A stretch of 37,669 nucleotides of DNA from positions 1 through 37,669 of the forward strand of contig DXFI01000072.1 of assembly GCA_019114565.1 (NCBI GenBank), read 5' to 3'. The translations under genes were made by a program, and so were the position numbers. This stretch comes from Candidatus Desulfovibrio intestinigallinarum (lineage in GTDB: Bacteria; Desulfobacterota; Desulfovibrionia; Desulfovibrionales; Desulfovibrionaceae). The notes under the pieces are model-generated. The model did not search any database. It saw only the letters and a program-made list of their open reading frames with translations, and had not been told where the DNA came from. This document shows, piece after piece, positions 1 through 37,669 of this stretch. Positions within the stretch are counted from its first letter, which is position 1, and every line of letters starts with the position of its first letter.

Positions 1-133
1 GGGGGGCTTGGGGGGAAGGGAAAAACCTCTCGCGCCAGCAGCGACCGAAGGCGGCCGCAGGCCGTGCCCGTTGCGACGAAGGAAGCTACGGGCATCGACA
101 GCAGAGATGAGGGGTTTCCCTTCCCCCCAAACA
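1..133 (-). repeat. Family C hairpin with loop insert, copy C1 (truncated by window edge)
   Basis: 10-29 GGGGGGAAGGGAAAAACCTC pairs with 109-128 GAGGGGTTTCCCTTCCCCCC; insert from about 27 nearly identical to 8531-8635. Confidence 0.8.
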
Positions 134-158
134 ACTTATGAATAGTGTTAACAGGCCC

Positions 159-222
159 TGGAGCGTTTCAACTTTGAAAAAGGTGAAACGCGAGGCGGCG
201 GCACGGCGCCGCCCGGCTCTGT
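159..222 (+). repeat. Family A repeat, copy a (left part only)
   Basis: GGAGCGTTTCAACTTTGAAAAAGGTGAAACGCGAGGCGGCGGCACGGCGCCGCCCGGC. Confidence 0.8.
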
Positions 223-235
223 CGTTTTGCGGCCT

Positions 236-2131
236 TCAGGCCAGATGATGCTGGCGCATCTTGCGCCAGAGAGTATTCAGGCTGAGATCCAGCGCCGTGG
301 CAACCTTCTTGCGGCTTCCGCCGAAACGGCGCAGGCTTTCGCGCAGAATGGCGGCCTCCACGCGCTCCAGTCTTTCCCGCAGCGTGCCCTCCGCGGGCAC
401 GCCCGTTTCCGCTGACGCAGCCTCCCGCGGCGTCAGCTCCTGCTGGCGCATGCGCAACTCCTGAAGAATCTGAAGCCACAGGGAAAAATCATGCTTCCCC
501 GTGCCCAGCAGAAGCGCATAGCGCTGCAACAGCGCATCCAGCTCCCGGATATTGCCGGGCCAGTCATATTCCTGCAGCACCGGCGCAAAGGATTCCGGCA
601 GCGGTTCCAGGCGGCAGCCGCTCCGCTCCAGCAGACGCTGCGCCAGCCGGGGGATATCTTCCCTGCGTTCCCGCAGGGGCGGAATATCCAGACGCAGCAG
701 ACTCAGCCTGTAGAACAGATCCGCCCGGAAGCGCCCGGCCCGGACCTCGTGAACGAGATCCTTCCAGGAAGAACTGATGACGCGTACCCGGACGGTATAG
801 GGCCGCTCCCCGCCCAGGCGATAAATTTCTCCCGTTTCCAGCACCCGCAGCAGACGCACCTGCACCGCCGGAGAAATGTCCCCGATTTCGTCAAGGAAGA
901 TCGTACCGCCGGAGGCCACTTCCAGCAGCCCCTCCTTGCCGCCCCGCCGCGCGCCGGTAAAAGCCCCTTCCTCGTACCCGAAAAGCTCGCTTTCCAGCAG
1001 GGTTTCCGGCAGTGCGCCGCAGTTGAGCGCCACAAAGGGCCCCTTGCGCTGCGGGCTTTCCTGATGCACGGCATGCGCAAAGAGCTCCTTGCCGGTACCG
1101 CTCTCTCCGTGAATGTACAGAGCCCCGCCGGACGCGGCAAAACAGCGGGCCTTTTCCCGGGTAGCGCGCATGACGGGGCTGTCGCCGATGATGTCGGCAA
1201 AGGAATAGCGGGCCGACAGGGAATGATGCCGGTTCTTCTTCAGACGATTCTGTAATTCCCGGACCCGCGACGCGGGAGAAAGTACGGCAAAAGCGCCGCA
1301 GGATTTGCCGCGCACCGTAACGGGATGCGCCGAGAACAGCAGTTCCCGCCCCTTGCCCAGCGAGACGACACCCTCGGCAGGGCTGGAAGTCTGCATGACC
1401 CGCCGCAGACGGAGCTGCTCCACCAGCTCGGCCGCCTGCGGCAGCAGGTGACGGGCCATCTCGTTGTGCAGCACGAGCCGTTCCTCGGCATCGATCCCCA
1501 CAATGCCTTCATGCAGGGCTTCCACCATGCCGGACATCCAGGCAAGGCGCTCGTTGTCCCTGCGCATGGCTACGGCGATATTGACGGCCTCGTCCAGCGC
1601 CCGCTCCAGATTGCGCAGACTCGGCATGACGATGACCGCCGGGCAGTGCTGCGCCTGTGCCACCTCGGCGCTGATGCCGCCGCCCACGATGCAGCCCGCG
1701 CCCATTCTGATGGCCGAGGCAATGCCCTCCACATGTTCCTGCGTTGTCGTGAACAGAATGGGCAGAATGGAGATGTGCAGCAATTCGGCAAAAGGGCCCA
1801 CCCATTCGGGGATGCGCTCATAGCAGGTGACGGCAATGGACGAGCTGTACTGTCGCGCCTGCATCAGACTGCGCAGCACGGAAAGATGATCATTGGAAAT
1901 GGTCACGACAGGATGACGCAGCTGGCCACGCATCAGACGGCCGGTGCCGCCGCCCCCCAGAATGACCTCCACGCCGTCATCCAGCAGTTCCCGCGCCACG
2001 GGCAGCGCCTTTTCCATGGAGGCAAGACGTATTTCCATTCCCATGCCGCGTCCCTGGGCGTACTCGCGGACAGCCTCGGCAATGGCGCGGGAATTGGATA
2101 CAAAGGCAAAGCGAAAAGGATGCTCGGGCAT
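236..2131 (-). CDS. Sigma-54-dependent transcriptional regulator with PrpR-type N-terminal sensor, AAA+ domain and Fis-type HTH
   Basis: Walker A GESGTGKE, GAFTGA motif (YEEGAFTGARRGGKEGLLE), FLDEIGD Walker B, C-terminal Fis-like HTH (GGSRKKVATALDLSLNTLWRKM); N-terminus LGGGGTGRLMRGQLRHPVVTIS resembles PrpR_N. RBS GGAGG upstream of ATG. Confidence 0.92.
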   Translation of the reverse strand: MPEHPFRFAFVSNSRAIAEAVREYAQGRGMGMEIRLASMEKALPVARELLDDGVEVILGGGGTGRLMRGQLRHPVVTISNDHLSVLRSLMQARQYSSSIAVTCYERIPEWVGPFAELLHISILPILFTTTQEHVEGIASAIRMGAGCIVGGGISAEVAQAQHCPAVIVMPSLRNLERALDEAVNIAVAMRRDNERLAWMSGMVEALHEGIVGIDAEERLVLHNEMARHLLPQAAELVEQLRLRRVMQTSSPAEGVVSLGKGRELLFSAHPVTVRGKSCGAFAVLSPASRVRELQNRLKKNRHHSLSARYSFADIIGDSPVMRATREKARCFAASGGALYIHGESGTGKELFAHAVHQESPQRKGPFVALNCGALPETLLESELFGYEEGAFTGARRGGKEGLLEVASGGTIFLDEIGDISPAVQVRLLRVLETGEIYRLGGERPYTVRVRVISSSWKDLVHEVRAGRFRADLFYRLSLLRLDIPPLRERREDIPRLAQRLLERSGCRLEPLPESFAPVLQEYDWPGNIRELDALLQRYALLLGTGKHDFSLWLQILQELRMRQQELTPREAASAETGVPAEGTLRERLERVEAAILRESLRRFGGSRKKVATALDLSLNTLWRKMRQHHLA

Positions 2132-2429
2132 GAAACCTCCCGGGCTGATGTTCTCCGCAGCAAACCGGAACGCGGGATCGCGGAACAGAAAACACCCTCT
2201 GCAACGGCGCAGCTTCAGGGCTGCCCTGTTCTACTCTCGAAACTGCCCGGCATACAACGGCGGATCTCCCCCTGCGCAGGGAGAAAAATCACTCGCCTGC
2301 GGGAACTCCTTTTTCCCCGCGGACGATACCGGAACATGCCGCAATCCGCTCCCGGCATCAAAACGCGCAGGCATCCCGCCCTTTGCGCTCATGCCCCGTG
2401 AAGGGGCGTCATGAAAAACGCCGACACCC

Positions 2430-2520
2430 CCCGCAGCGCCGGCGCCTCGGGGGGAAGGACGGGGAACCGGGGGAAGGGAACCCTGTGCGTCGGCAGAGGG
2501 CCTTCCCCCGGAAAAACATC
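2430..2520 (-). repeat. Family C hairpin, copy C2 (diverged), downstream of the sulfotransferase gene
   Basis: Minus strand TTTTTCCGGGGGAAGGCCCT...AGGGTTCCCTTCCCCCGGTTCCCCGTCCTTCCCCCC, collinear with the copies after mnmA and yebC. Confidence 0.65.
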
Positions 2521-2527
2521 CGGAAGT

Positions 2528-3682
2528 CTACAGCACAACGTCTCCCACATAGCGGCGCTTGACGCAGAAATGCTGCTTCCACGCTGCCCAGGCGCGCTGG
2601 CCGATGATCATTTCCTCGTCGGGGTCGCCGATGGGGAAGGGTCTGGGAGCCGTCGCCGGGTCCCACAGGCCCTTTTTCCGGCGCTCTTCGCGCTGATCGA
2701 TGAGCCAGTCGTTATAGCTTTCATAGACGATATGGCCTTCAAAGCCGTCAAGCGTCGCCGCCCGGATGCGACCGTCAAACTCCTTGTACTTGGCGATCAT
2801 CAGATCGGAAGGCATTTCCGGCTCCACATCGTTCTTGTAGCCGGCTTCCTCCAGCTCCTTGCCCGCGACAGCGGCAAAGATGCGCTGATCACGCGGCGAC
2901 AGCAGGTCCTTGTAAATGCCCACGTACTTGTCGGAGATGGGCTTGCCCAGCGGCGCATGGTCGCGGGACGCTCCGCGGGCCTTGCACAGATCGGTCTTGT
3001 AAAAATCGAACATCCCTTCCTCGAACTCCTCGCCGAGGAATTCGCACACCCCGCGCATGACGCGCTCGGGCTCGCGCACCAGATCCTCATACCGCAGATC
3101 GAGCCAGAGACCGCGCTCGCGCAGCGGTTCGCGCCACTCCTTGACGGCGTTCCAGCAGCGCTTCCAGGAGTGGGCCGCGCAATAGATATTGGTCGGGCCG
3201 AAGGAGGACTCCAGATAGTCTACGCAGGCGTCGCGGCCGTCCCGCGTGATGTAGATGAACTGGGCGTCCGGGAAATCATGGTGCATGGGTCCCACAAAGT
3301 AAAGATTGTGCGGCGTTTTCTCGCCCCAGCGGGGCTTCTGCACATAGCGGGCAAAGCGCATGTGCATGGCCGCATACAGGCCGGCAAAGCTGCGTTCGGG
3401 AGCCAGCTCGATGACTTCGTCAAGGATGGTCCGCGGGTTGACCTTCATGCCCCAGAACGGCGTTTTCAGCCCGAAGACCATTTCCTCGGCCAGCGTGCGG
3501 AAGTTGGCTTCCACCGACAAATCGCCGTAGGTATGCAGGTAGGGATAGAAACGGGGATAGTACCACACCACTTCCGGGACGGCGATACGGGAATGGCAGC
3601 CCAGCAGGGCCATTACCAGGGTCGTGCCGGAGCGTTCGGCGCCAATCATGAAAATGGGACGTTCTTTCAGAATGAGAGCCAT
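2528..3682 (-). CDS. Sulfotransferase family protein (PAPS-type P-loop)
   Basis: Start chosen at MALILKERPIFMIGAERSGTTLVMALL (5' PSB-like loop) with RBS AAAGGAG; YITRDGRDACVDYLESSFG matches the 3' PAPS-binding region. The longer ORF to 3826 is probably an over-extended start. Confidence 0.88.
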   Translation of the reverse strand: MALILKERPIFMIGAERSGTTLVMALLGCHSRIAVPEVVWYYPRFYPYLHTYGDLSVEANFRTLAEEMVFGLKTPFWGMKVNPRTILDEVIELAPERSFAGLYAAMHMRFARYVQKPRWGEKTPHNLYFVGPMHHDFPDAQFIYITRDGRDACVDYLESSFGPTNIYCAAHSWKRCWNAVKEWREPLRERGLWLDLRYEDLVREPERVMRGVCEFLGEEFEEGMFDFYKTDLCKARGASRDHAPLGKPISDKYVGIYKDLLSPRDQRIFAAVAGKELEEAGYKNDVEPEMPSDLMIAKYKEFDGRIRAATLDGFEGHIVYESYNDWLIDQREERRKKGLWDPATAPRPFPIGDPDEEMIIGQRAWAAWKQHFCVKRRYVGDVVL

Positions 3683-3774
3683 CAGACGTTCTCCTTTGCA
3701 AGATGATGAAATACGCTGTGCGGCAGAAACCGCTTCCGCCCCGCCTCTGCCGCAAGGCCGGGGGCCTTCCGGGG

Positions 3775-4521
3775 TCAGAACTGCCCCAGGGAGCGAACAA
3801 CGATGTAGGCGCCGAGCAGGATGCACACGACGGAGACCATCCTCTTCAGGACGCCGCCCGAAACGGTGTGCGCAAGACGCGCCCCGCAGACCACGCCGAC
3901 AAGTTCCGCGCCCGTAACCCAGGCCGCCAGCGACAGATCCACAAAACCGTGCATGACGTTGCCGATGGAACCCGACGCCGCCGCCGTAATCTGGATGACC
4001 TGACTTGTGGCAATGGCCGTCAGCGGGGCAAAGCCCAGCACCACCATCAGGGGAACGGACAGCACAGGGCCGCCCACGCCCGTCAGCCCGGAGCCGAAGC
4101 CCACCACCGCGCCAATCAGCACCAGCCCCAGCTTTTGCGAAAGCGTGCCTTCATAGACGCGGGTTCCGCCTCTGGCCGGCCGCAGCGCGTAGACGCCGGC
4201 AAAGATGATGATCGCTCCCAGCACCAGATTCAGCACATGGGCCGGCGCATGCGCGTTGACCAGGGAACCGGGATAGCCCGCCAGCAGCCCCCCCACGCAC
4301 ACCGGGATGGTAATGCGCCAGTCAATGCTCCCGTGCCGCTGGTACAGCCAGGTTCCCAGAAGCCCCGTAAACAGAAAGCTGAACAGGGAAGTGCCCATGG
4401 CCATGTGCGTGGACATGCCCGTGATGCCGGACAGGGCCGGAATGAGAAGAATGCCGCCGACGCCGACAGTGCCAATCAGCGCCCCCACGACAACAGCCAC
4501 CACAAGAAGAAGGACAAACAC
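3775..4521 (-). CDS. TauE/SafE-family sulfite/organosulfonate exporter-like permease (GTG start)
   Basis: Repeated glycine-rich halves (GALIGTVGVGGILLIPAL ... GFGSGLTGVGGPVLSVPLMVVLGF) typical of TauE/SafE; about 8 hydrophobic segments. Confidence 0.88.
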   Translation of the reverse strand: MFVLLLVVAVVVGALIGTVGVGGILLIPALSGITGMSTHMAMGTSLFSFLFTGLLGTWLYQRHGSIDWRITIPVCVGGLLAGYPGSLVNAHAPAHVLNLVLGAIIIFAGVYALRPARGGTRVYEGTLSQKLGLVLIGAVVGFGSGLTGVGGPVLSVPLMVVLGFAPLTAIATSQVIQITAAASGSIGNVMHGFVDLSLAAWVTGAELVGVVCGARLAHTVSGGVLKRMVSVVCILLGAYIVVRSLGQF

Positions 4522-4690
4522 GGTGCATTACCCCCGGAAAAACAGATTCTGCACTCAGAGAGCAAACAGCATGCCACGATTTAACATATTAAAATAAAAG
4601 AATATTTTTTCAAAAAATAAAATCATCCATTCTATTACTGCAATTTAAGCATCTCAAAAATCGCATGCCCGTCTTCCGCCCGCGCACGGC

Positions 4691-4726
4691 GGAAAAAAAG
4701 AAAGCGCCCGGCATGACACCGGGCGC
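4691..4726 (-). terminator. Rho-independent terminator of the DASS transporter gene
   Basis: Stem GCGCCCGG/CCGGGCGC followed on the minus strand by TTTCTTTTTTTCC, just downstream of the stop at 4801. Confidence 0.75.
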
Positions 4727-4800
4727 GGAGGGGGTGTTCGACAACCCCGACGGAAGCTCTCCGGAGGAGAAGGGCAGCTCCGTCGCAAGGGCGAACAGCC

Positions 4801-6279
4801 TTACTTGGGAGGCAGGATATAGAAATCAAGACCAAGCCATACGACCGTCACATAGAAGAAGGCAAAGGTCAGGGCAACGGACAGGACGCAGGCAATAATC
4901 CCCCAGACGAACATGGTCCGCAGATTGGCGCCATAACCGGCGACGATACCCTGTGCGCCGGTGGCTGAGGCCACGGCATAGGCCCAGCTGATGGCCGAAC
5001 CCGTCACCCAGACCCAGGCCACAGCCCCGAATTCAAGCCCCCGCCAGGAATCCATGGCCTCGATGGCCAGCGGCACCATGACACCCGCGGCGGCCGTGTC
5101 GCTGGTCACCTGCGACAGCAGGTTGGGGAACAGGCTCCAGGCAAAGAGCGACAGCGTGTCATTCACGCCCACAAAGGGGGCCAGCCACTGGCTGAACACG
5201 GCTCCCGCGCCTGTGGCCGACAGAATCTTGCTCAGAGCCACCGAGGCAGGCCACATGAAGATGATCGTAACGGGAAAGAACTTGCGCAGCGTCTGCGCGG
5301 AAAGGACAGTCTCGCCGGGACACGTCCGGGAGGGAACAAAGAGCAGAATCATGGGAATGATGCAGAACATCTGCGTCGGCTTCAGCCAGTCCCACATGGG
5401 GCCCTTAGTCCACGGCGCATACAGCGGCTGCAGAACAGCCAGGCCGATGGCCAGCACAAAGGCAAAGAAGGATATCTTCTCCTCAAACGTCATGGGACCG
5501 AGCTTGTCCAGCTCCTGACGGTAAAAGTCACGCGTACCGCCGAACGTTTCACGATCCGAGGGCATGAAGAACATCAGAATGCCCACGGCCAGAATGATGA
5601 CCAGAGAAACGGGCACCATGCGCAGCGTCCAGTCTATAAAATAAATATCGTAACCAAGATACTTGTTGAGCAGACCGAACGTCACCACGGACTGCCCGCC
5701 GCCCAGCGGCGTTGCCATGCCGCCCACGGAAGCCCCCCAGGCAACGGCAATCAGAATGTTGGAGGCAGCCTTCGAATTCCAGCGCTGCTCATTATTTTCA
5801 TAGCCCACGTACATCAGCGCGGCCACGGCAATGGGAGCGAACATGGCCGCCACCGTCGTATTGCCGACCACAAAGGAGGTAATGGCGCACAGCACAAACC
5901 AGCCGGCAGTCTGGGCCCGTACGTTGCCGCTGACACGCATGAGAAAATTAAGGGCGAGGCGGCGGGCAAAGCCCCAGCGCACCCAGGCGGCCGTAATGGC
6001 GGTAGCGCCGAAAATAAGCACGGCCTCCTTGTGCACATAGGCTTCCATGACCTTGGTCAGAGGCATGTAGCCGTAGATGCAGGCCACAAAAAGCGGCACC
6101 AGGCAGGTCAGCTTGATATCCACAACCGTCGTGACCCACCACCAGACCATCCAGAAGAGTATACCGAAGGCGAACCGGGCATTTAACGGCCCGAAGCAGG
6201 GCAGCGCCAGCGCCACAAGCAGCAGAGCCGGACCGCCGAGAAAGAGGAGCAGCCACTTGCCGGAAACCGAAGACTTCAT
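4801..6279 (-). CDS. DASS/SLC13-family anion (dicarboxylate/sulfate):sodium symporter
   Basis: Polytopic protein with GNTTVAAMFAPIAVAALMYV and LLSQVTSDTAAAGVMVPLAI, SLC13-like signature segments. Start at MKSSVSGKWLLLFLGG with RBS GGAGG. Confidence 0.85.
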   Translation of the reverse strand: MKSSVSGKWLLLFLGGPALLLVALALPCFGPLNARFAFGILFWMVWWWVTTVVDIKLTCLVPLFVACIYGYMPLTKVMEAYVHKEAVLIFGATAITAAWVRWGFARRLALNFLMRVSGNVRAQTAGWFVLCAITSFVVGNTTVAAMFAPIAVAALMYVGYENNEQRWNSKAASNILIAVAWGASVGGMATPLGGGQSVVTFGLLNKYLGYDIYFIDWTLRMVPVSLVIILAVGILMFFMPSDRETFGGTRDFYRQELDKLGPMTFEEKISFFAFVLAIGLAVLQPLYAPWTKGPMWDWLKPTQMFCIIPMILLFVPSRTCPGETVLSAQTLRKFFPVTIIFMWPASVALSKILSATGAGAVFSQWLAPFVGVNDTLSLFAWSLFPNLLSQVTSDTAAAGVMVPLAIEAMDSWRGLEFGAVAWVWVTGSAISWAYAVASATGAQGIVAGYGANLRTMFVWGIIACVLSVALTFAFFYVTVVWLGLDFYILPPK

Positions 6280-6994
6280 AGACCATCCTCCGGGAAGATA
6301 TGAAAGGTGAAAACCGTGCCCGAAGCCGAAAATCCGCCGCAATGCCGCTATCTGCCGGACGCTTCCCGCCCCGTTGCAGCGAGAGGCCCTTCCGGTGGCG
6401 GCACAGGAATATGCTCACTCCCGAATCGGACAAACGCCGATGCCATTCTGAAAAACGGAGTCGCCCCAGCTCTCCGCGCCGCCGCGCACCGGCGGCGCAT
6501 TCACGGCTCCTTCCGCATCAGGTCCGCGCAACCTGCAAAAAACGGAACTTGCCAAAAGGCAGCGGAAGATGTACTTGCCCCAGATGCTGCGACGCCCGCC
6601 GTTTTCAGAACAGGCCGCCGGGCCCGCATCGCGGCTTTTCCGCCGCATGAGCCCGGGCGTTCGCAGAAAGAGGCGCGGCATTCTGTCAGCGGCACAAACG
6701 CATCCGGCATGCTTCATGATGCATCCGCAACCATTCCGACAGAAAGTACCGCCGCGTTTCCCGCAGCAGACACGCACAGTGCGTCTTCCTTTCCCCGCAT
6801 TTCATCGGCATTCGTTGTGAATAAAAGAGCAAGTCCTGTGCCACAGGATTTTTACACGTCAACACACTGTAACTACTTATCTTTTTATTTTTCACTCTTA
6901 TAAAAGCCATTTGATTTCTGCAAAGGGGGATCTCAAAAATGAAACCGTCGCAGCACAGGGGTCCGCACGCCGGCGCAGGAAGGCAGGAAACACC

Positions 6995-8113
6995 ATGCGT
7001 ATAGCCGTGGCCGTCAGCGGCGGCGTGGACAGTCTGTGTGCTCTGCTCCGTCTGTCGCGCGCGGGGCACGATGTGCTGGCCCTGCACGGGCTTTTTCTCC
7101 CGGATGCGACAGCGGACGGGCCCGCGCCCGAAGGTCTGCGCAGGGCCTGCCGGACCCTCGGTCTGGAATTTCATGTGGCGGATTTGCGGGAAGCCTTCCG
7201 GCAGGCGGTCATGGAGCCTTTTGCGGCGGCCTATGCGGCGGGCGAAACGCCCAACCCCTGCGCCCTCTGCAATCAGCGCATCAAGTTCGGCGTCCTTCAG
7301 GATGCCGCCCTGGCGCTGGGGGCCGATCTGCTGGCCACAGGTCACTACGCGCGTCTTGCCTCCGCAACGGAGTACGACGCCGCATGGGCCGCGACCCTGC
7401 CGCACGGGCCGGATCGTCCGCCGCTGCTGCTGGCCGCGGGGGCCGACGCAGCCAAGGATCAAAGTTATTTTCTGGCTCTCGTGCCGCCGCAGCGCCTGCA
7501 ACGGGCCCTTTTTCCGCTGGAACGGCGCACCAAGGCGGAAAGCATCGCCGAAGTGGCGGCCGCCGGTCTTGACGTGCCCGTTCCCGGAGAGAGTCAGGAA
7601 ATATGCTTCATTCCTGCGGCGGAAGATGCCTACCGGGATTTTCTGCGCCGTCAGTGGGCGGCGCAGGGCCTGCCCGTGCCCGCAGGCGGCCCCGTCGTGC
7701 TGGAAGACGGCCGGGAAATCGGACGGCACGGCGGTCTGTGGCGGCATACCGAAGGCCAGCGCCGGGGTCTTGGCATTGCCTGGAGCGAACCGCTCTACGT
7801 GCTGGGCAAGGACAGAGACAGCAACAGTCTGATCGTAGGCCCGCGCGACCGCCTCGGTATGCGCGCCTGCCGTGCCCGGCAGGTGGTCCTGCACGTCCCG
7901 CCCCGTCTCTGGCCCGCTACGGTTCTGGCGCGCGTCCGCCACCGCCAGCGCCCCGCCCCGGCGCAGGTCGTTCTCGACGGCGACACCCTGCGCATCACGC
8001 CGCACGAATCCCAGTTCCCCGGCGCTCCCGGGCAAATCGCCGCCGTCTACAGCATGGACGGCCTTGTGCTGGCAGGCGGCATTCTGGATCAAATCGCCAT
8101 GCTCCCGCGTTGA
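6995..8113 (+). CDS. mnmA: tRNA-specific 2-thiouridylase MnmA
   Basis: PP-loop AVSGGVDS, NPCALCNQRIKFG with catalytic Cys, DQSYFLALV, GESQEICFIP second Cys. Start set at MRIAVAVSGG with upstream AGGCAGGAAA. Confidence 0.92.
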   Translation: MRIAVAVSGGVDSLCALLRLSRAGHDVLALHGLFLPDATADGPAPEGLRRACRTLGLEFHVADLREAFRQAVMEPFAAAYAAGETPNPCALCNQRIKFGVLQDAALALGADLLATGHYARLASATEYDAAWAATLPHGPDRPPLLLAAGADAAKDQSYFLALVPPQRLQRALFPLERRTKAESIAEVAAAGLDVPVPGESQEICFIPAAEDAYRDFLRRQWAAQGLPVPAGGPVVLEDGREIGRHGGLWRHTEGQRRGLGIAWSEPLYVLGKDRDSNSLIVGPRDRLGMRACRARQVVLHVPPRLWPATVLARVRHRQRPAPAQVVLDGDTLRITPHESQFPGAPGQIAAVYSMDGLVLAGGILDQIAMLPR

Positions 8114-8134
8114 GAAGCGTTGTGGAAGGCTTTT

Positions 8135-8187
8135 CCGGGGGAGGGGAACCCCCTTGGCTAGCGCGCAAGGGTGTTCCCCTCCCCCCG
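8135..8187 (+). repeat. Family C G-arm/C-arm hairpin, copy C3, downstream of mnmA
   Basis: CCGGGGGAGGGGAACCCCCTTG...CAAGGGTGTTCCCCTCCCCCCGG near-perfect stem, then CCCCCACCCTTCCCCCAACGCGCTTTT shared with other copies. Confidence 0.8.
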
Positions 8188-8280
8188 GCCCCCACCCTTC
8201 CCCCAACGCGCTTTTCTCAAAAAAACGGAACGATACGAAAACGCCGGAGCTTTCCTTTCGGTAATCGTCTCCCGGAAAAA

Positions 8281-8403
8281 TAAAACGCGAGGCTGCGGCA
8301 CAGCCCACCCAGCCCAAAGTGAGCGAAAAAAAACGCATTTTTTCCACGAAACGACAGGCCGTATGGTTTGAAATGTGAAGCGTTTCAAACTGAAAATGCC
8401 ATA
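8281..8403 (+). repeat. Family A multi-hairpin repeat, copy b (5' end truncated)
   Basis: Matches other copies: AACGCGAGGC..., CACGAAACGACAGGCCGTATGGTTTGAAATGTGAAGCGTTTCAAACTGAAAATG. Confidence 0.85.
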
Positions 8404-8432
8404 GAATATTTGATGAACGTTTGCTGCTGGCT

Positions 8433-8640
8433 TCCCCGTCTTCCGAAAAAGCGCGCTGGGGAAAGGATGGGGGGCTTGGGGGGAAGGGCCCAGCCTTTTC
8501 ACAGCGCAGCGAGAAAAGGCGTTCTCGTAGTCCTCTCGCGCGAGCAGCGACCGAATGGCGGCCGCAGGCCGTGCCCGTTGCGACGAAGGAAGCTACGGGC
8601 ATCGACAGCAGAGATGAGGGGTTTCCCTTCCCCCCAACAG
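8433..8640 (-). repeat. Family C hairpin with loop insert, copy C4 (downstream of the lactate permease, minus-strand sense)
   Basis: GGGGGGAAGGG at 8478-8488 complements CCCTTCCCCCC at about 8625-8635; from about 8531 the insert is nearly identical to window start 27-133. Confidence 0.85.
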
Positions 8641-8657
8641 ACTACGGGCACAGACGC

Positions 8658-8695
8658 AAAAAGCCCTCCGCAGGAGAACCTGCGGAGGGCTTTTT
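8658..8695. terminator. Bidirectional rho-independent terminator
   Basis: AAAAAGCCCTCCGCAGG-AGAA-CCTGCGGAGGGCTTTTT perfect stem with A/T tails, just downstream of the lactate permease stop at 8719. Confidence 0.9.
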
Positions 8696-8718
8696 ACATC
8701 AGGGGCACGGCGTACGTG

Positions 8719-10021
8719 TTACGCGCCCGCAAGAAGGATGAAGCAGACGATACCCACAACGACGCCGTAGATGGTGAAGGGCACCACGGTGCGGCGGAGG
8801 ATGGGGCCTTCATGGCCGATCATACCGAGCACGGCGCACACGGCGACGATGTTGTGGATGCAGATCATGTTACCCATGGCGCCGCCGACGCCCTGAGCGG
8901 CCACGATGATGTAGTGACCGGGCACGGAGTAGTTGAGAGCCGTGGCAACGTTCCACTGGAAGTTACCGAACAGCATGTCGGACACGGTGTTGGAACCGGT
9001 GATGAACGCGCCGAGACCGCCCACGAAGGAGGCCAGCATGGGCCAGGCATTACCGGTCAGCCACGCGCGGGCCTGAGACATGTGTTCGGTGTATTCGGTG
9101 GCGCTGGAGGCCTTGATCAGGCCGGACCAGTCGGGACGCCATTCGGAGCTGGGCGGAAAGTTCCAGACGCCGTCCTTGGGCAGACAGAAGCCCTTCTTGG
9201 TCAGCCACACCAGCGCGCCGAGGCCCACCAGACCGCCGACCATGGAGGGCAGTTCAGGACCGCCGAGCCAGGCCAGCAGCATGTAGGGCACCAGGAAGCA
9301 GACGGAAGCCATGAGGCAGTAACGCCAGGCACGGAAACCTTCCATCCAGGACTTGTTGGCGCCGAAAATACGGGTCATGAACCCGAGCAGGAAGATGGGC
9401 AGAATGAAGCCCATGGGCAGATGCATCAGAGTGACGTATTCACCGATGATCTTGTAGACCCTGGTGGGATCGCTGTAGCCGGCGGCCGCCATGGCAATGC
9501 TTTCCAGCGATTTGAAACCGGCCAGCACGGGGGTGCCGACAGCGCCGAAGGTCGTGGGCACGCTGTTGAAGGCCAGACAGATGACCGCGGCGCACAGGGG
9601 CGGGAAGCCGAGGCCCAGCAGCAGCGGCGCGGCAAGGGCGGCAGGCGTGCCGAAGCCCGCGGGCCTTCGATGAAGGCCGCGAACATGAAGCCGATGATGA
9701 TGGTCTGCACGCGCCGGTCAGGGCTGATTTTCTTCATGCCCGCCTGAATGGTTTCCATGGCGCCGTTATAGTGCAGGGTGTAGTAGATGAGCAGCGCGCG
9801 CCGAACACGATGATCAGCACGCCGATGGCGGTGATGGTACCTTCAATGGACAGGGCGACCAGACGCATGGGGGCGATGTCCCAGACGGCCCAGGCAATAA
9901 GGGCTCCGACCAGCCACGAAAGCGGCATGGCGCGCGTCGAGGGCCAGCGCAGGCCGGCCATCAGAATCAGCGCCAGCAGAATCGGAATGAACGCACAGAG
10001 TGCCAGAAAACCAATGCTCAT
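8719..10021 (-). pseudogene. lldP: L-lactate permease (LctP/LldP family) with two apparent 1-nt deletions
   Basis: Three overlapping-frame fragments (9734-10054, 9426-9758, 8719-9561) join into one LctP-like protein: MSIGFLALCAFIPILL...VLIIVFGA / LLIYYTLHYNGAMETI...AAFIEG / [16 protein letters not shown]...FILLAGA. RBS GGAGG before ATG at 10021. Confidence 0.88.
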
Positions 10022-10098
10022 GAAACCTCCTCCATCTCTGTGTTGTGCGGCCATCAGACCGGCACGACTGCCAAAGGAAACCTGTATGCCTGAACGAA

Positions 10099-10137
10099 GA
10101 CGGCGCGCGGCGATTCGTTCAATCGCCGCGCGCCGTC
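10099..10137. terminator. 17-bp perfect inverted repeat between tandem lactate permease genes
   Basis: GACGGCGCGCGGCGATT-CGTTC-AATCGCCGCGCGCCGTC; no long T-tract, so terminator or RNA-stability role is uncertain. Confidence 0.6.
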
Positions 10138-10256
10138 AATCATTTTCAGCAATGCAGATCGCTGCTGTCGCCAGAATCAAGAAACCTGTGTCGCGTTTGC
10201 TCTCCAAGAAAAACCGCAGCGTCTGCGAGATAGCGGACACCGGAGCGAGCCCGGCG

Positions 10257-11894
10257 TTAGGGCAGCATCCAGCGCAGGGGGCCAGCCTGCAGCCAAGTCA
10301 GCACGCAAATGCACACGGTCATGGCCAGACTGTGCGGCAGAGCGAAACGGAAGAGATCGCCTTCCTGCCCCACCATATTGGTGGCCGCAGTGGCCACGCT
10401 GATGGACTGGGGCGAAATCATCTTGCCGGTGACGCCGCCGGAGGAGTTGGCGGCCACGGCCAGTTCGGGATACATGCCCACCACTTCCGCAGTGTTGCGC
10501 TGCATGCCGCAGAACAGAGCGTTGGACGATGTGTCCGAACCGGTCAGAAACACGCCCAGCCAGCCCAGCAGGGGCGCAAAGAGCGGGAACAGGCCGCCGG
10601 TCATGGTAAAGGCGATGCCCAAGGTGGAACTCATGCCGGAGTAATTCATGAGGTAGGCCAGACCAAGGATCATGGCGATGGTCACAATGGGGAAGCGCAG
10701 CTGCACCACGGTGCGGCCGAAGCAGCTGACGGCCTTGCCGAAGGAATAGCCGGGCATGAGCGGCACGGAGAAGAGACCGGCAAGGAGGATGGCCGTGCCG
10801 CCAGCGGACAGCCAGTTGAACGTGAACTTCGCGCCGTAGACGCTGTCGGCGGCGATGGGAGCGGTCTTCACCACCATCCCGTCAAGACCGGGCCAGCCGA
10901 AGGTGATGACGGAGCCGGGAATGGCGTTCAGCAGATTCTTGAACTGGGGCAGTCCCCACAGAAAAACCATAACGGCCAGAATGATATAGGGGCTCCAAGC
11001 GCGCAGCACCACACCCATATTGATGGGGCCAGCCTTTTCCAGAGCGGAAGCGGCGCTGTCTTCGCCCTCGAAGCGCCAGACATTGGCGGGCTTCCAGACG
11101 CGCAGCAGGATCACCAAGCCGATGATGGTAATCAGGGCCGACATGATGTCGGGCAGGGTCGGGCCGTGGAAGTTGGAGAACAGGAACTGCGAGCCAGCGA
11201 AGCAGACGCCCGCCACGGCAATGGCGGGAAGCACTTCCATGGAGCGCTTGAAGCCGCACATGAGCACGCAGAGCCAGAGCGGCACGATGACGGACATGAA
11301 GGGGAGCTGACGGCCGACGATGGCGCTGATGGTCATATCCGAGAAGCCGGACACCTGACCGGCCACGATGATGGGCACGCCGATGGCTCCGAAGGCCACG
11401 GGCGCGGTGTTAGCGATGAGACAGACGCCAGCGGCATAGAGGGGCTTGAAGCCCAGCCCCACCAGCATGGCGGCCGTAATGGCCACGGGCGTGCCGAAGC
11501 CCGCCGTGCCTTCGAGGAACGCGCCGAATGCAAAGGCGATGAAGATGGCCTGAAGACGACGGTCGTCCGTCAGGCTGGCGAGCGACTGCTTGAGATGCTC
11601 GAACTCGCCTGATTCCACCGTCATGTTATAGACCCATACGGCCGTGACGACGATCCAGATAATGGGGAACAGACCGAACGCCGCCCCATACAGGAAGGAA
11701 TTGACGGCGATGCCCAGCGGCATGCCCCAGACGCCGACGGCAAGCGCCGCCGACAAAACCACGGCCACAAGGGCAGCATGATGCCCTTTGGACCGGCGCA
11801 CCGCCAGCATGTAGAAAAGGGCAATCAGAGGAATCCCCGCCAGCAGGGCGGAGAAAAGAGCGCCTCCCACCGGGTCATAGACTTGAGTCCACAT
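10257..11894 (-). CDS. lldP: L-lactate permease (LctP/LldP family)
   Basis: AFLEGTAGFGTPVAITAAMLVGLGFKPLYAAGVCLIANTAPVAFGAIGVPI and GWLGVFLTGSDTSSNALFCGMQ motifs; RBS AAGGAG. Confidence 0.95.
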   Translation of the reverse strand: MWTQVYDPVGGALFSALLAGIPLIALFYMLAVRRSKGHHAALVAVVLSAALAVGVWGMPLGIAVNSFLYGAAFGLFPIIWIVVTAVWVYNMTVESGEFEHLKQSLASLTDDRRLQAIFIAFAFGAFLEGTAGFGTPVAITAAMLVGLGFKPLYAAGVCLIANTAPVAFGAIGVPIIVAGQVSGFSDMTISAIVGRQLPFMSVIVPLWLCVLMCGFKRSMEVLPAIAVAGVCFAGSQFLFSNFHGPTLPDIMSALITIIGLVILLRVWKPANVWRFEGEDSAASALEKAGPINMGVVLRAWSPYIILAVMVFLWGLPQFKNLLNAIPGSVITFGWPGLDGMVVKTAPIAADSVYGAKFTFNWLSAGGTAILLAGLFSVPLMPGYSFGKAVSCFGRTVVQLRFPIVTIAMILGLAYLMNYSGMSSTLGIAFTMTGGLFPLFAPLLGWLGVFLTGSDTSSNALFCGMQRNTAEVVGMYPELAVAANSSGGVTGKMISPQSISVATAATNMVGQEGDLFRFALPHSLAMTVCICVLTWLQAGPLRWMLP

Positions 11895-12029
11895 CGCAAC
11901 ATCTCCTTCTTTTATCGACCAATAAACAAAGCAAAACCTTCAGGCTCCGAACCTGAATATCCCGCCCCCTCGCGTCAGCCATCTGTTCGAAACGCATAGG
12001 CCGTCTACTTCTTATTTGGAGGACTCCTT

Positions 12030-12058
12030 TTATTATCGCATAAACACGCCTGCGTCAA
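12030..12058 (-). promoter_or_regulatory. Candidate sigma-70 promoter for the lactate permease at 10257-11894
   Basis: Minus strand TTGACG-N17-TAATAA about 135 nt upstream of the start codon. Confidence 0.5.
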
Positions 12059-12311
12059 TGCTCCTGCGCCACTTGCATCATTTGTCAAAAAGGGAAAGCC
12101 CTCCCGGCCTATGCGGCAGCCGATATGCGAAGGCACGCCATACTGTGCCCGCACTCTACAAGAGCAGAGACTGAAACAGCAAAATTTCCAAAAGAGGCAG
12201 GGAAGCTACCATGACGCGGCACGCAGCATCATTATGAACTGCTGATTCGCACTGAAAGCCCGGATTCCCCGCCCATTGCAGTAGCCCATAGAACATGCTG
12301 CCTTAAAAAAG

Positions 12312-12373
12312 CAGAACGCGAGGCGGCACAGCGCCGCCTCGCGTTTCACCTTTTTCAAAGTTGGAACGCTCCA
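12312..12373 (-). repeat. Family A repeat, copy c (truncated), abutting a family B element
   Basis: Minus-strand GGAGCGTTCCAACTTTGAAAAAGGTGAAACGCGAGGCGGCG...; includes a 13-bp perfect stem AACGCGAGGCGGC/GCCGCCTCGCGTT. Confidence 0.8.
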
Positions 12374-12680
12374 GGGTCAGGACTCATTATCAGATGTTGA
12401 TTTTCCGGGATATTCATCCATGTAATGATGTGAAAAAAGAAAAAAAACAAAATATCATTGCATGTTACAAAAATGTCCATCTTTACCCGTCAGACTCCGC
12501 GCGCGGGTTTTGGGGAGGATGGGGGAGTTTTAGGGGGAAGGAACCCCTTTTTGCCGCAAGCAGCGACCCAACGGGCGGCCGAAGGCCGTGTCCGTTAGGC
12601 GACGCAGGAGCCTTACGGACATCGACAGCAGAGCAAAGGGGATCCTTCCCCCTCAAGACAAACGTAATGCGTCCTGACCC
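12374..12680 (-). mobile_element. Family B MITE-like element (307 bp) containing a family C hairpin with loop insert
   Basis: Terminal inverted repeats GGGTCAGGACTCATTAT / GGGTCAGGACGCATTAC; right flank TA, left flank CA; interior collinear with 27252-27480. No transposase ORF. Confidence 0.8.
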
Positions 12681-14203
12681 TAGCGGCCGTCTTCTTCCCG
12701 CAGCCGCCAGAGAGTTTGCAGGCGTCGGGCATAGCTGTGCTTTGCGCGCAGCTCCTCCCGCCAGGCGGCGCAGAACGCTTTTGTTTTTTCCGGCGACGCG
12801 GCAAAGGTCTCCAGCCGCTCCGGCAAATCCGCGGGACGGCGCAGACGCATGGGTTCCACCAGTGACGCGGGGAATATCTCCAGCCCCGGCGTGGCGTCGC
12901 TCAGCAGCAGACCATGCGCGGCCCAGACATCGAAATGACGCTGACTCAGGCTGTGCGGCAACAGCAGACTCGTCACGTTAAGCACAGCGCCGGAACGCGC
13001 ATAGAGTTCCGGCAGGCCCGCATAATAATCCACGGGAGGCTCCACGGGAGCGCCGGGCAGCACATTCCGCCAGCCATCGTCACCCACAAGGCGCAGCTTC
13101 GCCGCCGCCAGAGCTTCCCGCACCCAGTGCACGCGCCGGGCCTGCGAACAGCTTTCCGCCCCCAGTCCCACGCAGCGCACGGCAGTCCCCGGCCAGCAGT
13201 CCCCGCCCAGCCGTTCGTGCCACCAGTGAAAATCCGGCGGTACGGGATCGTCCGCCGCCACCAGTTGCAGGCCCTCGGTCAGCAGCTCCGGCGGAACCGA
13301 GGCAGCGGCAAAGAAGCTCCCCTTGCGCGGAAAGGCGGAACGCCCCACAAACAGCGGCGACCCCTCCCTCCGGCACAGCGGCGCATGCCACATATGCGGC
13401 GCAACGGCCAGCGGCAGCAGCGACACATGTTGCGCGCCCGCCCGCCGCAGACCATCAAGAAAGCTCGCATCCGTGACGCATATGCGGCAGTCCCGCCACC
13501 ACGGCCCGCGCGCGGCGCTCAACAGATGCCAGGGATTATCCACGCACCAGATGACGACGGAAATCCCCGCCGCAAGGCAGGCATGCGCAAGTCGCCCCTC
13601 GGCATCCAGCCCCCGCAGATTGACGGAAAGCAGCATGGCCGGCGCATGCGCCGCCGCCCGGCGCAGCAGCGGAAAGAGCGCGGCCCCTCCCTTGTCCGGC
13701 GGATAGTCCAGGACGCGCAGCCCCAGTTCCCGGGCGGCATGCCGCAGCTCCAGATGCAGCAGCCCGTGTTCGTCGCCGGGCAGGATCAGCAGAGGCCCGG
13801 CCCCGACGGCACGCGGCGGCAGCGGACAGCAGGCCGCCGCCATACGCCCCAGCAGCGGCCCCCAGAACTCCGGCGCAAGACGCAGCCCCGGCCTGTAGAA
13901 ATAACGGCGGCAGCGCGCCGCCAGCGTTACGGCCTGTTCCGGCGTCACCTCCTGCCATGAGGACGGCGGCAGCGGCGCGTCCGGCAGCGCGCGGCGCGTG
14001 TCCGGACAGTCCAGCCAGAACACGCGCCCGGAAGCGGCAAAGGGCAGCGCCGCCGGATCTTCCGGCCCCAGCCCCAGCAACAGACAGTCGCCGCCTTCCG
14101 GGCCCGCCGCTTCCCACTGACGGGCATCGCCCGAAAGCGTCAGCGGGCGTCCGCAAAAATCAGGAATCGCAACACGGCGGGGAGCTCGGGGGGAAGACGT
14201 CAT
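12680..14203 (-). CDS. Glycosyltransferase, CgeB/DUF3880-like
   Basis: [38 protein letters not shown], and C-terminal [40 protein letters not shown], as in CgeB-type family members. Start set at [10 protein letters not shown]. Confidence 0.75.
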
Positions 14204-14279
14204 GAAAATCTCCGGGCAGACAGGCAAGGAAATACTTGGCTTGCGTCGCAAAAAAGGATATGGCAACGGGCGGTGTGCT

Positions 14280-14924
14280 ATGAAAGAATATCGTGATCAC
14301 TACTTCCTCAAGGCCAAGCGGGAAAACTACCCCGCCCGTTCCGTCTACAAACTGAAGGAATTGGACGGCAAATTCAAGTTGTTCCGCCAGGGAATGCGGG
14401 TTCTCGATCTGGGAGCCGCTCCGGGTTCATGGTCGCTGGGCGCCGCGGAAAAGGTGGGGCGCAACGGCCTTGTGCTGGGCTGCGACATCCAGACCACCGA
14501 AACGGTCTTCCCCGCGCAGGTCACCTTCATGGTGGAAGACGTTTTTCAGCGTTCCCCCGAGTTCGAGGCCAGACTCGACGAAATCGGCCCCTTTGACGTG
14601 GTCATGAGCGATATGGCGCCTCGCACAACCGGCACCAAGTTTACCGATCAGGCGCGTTCGCTGGAGCTGGCCTGCGAGGCCCTCACCGTGGCCCGCATGC
14701 GCCTCAAGCCCGGCGGCAGCTTTGTGGTCAAAATTTTCATGGGGCCGGATATTCAGGAGCTCCTTGCGCCCATGCGCAAGGCTTTCGGCACGGTCAAATC
14801 CTTCAAGCCCAAGAGCTCCCGGGCCGAAAGCAAGGAAACCTTCTTCGTCGGCATGGCCTTCCGGGCCGAAGCTGCCCTCGATCCCCACGCTCCCCCCGAG
14901 CTTCCCCCTCCCTTCGGGGAATAA
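14280..14924 (+). CDS. rlmE: 23S rRNA (uridine-2'-O)-methyltransferase RlmE/FtsJ family
   Basis: [36 protein letters not shown] motif, [43 protein letters not shown]. Confidence 0.93.
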
Positions 14925-15068
14925 CGCGCTTTGCCTTTGAACAAGGCGGAACGCGAGGCGGCGGCACAGCGCCGCCCGGCCCGAAGTGAGCGGAAAAACC
15001 GCTTTTTTCCGCGAAATGACAGGCCGTACGATCTGAAACGCCACGCGTTTCAGACTGAAAAAGCTCTG
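14922..15068 (+). repeat. Family A multi-hairpin repeat, copy d; begins at the rlmE stop codon
   Basis: TAACGCGCTTTGCCTTTGAACAAGGCGGAACGC aligns without gaps to the consensus left end TAGAGCGTTTCAACTTTGAAAAAGGTGAAACGC; downstream hairpins conserved. Confidence 0.85.
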
Positions 15069-15215
15069 GCGTGCGCTCCGGCGCGGCTCTTTCCGGTCGA
15101 CGCCCGCACGTCCCCCTTGCCAGAACGCACGCGCCGTCTTTCCGGCACACGTTTACCGGCGCTGTCCTGCTCAGGACAATCCGCCATATACACTTTTCTC
15201 TTTTTTGGAGGTCAT

Positions 15216-15953
15216 ATGTCTGGGCATAGCAAATGGGCCAATATTCAGCACCGCAAGGGCCGTCAGGACGCAAAGCGCGGCAAGGTCTTCACCAAGGCCG
15301 CCAAGGAAATCATCATCGCCGCCAAGAACGGCGGCGATCCGGCGGGCAACCCCCGTCTGCGCGCAGCCATTGCGGCCGCCAAGGCCGTGAACTTGCCCAA
15401 GGACAAAATCGAGGCCGCCATCCGCAAGGGTACCGGCGAAGATGCCGGCGGCGATCTCACCGAATGCTTCTATGAAGGTTACGGCCCCGGCGGCATCGCC
15501 ATCATGGTGGAAGTGGCCACCGACAACAAGAACCGCACCGTCGCCGAAGTCCGCCACCTCTTCACCAAGCACGGCGGCAGCCTCGGCACCGACGGCAGCG
15601 TGAGCTGGATGTTCGACCGCAAGGGCGTCATCACCGTGGACAAGGCCGCCTTTACCGAAGATCAGATCATGGAAGCCGCCATGGAAGCCGGCGCCGACGA
15701 CGTTATCGACGATGACGATGTCTGGACCATCCAGACCGCCATGGCCGACTTCGCCGCCGTGCGCGACGCTCTCGAAGCCGCCAACGTGGCCATGCAGTCC
15801 GCCGAACTCGCCATGGTTCCCCAGAACCTCACGGCCGTGGACGCCGAAATGGGTCAGAAGGTGCTGCGCCTCATGGACGCTCTCGATGATAACGACGACG
15901 TCCAGAACGTCTACGCCAACGCCGACTTCCCCGACGACATGCCCACCGACTAA
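15216..15953 (+). CDS. yebC: YebC/PmpR-family protein
   Basis: [40 protein letters not shown] is the diagnostic N-terminus; RBS TTGGAGG. Confidence 0.96.
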
Positions 15954-15968
15954 ATCAGCCTTTTGCTG

Positions 15969-16045
15969 AAGGCTTTTTTCCGGGGGGAAGGATTACAAGA
16001 ACACCTTCCTCCCGGCCCCCATCCCTTCCCCGGCGCGCTTTATTC
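15969..16045 (+). repeat. Family C G-arm/C-arm hairpin, copy C6, downstream of yebC
   Basis: GAAGGCTTTTTTCCGGGGGGAAGG...CCTTCCTCCCGGCCCCCATCCCTTCCCCGGCGCGCTTTATTC, collinear with 8125-8215. Confidence 0.75.
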
Positions 16046-16102
16046 AGAGCGTCTTCCGCTCCTCCGCAGCGTAGGCATCGCCGCATCTCCTCTCTGTTTA
16101 TT

Positions 16103-16250
16103 TAGAGCGTTTCAACGTTGAAAAAGGTGAAACGCGAAGCGGCGGCACAGCGCCGCCCGGCCCGAATTGAGCGGAAAACCACGCTTTTTCCACAAGACGA
16201 CAAGTCGTATGCATTTGAAACGCAACGCGTTTCACACTGAAAATTCTTCA
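16103..16250 (+). repeat. Family A multi-hairpin repeat, copy e
   Basis: TAGAGCGTTTCAACGTTGAAAAAGGTGAAACGC...GACGACAAGTCGTATGCATTTGAAACGCAACGCGTTTCACACTGAAAATTC. Confidence 0.88.
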
Positions 16251-16259
16251 GGGCTCTCT

Positions 16260-16775
16260 GTGGTAACAGTCATCGGCATAGACCCCGGTTCCCGCCTCAT
16301 GGGCTGGGGTATCGTCAGCGACCGCTCCGGCGTTCTGCGTCTGGAGGGCTGCGGCGTCATCCGCGGCGCTCAGGGCCCGGACAAAAGCTTTTCCGCGCGT
16401 CTGGCCCGTATCTATGCCGATCTGAACGACGTTATCCGGCAGTATAAGCCCACGGAAGCCGCCATAGAGCAGGTTTTCACCGCCCACAACGCCGCCACGG
16501 CCCTCAAGCTCGGGCAGGCGCGCGGCGTGGCCGTGGCGGCCTGCGCCGCATACGGCATCGGCGTCAGCGACTACCCGCCCACGCTGGTCAAAAAAACGCT
16601 GGTCGGCACCGGCAGCGCCGCCAAGGAACAGGTGTCCTTCATGATCCGCCGCCTTCTCAATCTCCGCGACGAACAATGGGACCCGCGCTGGACGCTGGAC
16701 ACGTCCGACGCGCTGGGCATCGCCATCTGCCACCTTACCATGCGCCGCTTTGCCGCTCTTCAGGCCTCGCACTAG
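16260..16775 (+). CDS. ruvC: Crossover junction endodeoxyribonuclease RuvC (GTG start inferred)
   Basis: VTVIGIDPGSRLMGWGIV, AAIEQVFTAHNAATALKLGQARGVAVAACA, DALGIAICHL; the upstream ORF extension lies inside repeat copy e. Confidence 0.95.
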   Translation: MVTVIGIDPGSRLMGWGIVSDRSGVLRLEGCGVIRGAQGPDKSFSARLARIYADLNDVIRQYKPTEAAIEQVFTAHNAATALKLGQARGVAVAACAAYGIGVSDYPPTLVKKTLVGTGSAAKEQVSFMIRRLLNLRDEQWDPRWTLDTSDALGIAICHLTMRRFAALQASH

Positions 16776-16921
16776 AGCGTTTCAACTTTGAAAAAGGTGA
16801 AACGCGAAGGCGGCGGCACAGTGCCGCCCGGCCAAAAGTGAGCGGAAAAACTGCGCTTTTTCCGCGAAACGACAGGCCGTATGGTTTGAAATGCAAAGCA
16901 TTTCAAACTGAAAATGCTCTA
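16773..16921 (+). repeat. Family A multi-hairpin repeat, copy f (best-preserved, 149 bp); begins at the ruvC stop codon
   Basis: TA|GAGCGTTTCAACTTTGAAA ... TTTCAAACTGAAAATGCTC|TA; four consecutive stem-loops including GTTTGAAATGC-AAA-GCATTTCAAAC. Confidence 0.92.
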
Positions 16922-16972
16922 GCCTCAGGGCTCATTGCATTTTGTTTTGAGGGATAACGCTTTCAGGGAGCA

Positions 16973-17010
16973 CAAAAAAGAAATGCGCCGCAGGATACCC
17001 GCGACGCATT
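16973..17010 (-). terminator. Likely terminator for 17041-17589
   Basis: Inverted repeat AATGCGCCGC...GCGACGCATT with minus-strand T-rich tail TTTCTTTTTTG. Confidence 0.6.
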
Positions 17011-17040
17011 CCGGCGCTTATTGCAAAAAATTTTCCAGGA

Positions 17041-17589
17041 TTATGCCTGTGCAGCCGTCGGAGACGCCGCCTGCGCGGCTCTCTTCAGGGTTCCCAGGGT
17101 GGACTGGAGTTCGGAAATCTTCTTCTGAATTTCGTTGGCTGCCGATTCCTTCTGTACCTCGGGCATGGAAGACGACATGACGGATTCAAGTTCCTTCATC
17201 AAATCCTGAATCTGCTTTTCCAGCTTGGCCATCTGCCTGCTCGCGGAATCGGTGTCCGCTTCGGAATCGCCGGCAGTTCCGGCGCCCGCCGCCGTGCCCG
17301 AATCCTCAACGAACAGCCCCATGCCGCGATAATCGTTGAAAATCGACTTGTAGTCATTGACGGCCTGCGAGGAGGACGCCCCCTCGTCCGCTGCATCCTC
17401 TTCCCGCGCCAGCGACGCGCCGAAAGCGGATGCGTACATCTGCCGCGCAAGCGCCAGCGCTTCGGCGGAAATACTTACCGTATCCCCGCTGTCTATCTGC
17501 TGGACAGCAGCTTCATTCCGCTCGCGGAACAGCGAGAAAACGTCTGTCTGCCCTCCGCTCCCCAAAGGAAAATAATTCCCGATTTGCAT
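17041..17589 (-). CDS. Hypothetical protein with C-terminal coiled coil
   Basis: Start MQIGNYFPLGSGGQTD with RBS GGAGGG; contains DTVSISAEALALARQM and a helical MAKLEKQIQDLMKELESVMSSSMPEVQKESAANEIQKKISELQSTLGTLKRA region. Confidence 0.75.
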   Translation of the reverse strand: MQIGNYFPLGSGGQTDVFSLFRERNEAAVQQIDSGDTVSISAEALALARQMYASAFGASLAREEDAADEGASSSQAVNDYKSIFNDYRGMGLFVEDSGTAAGAGTAGDSEADTDSASRQMAKLEKQIQDLMKELESVMSSSMPEVQKESAANEIQKKISELQSTLGTLKRAAQAASPTAAQA

Positions 17590-17648
17590 GGTTAAACCCT
17601 CCATGCCCGGGAATTTGCAACTTATGGGCCAGCTATTCCCGGAAAACC

Positions 17649-19433
17649 TCAGGACTCCGGCAACAGCGGCAGCAGGCGGAAAGACATCGGCCCGTCGCCG
17701 GGACGCACGAGCCAGAGAGGAGAATCAGCCACAGGATATACGCCCCACAGAGTAGCGGGAGCGGCGTCCTTATCTCCAAGACGGGCCTGCGCGTAGAGCA
17801 GCGGCACCAGCCACAGACGCATATCGCCGGGGCGCGCCTGCCGCAGCCAGCGTGTCAGCCCGTCGGCAAGAGAGGACGGCAGATACCGGACAAGGCCGGG
17901 CTTACCGTAATAATAGACGTAATAACGGTTCGCGGCGGATTGCGGCGCAGACACGAGACGCAGGGTCGTCCCCTGTCGGCAAAAGACAAGCCGCCGCCCA
18001 TCCTCCATTGTATGGCTGAACAGCCGATCCGGCGGCATTTTCAGAGCCACGGAGGCAAGCTGCCAGTGACGGGCCACGACCTGATTGATCCAGAAATTCG
18101 GATCATACGTAATATCCTGCTGATAGGCCCCAAGCACAAAGAAACGGTCGCCCCGCGTCTGCAGAGGTTCGACGCGCACATCCTTTCCGGCGGAAGCGGC
18201 ATATATGCGCTCCCGCGCCTCCAGCTCGGCCTTGCCGGAGATAAAGAGCATCAGTTCATGCGGCAGCGTCAGCAGCACAACGCAGAGAAAACAAAGGAAA
18301 ATATGCCGGGCGCGGCAGACGCTTGCAGGCAAGGCCCCCGCCAGTGCCGCGCGGACAAGCAGACAGCCTCCCAGCAGCATGAACAGAAAAGCGGAAGTGT
18401 AGGCACGGGAATCGGGACTGGGCGCAAAAAGATAAGCCCCCTGCCCCATCTGCCCCAGCAGAAGAAAGGCTATTCCCACCGGGGGGAGCTGTCTCCAGAA
18501 CTTTCGGCCATGACGGCGGATCAGCGTCCACAGGGACCAGACCGTCAGCAGCCAGGGGAGCCAGAACAGACTCTGAACATAAAATTGATCCTGAAACCAG
18601 GAAAGGATCTTTTCCGGCAGAGACAGAGACAGAAACCACCCGCTCCGAATCAGAAGACGCTGCGCGTTGCCGGGAGAGTTGAAGAGCAGCGCCAGCCCCG
18701 CCAGCAGTGCGCCTAGCCCGCAGATCAAAGGCAGGAGGCGACGCAGGCGTTCGCCCGCGGGCATTGCGGCATTCAGATACCAGAGACGGCAGGTCGCGGC
18801 CGTGCCGGCAAGAAAACAGAGTATGGGCGTATTGTACTGAAGCAGGCCGAAATACAGAGAAAGGAACAGATACCCCGCTGTCGCCGCGGGTGAAAGGATT
18901 CTGGAAGAACGTAAATCCGGCTGCGCCAGCAACTGCCGGAAAGGCAGAAGAAAAAGCAGCGCACAGAAAAGATCCAGAGCATAGGCCAGCCCGGTACGCC
19001 AGAAATAGACGGAACCGCAGGTAGGCATCCCCCACCACAGGGCGGCGGCCATCAGACCGACTGCCAGAGGCGTCAGCCGCTTCCGCTGCTCCGGCCCCAG
19101 AACATGCAGCAGCGCCAGAAAGACGGTTCCGCAGAAGACGCCCGCAACCAGCAGAGCGTACAGAACCTGCGGCACCCGGAGAAAGAAGCCCAGGGTGATA
19201 TAGGACGCAAAACGCCCGTCCCATGTGGCATACATTTGTGCGGCCAGACGGAAAATATCGCTGAAAGCCCCCGGTCCGAAAGGAAGCACGGGCTCCCCGG
19301 CCATGATGGCGGCAAAGGGCTGCTCAGCCGAACCGCCAAAATAGTAGTCGTCGGAAATAAGCGGCGTCAGCAGGCAGAACAGCCCCACGCAAAGATACAC
19401 GCAACCAAAGGCAAGGAAAGAAGAGAACTTCAT
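17649..19433 (-). CDS. Polytopic membrane protein, DUF6056/GT-C-like
   Basis: Many hydrophobic segments; LTPLISDDYYF...AAQMYATWDGRFASY; paralogous to 34641-36539 including the C-terminal YYYGKP...LWLVRPGDGPMSFRLLPL. Confidence 0.75.
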   Translation of the reverse strand: MKFSSFLAFGCVYLCVGLFCLLTPLISDDYYFGGSAEQPFAAIMAGEPVLPFGPGAFSDIFRLAAQMYATWDGRFASYITLGFFLRVPQVLYALLVAGVFCGTVFLALLHVLGPEQRKRLTPLAVGLMAAALWWGMPTCGSVYFWRTGLAYALDLFCALLFLLPFRQLLAQPDLRSSRILSPAATAGYLFLSLYFGLLQYNTPILCFLAGTAATCRLWYLNAAMPAGERLRRLLPLICGLGALLAGLALLFNSPGNAQRLLIRSGWFLSLSLPEKILSWFQDQFYVQSLFWLPWLLTVWSLWTLIRRHGRKFWRQLPPVGIAFLLLGQMGQGAYLFAPSPDSRAYTSAFLFMLLGGCLLVRAALAGALPASVCRARHIFLCFLCVVLLTLPHELMLFISGKAELEARERIYAASAGKDVRVEPLQTRGDRFFVLGAYQQDITYDPNFWINQVVARHWQLASVALKMPPDRLFSHTMEDGRRLVFCRQGTTLRLVSAPQSAANRYYVYYYGKPGLVRYLPSSLADGLTRWLRQARPGDMRLWLVPLLYAQARLGDKDAAPATLWGVYPVADSPLWLVRPGDGPMSFRLLPLLPES

Positions 19434-19497
19434 GGAACCGTCCCGGGATCGCCGCTTGTCGGAATGCAGAAGAGCGGAGAAAATCGCTCCGCAACCT

Positions 19498-19643
19498 TAG
19501 AGCATTTTCAGTTTGAAATGCTTTGCGCTTCAAACCATACGGCCTGTCGTTTCGCGGAAAAACGCGGTTTTCCGCTCGCTTCGGGCCGGGCGGCACTGTG
19601 CCGCCGCCTCGCGTTTCACCTTTTTCAAAGGTAAGAGCCTCTG
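19498..19643 (-). repeat. Family A multi-hairpin repeat, copy g
   Basis: TTAGAGCATTTTCAGTTTGAAATGCTTTGCGCTTCAAACCATACGGCCTGTCGTTTCGCGGAAAAACGCGG...GCGTTTCACCTTTTTCAAAGG. Confidence 0.9.
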
Positions 19644-19781
19644 AGGGAATCTCCGCGGCGCTTCAAGGATGCCGTCGTCATACAGAACAGACAGGCCCCG
19701 GATACGACAGATGCAGCACGGCGCGGAAGCCGGAAAAAAACAAACTTCCGGCCCGCTTCTGCGCCGGCCCCCGGAAAATCC

Positions 19782-20411
19782 TTAGCGCAGCTCCGGGTCT
19801 GCCCCGCTTCCGGATTCCGTCCCCGCGACATGCCGCCGGAGAATGGCCCGCACCTCCTCCGGACGCAGGGCGTTCAGTTCCTGTACGGACAGAAGGCGGT
19901 CGGGAGCGCCGTCGGCCGGATTCAGACTCCTGCCATACCAGCGGATACCGTGCCAGGAGCCGAGCTTGTAGCCCGAAGCGGGGAACTCGCCCAGCAGGCG
20001 GAAACCAAACGCCGCATGCAGCGCGTCGCTGGCCTCGTTGGGCACGGTGACGCAGCCGTACACATTGCGGATGCCCTGCAAGGTCAGCAAATCAAGCAGG
20101 GCTCCGTACAAAATACGCCCCCTGCCGTGCCCGAGCCGCCCGCGATCCACATAAACGGACAGAACGGCGTTCCACTGATAGGCGGCCCGCTCCATATGCC
20201 GCGCCGCATAGGCGTATCCCGCAATCCGCCCGTCCTCTTCCAGAACAAGCCAGGGATACTCCTCCCCGATATGACGAAGTCGCCCGGCAAAATCGTCACG
20301 GCAGGGAACAACATATTCAAACGTAATGGCGGTTTCGAGCACATAGGGCTCATAGATGGCGAGCAGCGCGTCAACATCTTCCAGACGGGCCGGACGCAGG
20401 CGGCGATTCAT
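19782..20411 (-). CDS. GNAT-family N-acetyltransferase (phosphinothricin acetyltransferase-like)
   Basis: RRLRPARLEDVDALLAIYEPYVLETAITFEYV...LSVYVDRGRLGHGRGRILYGALLDLL (acetyl-CoA loop) ...YGCVTVPNEASDALHAAFGFRLLGEF. Confidence 0.88.
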   Translation of the reverse strand: MNRRLRPARLEDVDALLAIYEPYVLETAITFEYVVPCRDDFAGRLRHIGEEYPWLVLEEDGRIAGYAYAARHMERAAYQWNAVLSVYVDRGRLGHGRGRILYGALLDLLTLQGIRNVYGCVTVPNEASDALHAAFGFRLLGEFPASGYKLGSWHGIRWYGRSLNPADGAPDRLLSVQELNALRPEEVRAILRRHVAGTESGSGADPELR

Positions 20412-20571
20412 GCGGCATCCTTGCGGGTTGAAGTGAACAGCAAAACAGCGGCGCGGGACGGGCGCGCTCCTGAGACAGCCCTGCGGACATGCCCCGGGAC
20501 GGACAGACAGACCGGACGCCGCCTGTTATTCCCCGAAACCGCAGCCAGCACAAAGTTTTACAAGCCCGAGC

Positions 20572-20600
20572 TTGCAGGCCATGTCTTTTTTCTCTAGAAT
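20572..20600 (+). promoter_or_regulatory. Candidate sigma-70 promoter for the NYN-domain gene
   Basis: TTGCAG-N17-TAGAAT, about 55 nt upstream of ATG 20656. Confidence 0.5.
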
Positions 20601-20655
20601 TGCACGGTACTATTCCGGCTTTTCCACAGAGAGGCCGTCACAACTTGAGGTTATC

Positions 20656-21378
20656 ATGGCTCGATTTACCGGTTTTGATGAAGTGTACAGTGCGCTTTAT
20701 GTGGATTTCGACAATATTTATACGCGCTTTCTTGATGCCGATCCCGAAGCGGCCCGCAATTTCGGTACAGCGCCCTATCGCTGGGTACGCTGGATCGAGA
20801 ATCACGCGCTCCGAATTCTCTATGGCGAAGGCGTGCGCCGCCGTATTCTCAAGCGCATGGTATACCTGAACCCCCAGCGCTATCAAGAATTCCGTTTTCA
20901 CTTCACCCGCAGCGCCTTTCAGGTAGTGGACTGTCCGCCGCTCACGACGCGCGGCAAGACCAGCACCGATATTCATCTTGTCATGGACTGCATGGACGAT
21001 CTGTCCCATTCCACCCATTTTGATGAATTCATCATTCTCTCCGGCGACGCGGACTTCACGCCTCTGCTTATTCGTCTTCAGGAACACGCCAGACGCACGC
21101 TTGTGCTGTCGGTGGGTTATTCTTCCCCGGCCTATACGGCGGCCGCCTCGTGGCGCATCCGTGAAGACTGGTTCCTCCAGCAGGCGCTCAAGGACGAACG
21201 CGACGAATTCTCCGGCGAAGACGGCATGACGCCCGCCGGCCGCGGCAAGACCGCCTACACCGGCATGCCCGGGGCGCTTGGCGGCGCGGGCATGAACGGC
21301 GGCGGCATAACCGGTCGCCTGCCTGTGGAAGACGACGAGGAAGAGGACGACGGCCCCGCTCCCGGAAACTCCTGGTAG
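20656..21378 (+). CDS. NYN-domain (LabA/DUF88-like, PIN-like) protein
   Basis: ALYVDFDNIYTRF N-terminal Asp motif; KTSTDIHLVMDCMDDL and FIILSGDADFTPLLIRLQEHARRTLVLSVG are classic NYN acidic motifs. Confidence 0.87.
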   Translation: MARFTGFDEVYSALYVDFDNIYTRFLDADPEAARNFGTAPYRWVRWIENHALRILYGEGVRRRILKRMVYLNPQRYQEFRFHFTRSAFQVVDCPPLTTRGKTSTDIHLVMDCMDDLSHSTHFDEFIILSGDADFTPLLIRLQEHARRTLVLSVGYSSPAYTAAASWRIREDWFLQQALKDERDEFSGEDGMTPAGRGKTAYTGMPGALGGAGMNGGGITGRLPVEDDEEEDDGPAPGNSW

Positions 21379-21604
21379 AAAGGCCGTAAAAAACTGCCGG
21401 GCCTTGACGGCCAAGCCTTTGCGAGCGTACAACAACCGCGCGTTCGCCCTGACGATGCCGGAAACCGCATCCTGCCATGCGGTGCGGCCCCTTCGGGAGC
21501 AGAACGCCCTGTCTCGTGCATATCCGGGCCGTTTCCCGCCCCCGGCGGGACGCTGTGGGGCGAATGATGACGGACGGAAAAAATATCATGCCTTGGAGGT
21601 TCCC

Positions 21605-22348
21605 ATGTTCCGCAGACTGCTTCTTTCGCTGGCGACAGTGATGCTGCTGTGCTCTCCCGCTGCCGCCGCCGAGAAATTCGTCGTGGCCGGCGACTGCAAC
21701 TTCCCGCCCTTCGAATATCTCAATGACAAGAAGGAACCCATCGGCTATTCCATGGACTACATCACGGAAGTGGCCAAGCGTGCCGGTTTTGAAGTGGAAC
21801 TGCGCAATGTGGCCTGGGACGGCATCTTTGCCGGCCTTGCCGCGGGCAACTATGACATTCTGGCTTCCACCACCACCATCACTCCCGAACGCCAGAAGAC
21901 CTTTGACTTCTCCACGCCCTACTACGGTCTGACCCAGGCCGTCATCATGCCCAAGGGCAAGACCATCAAGAGCCTTGCCGAACTCAAGGGCAAGACCGTG
22001 GGCAGCCAGATCGGCATCACCGGTGTGTTCGTCCTGCGCAAGGCCAACGTGGGCGCCATCATCCGCGAGTATGACGACGTGGGTCTCGCCATCGCCGACC
22101 TTGCCGCCGGCCGCATCGACGCCGTCATCTGCGACGACCCCGTCGCCAAGTACTACGCCAACAAGCGCAAGGACTTTGAAGGCAAGCTCAACGTGGCCTA
22201 TCAGACGGGCGACAAGGAATATGTCGGCTTCTGCCTCAAGAAGGGCCGCAAGGACCTGCTCGATCGCATCAACAAGGCCGTCGAGGAAATCAAGAAGGAC
22301 GGCACCGAAGCCAAGATGATGGAAAAGTGGATGGGCAGCAGCAAGTAG
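21605..22348 (+). CDS. Polar amino-acid ABC transporter substrate-binding protein
   Basis: Signal peptide MFRRLLLSLATVMLLCSPAAAA; VAGDCNFPPFEYLNDKKEPIGYSMDYITEVAKRAGFEVEL (SBP_bac_3 pattern). Confidence 0.93.
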   Translation: MFRRLLLSLATVMLLCSPAAAAEKFVVAGDCNFPPFEYLNDKKEPIGYSMDYITEVAKRAGFEVELRNVAWDGIFAGLAAGNYDILASTTTITPERQKTFDFSTPYYGLTQAVIMPKGKTIKSLAELKGKTVGSQIGITGVFVLRKANVGAIIREYDDVGLAIADLAAGRIDAVICDDPVAKYYANKRKDFEGKLNVAYQTGDKEYVGFCLKKGRKDLLDRINKAVEEIKKDGTEAKMMEKWMGSSK

Positions 22349-22453
22349 CATAGCTGCCGACTGTTCGGGCTGTGCCTGACCACTTCCGGTTCAAGAACGA
22401 CAGCCGCGCCGTTGCCGGGGGAGCCGCAAGACTCCTCCGGCCTTCGCGTCCTC

Positions 22454-22596
22454 ACGAGAGCGTTTTACCTTTGAAAAGCAACACGTGAGGCGGCACTGCG
22501 CCGCCCGGCCCGAAGTGAGCGGGAAAACGCCTGTTTCCGCGAAACAACAGGCCGCAGGGCTTGAAACGCGCAGTGTTTCAGACGGAAAATGCCCGA
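22454..22596 (+). repeat. Family A multi-hairpin repeat, copy h (diverged)
   Basis: GAGAGCGTTTTACCTTTGAAAAGC...GAGGCGGCACTGCGCCGCCCGGCCCGAAGTGAGCGGGAAAACGCCTGTTTCCGCGAAACAACAGGCCG...TGTTTCAGACGGAAAATG. Confidence 0.85.
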
Positions 22597-22633
22597 GGAC
22601 GACATCGCCGGCGCACCGCCGAAGAGGGAAACA

Positions 22634-23437
22634 ATGGATAAAGACGAAGGACAGAGCAAAGCCAATATCATTATGGTCACCGATGGCCCGGCCATTCCCA
22701 ATCCGCGCGAGCGACGGCTGATCAATGCCTGGTCCATCGCTCTGACGGGGGCCATTCTGTCACTGCTCCTGCTGTGCTATGCGGGGCCGAGCAGCTACCG
22801 GGAAGCCCTGCTCTTCCTCCCTGACGGCATCCTGCTCACCTTCAAGCTCACGGCGCTTGCCATCTGCTGCGCCGTACCGCTGGGCCTGCTGACAGGACTG
22901 GGGCGCATTTCGCGCAATCGCTGCATCAACCTCATTGCTTCCACCTATGTGGAAGTCATCCGCGGCATCCCGCTGCTGGTGCAGGTCTTCTACATCTACT
23001 TTGCCCTGTCCCAGTTCCTGCGCATTCAGGGCGTCCCCGCCGCCGTCATCGCCGTCAGCATCTGCTACGGCGCCTACATGGGCGAAGTCTTCCGCGCCGG
23101 CATCCTTGCCATCCCCAAGGGACAGACCGAAGCCGCCCGTTCGCTGGGCTTCAACCGCTTCCAGACCATGTTCTACGTGGTTCTGCCCCAGGCATGGCGC
23201 ACCATCCTTCCCCCGGTGGGCAACGAATGCATCGCCATGCTCAAGGATACGGCGCTCGTTTCCGTTATCGGCATGCCCGACATGATGCAGCGCGCCCGCA
23301 GTTTTGCCTCTCAGAGCTACGCCTATTTCGAGGCCTATACCGTCGTTGCGCTCGTCTATCTGATTATTACCCTGCTCCTTTCCAAAATCGTCAGCGTTAT
23401 TGAAGCGAGGCTCAACTACTATGACCGCAGAAAGTAA
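22634..23437 (+). CDS. Amino-acid ABC transporter permease (HisM/GlnP type)
   Basis: [23 protein letters not shown] and [51 protein letters not shown] (EAA loop). Confidence 0.93.
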
Positions 23438-24167
23438 CGGCCCCATGATTTCCATCACCAATGTCTGGAAATATTTCGGCCAGTTTCCGGCCCTGCAGGA
23501 TGTGAGCCTCGACATCGCCCAGGGCGAACGCGTCGTCATCATCGGCCCGTCCGGCTCCGGCAAGTCCACCCTGCTGCGCTCCATCAACCGTCTCGAAGAA
23601 ATCGACGGCGGCAGCATCCTCGTCAACGGGCAGGACATCAACGACAAGAGCAACGACATCAACATGCTGCGCCGCGGCATGGGGATGGTTTTCCAGCAGT
23701 TCAATCTGTTCCCCCACAAGACCGTGCTGGAAAATCTCACGCTGGCCCCGCGCAAGCTGCTCGGTCTTTCGCGCACCGACGCCGAAAACCGCGCCCTGCT
23801 CCTGCTCAAGAAGGTGGGCATCAGCGACAAGGCCAATATCTACCCCGCCATGCTCTCCGGCGGGCAGCAGCAGCGCGTGGCCATTGCCCGGGCCCTGGCC
23901 ATGCAGCCGGCCATCATGCTCTTTGACGAGCCCACCTCCGCCCTTGACCCCGAAATGGTCAACGAAGTGCTCGACGTCATGATCAATCTGGCCGAAGACG
24001 GCATGACGATGGTCTGCGTCACCCATGAAATGGGCTTCGCGCGCACCGTGGCCGACCGCGTCATCTTCATGGATCACGGCCAGATTATCGAATCCGGGCC
24101 GCCGGACGTGCTTTTCGGCTCTCCCCGTCATCCCCGCCTCAAACAGTTCCTCAATCAGATTCTTTAA
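23421..24167 (+). CDS. Amino-acid ABC transporter ATP-binding protein (GlnQ/HisP type)
   Basis: [23 protein letters not shown] Walker [35 protein letters not shown]; overlaps the permease end by 17 nt. Confidence 0.95.
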
Positions 24168-24178
24168 AATCACTTTTG

Positions 24179-24262
24179 TTGAGGGGGAAGGAACCCCTTT
24201 TGCTTGCGGCAAAAAAGGGTTCCTTCCCCCTCAAACTCCCCCATCCTCCCCAAAACCCGCCT
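24179..24262 (+). repeat. Family C G-arm/C-arm hairpin, copy C7, downstream of the ABC ATPase
   Basis: TTGAGGGGGAAGGAACCCCTTTTGC...GCAAAAAAGGGTTCCTTCCCCCTCAA stem followed by ACTCCCCCATCCTCCCCAAAACCCGC. Confidence 0.85.
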
Positions 24263-24264
24263 GT

Positions 24265-24415
24265 TAGAGCAATTTCAGTTTGAAATGCTTCGCATTTCAA
24301 ACCATACGGCCTGTCGTTTCGCGGAAAAAGCGCGGTTTTTCCGCTCACTTTGGGCCGGGCGGCGCTGTGCCGCGCCGCCTCGCGTTCCGTCTTTTTCAAT
24401 GGCAAAACGTTCTGA
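24265..24415 (-). repeat. Family A multi-hairpin repeat, copy i
   Basis: TTAGAGCAATTTCAGTTTGAAATGCTTCGCATTTCAAACCATACGGCCTGTCGTTTCGCGGAAAAAGCGCGGTTTTTCCGCTCACTTTGGGCCGGGCGGCG... Confidence 0.92.
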
Positions 24416-24420
24416 AAAAC

Positions 24421-24458
24421 AGAAAAGGCCGTCTCCCTTATGGAAGACGGCCTTTTCT
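24421..24458. terminator. Bidirectional rho-independent terminator
   Basis: AGAAAAGGCCGTCTTCC-type stem: AGAAAAGGCCGTCT...AGACGGCCTTTTCT. Confidence 0.85.
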
Positions 24459-24602
24459 GTTCGCATCCATGCGTCAGCCGACAGGAAATCCCTTCCCGCG
24501 CCCGGCACGGCATCCTGAACGACGCCGTGCGGAAACATGTTCCGGTCTCAAACTCCGGCACTGCCGGTAGCGGAGCTCCCTGATCTGCGCGCGCCGCCGA
24601 TG

Positions 24603-25112
24603 CTATGCAACGTAATCGCCGCGATTGAACTTGAACTGCTCGGTAGAAGCCAGAACGTCCAGTTGCGTCACAAGATCCCCGAAACCGGGCATCTGCTCTT
24701 CCACAGCGGGCACGCTGCGCTTGAGTTCTCCGAGCTTTCTGTTGATGCCCTCCAGCAGAGCATACGCGTCGCGAAGAGATTCCTGACGGCCGGAGCCCAG
24801 GATTTCCACATAGGAATCCCACATGTCCAGAGCTCCCGACGCTTCATGGACGGCAGCCTGTGCCATCCTGGCGGACATGGCGGAACCGCCGCCCTCGTCC
24901 CCCGCGCCGAGAAGGAGCTGGCTGATCAGTTCGGTCTGCGCACCCCCGGGCATGGACGGAACAGCGTTCTCCGCCTGTGCGGCTCCCGCGTCCAGACGCT
25001 CGCTCAAAGCGGCCTGAAAAGCCTGCGCGTCTCCTTCGACGGAAGAAGCGCCGCCTTCCTGCAAACCAAGCAGCGCATCCAGCGACGGATTTTGATCATT
25101 GCGAATCTTCAT
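24603..25112 (-). CDS. Hypothetical protein
   Basis: Start MKIRNDQNPSLDALLGLQ with RBS GGAGGCG; no recognised domain; C-term LVTQLDVLASTEQFKFNRGDYVA. Confidence 0.75.
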   Translation of the reverse strand: MKIRNDQNPSLDALLGLQEGGASSVEGDAQAFQAALSERLDAGAAQAENAVPSMPGGAQTELISQLLLGAGDEGGGSAMSARMAQAAVHEASGALDMWDSYVEILGSGRQESLRDAYALLEGINRKLGELKRSVPAVEEQMPGFGDLVTQLDVLASTEQFKFNRGDYVA

Positions 25113-25335
25113 CTTCGCCTCCAGGGTTGGCGTTTGCCCGGACTCAAGCAAGAAACATGCCGGGAAAAACCAATCTTATCTTGGCGTTTTTTCACATTTT
25201 TTTATTACAACAGCGCGGCAAATTTTGCCCGGAAGTCACAAGGGGACACCCTGCGGGCAAAGCTTGCCGCCTGCGGCGTCCGCGCTTCCGGCACATGCTG
25301 TGCGCGTTACAGCCTCATAGCCTGTTGAAAAGCTC

Positions 25336-25364
25336 TTGTCTATCCCGGATAAAGTTCGTATATT
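25336..25364 (+). promoter_or_regulatory. Candidate sigma-70 promoter for the universal stress gene
   Basis: TTGTCT-N17-TATATT about 125 nt upstream of ATG 25490. Confidence 0.5.
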
Positions 25365-25489
25365 CACAACAGAAACTATGGAAAGGGCTGCCGGCGTAAA
25401 CCAGGCGGCCTGTGGGTATCCCCTTGTCGCCCCGGTATGGGCTCTGGATGGCGATAAAAGAACTCTGTGCTCACCCGGAGGAATTTCTC

Positions 25490-25948
25490 ATGAAGGACAT
25501 CAAGAAGATTCTGTGCGCCGTCGACCTCTCCGATCACAGCAAGTCCGTGGCCGAATACGCCACCCTGCTGGCAAAGGCCCTGCACGCCAGCGTCGTTGTC
25601 GTGTACACGGCCCCGTCTCTGAGCCAGTATGTCGGTTTCCATGTGCCGCCCAACACCATTGAAAACTTCGTGGGCGAAATCGTGACCGGCGCCGAAAAGT
25701 CCATGGACGCCTTTGTCGCCGAAAACTTCCCCGACGTGGAAGCCAAGGGCCAGGTGCTCATCGGCTATGCCGCTGAAGAAATTCTCAATCGCGCCAAGGA
25801 AGAAAATGCCGACGTCATCGTCATGGGCACCCACGGTCGCAAGGGTATCGACCGCATTCTCTTCGGCTCCGTGGCGGAAAAGGTCGTGAAGAACGCCACC
25901 ATGCCCGTGCTTACCGTGCGCCCCACGGAAGACGCCTCGGAAGCCTAA
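25490..25948 (+). CDS. Universal stress protein (UspA family)
   Basis: ILCAVDLSDHSKSVAEYATLLAKAL and ADVIVMGTHGRKGIDRILFGSVAEKVVKNATMPVLTVRP; RBS GGAGG. Confidence 0.95.
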   Translation: MKDIKKILCAVDLSDHSKSVAEYATLLAKALHASVVVVYTAPSLSQYVGFHVPPNTIENFVGEIVTGAEKSMDAFVAENFPDVEAKGQVLIGYAAEEILNRAKEENADVIVMGTHGRKGIDRILFGSVAEKVVKNATMPVLTVRPTEDASEA

Positions 25949-26034
25949 TCCTTTGACGACGCCACGGGTTCCGCTTTACGGCGCTGACGCCGGCGCGTCG
26001 CTTTCTTTTGTCCCTGACCCGGAGTGAAGACTCC

Positions 26035-26073
26035 GTTGCCGCCTCCCCGGACCTGTTCGGGGGAGGCGGCCTT
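26035..26073 (+). terminator. Rho-independent terminator downstream of the universal stress gene
   Basis: GCCGCCTCCCC...GGGGGAGGCGGCCTTTTTT. Confidence 0.85.
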
Positions 26074-26088
26074 TTTTGAGAGATACTT

Positions 26089-27252
26089 ATGCCTTCTTTT
26101 TCTGTCCGCCCGGAAATCGCCGCCCTCAGTCCCTATGTGCCGGGCATGTCCATTGAAGAAATCCGGCAGCGTTATCAGCTGGAAAATGTCGTCAAGCTGG
26201 CCAGCAATGAAAATCCCCTCGGCACGCCGCCGCTGGCCGCGGAAGCCATCCGCCGCTGCGCCGCGGGGGCCTTCCGCTACCCCCAGTCCGGCAATCCGCG
26301 CCTTGCGGCCGCGCTGGCGGAACTGCACCACGTCGATGCGCGGCGCATTGCCATCGGCAACGGCTCCGACGAAATCCTCGACATGCTGATTCGCATGCTG
26401 GCCGAACCGGGGCGCGACAATATTGTCTGCTTCCGCCCCTGCTTCAGCATTTATCCCATTCAGAGCAATATCTGCGGCGTGGAAGTCCGCAGGCAGTCCC
26501 TCAACGGCGACTTCAGCTTTGATTTCGACGCCCTGCTGAATCTCGTCACCGACAGGACGCGCCTCGTCTTCATCACCACGCCGGACAACCCCTCCGGCTA
26601 CTGCCCGCCGCGTGCCGACGTGGCCGCTCTGGCTGCCCGGCTTGCCGCCAGGGCCCCGCAGGCCCTGCTGGTCATCGACGAAGCCTATATGGATTTTGCC
26701 GGAGACGATGCCGACGGCGAGCGCCGCTTCTCCCTGCTGGCAAACAGCGAACTGCCGAATAACGCTCTCGTCTGCCGCACCTTCTCCAAAAGTTACGGCC
26801 TGGCCGGACTGCGTATCGGCTACGCCGTGCTTCCCGAAGAGCTGGCCCAGTATTACTGGCGCGCCCGCCTGCCCTTCTCCGTCAACGTGCTGGCCGAGGA
26901 GGCCGCGCTGGCGGCCCTGCGCGACACGGCCTTCCGCGAAGCCACGCTGACGCTTGTCCGCACGGAACGTCGCCGCCTGACAGAGCGCCTGCGCGATCTC
27001 GGTTTTTCCGTCTGGCCCAGCCATGCCAACTTCCTCCTCTGCCGCCCCGATGACGACGGCCCCGATGCCAAAGCCTGCTTTGAGGCCCTGCTCAAACGCG
27101 GCTTCATCATCCGCCCGCTCGGCAGCTATCAGCTGCCGGATCATCTGCGCATCAGCATCGGCACAAAGGAAGAAAACGACGCCTTCCTCGCCACGCTGGA
27201 AGATGTGCTGCGCGAGCTGGATACGAACGAACACCGGGCCGACGTCTTCTAG
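26089..27252 (+). CDS. hisC: Histidinol-phosphate aminotransferase
   Basis: LASNENPLGTPPLAAEAIRR, TPDNPSGYCPP, VIDEAYMDF, RTFSKSYGLAGLRIGYAVLP (PLP Lys), IRPLGSYQLPDHLRISIGTKEEND. Confidence 0.95.
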   Translation: MPSFSVRPEIAALSPYVPGMSIEEIRQRYQLENVVKLASNENPLGTPPLAAEAIRRCAAGAFRYPQSGNPRLAAALAELHHVDARRIAIGNGSDEILDMLIRMLAEPGRDNIVCFRPCFSIYPIQSNICGVEVRRQSLNGDFSFDFDALLNLVTDRTRLVFITTPDNPSGYCPPRADVAALAARLAARAPQALLVIDEAYMDFAGDDADGERRFSLLANSELPNNALVCRTFSKSYGLAGLRIGYAVLPEELAQYYWRARLPFSVNVLAEEAALAALRDTAFREATLTLVRTERRRLTERLRDLGFSVWPSHANFLLCRPDDDGPDAKACFEALLKRGFIIRPLGSYQLPDHLRISIGTKEENDAFLATLEDVLRELDTNEHRADVF

Positions 27253-27480
27253 GGTCAGGACTCATTATCAGATGTTGATTCCCCCGACATATTTTCCTGC
27301 TCACGATATAGAAAAAAATAAAACATCATTGCATGTTATAAAAAAATCCATCTTTACCCGCCTGCACATTATGTGCGGGTTTTGGGGAAGATGGGGGAGT
27401 TTGAGGGGGAAGAAACCACTTTTTGCCGCGAGCAAAAGGGGTTTCTTCCCCCTCAAGAAAACCGTAATGAGTCCTGAGCC
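27252..27480 (+). mobile_element. Family B MITE-like element (229 bp) containing a family C hairpin without insert
   Basis: Termini GGGTCAGGACTCATTAT / GGCTCAGGACTCATTAC (inverted), flanked by TA on both sides (27250-27251, 27481-27482); interior collinear with 12374-12680. Confidence 0.85.
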
Positions 27481-27615
27481 TAAAGCGTTTCAACTTTGAA
27501 AAAGGTGAAACGCGAGGCGTCCAGCGCCGCCCGGCCCGAAGTGAACGGAAAAAGTGCGTTTTTTTCCGCGAAACGACAGGCCGTATGCTTTGAAAGCATA
27601 ACGTTCCAAACTCGC
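27481..27615 (+). repeat. Family A multi-hairpin repeat, copy j (right end degenerate)
   Basis: TAAAGCGTTTCAACTTTGAAAAAGGTGAAACGCGAGGCG...CGCGAAACGACAGGCCGTATG. Confidence 0.88.
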
Positions 27616-27662
27616 GGCAACACTCCGGACGTCCCACTCCACACGTTCAAAAAGGATTCTTC

Positions 27663-28364
27663 ATGCCTCTGGATGAAAAAGGTTCCTTTGCAGCGATCGT
27701 CACCCTTGACGGTCCTGCCGGTGTCGGCAAGACCACGCTTGCCCGTAATGTAGCTGAAGCTCTCGGCATCTTTTACATGGATACCGGGGCCATGTTCCGC
27801 ACCCTGGCCCTGCGTCTCGGCTCCGGCGCGGAACAGCGCTCCGCCGCAGACCTGCGGGAAGCCTGCCGTCAGTGGACATTCAGTCTGGAAGGACAGGGAA
27901 ACCGGACCCGCCTGCGCTGCAACGGCGAGCCGGTCGGCGACGAAATCCGCACGGAAGAAGTGGGCATGCTGGCGTCGCGCATTGCGGCCGTGCCGGTCAT
28001 CCGCGAAATCCTGCTGGAAGCCCAGCGTTCGCTGGCCACGGCGGGGCCGCTGGTAGCCGAAGGCCGCGACATGGGAACCGTGGTGTTTCCGCAGGCGCGT
28101 CACAAGTTCTTTCTTGACGCGGCCCCGGAAGTGCGGGCGCAGCGCCGCCTGCTTGAATTGCGGCAGCGCGGACAGGAGGCGGACGTCAGCGAACTTGCGG
28201 AACAAATCCGCCAGAGAGACGCCCTCGACCGCAACCGGCCCATTGCCCCGCTCCGTCCGGCGGATGATGCCGTCATCGTGGATACTTCGCACCTTGATAT
28301 TGCCGCCGTGCAGGAGCGCATCCTGCAGCATATCCGGGACAAGGGAGGGCTGCCCCGCATCTGA
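27663..28364 (+). CDS. cmk: Cytidylate kinase
   Basis: IVTLDGPAGVGKTTLARNVAEALGIFYMDTGAMFRTLAL...VAEGRDMGTVVFPQARHKFFLDAAPEVRAQRR. Confidence 0.94.
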   Translation: MPLDEKGSFAAIVTLDGPAGVGKTTLARNVAEALGIFYMDTGAMFRTLALRLGSGAEQRSAADLREACRQWTFSLEGQGNRTRLRCNGEPVGDEIRTEEVGMLASRIAAVPVIREILLEAQRSLATAGPLVAEGRDMGTVVFPQARHKFFLDAAPEVRAQRRLLELRQRGQEADVSELAEQIRQRDALDRNRPIAPLRPADDAVIVDTSHLDIAAVQERILQHIRDKGGLPRI

Positions 28365-28447
28365 GGGCATTCGTCCGCACAGTGCGGCGAGCAGAATAAA
28401 ATACTCTGATCCTCCGCACGGCAAAATCTGCCCATTCCTTTTCCAGA

Positions 28448-28482
28448 GGCCCCGCCGCATCCACGGCCGGGGCCTTTTTTTG
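28448..28482 (+). terminator. Rho-independent terminator downstream of cmk
   Basis: GGCCCCG...CGGGGCC followed by TTTTTTT. Confidence 0.85.
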
Positions 28483-28582
28483 TGCCCTCCGCCGGCTGGA
28501 GGCAGGACAAATCTGCCGCATCGTTTCGCTATCAAAATTTATAACATATTGATATTAAACAATTTTAATATTCAAGCCAGAA

Positions 28583-28600
28583 TTGGCATGCGAGATGCAT
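28583..28600 (+). promoter_or_regulatory. Candidate sigma-54 promoter for the TPR gene
   Basis: TTGGCATGCGAGATGCAT: GG-N10-GC spacing as in TGGCAC-N5-TTGCA; AT-rich tract immediately upstream; ATG 28651 about 40 nt after predicted TSS. Confidence 0.6.
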
Positions 28601-28650
28601 TAGGAAGGACAAACGCGGTACAACCGCATAAGCCTCTGGGGAGGAAAACC

Positions 28651-29214
28651 ATGGAAAACAAGCTCGATTACGAAATCAACAACGAACTGGGTGAATGCTA
28701 TCTGTTCATGGGCGACTACGACAAGGCCGCCGACTACTACCGCAAGGCTGCGACCGCTCCCAACTGCGGCGCCGCCCCTTACATGGGTCTGGCCACCATC
28801 GCCATTCAGCACGGCGAATATGACAATGCCCTGACCCTGTACAAGAAGGCCCTTTCGGTGGAAAACAACGGCAAGGCTCATTGCGGCATCGGTCTTGTCT
28901 ACATGCAGCTCGGCCACAACGAAGAAGCCTTCGCCAGCTTCGCCGAAACCCTGAAGAAGATTCCCGACAACATCGTCGCCCTGAACTGCCTTGTGCGCGT
29001 GGGCTATCAGCTCCAGCGCGTGGAAGAAATCGTGCCCTATCTGGAAGCCGCTCTTGAAAGCAGCGAACAGGCCGAAGCCGTGCGCGTGGCTCTGGCCGGC
29101 TGCCTCATGTATCTGGGCCGCAACGACGAAGCCCGCCGTCACCTCGAAATCGTGCTGGGCTCCAACCCCGAAAACGCCGGCGCCAAGGAAATGCTCAACA
29201 CTGTGGCTGCCTAG
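28651..29214 (+). CDS. TPR-repeat protein
   Basis: LGECYLFMGDYDKAADYYRKAATAPN, GLATIAIQHGEYDNALTLYKKALSVENN, GIGLVYMQLGHNEEAFASFAETLKKIP; RBS GGGGAGGA. Confidence 0.9.
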   Translation: MENKLDYEINNELGECYLFMGDYDKAADYYRKAATAPNCGAAPYMGLATIAIQHGEYDNALTLYKKALSVENNGKAHCGIGLVYMQLGHNEEAFASFAETLKKIPDNIVALNCLVRVGYQLQRVEEIVPYLEAALESSEQAEAVRVALAGCLMYLGRNDEARRHLEIVLGSNPENAGAKEMLNTVAA

Positions 29215-29230
29215 GCCCGTTACCTATTAC

Positions 29231-29437
29231 GGGACGCGGGAGTGGGCGTCCCAGGTTTTCGTCACGGCGAAAACCCCAGCGAGGGCTCAAACAGCGCCGC
29301 GCATCCAGACCTTTCCCCTCCCCACAGATTTTCCGATCCCGGCATGGGGTCGGGATCGGAAAATCAACTGTGGAAAATACCCTTCGGCGGATTCGATCCG
29401 CAGTCAGCGGCATGTTGTTCTCCAGCGACATGCCGCT
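29231..29437 (+). other. Array of five consecutive intergenic stem-loops upstream of flhF
   Basis: GGGACGC/GCGTCCC; GGTTTTCG/CGAAAACC; GATTTTCCGATCCCG/CGGGATCGGAAAATC; GCGGAT/ATCCGC; AGCGGCATGT/ACATGCCGCT, all perfect. Confidence 0.75.
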
Positions 29438-29742
29438 TGCTTTTTGTCCGGACTCTCCAGCTCCGCCACCGCGACGCGGGAATCGCCGCGTACCGCTTCC
29501 CGCGCCCTGTCCGTCGCTGTCGCACGCCTGCAAGCCGGGATTTGCAAAAAAAACGGCTTCGCCGTAGGATAACGCGCCTTGTGTCCCCCGGGGAACGCAC
29601 GGCCCGGCTGTCCGGCGGCTCTTCCGTTCTGGCCTGCATCTTGCATTTGTCATGGTCGATGATGGCCGTTACGAATAATTGACACGCAGGCGACCGCGCC
29701 GGACAAGGCGCCCGACAGATTCGCAGTTCAAGGAAGCAGACG

Positions 29743-30819
29743 ATGCAGGTCAAGACATTTTCAGGCGCCAGTTCACAGGAAGTGCTCGCGCAAATCAAGG
29801 CGGAGCTGGGCGCCGACGCGGTGATCCTCTCCAATCGCACCTATCGCAAAAACGGCGAATTATGCCACGAAATCATGGCGGGCGTCGAACGCCCGGCCCA
29901 GGGCGGCGCGGGGAGCTCCTCGCCGGCCGAAGGCGTGGCTCCCGCACCCTCGTCCGGCGCGGGCTGGAGCGAATGGCACAAGGACTGGGTCCGCGTCAAG
30001 GAACAGCTCTTCATGCTGATGAAGCCCGCCATCCGCATGGATCGTCTGACGCCCCGTCAGCGTGTGGCGCTGGAGTATCTGCAGCGGGAGGGCGTTTCCG
30101 ACGGCGTGTCCATTGCTCTTTACAATATGCTGGCGGCCCGCCCGGGTGCTTCCGTGCTGGAAAGTCTGGCCGGCATCGTGCCCATCCGCTCCTGGGGCAG
30201 CGCGGCCTGGCCGCAGCGCATCCATCTTTTTGCCGGCCCCTACGGCAACGGCAAGACCACGGCCGCGCTCCGCTGCGCTCTGCATCTGCGCAAGGAAAAG
30301 CCGGAGATGCAGATAGCCTTCATCAACACGGACTGCCTGCGCGGCAACGGGCGTCTGACCCTGCGCCACTGGGCGGAGCTCTCGGATTTCGGCTACCTTG
30401 AAGCCGCCGACGCCGAAAGCATGCGCAAGGCGCTTGCCCTGACAGCCGAGGCCGACGCCGTCTTCATCGACACGCCCGGCATGACGCCGGAAATGAATCT
30501 TGCCCAGTGGCAGCATGAAATGGGCATTGACGAACAGCCCCACGCGACACATCTTGTTATGTGCCCCTTCTATGACGGCGTACAGATGCAGGCCCTGCTG
30601 CACCGCTATGCCGCGGACGGCGACACGAGTCTTGTCTGGACAAAGCTGGATGAAGCCGTGTGCTACGGCGCGCTCGTCAATGTGGCGCACGAGGCGCGGC
30701 TGCCCATTTCGGCCATTTCCTATGGCCCGGAACTGAAGCAGAGCCTCAGCCCGGCGACCGAACCTCTGGTATGGCGGCTCATCTTCAAGCGACAGCTGCC
30801 CATTCACTCCGGCGAATAG
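29743..30819 (+). CDS. flhF: Flagellar biosynthesis SRP-like GTPase FlhF
   Basis: MQVKTFSGASSQEVLAQIKAELGADAVILSNRTYRKNG; P-loop GPYGNGKTTAAL; FIDTPGMT; SLVWTKLDEAVCYGALVNVAHEARLPISAISYG. Confidence 0.9.
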   Translation: MQVKTFSGASSQEVLAQIKAELGADAVILSNRTYRKNGELCHEIMAGVERPAQGGAGSSSPAEGVAPAPSSGAGWSEWHKDWVRVKEQLFMLMKPAIRMDRLTPRQRVALEYLQREGVSDGVSIALYNMLAARPGASVLESLAGIVPIRSWGSAAWPQRIHLFAGPYGNGKTTAALRCALHLRKEKPEMQIAFINTDCLRGNGRLTLRHWAELSDFGYLEAADAESMRKALALTAEADAVFIDTPGMTPEMNLAQWQHEMGIDEQPHATHLVMCPFYDGVQMQALLHRYAADGDTSLVWTKLDEAVCYGALVNVAHEARLPISAISYGPELKQSLSPATEPLVWRLIFKRQLPIHSGE

Positions 30820-30872
30820 CCCGTAAACGACAGCGCCGTTCTTTTTCTGATCAGCTGCATGGAGCACCCGGC

Positions 30873-31685
30873 ATGAGCGATACCTTTCCTCTGGTTTTTT
30901 CCGTCACTTCCGGCAAGGGCGGCGTCGGCAAAACCAACCTGTCCGTCAATCTGGCGCTGGAGCTTGCCAAAAAGGGCAAACGCGTCGTTCTTGTCGACGC
31001 GGATCTCGGCCTGGCCAACGTGGATGTGCTGCTGGGCCTGACGCCGCCGCGGAACCTCTTCCACCTGTTCCACGAAGGGGCCGGAATCAAGGATATTCTT
31101 TTCCCCACGCCCTACAATTTTTCCATTCTGCCCGCCAGTTCCGGCATGAGCGAAATGCTCACGCTTTCCACCGGCCAGAAACTGGAACTTCTGGAGGCCA
31201 TGGACGATCTGGAAGGCAGCATCGACTGTCTGATTGTGGATACCGGCGCGGGCATCAACGAAAACGTCCTGTATTTCAACCTGGCGGCGCAGCAGCGCCT
31301 CGTGGTGCTCACCCCCGAACCTACGTCTCTGACGGACGCCTATGCGCTGATTAAGGTGCTCAAGATGGCGCACGGCGTGGAACATTTCAAAATCTGCGTC
31401 AACATGGCCAAGGATGCCGCCACGGCAAAGGAAATGTTCAAACGCCTTTATCAGGCCTGCGATCATTTCCTGGACGGCGTATCGCTGGACTTTCTCGGCT
31501 TTGTGCCGCGCGATCCCGGCGTGCGCGCCAGCGTGGTGCAGCAGAAGCCCTTCTGCGCCTTTGCCCCGGATTCGGCCGCGGCGCGGGCCGTGGCGGACAT
31601 GGCCGCGACCATCATGACCTGGGAACCGCCGCACGAACTGGACGGCAATATCAAATTCTTCTGGAAAAAACTGCTGTTCCGCTAA
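30873..31685 (+). CDS. flhG: MinD/ParA-like ATPase FlhG
   Basis: FSVTSGKGGVGKTNLSVNLALELAKKGKRVVLVDADLGLANVDVLLGL; directly downstream of flhF. Confidence 0.92.
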   Translation: MSDTFPLVFSVTSGKGGVGKTNLSVNLALELAKKGKRVVLVDADLGLANVDVLLGLTPPRNLFHLFHEGAGIKDILFPTPYNFSILPASSGMSEMLTLSTGQKLELLEAMDDLEGSIDCLIVDTGAGINENVLYFNLAAQQRLVVLTPEPTSLTDAYALIKVLKMAHGVEHFKICVNMAKDAATAKEMFKRLYQACDHFLDGVSLDFLGFVPRDPGVRASVVQQKPFCAFAPDSAAARAVADMAATIMTWEPPHELDGNIKFFWKKLLFR

Positions 31686-31744
31686 CGCGGGCATGACGGA
31701 AAGGCGCAGGCGCAGTCCGCAACTTTTCTGCACCGTCCATTCCT

Positions 31745-32533
31745 ATGAAAAACGCCACAGCATACGCGCAGGCAACGGGCCCGTGGGAAGACCTCGAAAC
31801 GGGCGCCCGGCCGTGGGAAGACTTTTCCCCAAGTGAACAGGAAGCGGTGGTGTGCCACTATGCGCCCAAAATCCGCTTTCTTGCCTTGCGCCTGAAATCC
31901 AAGCTGCCGCGCAATGTGGAACTGGGCGAAATGATAAGCTCCGGGACGCTGGGTCTCATGGAAGCTCTGGGCAAATTCCGCCCGCAGCTCGGCATCCGTT
32001 TTGAAACCTACGCCGAAAACCGCATCCGCGGGGCCATGCTCGACGAACTGCGCCGCCTGGACTGGCTGCCGCGTTCGCTGCGCCAGCGTATCCGGCTGCT
32101 GGACGAAGCCATGCGCAAAATCGAGCATGAGCAGGGGCGTCAGGCAACGGAAGAAGACTTGCAGGCTGCCACAGGGCTGGATCTGCGCGATATCCGTCAG
32201 GGCCTCGAAGCCCTGCAAAATCAGCTCTGGCTTTCGCTGGACGCCATTCAGGACACGCTCTCGTCCGAAACGGCGACGTCCGGCGACGAACCCTATGGCG
32301 GCACGGCGCAACGCGAACTGGTGGAGCGGATAGCGCCGCTTATAGACCGATTGACACCTCGGGAAAAGCTGGTACTCTCCCTTTATTATGCTGATGAGCT
32401 AAATATGCGGGAGACCGCCGAAATCATGGGCATCACCGAAGGACGCGTTTCCCAGCTGCACTCCCAGGCGCTCCGGCGTCTTCGCAAGGAATTCATCAGA
32501 CTATACGGAGACGACGCCGCAGCGCACTCATAA
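31745..32533 (+). CDS. fliA: RNA polymerase sigma factor for flagellar operons (sigma-28, FliA)
   Basis: LISSG-like region ELGEMISSGTLGLMEALGKFRPQLGIRFETYAENRIRGAMLDELRRLDWLPRSLRQ and sigma-4 LTPREKLVLSLYYADELNMRETAEIMGITEGRVSQLHSQALRRLR. Confidence 0.93.
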   Translation: MKNATAYAQATGPWEDLETGARPWEDFSPSEQEAVVCHYAPKIRFLALRLKSKLPRNVELGEMISSGTLGLMEALGKFRPQLGIRFETYAENRIRGAMLDELRRLDWLPRSLRQRIRLLDEAMRKIEHEQGRQATEEDLQAATGLDLRDIRQGLEALQNQLWLSLDAIQDTLSSETATSGDEPYGGTAQRELVERIAPLIDRLTPREKLVLSLYYADELNMRETAEIMGITEGRVSQLHSQALRRLRKEFIRLYGDDAAAHS

Positions 32534-32567
32534 GTCACGGCAGCCGTCACGAACTCAGGAGGGAAAC

Positions 32568-32948
32568 ATGCCTTACGATCCGAATATGCGCATCCTCGTC
32601 GTGGACGATTTTTCCACCATGAGACGCATTGTGCGCAACATCCTGCGCCAGCTTGATCTCAACAATGTGGTCGAAGCCGACGACGGCACCACTGCCTGGG
32701 ACATTCTCAATCGCGACAAGATCGATTTCATCGTCTCCGACTGGAATATGCCCAACATGACCGGCATCGAGCTCCTGCGGAAAGTGCGCGCCAGCGAACA
32801 GTTTGCCGACATTCCCTTCCTGATGGTAACGGCAGAGGCGCAGCAGGAAAACATCATTGAAGCCGTGCAGGCCAAAGTGTCCAACTACATTGTAAAACCC
32901 TTTACCGCCGATACCATGAAGCAGAAAATCGACAAGATTTTCGCTTAG
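32568..32948 (+). CDS. cheY: Chemotaxis response regulator CheY
   Basis: MRILVVDDFSTMRRIVRNILRQLDLNNVVEADDGTTAWDIL...FIVSDWNMPNMTGIELLRKVR...PFLMVTAEAQ...NYIVKPFTADTMKQKIDKIF. Confidence 0.95.
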   Translation: MPYDPNMRILVVDDFSTMRRIVRNILRQLDLNNVVEADDGTTAWDILNRDKIDFIVSDWNMPNMTGIELLRKVRASEQFADIPFLMVTAEAQQENIIEAVQAKVSNYIVKPFTADTMKQKIDKIFA

Positions 32949-33014
32949 CGCACATCACGTTTCCTGCTTTCCTGCCGGGGCCGGGGTCCCGGCAAGAAAC
33001 GGAAAGGTTCTTCC

Positions 33015-33044
33015 TTCGCCTGCTGCCTTCCGGCGGCAGGCGAA
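33015..33044. terminator. 13-bp stem-loop between cheY and the fliL-like gene
   Basis: TTCGCCTGCTGCC-TTCC-GGCGGCAGGCGAA; A-rich on the 3' side, terminator role uncertain. Confidence 0.45.
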
Positions 33045-33140
33045 AATACACCGTTGCCGCAAGGTTGGCATTGCGTCCGGCAACTCCCCTGAAACAACCT
33101 TTTTCTGACGCCGTCAACGGCGTCCCGGCAGGCTCGGAGA

Positions 33141-33824
33141 ATGGCTGACACCAAGACTAAAACAGCGTCCGGCACCCTTCAGATGGAGGTTGTGCCCCCG
33201 GCTGCCAACAAGAAGGTTGAGCTGGACCTTGACGATGCCCCCTTCCTGCAGAAGGAAGAGGAACAACGCCAGGATCTGCCCGCGCGACCCGCCAGCCGGC
33301 CTCCGGCAAAGCCGGCGGCTCCCGCTCCCGATACCGGCGCGGGCAAGAAGAAAAAACTCATCATCATGGCCGCCGCGGCCGGCATTCTCCTGCTGGTCGG
33401 CGCAGCCGCCGTCTGGTGGTTTTTCCTGCGCTCGCCCGCCGTGCCGCCTCCGCCGCCGGTGGATGCGCCGCAGCCTCAGATCATCACGGTGCCGACCCAG
33501 ACCGTACCGCCGCCGCCTGCGGAAAGTCTCAAGGCTCTTGATCCCTTCTGGGTGGAAAACAAGGACGCCCAGGGACATTCCCATTTCCTGATCTGCACGT
33601 TCTCCATCGTCTGCGACGACGTGCAGGCAGAACAGGAAATCGACCGGCATATGCTCGTCATCCGCGACGCCATCTATTTCTATCTGCGCAGCAAGACCTT
33701 TGAGACGCTGCTGGATGCCAAGCAGGTGGAAGGCATGAAAAAGGACATCGTGGATACCATCAACAACTATCTGACGCGCTACAAGGCAAAAGACGTACTT
33801 TTCGAAAGCTATATCGGGCAATAG
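33141..33824 (+). CDS. fliL: FliL-like flagellar basal body-associated membrane protein
   Basis: Single TM KKLIIMAAAAGILLLVGAAAVWWFFL, Pro-rich linker, C-terminal domain with IRDAIYFYLRSKTFETLLDAKQVEGMKKDIVDTINNYL. Confidence 0.75.
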   Translation: MADTKTKTASGTLQMEVVPPAANKKVELDLDDAPFLQKEEEQRQDLPARPASRPPAKPAAPAPDTGAGKKKKLIIMAAAAGILLLVGAAAVWWFFLRSPAVPPPPPVDAPQPQIITVPTQTVPPPPAESLKALDPFWVENKDAQGHSHFLICTFSIVCDDVQAEQEIDRHMLVIRDAIYFYLRSKTFETLLDAKQVEGMKKDIVDTINNYLTRYKAKDVLFESYIGQ

Positions 33825-33857
33825 TCCGCGTTTTTTGAAGAGTACGCGGGGGGACGC

Positions 33858-34190
33858 ATGAGCATCGAGTCCACCATGGCTATCCTGTATGCCCAGACCG
33901 GTCTTGCAGCTCCCATCGTCAATGCGGCGACTGTCGGCCCGCAGGCTGCCGCGGCCATGTCCCGGACGCTGGCCGCGGAAATGGCCAAACAGGAACAGCA
34001 GCAGGTCAACAAGGCCGAACCTCAGGCAGAGGGAGCCAAGGTCAGCCCCGATGCGCAGCATCAGAACGGCGGCCAGATGTTCGGCAACCGTCGCAAGCGT
34101 CGCCCCTTCCAGCCCGCGCCGGAAGAAGACGACGGTCCCCGGCCGTCCGGCTCTCCCCTTGTGGGCAACCTTCTGAATATAAAGATATGA
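33858..34190 (+). CDS. Hypothetical small protein in flagellar operon
   Basis: Contiguous ORF with RBS GGGGGG; overlaps the next gene's ATG by 4 nt; Ala/Gln-rich then basic NRRKRRPFQ. Confidence 0.75.
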   Translation: MSIESTMAILYAQTGLAAPIVNAATVGPQAAAAMSRTLAAEMAKQEQQQVNKAEPQAEGAKVSPDAQHQNGGQMFGNRRKRRPFQPAPEEDDGPRPSGSPLVGNLLNIKI

Positions 34191-34609
34191 ACAACATCAC
34201 CCTGATAGCTCTTGCCTTCTTCCTGCTGGAAGTGCTCATTCTCGGCGGCATTTTCTTTTTCTACATGCGTCTGCGCCGCTCCGAGCGACTTTTCAACCTT
34301 CTGCAGTCCAACCAGCAGGCCCTGCTCGGGCGCATTGAGATGAACGCCCGCCTCGAGAAGGAAGTGGTCGCCACCTTTGCCCAGCGCCAGGCGGAACTGA
34401 AGAATCTTGAAGAAAAGCTGGAGGAACGCAGCAAGGAGCTGCGTCGTCTGCTGGAACAGGCGGAAGGCATCATGCGCTCGCCCCAGTTCCTGCGCGAAAT
34501 CATCCTCAACGGACGCAAAAAAGGCCTTTCCGCCCGTCAGATTGCCCGCAACGCCGGACTGAGCGTTGATGAGGTCGAGCTCATCCTTGCCCAGAATCCC
34601 CCGGCATAG
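34187..34609 (+). CDS. DUF2802-like membrane-anchored coiled-coil protein
   Basis: N-terminal TM, coiled coil, C-terminal HTH-like GLSARQIARNAGLSVDEVELILAQ; ATGA overlap with the upstream ORF. Confidence 0.7.
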   Translation: MNNITLIALAFFLLEVLILGGIFFFYMRLRRSERLFNLLQSNQQALLGRIEMNARLEKEVVATFAQRQAELKNLEEKLEERSKELRRLLEQAEGIMRSPQFLREIILNGRKKGLSARQIARNAGLSVDEVELILAQNPPA

Positions 34610-34640
34610 GCTAAACGGTCTCCTTTTCATATAAAAAAAT

Positions 34641-36539
34641 ATGAATTTGCGCTATTCTACCAATAAATCCATTATTATCGCGTGTATTTTTATCTGGTGC
34701 GTTCTGCTTTATTTCATTTTGCTGACGCCCTATATGACAGATAATTACCTGTTCAGCAGAGATATGCTGCCAGGTTACGCCGCTTTCATATCCGGTGCCC
34801 CCATTGAACAGCTCGCTCCCATGACGTTTGAGGCGGCGCTGCGACAGGCTGCGGATATGTATACGTCATGGTGCGGGCGCTTTACCGGCAATCTGGTAGT
34901 TTATCTCAGTTTTCTGCTGCCATATCCGGTCTATGCTCTGCTGGCTGCCACAGCCTTTGTGGCATATCTGTTTCTCCTGCACATATGTGTCTGGGGAGCA
35001 CGCTGGCGGGAAACGCTGAATGCCCGCTGGCTGCTTGCACTGGGCGCGCTGCTCTGGCTGGGAATGCCCTCTTTCGGTTCCGCATTCTTCTGGATCAGTG
35101 TGGGAGGTTTTTACGCGCTGCTTGGTCAGGCGCTCTTCCTGTTACCGTACCGCTTCGCCCTGGATCAGGAAACGCCCACAACGGCAAACCCCGCTGTACA
35201 GTGTCTTCTCTTCTTTGCGGCGGGCCTATTCGTTGCCTTGCTGGATTATGCCACAGCCGCGGCCATGCCCGTGACTGCTCTCGCCTGCACGGTCTGGCTG
35301 TATTTCCGGCAGGCCCCCAAAGCACGGCGTATCCCCCGCATGCTGCTGGCCGGCGCGCTGGGGGTAAGCCTTGGCGGCGCGCTTACGCTGCTGGCCCCGG
35401 GTAACGCCGAACGCGTGCGCCTGACTACCGACCCCGCTGTCCATGCGTACATGGCCAGCTCCTTCTCCGATAAGGTCATATCCTATATTCTGCACCTGCC
35501 TCAGGCTCTGCTGCTGCAAGGCGTCCCGCTGATTCTGCTGCTCTGGGGCTGCTGGGTTCTCTACCGCAGCCACGGCAGACGTTGGATAGCGCATGTCCCC
35601 CATGCGGCCCTGCTCTTTCTGCTCCCGGCGGCACTAACCCACGGCGCCTACTTTTTTACGTCCTGGCCGCCGCCCCGGGCCTTTGCCACAACCTCGGTTC
35701 AGTTTATCGTGGCTGCCTGCATCATGGCATATGCCGCATTGCCGACAGCGGAAAAAAAGGCGCTGCGGCTGCTTTCTGTACTGCGTATCATACTCGCTGT
35801 GTTCTGTCTCGGCAGCCTTCTTTACGAAAGCCAGAGATTCTGGCAGGTGCATCTTGCCATACAGCATCGGGAATCTGTCTATGCTGCTCATAAGGGAGAA
35901 GATGTCCTGGTTCCGCCTCTGCCCATCCAGGGCAACACTTACATGGTTCTGAGTTCCCATCTGGCGGATATAAGTTCGAATCCGACATTCTGGGTAAACC
36001 GCGCAGTAGCCGCCTGGTATGGGCTCAAGAGTGTTGCCACCCACATATCGCAATACTCTCTGGTACCAGATACAACTAAGGATATTCCACTAAGGCTACT
36101 TGTAGACAACACCTGCATCAATGTGCGCTACTCCCCTCACGGCTCTGCTCCGAAAACAGAATATCTGCACATTTACTATTACGGCAATCCTGCACTGCTG
36201 CATAAAATACCACAACCAGTAGCAGACGCCATTTTCCAATGGCTAGAAAAGGGCCGTGAAGGAGATTTTCGGCTCCTGCTTATTCCTCTTCTGTGTGCCC
36301 GTGCAGATATCAAACTGAACTGGTCTGAAGATAATGTGGGCAAAGGTAAGGGGATTTCGTGGGGCAAGTATCCCATAGCAAGCGATATGTGGCTCGTTTC
36401 GCCAGGAGAGGGAAAACTTTCTTTTCATCTGATACCGTTAAAAATTGCGCAAGAAGACCTTTTTCCCAATTACAGTAATCATATTCCCGAAAAAAAATCA
36501 CTCCGCTCAGGTATCAGAGAAATAATATGCAGAATATAA
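34641..36539 (+). CDS. Polytopic membrane protein, DUF6056/GT-C-like
   Basis: Paralog of 17649-19433: LTPYMTDNYLFSR...AADMYTSWCGRFTGN; C-terminal YYYGNPALL...WLVSPGEGKLSFHLIPL. Confidence 0.75.
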   Translation: MNLRYSTNKSIIIACIFIWCVLLYFILLTPYMTDNYLFSRDMLPGYAAFISGAPIEQLAPMTFEAALRQAADMYTSWCGRFTGNLVVYLSFLLPYPVYALLAATAFVAYLFLLHICVWGARWRETLNARWLLALGALLWLGMPSFGSAFFWISVGGFYALLGQALFLLPYRFALDQETPTTANPAVQCLLFFAAGLFVALLDYATAAAMPVTALACTVWLYFRQAPKARRIPRMLLAGALGVSLGGALTLLAPGNAERVRLTTDPAVHAYMASSFSDKVISYILHLPQALLLQGVPLILLLWGCWVLYRSHGRRWIAHVPHAALLFLLPAALTHGAYFFTSWPPPRAFATTSVQFIVAACIMAYAALPTAEKKALRLLSVLRIILAVFCLGSLLYESQRFWQVHLAIQHRESVYAAHKGEDVLVPPLPIQGNTYMVLSSHLADISSNPTFWVNRAVAAWYGLKSVATHISQYSLVPDTTKDIPLRLLVDNTCINVRYSPHGSAPKTEYLHIYYYGNPALLHKIPQPVADAIFQWLEKGREGDFRLLLIPLLCARADIKLNWSEDNVGKGKGISWGKYPIASDMWLVSPGEGKLSFHLIPLKIAQEDLFPNYSNHIPEKKSLRSGIREIICRI

Positions 36540-37669
36540 ATAAGAATTTTTTATTACTTTTTATATCTCGTTTTATAGCGATATCCTATCTCATTCTGCA
36601 TTCAAGCGCCAACCCGGTAATAATGGGAAGAGCGGACTCTTCTGTATTTTTGACAGTCGGTTTTTCATGGACAGAAAATCTTATTCCCTATCGAGATATA
36701 TTTGATCATAAAGGCCCCGTGCTCTACCTTATTAACGCGCTCGGGTTCCTTATCTGTAATGAATTCTATGGGGTCCTTCTGCTTGAAGCTATATTCTTAT
36801 CAATAAATATTATTTTATTCTTTTTGCTGTGTGACAAAAATAAATACTCCTTCATTCTTTCTCTTATATTTATAGCATTTTATTTCAACAAAGTTTTTGA
36901 AGATGGAAATTTAACAGAAGAATATGCAATAACATTTAATCTCATTGCAATTTTTGTCTTCACAAAGCAATATCCGATACGATTTTATAGCTATGGTTTT
37001 TTGGGAGGATTGCTCTTTCTCCTGCGCCCCAATTTAGCTGCCCCAACTCTGGCAGTTTTTTTTATCGACTTCCTGCGCTCTCGCCATCATAAGCCTGTCA
37101 ATAATATTCTACAATGTGCAACAGGCTTAGTAGCAGTTTTGCTTCCGACAGGAATATATTTCTATTCAGAAAACGGCTTAACAGATTTTATCAATTGTTT
37201 TTTAATTTTTAATATTAAATATGCCGACATATCAAAACAAAATTTTTTATATATTGAAACATTGCATATCATAAAAAATGCATACATATATATTCCTCTT
37301 ATCATAATATATGTATTCATTGCAAAGAAAGATTTTTCACTATTCATCGAAAACATTGCAATATTTATTTTCAGCTTATTGATGACCGCAATATCAGGGC
37401 GGAGCTATCTGCATTACTTCATGCTGACTATTCCATCCATACTCTTAACAATATCGACATGTATAAAAATATACAATACCGATATACTGATAATTGAGAC
37501 TGTCAATAAATATAAAGAGCAGCTTTACGCACTGAAACAGAACATATTCTCCTCTCAAAAAATTCTTGTCCTACTCTGTTGTCTCGTTATAGCTTCAGGC
37601 GCATACTATGTTTTCAGCATATATACTGCGCTGAATACAACGAAACTGGAAAACATAAGGAATTTCTTT
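36527..37669 (+). CDS. GT-C-like integral membrane glycosyltransferase family protein, truncated by window end
   Basis: Open frame from ATG 36527 to the edge (absent from the ORF track): MQNINKNFLLLFISRFIAISYLILHSSANPVIMGRADSSVFLTVGFSWTENLIPYRDIFDHKGPVLYLINALGFLI...; overlaps the previous gene by 13 nt. Confidence 0.8.
   Translation, partial: MQNINKNFLLLFISRFIAISYLILHSSANPVIMGRADSSVFLTVGFSWTENLIPYRDIFDHKGPVLYLINALGFLICNEFYGVLLLEAIFLSINIILFFLLCDKNKYSFILSLIFIAFYFNKVFEDGNLTEEYAITFNLIAIFVFTKQYPIRFYSYGFLGGLLFLLRPNLAAPTLAVFFIDFLRSRHHKPVNNILQCATGLVAVLLPTGIYFYSENGLTDFINCFLIFNIKYADISKQNFLYIETLHIIKNAYIYIPLIIIYVFIAKKDFSLFIENIAIFIFSLLMTAISGRSYLHYFMLTIPSILLTISTCIKIYNTDILIIETVNKYKEQLYALKQNIFSSQKILVLLCCLVIASGAYYVFSIYTALNTTKLENIRNFF

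Follow-up and report, generated by a model that had tools for sequence, protein, structure and literature searches.

The insert at the tips of three G-rich hairpins in the stretch of 37,669 nucleotides analysed here (the window) belongs to a real, strongly structured and uncurated family of REP-like repeats, the long form of which, a perfect four-way junction in its predicted fold, is nested in the larger hairpins as one exact unit of about 70 nt (GCGACC…GACAGCAGAGAT/AGAGC). Probably, this tip insert is a dispersed repeat of the Desulfovibrionaceae lodged in the loops of MITE hairpins, where it would have arrived as a folded strand and been copied further as a passenger. The unit is not confined to the MITE hairpins, being found in unrelated contexts, in tandem arrays and in several other genera.

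Results

Copy number and distribution of the unit

The source genome is a 2.9-Mb Desulfovibrio assembly of 297 contigs, and the named matches to the same hairpin are nearly all from this genus. About 100 copies of the unit are present in it, a figure that combines two partly overlapping sets of pattern matches, 47 for the pattern AGCAGCGACCNAANNGGCGGCCGNAGGCCGTG at ≤3 mismatches and 56 for the type I P3 pattern; the reversed controls gave 0 in both cases, and the insert is therefore not a product of chance. The unit was matched in 23 of 41 genomes by a genus-level scan, while the covariance-model search of other genomes, which the original prediction had proposed, brought further copies of the long module in 22 of 149 Desulfovibrionaceae genomes, that is, in 8 of the 44 sampled genera. 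Outside this family, no long module was detected among 198 phylum-wide genomes. Filled elements are present in D. piger ATCC 29098 and in one D. piger-like genome. Most copies are intergenic, 8 of 156 falling within a predicted ORF (heuristic ORFs).

A match to a known Rfam family, named beforehand as the result that would speak against a new module, did not appear, as no family scores above the gathering threshold for the unit. The phage and plasmid collections contain no match to the unit by nucleotide similarity, yet its simple relatives are carried by unannotated viral contigs, and no description of the unit was found in the literature on Desulfovibrio REPs or MITEs. Separately, a type II hammerhead ribozyme was recognised in a related genome (L292:2680-2745, minus strand; 65.4 bits, above the Rfam gathering score), at a distance of some 1.1 kb from a module copy.

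Table 1. Coordinates of the units, their carriers and the adjoining repeats in the window (TIR, terminal inverted repeat)
Feature	Position	Strand	Remarks
Unit copy 1, GCGACC...GACAGCAGAGAT	41..108 (insert span 37-106)	+	Type I hairpin truncated by contig end
Unit copy 2	8547..8615	+	Type I hairpin; model match 8543-8613, 90.4 bits
Unit copy 3	12563..12634 (insert span 12559-12633)	+	Type II hairpin
Helices of copy 3	P1 12563-12566/12622-12626, Pa 12567-12575, P2 12576-12588, P3 12589-12621	+	
Type II MITE with unit (filled)	12372..12682	+	TIRs 12372-12389 and 12665-12682
Type II MITE without unit (empty)	27250..27482	+	Junction 27434/27435; TIRs TAGGGTCAGGACTCATTA and TAATGAGTCCTGAGCCTA
Empty type II hairpin within 27250..27482	27401-27456	+	Hairpin span
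Type II hairpin without unit (empty)	24174..24260 (hairpin 24179-24234)	-	Degraded end sequences
Type I-like hairpin without unit	8137..8186	-	Loop CTTGCGCGCTAGCC; read directly
Outer type I hairpin of copy 2	8469..8637	+	Added stem-loop insert ~8481-8528 in 5' arm
Repeats GAGCGTTTCAACTTTGAAAAAGGTGAAACGCGAGGCGG...AAACTGAAAATGCTCTAG	161-217, 8294-8404, 14926-15069, 16105-16240, 16775-16922, 19497-19642, 22489-22597, 24264-24412, 27483-27615		

Folding and covariation

The three inserts were recovered at the positions given in the original prediction, except that the second starts at 8543 and not at 8537, and the exchange of the stem TGCCCGT/ACGGGCA for TGTCCGT/ACGGACA (12589-12595 with 12615-12621) was found as described. 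The stem had been called covarying, which holds owing to the many copies elsewhere, but the window itself contains one event only, with identical inner stems at 37 and 8543. The mini-hairpin CGGCC-GNA-GGCCG is likewise present, although the picture of two hairpins was incomplete: three hairpins stand on the closing stem, the CC(C)...(G)GG mini-helix having been missed. In the minimum-energy folds of several copies, this short conserved helix, Pa, fills the space between P1 and P2 without a nucleotide left over, and the single strand of the unit is accordingly predicted to form the junction P1-Pa-P2-P3 with no unpaired junction bases. The loops of P2 and P3 are GNA-type triloops on the written strand and UNCG-type tetraloops on the complement, and tandem G-A mismatches lie beneath the loop of P3. 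Both strands are equally stable under RNA and DNA folding parameters, with no strand preference. As for the structured RNA module that had been proposed, the conserved structure and the compensatory changes stand, but its RNA nature does not follow, the strands folding alike and the likely mRNA strand being the complement.

In a MAFFT alignment of 44 diverse copies, which was blind to pairing and was scored on a structure picked by the analyst, 91% of the cells are paired and 7 pairs are changed on both sides; none of 500 shuffles equalled this result, and sliding the partners by 1-3 columns left 18-39% paired. RNAalifold by itself recovered P2 and P3. For 29 copies from several genera, arranged by hand on the structure and thus biased toward it by the pairing-guided procedure, standard pairs make up 99.1% of the total and compensatory double changes affect 10 of 21 pairs, compared with 89.3% paired and a mean of 3.6 (maximum 7) double-change pairs in the shuffles. 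The compensatory changes include G-C to C-G in P1 (14 to 15), C-G to T-A in Pa.1, G-C to C-G or A-T in P2.3, and G-C to C-G, T-A or A-T in P3.2.

Simple relatives, inverted pairs and arrays

Simple REP-like palindromes of related genomes, CTTCAG/CGCTAG-CCGTT…TACGG-ATGAAG/ATAGCG-ACAGC, have P3 with its ACAGC tag in common with the long unit, but neither Pa nor P2. Neighbouring hairpins 20-60 nt apart, chiefly simple palindromes with some long-form partners, are arranged in the +- orientation in 55 cases versus 3 in the -+ orientation, with the tags inward, and the long unit is paired with the short form at L300 and L291. The long unit occurs singly and also in head-to-tail arrays with a period of about 71, equal to one unit (one example being C236), and the simple hairpin forms 48-nt tandem arrays on two viral contigs (L243:1-200 and L247:7170-7470), the first of them upstream of an ORF that, we presume, resembles a phage tail-collar protein.

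MITE carriers

The three hairpins had been taken for one family; in the source genome the unit occupies the loops of two G-rich MITE hairpin types, with the inserts at 37 and 8543 in type I and that at 12559 in type II. The type II MITE, with the ends TAGGSTCAGGACTCATTA…TAATGAGTCCTGAGCCTA, no coding capacity and a TA-type target, shares its terminal repeats of ~18 bp with an IS5-family element of the same genome, as is characteristic of MITEs; this 832-bp copy with type II ends encodes a frame-broken IS5-type transposase (DUF4096, 1.6e-14; DDE_Tnp_1, 5.4e-8). The type I ends are TAGGGCCTGTTAACACTA, with TIRs present (L282); the fragmented assembly shows no pair of ends at a spacing of ~1 kb. 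At 12372-12682, a relative with a 91% identical flank has a vacant orthologous site, from which the adjoining repeat is also absent and at which the target duplication is not cleanly readable. At two other loci, a type I MITE was found in relatives where the source genome has type II. The MITEs are often adjoined by a second high-copy repeat family, GAGCGTTTCAACTTTGAAAAAGGTGAAACGCGAGGCGG...AAACTGAAAATGCTCTAG. Besides, a modular stem-loop insert of the 5' arm (...TACGGGAACGCCTTTCC-TCGCTTTGCTGC-GGAAAGGCTGGG...) was observed in the window and at L010, L015, L016, L029, L030 and L036, and the hairpin of the relative L237 that corresponds to the window copy is without it.

Filled and empty carriers

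The claim that the insert is gained or lost at the tip as a unit is supported in so far as insert-free versions of the same hairpins exist in the window (Table 1) and the difference is one exact unit. With the junctions marked by slashes, 58 type II empties share the near-uniform GAGCA/AAAGGGG versus the filled AGCA/GCGACC...AGAGC/AAAGGGG, and 116 type I empties likewise have CTAGCA/GAGGGG versus the filled AGCA/GCGACC...AGAGAT/GAGGGG. Thus, in both types the filled carrier equals the empty one plus exactly one tandem-array unit, placed after AGCA, with no target duplication. Polymorphisms beside the insertion point occur in the filled and empty states alike, and the state does not track the tree of the outer arms (15 changes, compared with a mean of 12.3 after shuffling), which is short and poorly resolved, with no well-supported branch. 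Repeated movement of the unit at the hairpin tips is likely, and falls short of proof because this tree is unsupported and gene conversion between copies could equally scatter the two states. Among the relatives, no MITE was found to be filled at a locus in one species and empty at the same locus in another.

Stop codons and gene orientation

The right end of the MITE supplies the neighbouring gene with its stop codon, mostly TAG, in 19 of 30 testable cases, and the left end lies at a stop in 4 of 15 (random positions, 1.2%; any CTA, 8.1%), and the gene on the ACAGC (right-hand) side is directed toward the module 99 times versus 9, all these counts being based on heuristic ORF calls, with the left side depleted by contig ends at repeats. 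The right-end CTA of the filled MITE in the window is the TAG stop of the next gene, on the minus strand. From the orientation to the genes, the complement of the written strand is likely the usual mRNA-sense strand. The placement at stops is set by the carrier and not by the module, because, of the 20 empty type II MITEs whose end is recognisable, 12 are likewise no more than 10 nt from a stop; it would be explained if the target is TA, which is frequent at stops when a genome is rich in G+C, and if insertions elsewhere are removed by selection. At identical stop codons, relatives can bear the other MITE type.

Search for a mobilising enzyme

The Y1 transposase is absent from the repeat-rich genomes G037, G007, G017, G025 and G106, and the sole Y1 of the source genome is an IS605-type TnpA beside TnpB with no repeat copy nearby; none of the Y1 loci examined is flanked by the repeat. 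A present-day RAYT origin was rejected on these grounds, and an autonomous element with repeat copies at its borders was rejected for want of a recurrent gene in the regions between the copies. An integron attC site, compared by its core motifs, was dropped, as no matching site pair closes the structure.

Discussion

Origin of the tip insert

The probable course of events is that the unit travelled as a folded single strand of DNA, which an HUH-like or other structure-reading enzyme, perhaps since lost, would have cut and joined, and that insertion favoured palindrome loops in a single-stranded, exposed state. Within a MITE, the unit would be carried along as a passenger whenever the IS5-type transposase copied the element, and a MITE hairpin set on a stop codon would become part of the 3' untranslated region of the neighbour, with a possible role in stabilising or terminating the mRNA, as REPs have elsewhere. 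An RNA function by way of this setting is possible. A further-reaching proposal, which we regard as quite unlikely, is a new class of mobile DNA cassettes, in which a single-strand unit of ~70 nt, whose built-in Holliday-like junction would be acted on by a structure-reading recombinase or a host junction-processing enzyme, would move exactly in and out of hairpin loops without a dedicated transposase.

The strong conservation of pairs and the compensatory changes across genera would also be expected of a functional structured RNA, a 3'-UTR element or a small RNA, whose junction selection would maintain in the transcript as a 3'-end protector, a part of a terminator or a protein-binding site. 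The strand-biased placement, both in gene direction and at the stops of the right MITE end, agrees with it, as do the loops of the complement strand, which read C(UNCG)G, such tetraloops being ultrastable in RNA. However, neither strand folds better as RNA, the module also forms tandem arrays and pairs up in inverted orientation with REP hairpins, the 58 and 116 carriers without it show it to be dispensable, the position at stops comes from the carrier, and no Rfam family corresponds to it, so that this explanation is unlikely, if worth keeping in mind. The module may instead be an original part of the MITE hairpin, with the empties derived by deletion where replication slipped at the foot of a stable hairpin, a reading that appears rather unlikely. 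The short direct repeats AGCAG flanking the module (read directly) and its equivalent places in the outer types I and II are consistent with it, and the filled elements of the D. piger genomes imply that the filled state is old. Loss by slippage at the flanking repeats was nevertheless rejected, as the predicted CTAGCAGAGATGAGGGG (type I) and GAGCAAAGGGG (type II, between GAGCA copies) differ from the observed CTAGCAGAGGGG and GAGCAAAAGGGG, and the module is also found in very different outer contexts and as simple tandem units.

In being palindromic, of high copy number and arranged as inverted dimers, the repeats are like REPINs (PMC3116915), and this likeness would suit a classical GTAG REP that a RAYT transposase of these bacteria still mobilises. 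This origin is very improbable and already largely refuted: no Y1_Tnp adjoins the repeat, several repeat-rich genomes have none at all, and the conserved tag is ACAGC/GCTGT, the GTAG tag being absent.

Comparison with known repeat systems

REP-type repeats for which no transposase is known have long been puzzling, and the family of the nested unit offers a compact test case: a single genome holds hundreds of like carriers that differ mainly by the exact tip unit, covariation defines the structure as far as the base pairs of the junction, and relatives, some of them culturable, are spread over several genera. In addition, the MITE ends that serve as the stop codon of a neighbour tie mobile hairpins to 3' untranslated regions.

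With the REP/REPIN systems served by RAYT, the repeats described here have in common short high-copy palindromes, a tag by the hairpin, inverted dimers or clusters, and bulged single-strand folding, but they differ in their tag, in having no RAYT, and in the long form, which gains two helices to give the four-way junction. The CGTC-tagged REPs, including the Neisseria dRS3, are also without a known transposase (Di Nocera et al. 2013, PMC3733652); they have 8-9 bp stems beginning with AT and loops of 4-5 nt, and TGTC and CCTC variants of the tag exist (PMC3733652). The nesting of REPs in larger palindromes is already known, because Di Nocera et al. reported CGTC REPs as dimers inside larger palindromes in H. 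neapolitanus, and GTAG REPs similarly nested in A. variabilis and T. roseum; Desulfovibrio is unmentioned in the main text of that paper (PMC3733652). The unit resembles the CGTC REPs in this nesting, in having no known dedicated transposase and in the TGTC read on its complement strand, but its stem is more complex and does not start with AT, and the 8-9 bp stem with the 4-5 nt loop is absent. The published nesting therefore proves no membership, as the unit departs from the tag and stem rules of both REP superfamilies. The type II carrier is like other IS5-family MITEs in its ~18-bp terminal repeats of an IS of the same genome, its TA-type target and its non-coding sequence, and unlike them in that the loop of its G-rich hairpin holds the REP-like unit and its right end doubles as a TAG stop.

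Follow-up and report, generated by a model that had tools for sequence, protein, structure and literature searches.

Genomic setting and architecture of the element

The window analysed here, a contig of 37,669 bp from Candidatus Desulfovibrio intestinigallinarum, carries rlmE, yebC and ruvC (the last assigned by Pfam PF02075, its product being 94-95% identical to RuvC of two Desulfovibrio metagenome bins) together with ten copies of a short repeated element, of which a, b, d, e, f, h and j lie on the forward strand and c, g and i on the reverse strand (Table 1). The element is 149 bp long, non-coding, and laid out as a chain of four hairpins, H1 to H4. This structure was derived from a fold of the consensus and checked by counting, with consensus columns numbered from the A of the first TA. 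When folded as single-stranded DNA, three copies proved far more stable than shuffled sequences, with z between -3.5 and -7.7. Copy f has the ends TAGAGC...GCTCTA, and its first TA lies within the TAG stop codon of ruvC.

Table 1. Coordinates of the element copies, their hairpins and neighbouring genes, with the hairpins of the consensus in alignment columns
Feature	Position	Strand	Remarks
H1 of the consensus	columns 6-30		next to the 5' end
H2 of the consensus	columns 35-54
H3 of the consensus	columns 55-105		outer stem, asymmetric internal loop, inner stem
H4 of the consensus	columns 110-134		next to the 3' end
Copy a	161..217	+	truncated; only the 5' end with H1 and the start of H2
Copy b	8281..8404	+	old copy with a degraded 5' end; two T.G pairs in its H4 (8366-8390)
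Copy c	12317..12371	-	5' half followed by an inverted stretch resembling the 5' half
rlmE	14202-14924		FtsJ-like; neighbour of copy d
Copy d	14923..15068	+	between rlmE and yebC; both flanks surround an orthologous copy in the sister species (L097)
H4 of copy d	15032..15054	+	TCTGAAACGC-CAC-GCGTTTCAGA; both co-changed pairs are C-G; DNA fold z = -6.4
yebC	15216-15953		between copies d and e
Copy e	16103..16249	+	between yebC and ruvC
H4 of copy e	16216-16234	+	TGAAACGC-AAC-GCGTTTCA
Copy f	16773..16921	+	full-length, young copy of the putative MITE; best-scoring class of copies (flanks, ends)
H1 of copy f	16779..16803	+	adjoins and overlaps the 5' terminal repeat; holds covarying pairs 10-26 and 11-25
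H4 of copy f	16884..16908	+	GTTTGAAATGC-AAA-GCATTTCAAAC; T-A allele; DNA fold z = -5.8
Copy g	19498..19643	-	full-length; H4 with C.A and G.T mismatches
Copy h	22456..22596	+	full-length, old; H4 with a wobble and a mismatch; both flanks surround an orthologous copy in the sister species
Copy i	24265..24413	-
H4 of copy i	24278-24302	-	T-A allele, loop GAA
Copy j	27482..27612	+	old; H4 degraded

Two further repeats accompany the copies in the window. A dispersed repeat beginning TTGAGGGGGAAGGAACCCC occurs at 12503-12562, 24174-24260 and 27375-27461, next to copies c, i and j, with more than 90% identity between its copies, and an 81-bp direct repeat (50-130 and 8557-8637, 100% identical) adjoins copies a and b. 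The region around copy c (approximately 12287-12373) is a near-perfect long palindrome, possibly a product of template switching.

The element is abundant well beyond the window. We found 235 matches in 825 kb of the genome (about 28% of 2.9 Mb), covering 3.3% of the bases, and 182 matches in 643 kb (about 25%) of the genome of a sister species (G020); the density is close to 285 per Mb in both, and extrapolation from the sampled part gives about 830 copies per genome. According to a rough gene call, made with a simple codon-usage gene caller, 284 of 293 copies (97%) in the two samples are intergenic, and the gaps they use are tandem in 168 cases, convergent in 49 and divergent in 19. Copies in tandem gaps show a mild tendency to run in the direction of the genes (103 to 65 in the pooled samples, P = 0.004), a bias seen in the own genome (P = 0.018) and less clearly in the sister species (P = 0.13), which could hint at an effect at the transcript level. 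Some copies are inserted head to tail, as at L047:2244-2538, where the last TA of one copy is the first TA of the next.

Identity of the element

Flanks of 75 young copies read YTA...TAR, and at three clean loci (L032:2192, L032:8956 and L039:18057) the orthologous empty site has a single TA where the occupied site has two. An IS630-family insertion sequence resides in the same genome (G000:C286, L175:1396-2391). The HTH and DDE_3 domains of its transposase match IS630 models, including the NCBIfam IS630 model, and its left end TAGAGCGTTTCAACTTTGAAATGTT and right end TAGAGCAATTCAACTTTGAAATGTT (reverse complement) match the 5' end of the element, TAGAGCGTTTCAACTTTGAAAAAGG, and less closely its 3' end, TAGAGCATTTTCAGTTTGAAATGC. 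Only one full-length copy of this IS was found in the assembly, besides several end fragments, some of them at contig ends. The element itself has no coding capacity, is shorter than 300 bp and is present in many copies, as is characteristic of MITEs. Because of the TA target duplication, the empty sites and the terminal repeats in common with the resident IS630, we consider it almost certain that the element is an IS630-type MITE, and judging from the shared ends and target it is probably moved by an IS630 transposase.

Other affiliations were considered and set aside. The sole Y1 transposase locus (L092) is an ordinary IS200/IS605 element with unrelated ends, which does not suit an IS200/IS605 origin, and membership in the REPIN/RAYT class was rejected, as the only TnpA in the genome is of the IS605 type and the MITE has TA duplications. 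Membership in the RUP family was likewise dismissed, since in the fold the outer ends are paired over some 5 bp only, with no covariation (5 two-sided changes against 6.1 expected). A search of the window with the Rfam 15 covariance models returned no match at the gathering cut-offs.

The genome also contains a second MITE at L035:2180-2316 (G000:C293), roughly 130 bp in length and bounded by the near-perfect terminal repeats TAGAGCAATTCAACTTTGAAATG. By its appearance it derives from the IS630 by loss of the interior. The right end of the IS has several more matches, approximately 117 bp long and 73-80% identical, in this genome and in that of the sister species.

Paired base changes in H4

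The initial annotation had described compensatory changes in the terminal hairpin of several copies, and every letter that it quoted for them was found in the window. It placed the hairpin of copy d at 15038-15065, an interval that begins inside the stem and overruns it, as H4 of this copy occupies 15032-15054. Copies f and i both read GTTTGAAATGC-NNN-GCATTTCAAAC in H4, and copy d is changed relative to f on both arms at the column pairs 118-126 and 112-132. Copy e, for which the same two-position change was claimed, has it at 118-126, whereas its second position is a T.C mismatch. The base-pair changes in H4 are thereby confirmed as real, while the interpretation placed on them is only partly supported, as detailed below.

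The two positions are of unequal weight. Pair 118-126 is a covarying pair throughout the family, occurring among 256 aligned copies as C-G in 109, T-A in 84, T.G in 27 and C.A in 11, and it is the pair by which copies d and e differ from f and i. Pair 112-132, in contrast, is nearly private to copy d: it is C-G in three of 245 copies, where independence predicts 0.5, so that its co-change, taken alone, is weak. Copy b does carry the two T.G pairs that had been read as wobble intermediates, but it is an old copy, in which such pairs resemble decay more than an intermediate state.

Covariation within the species

Covariation was analysed in an alignment of 256 copies, 149 from this genome and 107 from the sister species, and in an earlier set of 172 full-length copies. 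In the latter, pairs 11-25 and 10-26 of H1 and 118-126 of H4 between them hold ranks 1, 2 and 4 among 10,296 column pairs, 118-126 having the second highest covariation score of all. Under a tree null matched for clade size, the E values over structural pairs are 0.001 for 11-25, 0.029 for 10-26 and 0.002 for 118-126. Two cruder tree nulls gave E of about 0.04-0.3 for the three pairs (0.06-0.07 for 118-126), with only 11-25 falling below 0.05; these nulls are heavy-tailed because changes on deep branches are re-thrown anywhere, and we judge the clade-size-matched null to be the better one. All of these values come from custom scripts and from trees of short repeats that are poorly resolved and whose copies may recombine.

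Counts of two-sided Watson-Crick changes among the 256 copies agree with this ranking. Independence predicts 54 in H1 and 49 in H4, and 141 and 92, respectively, were observed, whereas the excess is weak in H2 (7 against 3.3) and H3 (10 against 7.6), and the terminal repeat, a natural negative control, shows 5 against an expectation of 6.1. Within the species, covariation is thus strong at three pairs, namely 10-26, 11-25 and 118-126. In H1 the block CA/TG changes to TG/CA as one unit. Both A and C at column 12 are found with either H4 allele; therefore, the alleles have been exchanged or have recurred.

The loops of H4 (columns 121-123) and H3 (columns 77-82) are hypervariable, with differences of 33% between orthologous copies against 10% in the stems, and minor alleles at column 121 reach 41% even among young copies; alignment error around indels may contribute to this variability. 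H4 loops are nearly all GAA, ACA, AAA, AAC or GCA, and the H1 loop is almost fixed as GAA.

Covariation across the genus

Related genomes have the identical arrangement of hairpins written in other letters. For the comparison across species, an alignment of 23 sequences, drawn from this genome and a number of others, covered 33 pairs, of which 18, in five of the six helices, show two-sided changes, including eight of the 11 pairs of H4. The number of two-sided cells was 62; shuffles gave 20, with none of 500 reaching 62, and slid registers gave 17-32. The covariation score was 0.247, compared with 0.111 in shuffles and at most 0.092 in slid registers. In G007, H2 reads GGCGCTCATTCTTGAGCGCC, H4 is formed by GTTGGAAATTT/AAATTTCCAAC and H1 is wholly different, while CGCGC/GCGCG replaces CGGCC/GGCCG in the outer stem of H3 and AAACA/TGTTT or AAAGA/TCTTT replaces AAAAA/TTTTT in the inner stem. 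The H4 stems of G017 and G024 likewise consist of different letters with complementarity kept.

H2 was poorly registered in this alignment and hence omitted from the model built on it. The model without H2 found matches in 29 of 79 genomes of the genus, about a dozen of which have at least 40, and in a draw of 150 genomes from the whole order all matches fell within this genus. Multi-hairpin IS630-type MITEs of the same layout and different sequence were also observed in G002 (L107-L109) and G017 (L104), those of G002 with the perfect hairpins ACCTTTGACTTT...AAAGTCAAAGGT and GAGCATTTTCA-AAG-TGAAAATGCTC.

The internal loop of H3 (columns 64-67 and 92-96) has GA and GAA strands between G-C and T-A pairs and could form tandem sheared G.A pairs. 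Its 3' strand, CGCGAAACG, is the stretch best conserved between species, and the internal strand AAGTGAGCGG...CCGCGAAACGACA is kept although the stems vary.

Fate of copies after insertion

Copies were ranked by their divergence outside H1 and H4. Pairing drops with age in all helices: the share of Watson-Crick cells in H2-H4 declines from 97-98% in the youngest copies to about 81-85% in those diverged by 12-20%, a course similar to that of the control, the terminal repeat, where it falls from 95 to 79%. In the youngest copies (below 4% divergence), pair 118-126 is T-A in 39, C-G in 13, T.G in two and C.A in one; the active pool contains each of the two paired alleles, and the mismatches are mostly decay.

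At 12 loci orthologous with the sister species, divergence is 10.2% in stems and 10.7% in unpaired columns outside the hypervariable loops (P = 0.84), and the four two-sided Watson-Crick changes found there are no significant excess over the 2.0 expected (P = 0.12). These figures do not support the view that the fold is selected in every copy. An apparent deficit of stem changes, 10.2% against 16.8% (P = 0.0006), had suggested selection on stems after insertion, but it disappeared once the hypervariable loops were removed. The ratio of internal to terminal substitutions in stems relative to unpaired columns is 0.77 (P = 0.016), which speaks for the reading proposed below, in which the fold is kept in the transposing lineage.

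A constraint at the transcript level would favour G.U on the transcribed strand. On terminal branches, G.U and A.C arose from Watson-Crick pairs in 259 and 268 events, respectively (P = 0.73), and across species in 19 and 17, so that no preference for G.U is seen in either comparison, which argues against constraint on a transcript and favours DNA over RNA. An excess of RNA-type wobbles in H4 was an artefact of columns 109-135, wrongly taken as a G.T pair, and vanished once these were left out. Since pairing decays with age, orthologous stems diverge as much as unpaired columns and G.U is not favoured, we reject an RNA function in each copy, for which we found no evidence in any of these three analyses.

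The youngest and commonest subfamily carries an A.G mismatch at pair 12-24 of H1, by which its match to the terminal repeat of the IS is improved and the pairing is lost. As this mismatch is fixed there, perfect hairpins are not strictly required.

Discussion

Covariation without any maintenance in resident copies is most simply explained by a fold that matters to the transposing lineage or is repaired in it. We therefore propose, with a probability of roughly 0.7, that H4 is the 3' stem-loop of an IS630-type MITE whose arms are kept complementary in the transposing lineage. The narrower claim that this maintenance is related to the fold in the active lineage, brought about by selection or by template switching, is likely as well, if held a little less firmly. 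In such a scheme an IS630-family transposase would recognise the ends TAGAGC(G/A)-TTTCA-...-TTTGAAA and insert the element at a TA that is duplicated, and the arms of the four hairpins would remain complementary in the lineage of copies that goes on transposing. Two or more paired alleles, such as C-G and T-A at 118-126, would coexist in the active pool and be frozen at insertion, after which a copy would decay irrespective of pairing. Compensated changes would then be traces of what happened in source elements and of how the family diverged between species. They may arise because copies with a broken hairpin transpose worse or because template switching re-copies one arm from the other, and the level at which pairing matters would be DNA and not RNA. 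The selection on a folded form that was first suspected is thus upheld in so far as covariation is concentrated in stems, but not as selection acting on each copy, since pairing decays with age. More tentatively, and in our opinion rather doubtfully, the H2-H4 core with its asymmetric internal loop GTGAG.../...CGAAAC may be needed as folded DNA for amplification, and it might act on a single-stranded intermediate of replication or transposition.

Selection for mobility and template-switch correction both predict covariation in the absence of maintenance in residents. In template switching (quasi-palindrome correction), the growing strand folds onto itself and uses one arm as the template for the other. 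A single mutation is thereby converted into a change on both sides in a single step, and entire arms may be replaced; that the process generates hairpins and compensatory changes has been documented (PMC8794818). Whole-stem replacement between species, as in H1 of G007, the H1 block that moves as a unit, the hypervariable H3 and H4 loops at orthologous loci and the resemblance of copy c to an inverted duplication of a 5' half would all suit template switching in place of selection, to which we give an appreciable chance, though one clearly below even. However, mismatches persist in old residents and the orthologous loci show no excess of two-sided changes, so any correction after insertion must be rare. 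If, on the other hand, both arms were linear binding sites of the transposase and their co-change reflected co-adaptation to changing transposases, pairing would not be involved at all. The 3' arm of H4 does lie within the terminal repeat, the motif TTTGAAA is shared by the IS ends, H1 and H4, and at column 12 the young subfamily is coming to resemble the terminal repeat of the IS; yet H2 and H3, distant from the ends, covary across species too, and the H4 stems of G017 and G024 have changed and are still complementary, which makes linear recognition an unlikely cause.

Shared ancestry alone, that is, two or three subfamilies and a handful of old both-arm events with no process acting on pairing, is already disfavoured. 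It would accommodate the facts that most of the within-species signal comes from three pairs and that the cruder nulls leave E at 0.04-0.3, but not that the column pairs of ranks 1, 2 and 4 are all structural, that each H4 allele is found with A as well as with C at column 12, or that five of six helices changed across species while slid registers, in which ancestry is kept, score far lower. Still less probable is a structured RNA that acts in host transcripts in termination, processing or stability, with RNA selection keeping the stems of each copy. The intergenic location, the predominance of tandem and convergent over divergent gaps, the mild co-directional bias and the internal H3 strand that is conserved between species while stems vary all fit such a role, whereas the equal numbers of G.U and A.C events, a decay of stems after insertion equal to that at other positions, and the lack of an Rfam family match and of a T run after H4 speak against it.

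Among known systems, RUP, the 107-bp repeat unit of pneumococcus with IS630-Spn1 as its proposed mobiliser (PMC2229807, PMC3049150), shares with the MITE described here the small non-coding format, TA termini and TA target, terminal repeats resembling a resident IS630, a folded structure and insertions into one another. Its ends are hybridised to each other, however, and it is AT-rich and present in about 108-110 copies, whereas the present MITE has four separate hairpins, about 830 copies, a GC-rich interior, and another sequence and host. For the cyanobacterial MITE Nezha, ISNpu3-like elements are the proposed mobilisers (as cited in PMC3049150). By that brief description, Nezha is thought to be moved in trans by a host IS on account of shared terminal repeats, and it differs from our MITE in sequence and host. 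The IS linked to it presumably belongs to the IS630 family. ERIC and Correia/NEMIS are 100-200 bp intergenic palindromic elements with TA termini as well, ERIC reaching 711 copies in Photorhabdus and NEMIS transcripts being substrates of RNase III (PMC2229807, PMC10969869). Their terminal repeats, however, differ from those found here. REP/REPIN sequences, a class characterised by a RAYT-type Y1 transposase and GTAG-tagged REP, are high-copy dispersed palindromes too; unlike these, the present MITE has TA duplications and inverted terminal repeats.

The internal sequence of MITEs is usually regarded as passive filler between terminal repeats. Here, internal hairpins with compensated stems have been kept while a bacterial genus diverged, and the element concerned accounts for about 3% of some genomes. 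If the folded core is indeed needed, IS630 MITEs would be structure-dependent beyond their dependence on terminal repeats. The case also advises caution, as covariation among repeats of one genome is by itself no proof that each copy functions in folded form. Since the family comprises young and old copies by the hundred as well as orthologous copies and unoccupied sites, it can separate selection for mobility, selection by the host and template-switch mutation as the cause of covariation, a question that is usually blurred in studies of RNA genes.

Follow-up and report, generated by a model that had tools for sequence, protein, structure and literature searches.

Between the genes of a 37,669-nucleotide stretch of the Candidatus Desulfovibrio intestinigallinarum genome (contig DXFI01000072.1; hereafter the window), a repeat of about 149 bp with four consecutive hairpins recurs some ten times. 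The questions raised by this repeat, here termed Family A, are what kind of element it is and where any selection on its fold acts. We conclude, with a probability of roughly 0.85, that Family A is a non-autonomous mobile element (a MITE) of the IS630/Tc1-mariner type, presumably moved in trans by an IS630 transposase and with a fold that would be needed by the mobile lineage. The first-pass annotation of the window described a genome-wide intergenic repeat of four hairpins. That description stands, although the annotation missed the likely identity of the repeat as a TA-flanked MITE whose ends match those of a co-resident IS630 element.

Copies in the window and in the genome

An nhmmer model and direct comparison recovered the repeat at all ten stretches where it had been reported and, as claimed, in both orientations. 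Seven copies are complete or nearly so (about 135-150 bp) and three are truncated. Both nhmmer and the covariance model described below recognise the focal copy (16773..16921, + strand), which is full-length, near consensus and has TA at both ends, its TAG forming the stop codon of the gene at 16260-16775. Also recognised by both models is the full copy at 14922..15068 (+), which supplies the stop codon of the gene at 14280-14924. Its first bases are TAA (TAG in the sister genome G098), and the corresponding place is filled in G098 and in G020. The same two models identify full copies at 16103..16250 (+, with a decayed right end), 19498..19643 (-, with a decayed left end) and 24265..24414 (-), and a nearly full copy at 27481..27615 (+) that has a decayed right end and abuts another repeat at TA on its left. 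The remaining full copy, at 22456..22596 (+), has a corresponding filled place in G020 and an empty site in G098. Left ends with hairpins 1-2 were detected by nhmmer at 159..222 (+, model positions 2-60) and 12312..12373 (-), and a copy without most of hairpin 1 was detected by nhmmer (model positions 20-143) and the covariance model at 8276..8403 (+; originally delimited as 8281-8403).

The window genome (G000) spans 2.9 Mb in 297 contigs and is 92% complete. A right-end pattern allowing at most one mismatch matches these 2.9 Mb 278 times and a reversed control not once; thus, the occurrence of Family A is beyond chance. The sample drawn from this genome, comprising the window and 40 other stretches (645 kb), contains 195 non-overlapping copies, which cover 3.5% of the sequence and of which 113 are full-length. 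In 41 stretches (820 kb) of G098, mostly its first and largest contigs and not selected by repeat content, we identified 206 copies (129 full-length). Extrapolation yields about 500-510 full copies per genome in G000 and G098 alike, or 3-3.5% of the DNA; the G000 figure may be too high because its contigs were partly picked for carrying the repeat. The earlier guess of several hundred copies is thereby borne out (about 510 in G000 and a similar figure for G098), and the genome-wide scan finds copies well beyond the window. Many are 97-99% identical to the consensus, and we therefore regard Family A as recently active. At several hundred copies per genome, it shapes the DNA between genes and at their 3' ends in these Desulfovibrio, and short-read assemblies may break at its copies.

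Other repeats also occur in the window. One, a second MITE-like family, is found at 12371-12684 and 27249-27481. It has the inverted ends CTAGGGTCAGGAC(T/G)CATTA, against which Family A copies lie directly at 12373 and 27481. With its first copy as query, 26 matches of at least 100 bp were found in the G000 sample and 33 in that of G098. A third family (1-158 and 8440-8640) contains the hairpin GCCCGT-TGCGACGAAGGAAGC-TACGGGC, which occurs in 9 copies in the 645 kb of G000 and 20 in the 820 kb of G098; long elements of another genome, G017 (L256, L267), enclose an almost identical hairpin, and a literature search for the loop sequence returned no report of it. Also present is a long palindrome (TTGAGGGGGAAGG..CCTTCCCCCTCAA), whose mutually inverted copies of 87 nt at 24174-24260 and 27375-27461 are 92% complementary and adjoin Family A copies.

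Insertion at TA and a candidate transposase

Family A is 146-150 bp long (about 148 bp), with imperfect TAGAGC..GCTCTA ends and no transposase gene; its consensus starts with TAGAGCGTTTCAACTTTGAAAAAGGTGAAACGC and finishes with GTTTGAAATGCNAAGCATTTCAAACTGAAAATGCTCTA. The modelled element begins with A and finishes with T, and among 104 full copies the preceding base is T in 72 and the following base A in 82, which gives the unit TA-GAGC...GCTC-TA. TA is found at both ends in most copies, and copies in tandem have one TA in common. Empty sites were sought by joining the flanks of each full copy and using the result as a query against the other species. The junction was spanned by an alignment for 7 of 106 copies from G000 and 9 of 125 from G098, several of which are tandem-copy cases or are gapped near the junction. 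In the cleanest cases the dinucleotide is present once at the empty site and twice at the filled one, as in AGCGGAGGGCATAGGAG (empty) versus CATA[GAGCG...GCTC]TAGGAG. G098 lacks the window copy at 22456-22596; its empty site reads CACGAGGA, so the duplicated dinucleotide is GA there, not TA. Family A thus has the features by which MITEs are recognised, being short and non-coding, with terminal inverted repeats and a TA target-site duplication (GA at one site).

A partner was sought by searching for the IS630-type DDE domain (PF13358). On contig C286 of the window genome (14007-15001; L058) we identified an IS630-family element of 995 bp with TAGAGC ends and a DDE_3 transposase. The transposase is encoded in two reading frames, of 135 and 208 aa, which overlap and align above cut-off with successive segments of the NCBIfam IS630 transposase model. 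A run of eight A between the frames suggests a programmed frameshift. The DDE part resembles the Sleeping Beauty transposase, and one end of the element equals the left end of the MITE at 21 of 22 bases. Six further fragments of this IS lie at contig ends of the same genome, as expected because repeats break the assembly. G098 carries a 91%-identical IS in tandem with a MITE, with one TA common to both. Records labelled Hydrogenedentota, Verrucomicrobia, Phycisphaerae and Rhodoblastus contain related IS630 elements whose ends are likewise TAGAGC. Because the ends match, we infer that the IS630 transposase moves the MITE in trans.

A second DDE_3 gene of the window genome (L059) was considered as a partner and rejected, as it encodes a different protein with other HTH matches. 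Also identified was a second small element of about 117-140 bp that derives from the IS630 left end (contig C293, 2180-2296, L067, and about eight other places) and in several cases includes an inverted copy of that end. It forms another MITE family, and its partner is likely the same.

The pairing of IS and MITE ends held in G000 and G098. As proof of partnership everywhere, species-specific end matching was abandoned: it failed in G024, where the match is poor (13 of 22), and the match in G002 is not specific. Most of the repeat-rich genomes tested, including the single-contig G088 and G064, have no DDE_3 transposase, and there the partner was probably lost or is of another kind. In G088, at least 40 copies are 90-100% identical to one of them, an amplification without a visible partner. 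The existence of such genomes would fit a REPIN-like element that a Y1/RAYT-type transposase moves in single-stranded DNA form and that resembles IS630 at its ends by coincidence, and the hairpins, extragenic location and compensatory changes of Family A do resemble those of REPINs (PMC3116915). Given the terminal inverted repeats with TA duplication and the co-resident IS630 with a matching end, we regard this origin as very improbable.

For a MITE of the IS630 type, the transposase supplied in trans would bind the TAGAGC-type ends and cut the element out, and the excised element would be joined to a TA elsewhere, with duplication of the TA. The insertions that survive would be chiefly intergenic ones, above all those on stop codons: there, TA followed by the first base of the element, G, would form a new TAG in either orientation. 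The observed placement was assessed with genes called by a purpose-written, hexamer-scored ORF caller. Overlaps of more than 20 bp with a predicted gene were seen for only 1 of 113 full copies in G000 and 2 of 129 in G098, in agreement with the initial statement that the repeat avoids the interiors of coding sequences. The density per kb is highest between convergent genes (1.66 in G000, 1.46 in G098), intermediate in tandem gaps (1.27 and 1.11) and lowest between divergent genes (0.70 and 0.36). Copies lie exactly on a stop codon in 31 of 113 cases in G000 (10.5% expected, p = 4e-7) and 31 of 129 in G098 (8.6% expected, p = 1e-7), 2.6 to 2.8 times the expectation from available TA sites. Insertion turns TA into TAG because the element starts with G on both strands; in the window, the copies at 16773 (TAG) and 14922 (decayed end, now TAA) are so placed. 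This placement suggests a simple way for a TA-targeting element that starts with G to spare its host. Between tandem genes, 87 copies have the orientation of the genes and 47 the opposite one (p = 7e-4, a significance overstated by the shared ancestry of copies).

The fold and where selection on it acts

Structure prediction for the focal copy (16773-16921) folds all four of the consecutive stems named in the first-pass annotation, with a minimum free energy of -68.1 kcal/mol (z = -6.7 versus 200 dinucleotide shuffles). Beyond those stems, the ends of the element are predicted to pair together, enclosing the four hairpins, and hairpin 3 is predicted to consist of an outer CGGCC/GGCCG stem that had gone unmentioned, an internal loop and an inner GCGGAAAAA/TTTTTCCGC stem. 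The description of the repeat as longer and more elaborate than REP/ERIC units was apt. Also observed were isolated palindromes of 28-37 bp (L020:14669-14696, L053:5510-5537 and L031:3479-3515) that have ends of the TAGAGC type and look like hairpin 1 by itself; these could be the smallest unit or remnants.

A covariance model built from 22 copies of six species matches 48 of the 79 genomes of the genus (Desulfovibrio) and finds no match in the other 31. Across the family, it matches 83 of 288 genomes in 13 of 44 genera, some of these by weak single matches. Representatives of 27 subfamilies mostly have one order of hairpins, with stem sequences that are largely different. A decayed copy from G008 and a few others fold less cleanly, those from G007, G074 and G100 are without clear TAGAGC ends, and in one group (G017, G088, G066, G010 and G070) the third hairpin is different and a further hairpin is added. 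In the seed alignment, 13 of 25 pairs have changed on both sides and 95.8% of cells pair. The covariation score is 0.373; shuffles score 0.133 and slid structures no higher than 0.077, the latter comparison being favourable to the structure in that it was derived from the same alignment. The folds of MITEs are usually regarded as a by-product of inverted ends. In Family A, the fold appears to be important to the element in its own right.

Matching of hairpin arms can also arise by mutation, if template switching within quasi-palindromes makes the arms match without selection on the fold. Such mutagenesis acts on long near-perfect inverted repeats, and the stems of Family A are a substrate of just this kind. 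Pairs beyond the internal loop of hairpin 3 covary too (columns 70-71/102-103), however, and the mismatched internal loop beside the hairpin-3 stem persists in type I subfamilies instead of being corrected. Resident copies, moreover, lose arm matching. We therefore consider a purely mutational source of the covariation unlikely.

A covarying fold might instead mark Family A as mainly a functional structured RNA (one that stabilises mRNA 3' ends, is targeted by an RNase or acts as a regulator), preserved by the host at many loci, with mobility as its origin only. The many copies that follow stop codons and the excess of co-oriented copies in tandem gaps fit such a role, as does the + strand, where G-U pairs outnumber A-C mismatches (400 versus 315, a test whose significance shared ancestry likewise overstates); the G-U excess and orientation bias are weaker evidence that the + strand has a role as RNA. 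If the host used each copy, old copies should keep the fold. Retention was measured on 185 copies with at least three private substitutions, with gaps filled from the inferred ancestor. Their mean energy is -60.2 kcal/mol, compared with -58.1 for randomly placed substitutions and -71.8 for the inferred ancestors. Resident copies have thus undergone about 85% of the loss of fold that random mutation brings, with a small but significant retention (p = 1.6e-5, again overstated by common descent) that may come from shared ancestry and leaves room for some locus-level selection. With ungapped copies only, the same test gives p = 0.22 (34 copies, underpowered). Between sister species, copies that occupy one and the same site have diverged by 8-17% and their flanks, which are partly coding, by 1-6%. 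Taken with the sites that are empty in a sister species and the 31 of 79 genus genomes without a match, these results make a host-maintained RNA quite improbable as the main identity of Family A.

The window copy at 22456-22596 and the copy at the same site in G020 (contig C39, L192) have decayed ends in common and differ by 17% inside, with flanks that are 97-99% identical. Gene conversion by other copies could explain the internal difference.

Selection appears to act mainly on the moving lineage rather than on each locus, because the fold is conserved between subfamilies yet decays in resident copies, and copies at the same place diverge faster than their flanks. In a mobile element of this type, the fold may help the ends to meet or to be recognised as folded single-stranded DNA; alternatively, it may make an inserted, transcribed copy harmless. 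A bolder and rather doubtful reading is that Family A is an old, family-wide element whose spread requires a specific multi-hairpin fold, as RNA or single-stranded DNA; this fold would act jointly with an IS630 (DDE) transposase or, where IS630 is absent, another factor. We know of no fold requirement for cut-and-paste elements of the IS630/Tc1-mariner superfamily. Compensatory keeping of the fold together with decay in resident copies suggests that selection acts on the element itself, and makes Family A a test case for the strong structure of bacterial MITEs.

Comparison with known systems

None of the 4227 models of Rfam 15 matched the window or ten related loci at the curated threshold. 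The best permissive match, Transposase-2, has E = 0.78 and 15.6 bits, against a threshold of 42.7. A literature search for Desulfovibrio MITEs returned no description of Family A, in keeping with the early remark that no named family fits. Several described elements are nevertheless comparable.

The repeat unit of pneumococcus (RUP) is 107 bp long with 9-bp ends, was reported in 108 copies and is very rarely found outside close relatives (PMC2229807), and its mobilisation in trans by IS630-Spn1 has been proposed (PMC2229807; PMC3049150). Like RUP, Family A is short and intergenic and has TA ends, and for both elements mobilisation by a resident IS630 is proposed because the ends match. Going by its description, RUP is set apart by the length of Family A (about 148 bp), its several hundred copies and family-wide distribution, and its covarying fold of four or more hairpins. 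The Correia/NEMIS elements of Neisseria are also small TA-flanked MITEs with inverted ends and high copy number, and Correia transcripts are folded. As described, however, they have 24-bp ends, promoters and an IHF site and lie predominantly upstream of genes, whereas Family A is rarest between divergent genes. Nezha, a MITE of cyanobacteria, is proposed to be moved by a resident ISNpu3-like IS with similar ends (PMC3049150); by this description it is like Family A in having a proposed resident partner, in different hosts.

REPINs are miniature extragenic mobile DNA whose fold is kept and in which compensatory changes are common (PMC3116915). The hairpins of Family A show such changes too, a common property rather than proof of membership. 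REPINs are inverted REP doublets with one hairpin, are associated with tyrosine transposases (RAYTs) and have no described TA duplication (PMC3116915). Family A, in contrast, has several hairpins between TA-flanked terminal inverted repeats, in place of a single-hairpin REP doublet, and its candidate partner is a DDE transposase.

What we consider new in Family A is the joining of two features: it is a MITE of the IS630 type, and its multi-hairpin fold has been conserved across a bacterial family. The nearest precedents are RUP, as a MITE of this type, the Correia elements, in their size and TA ends, and REPINs, as miniature elements with compensatory changes.
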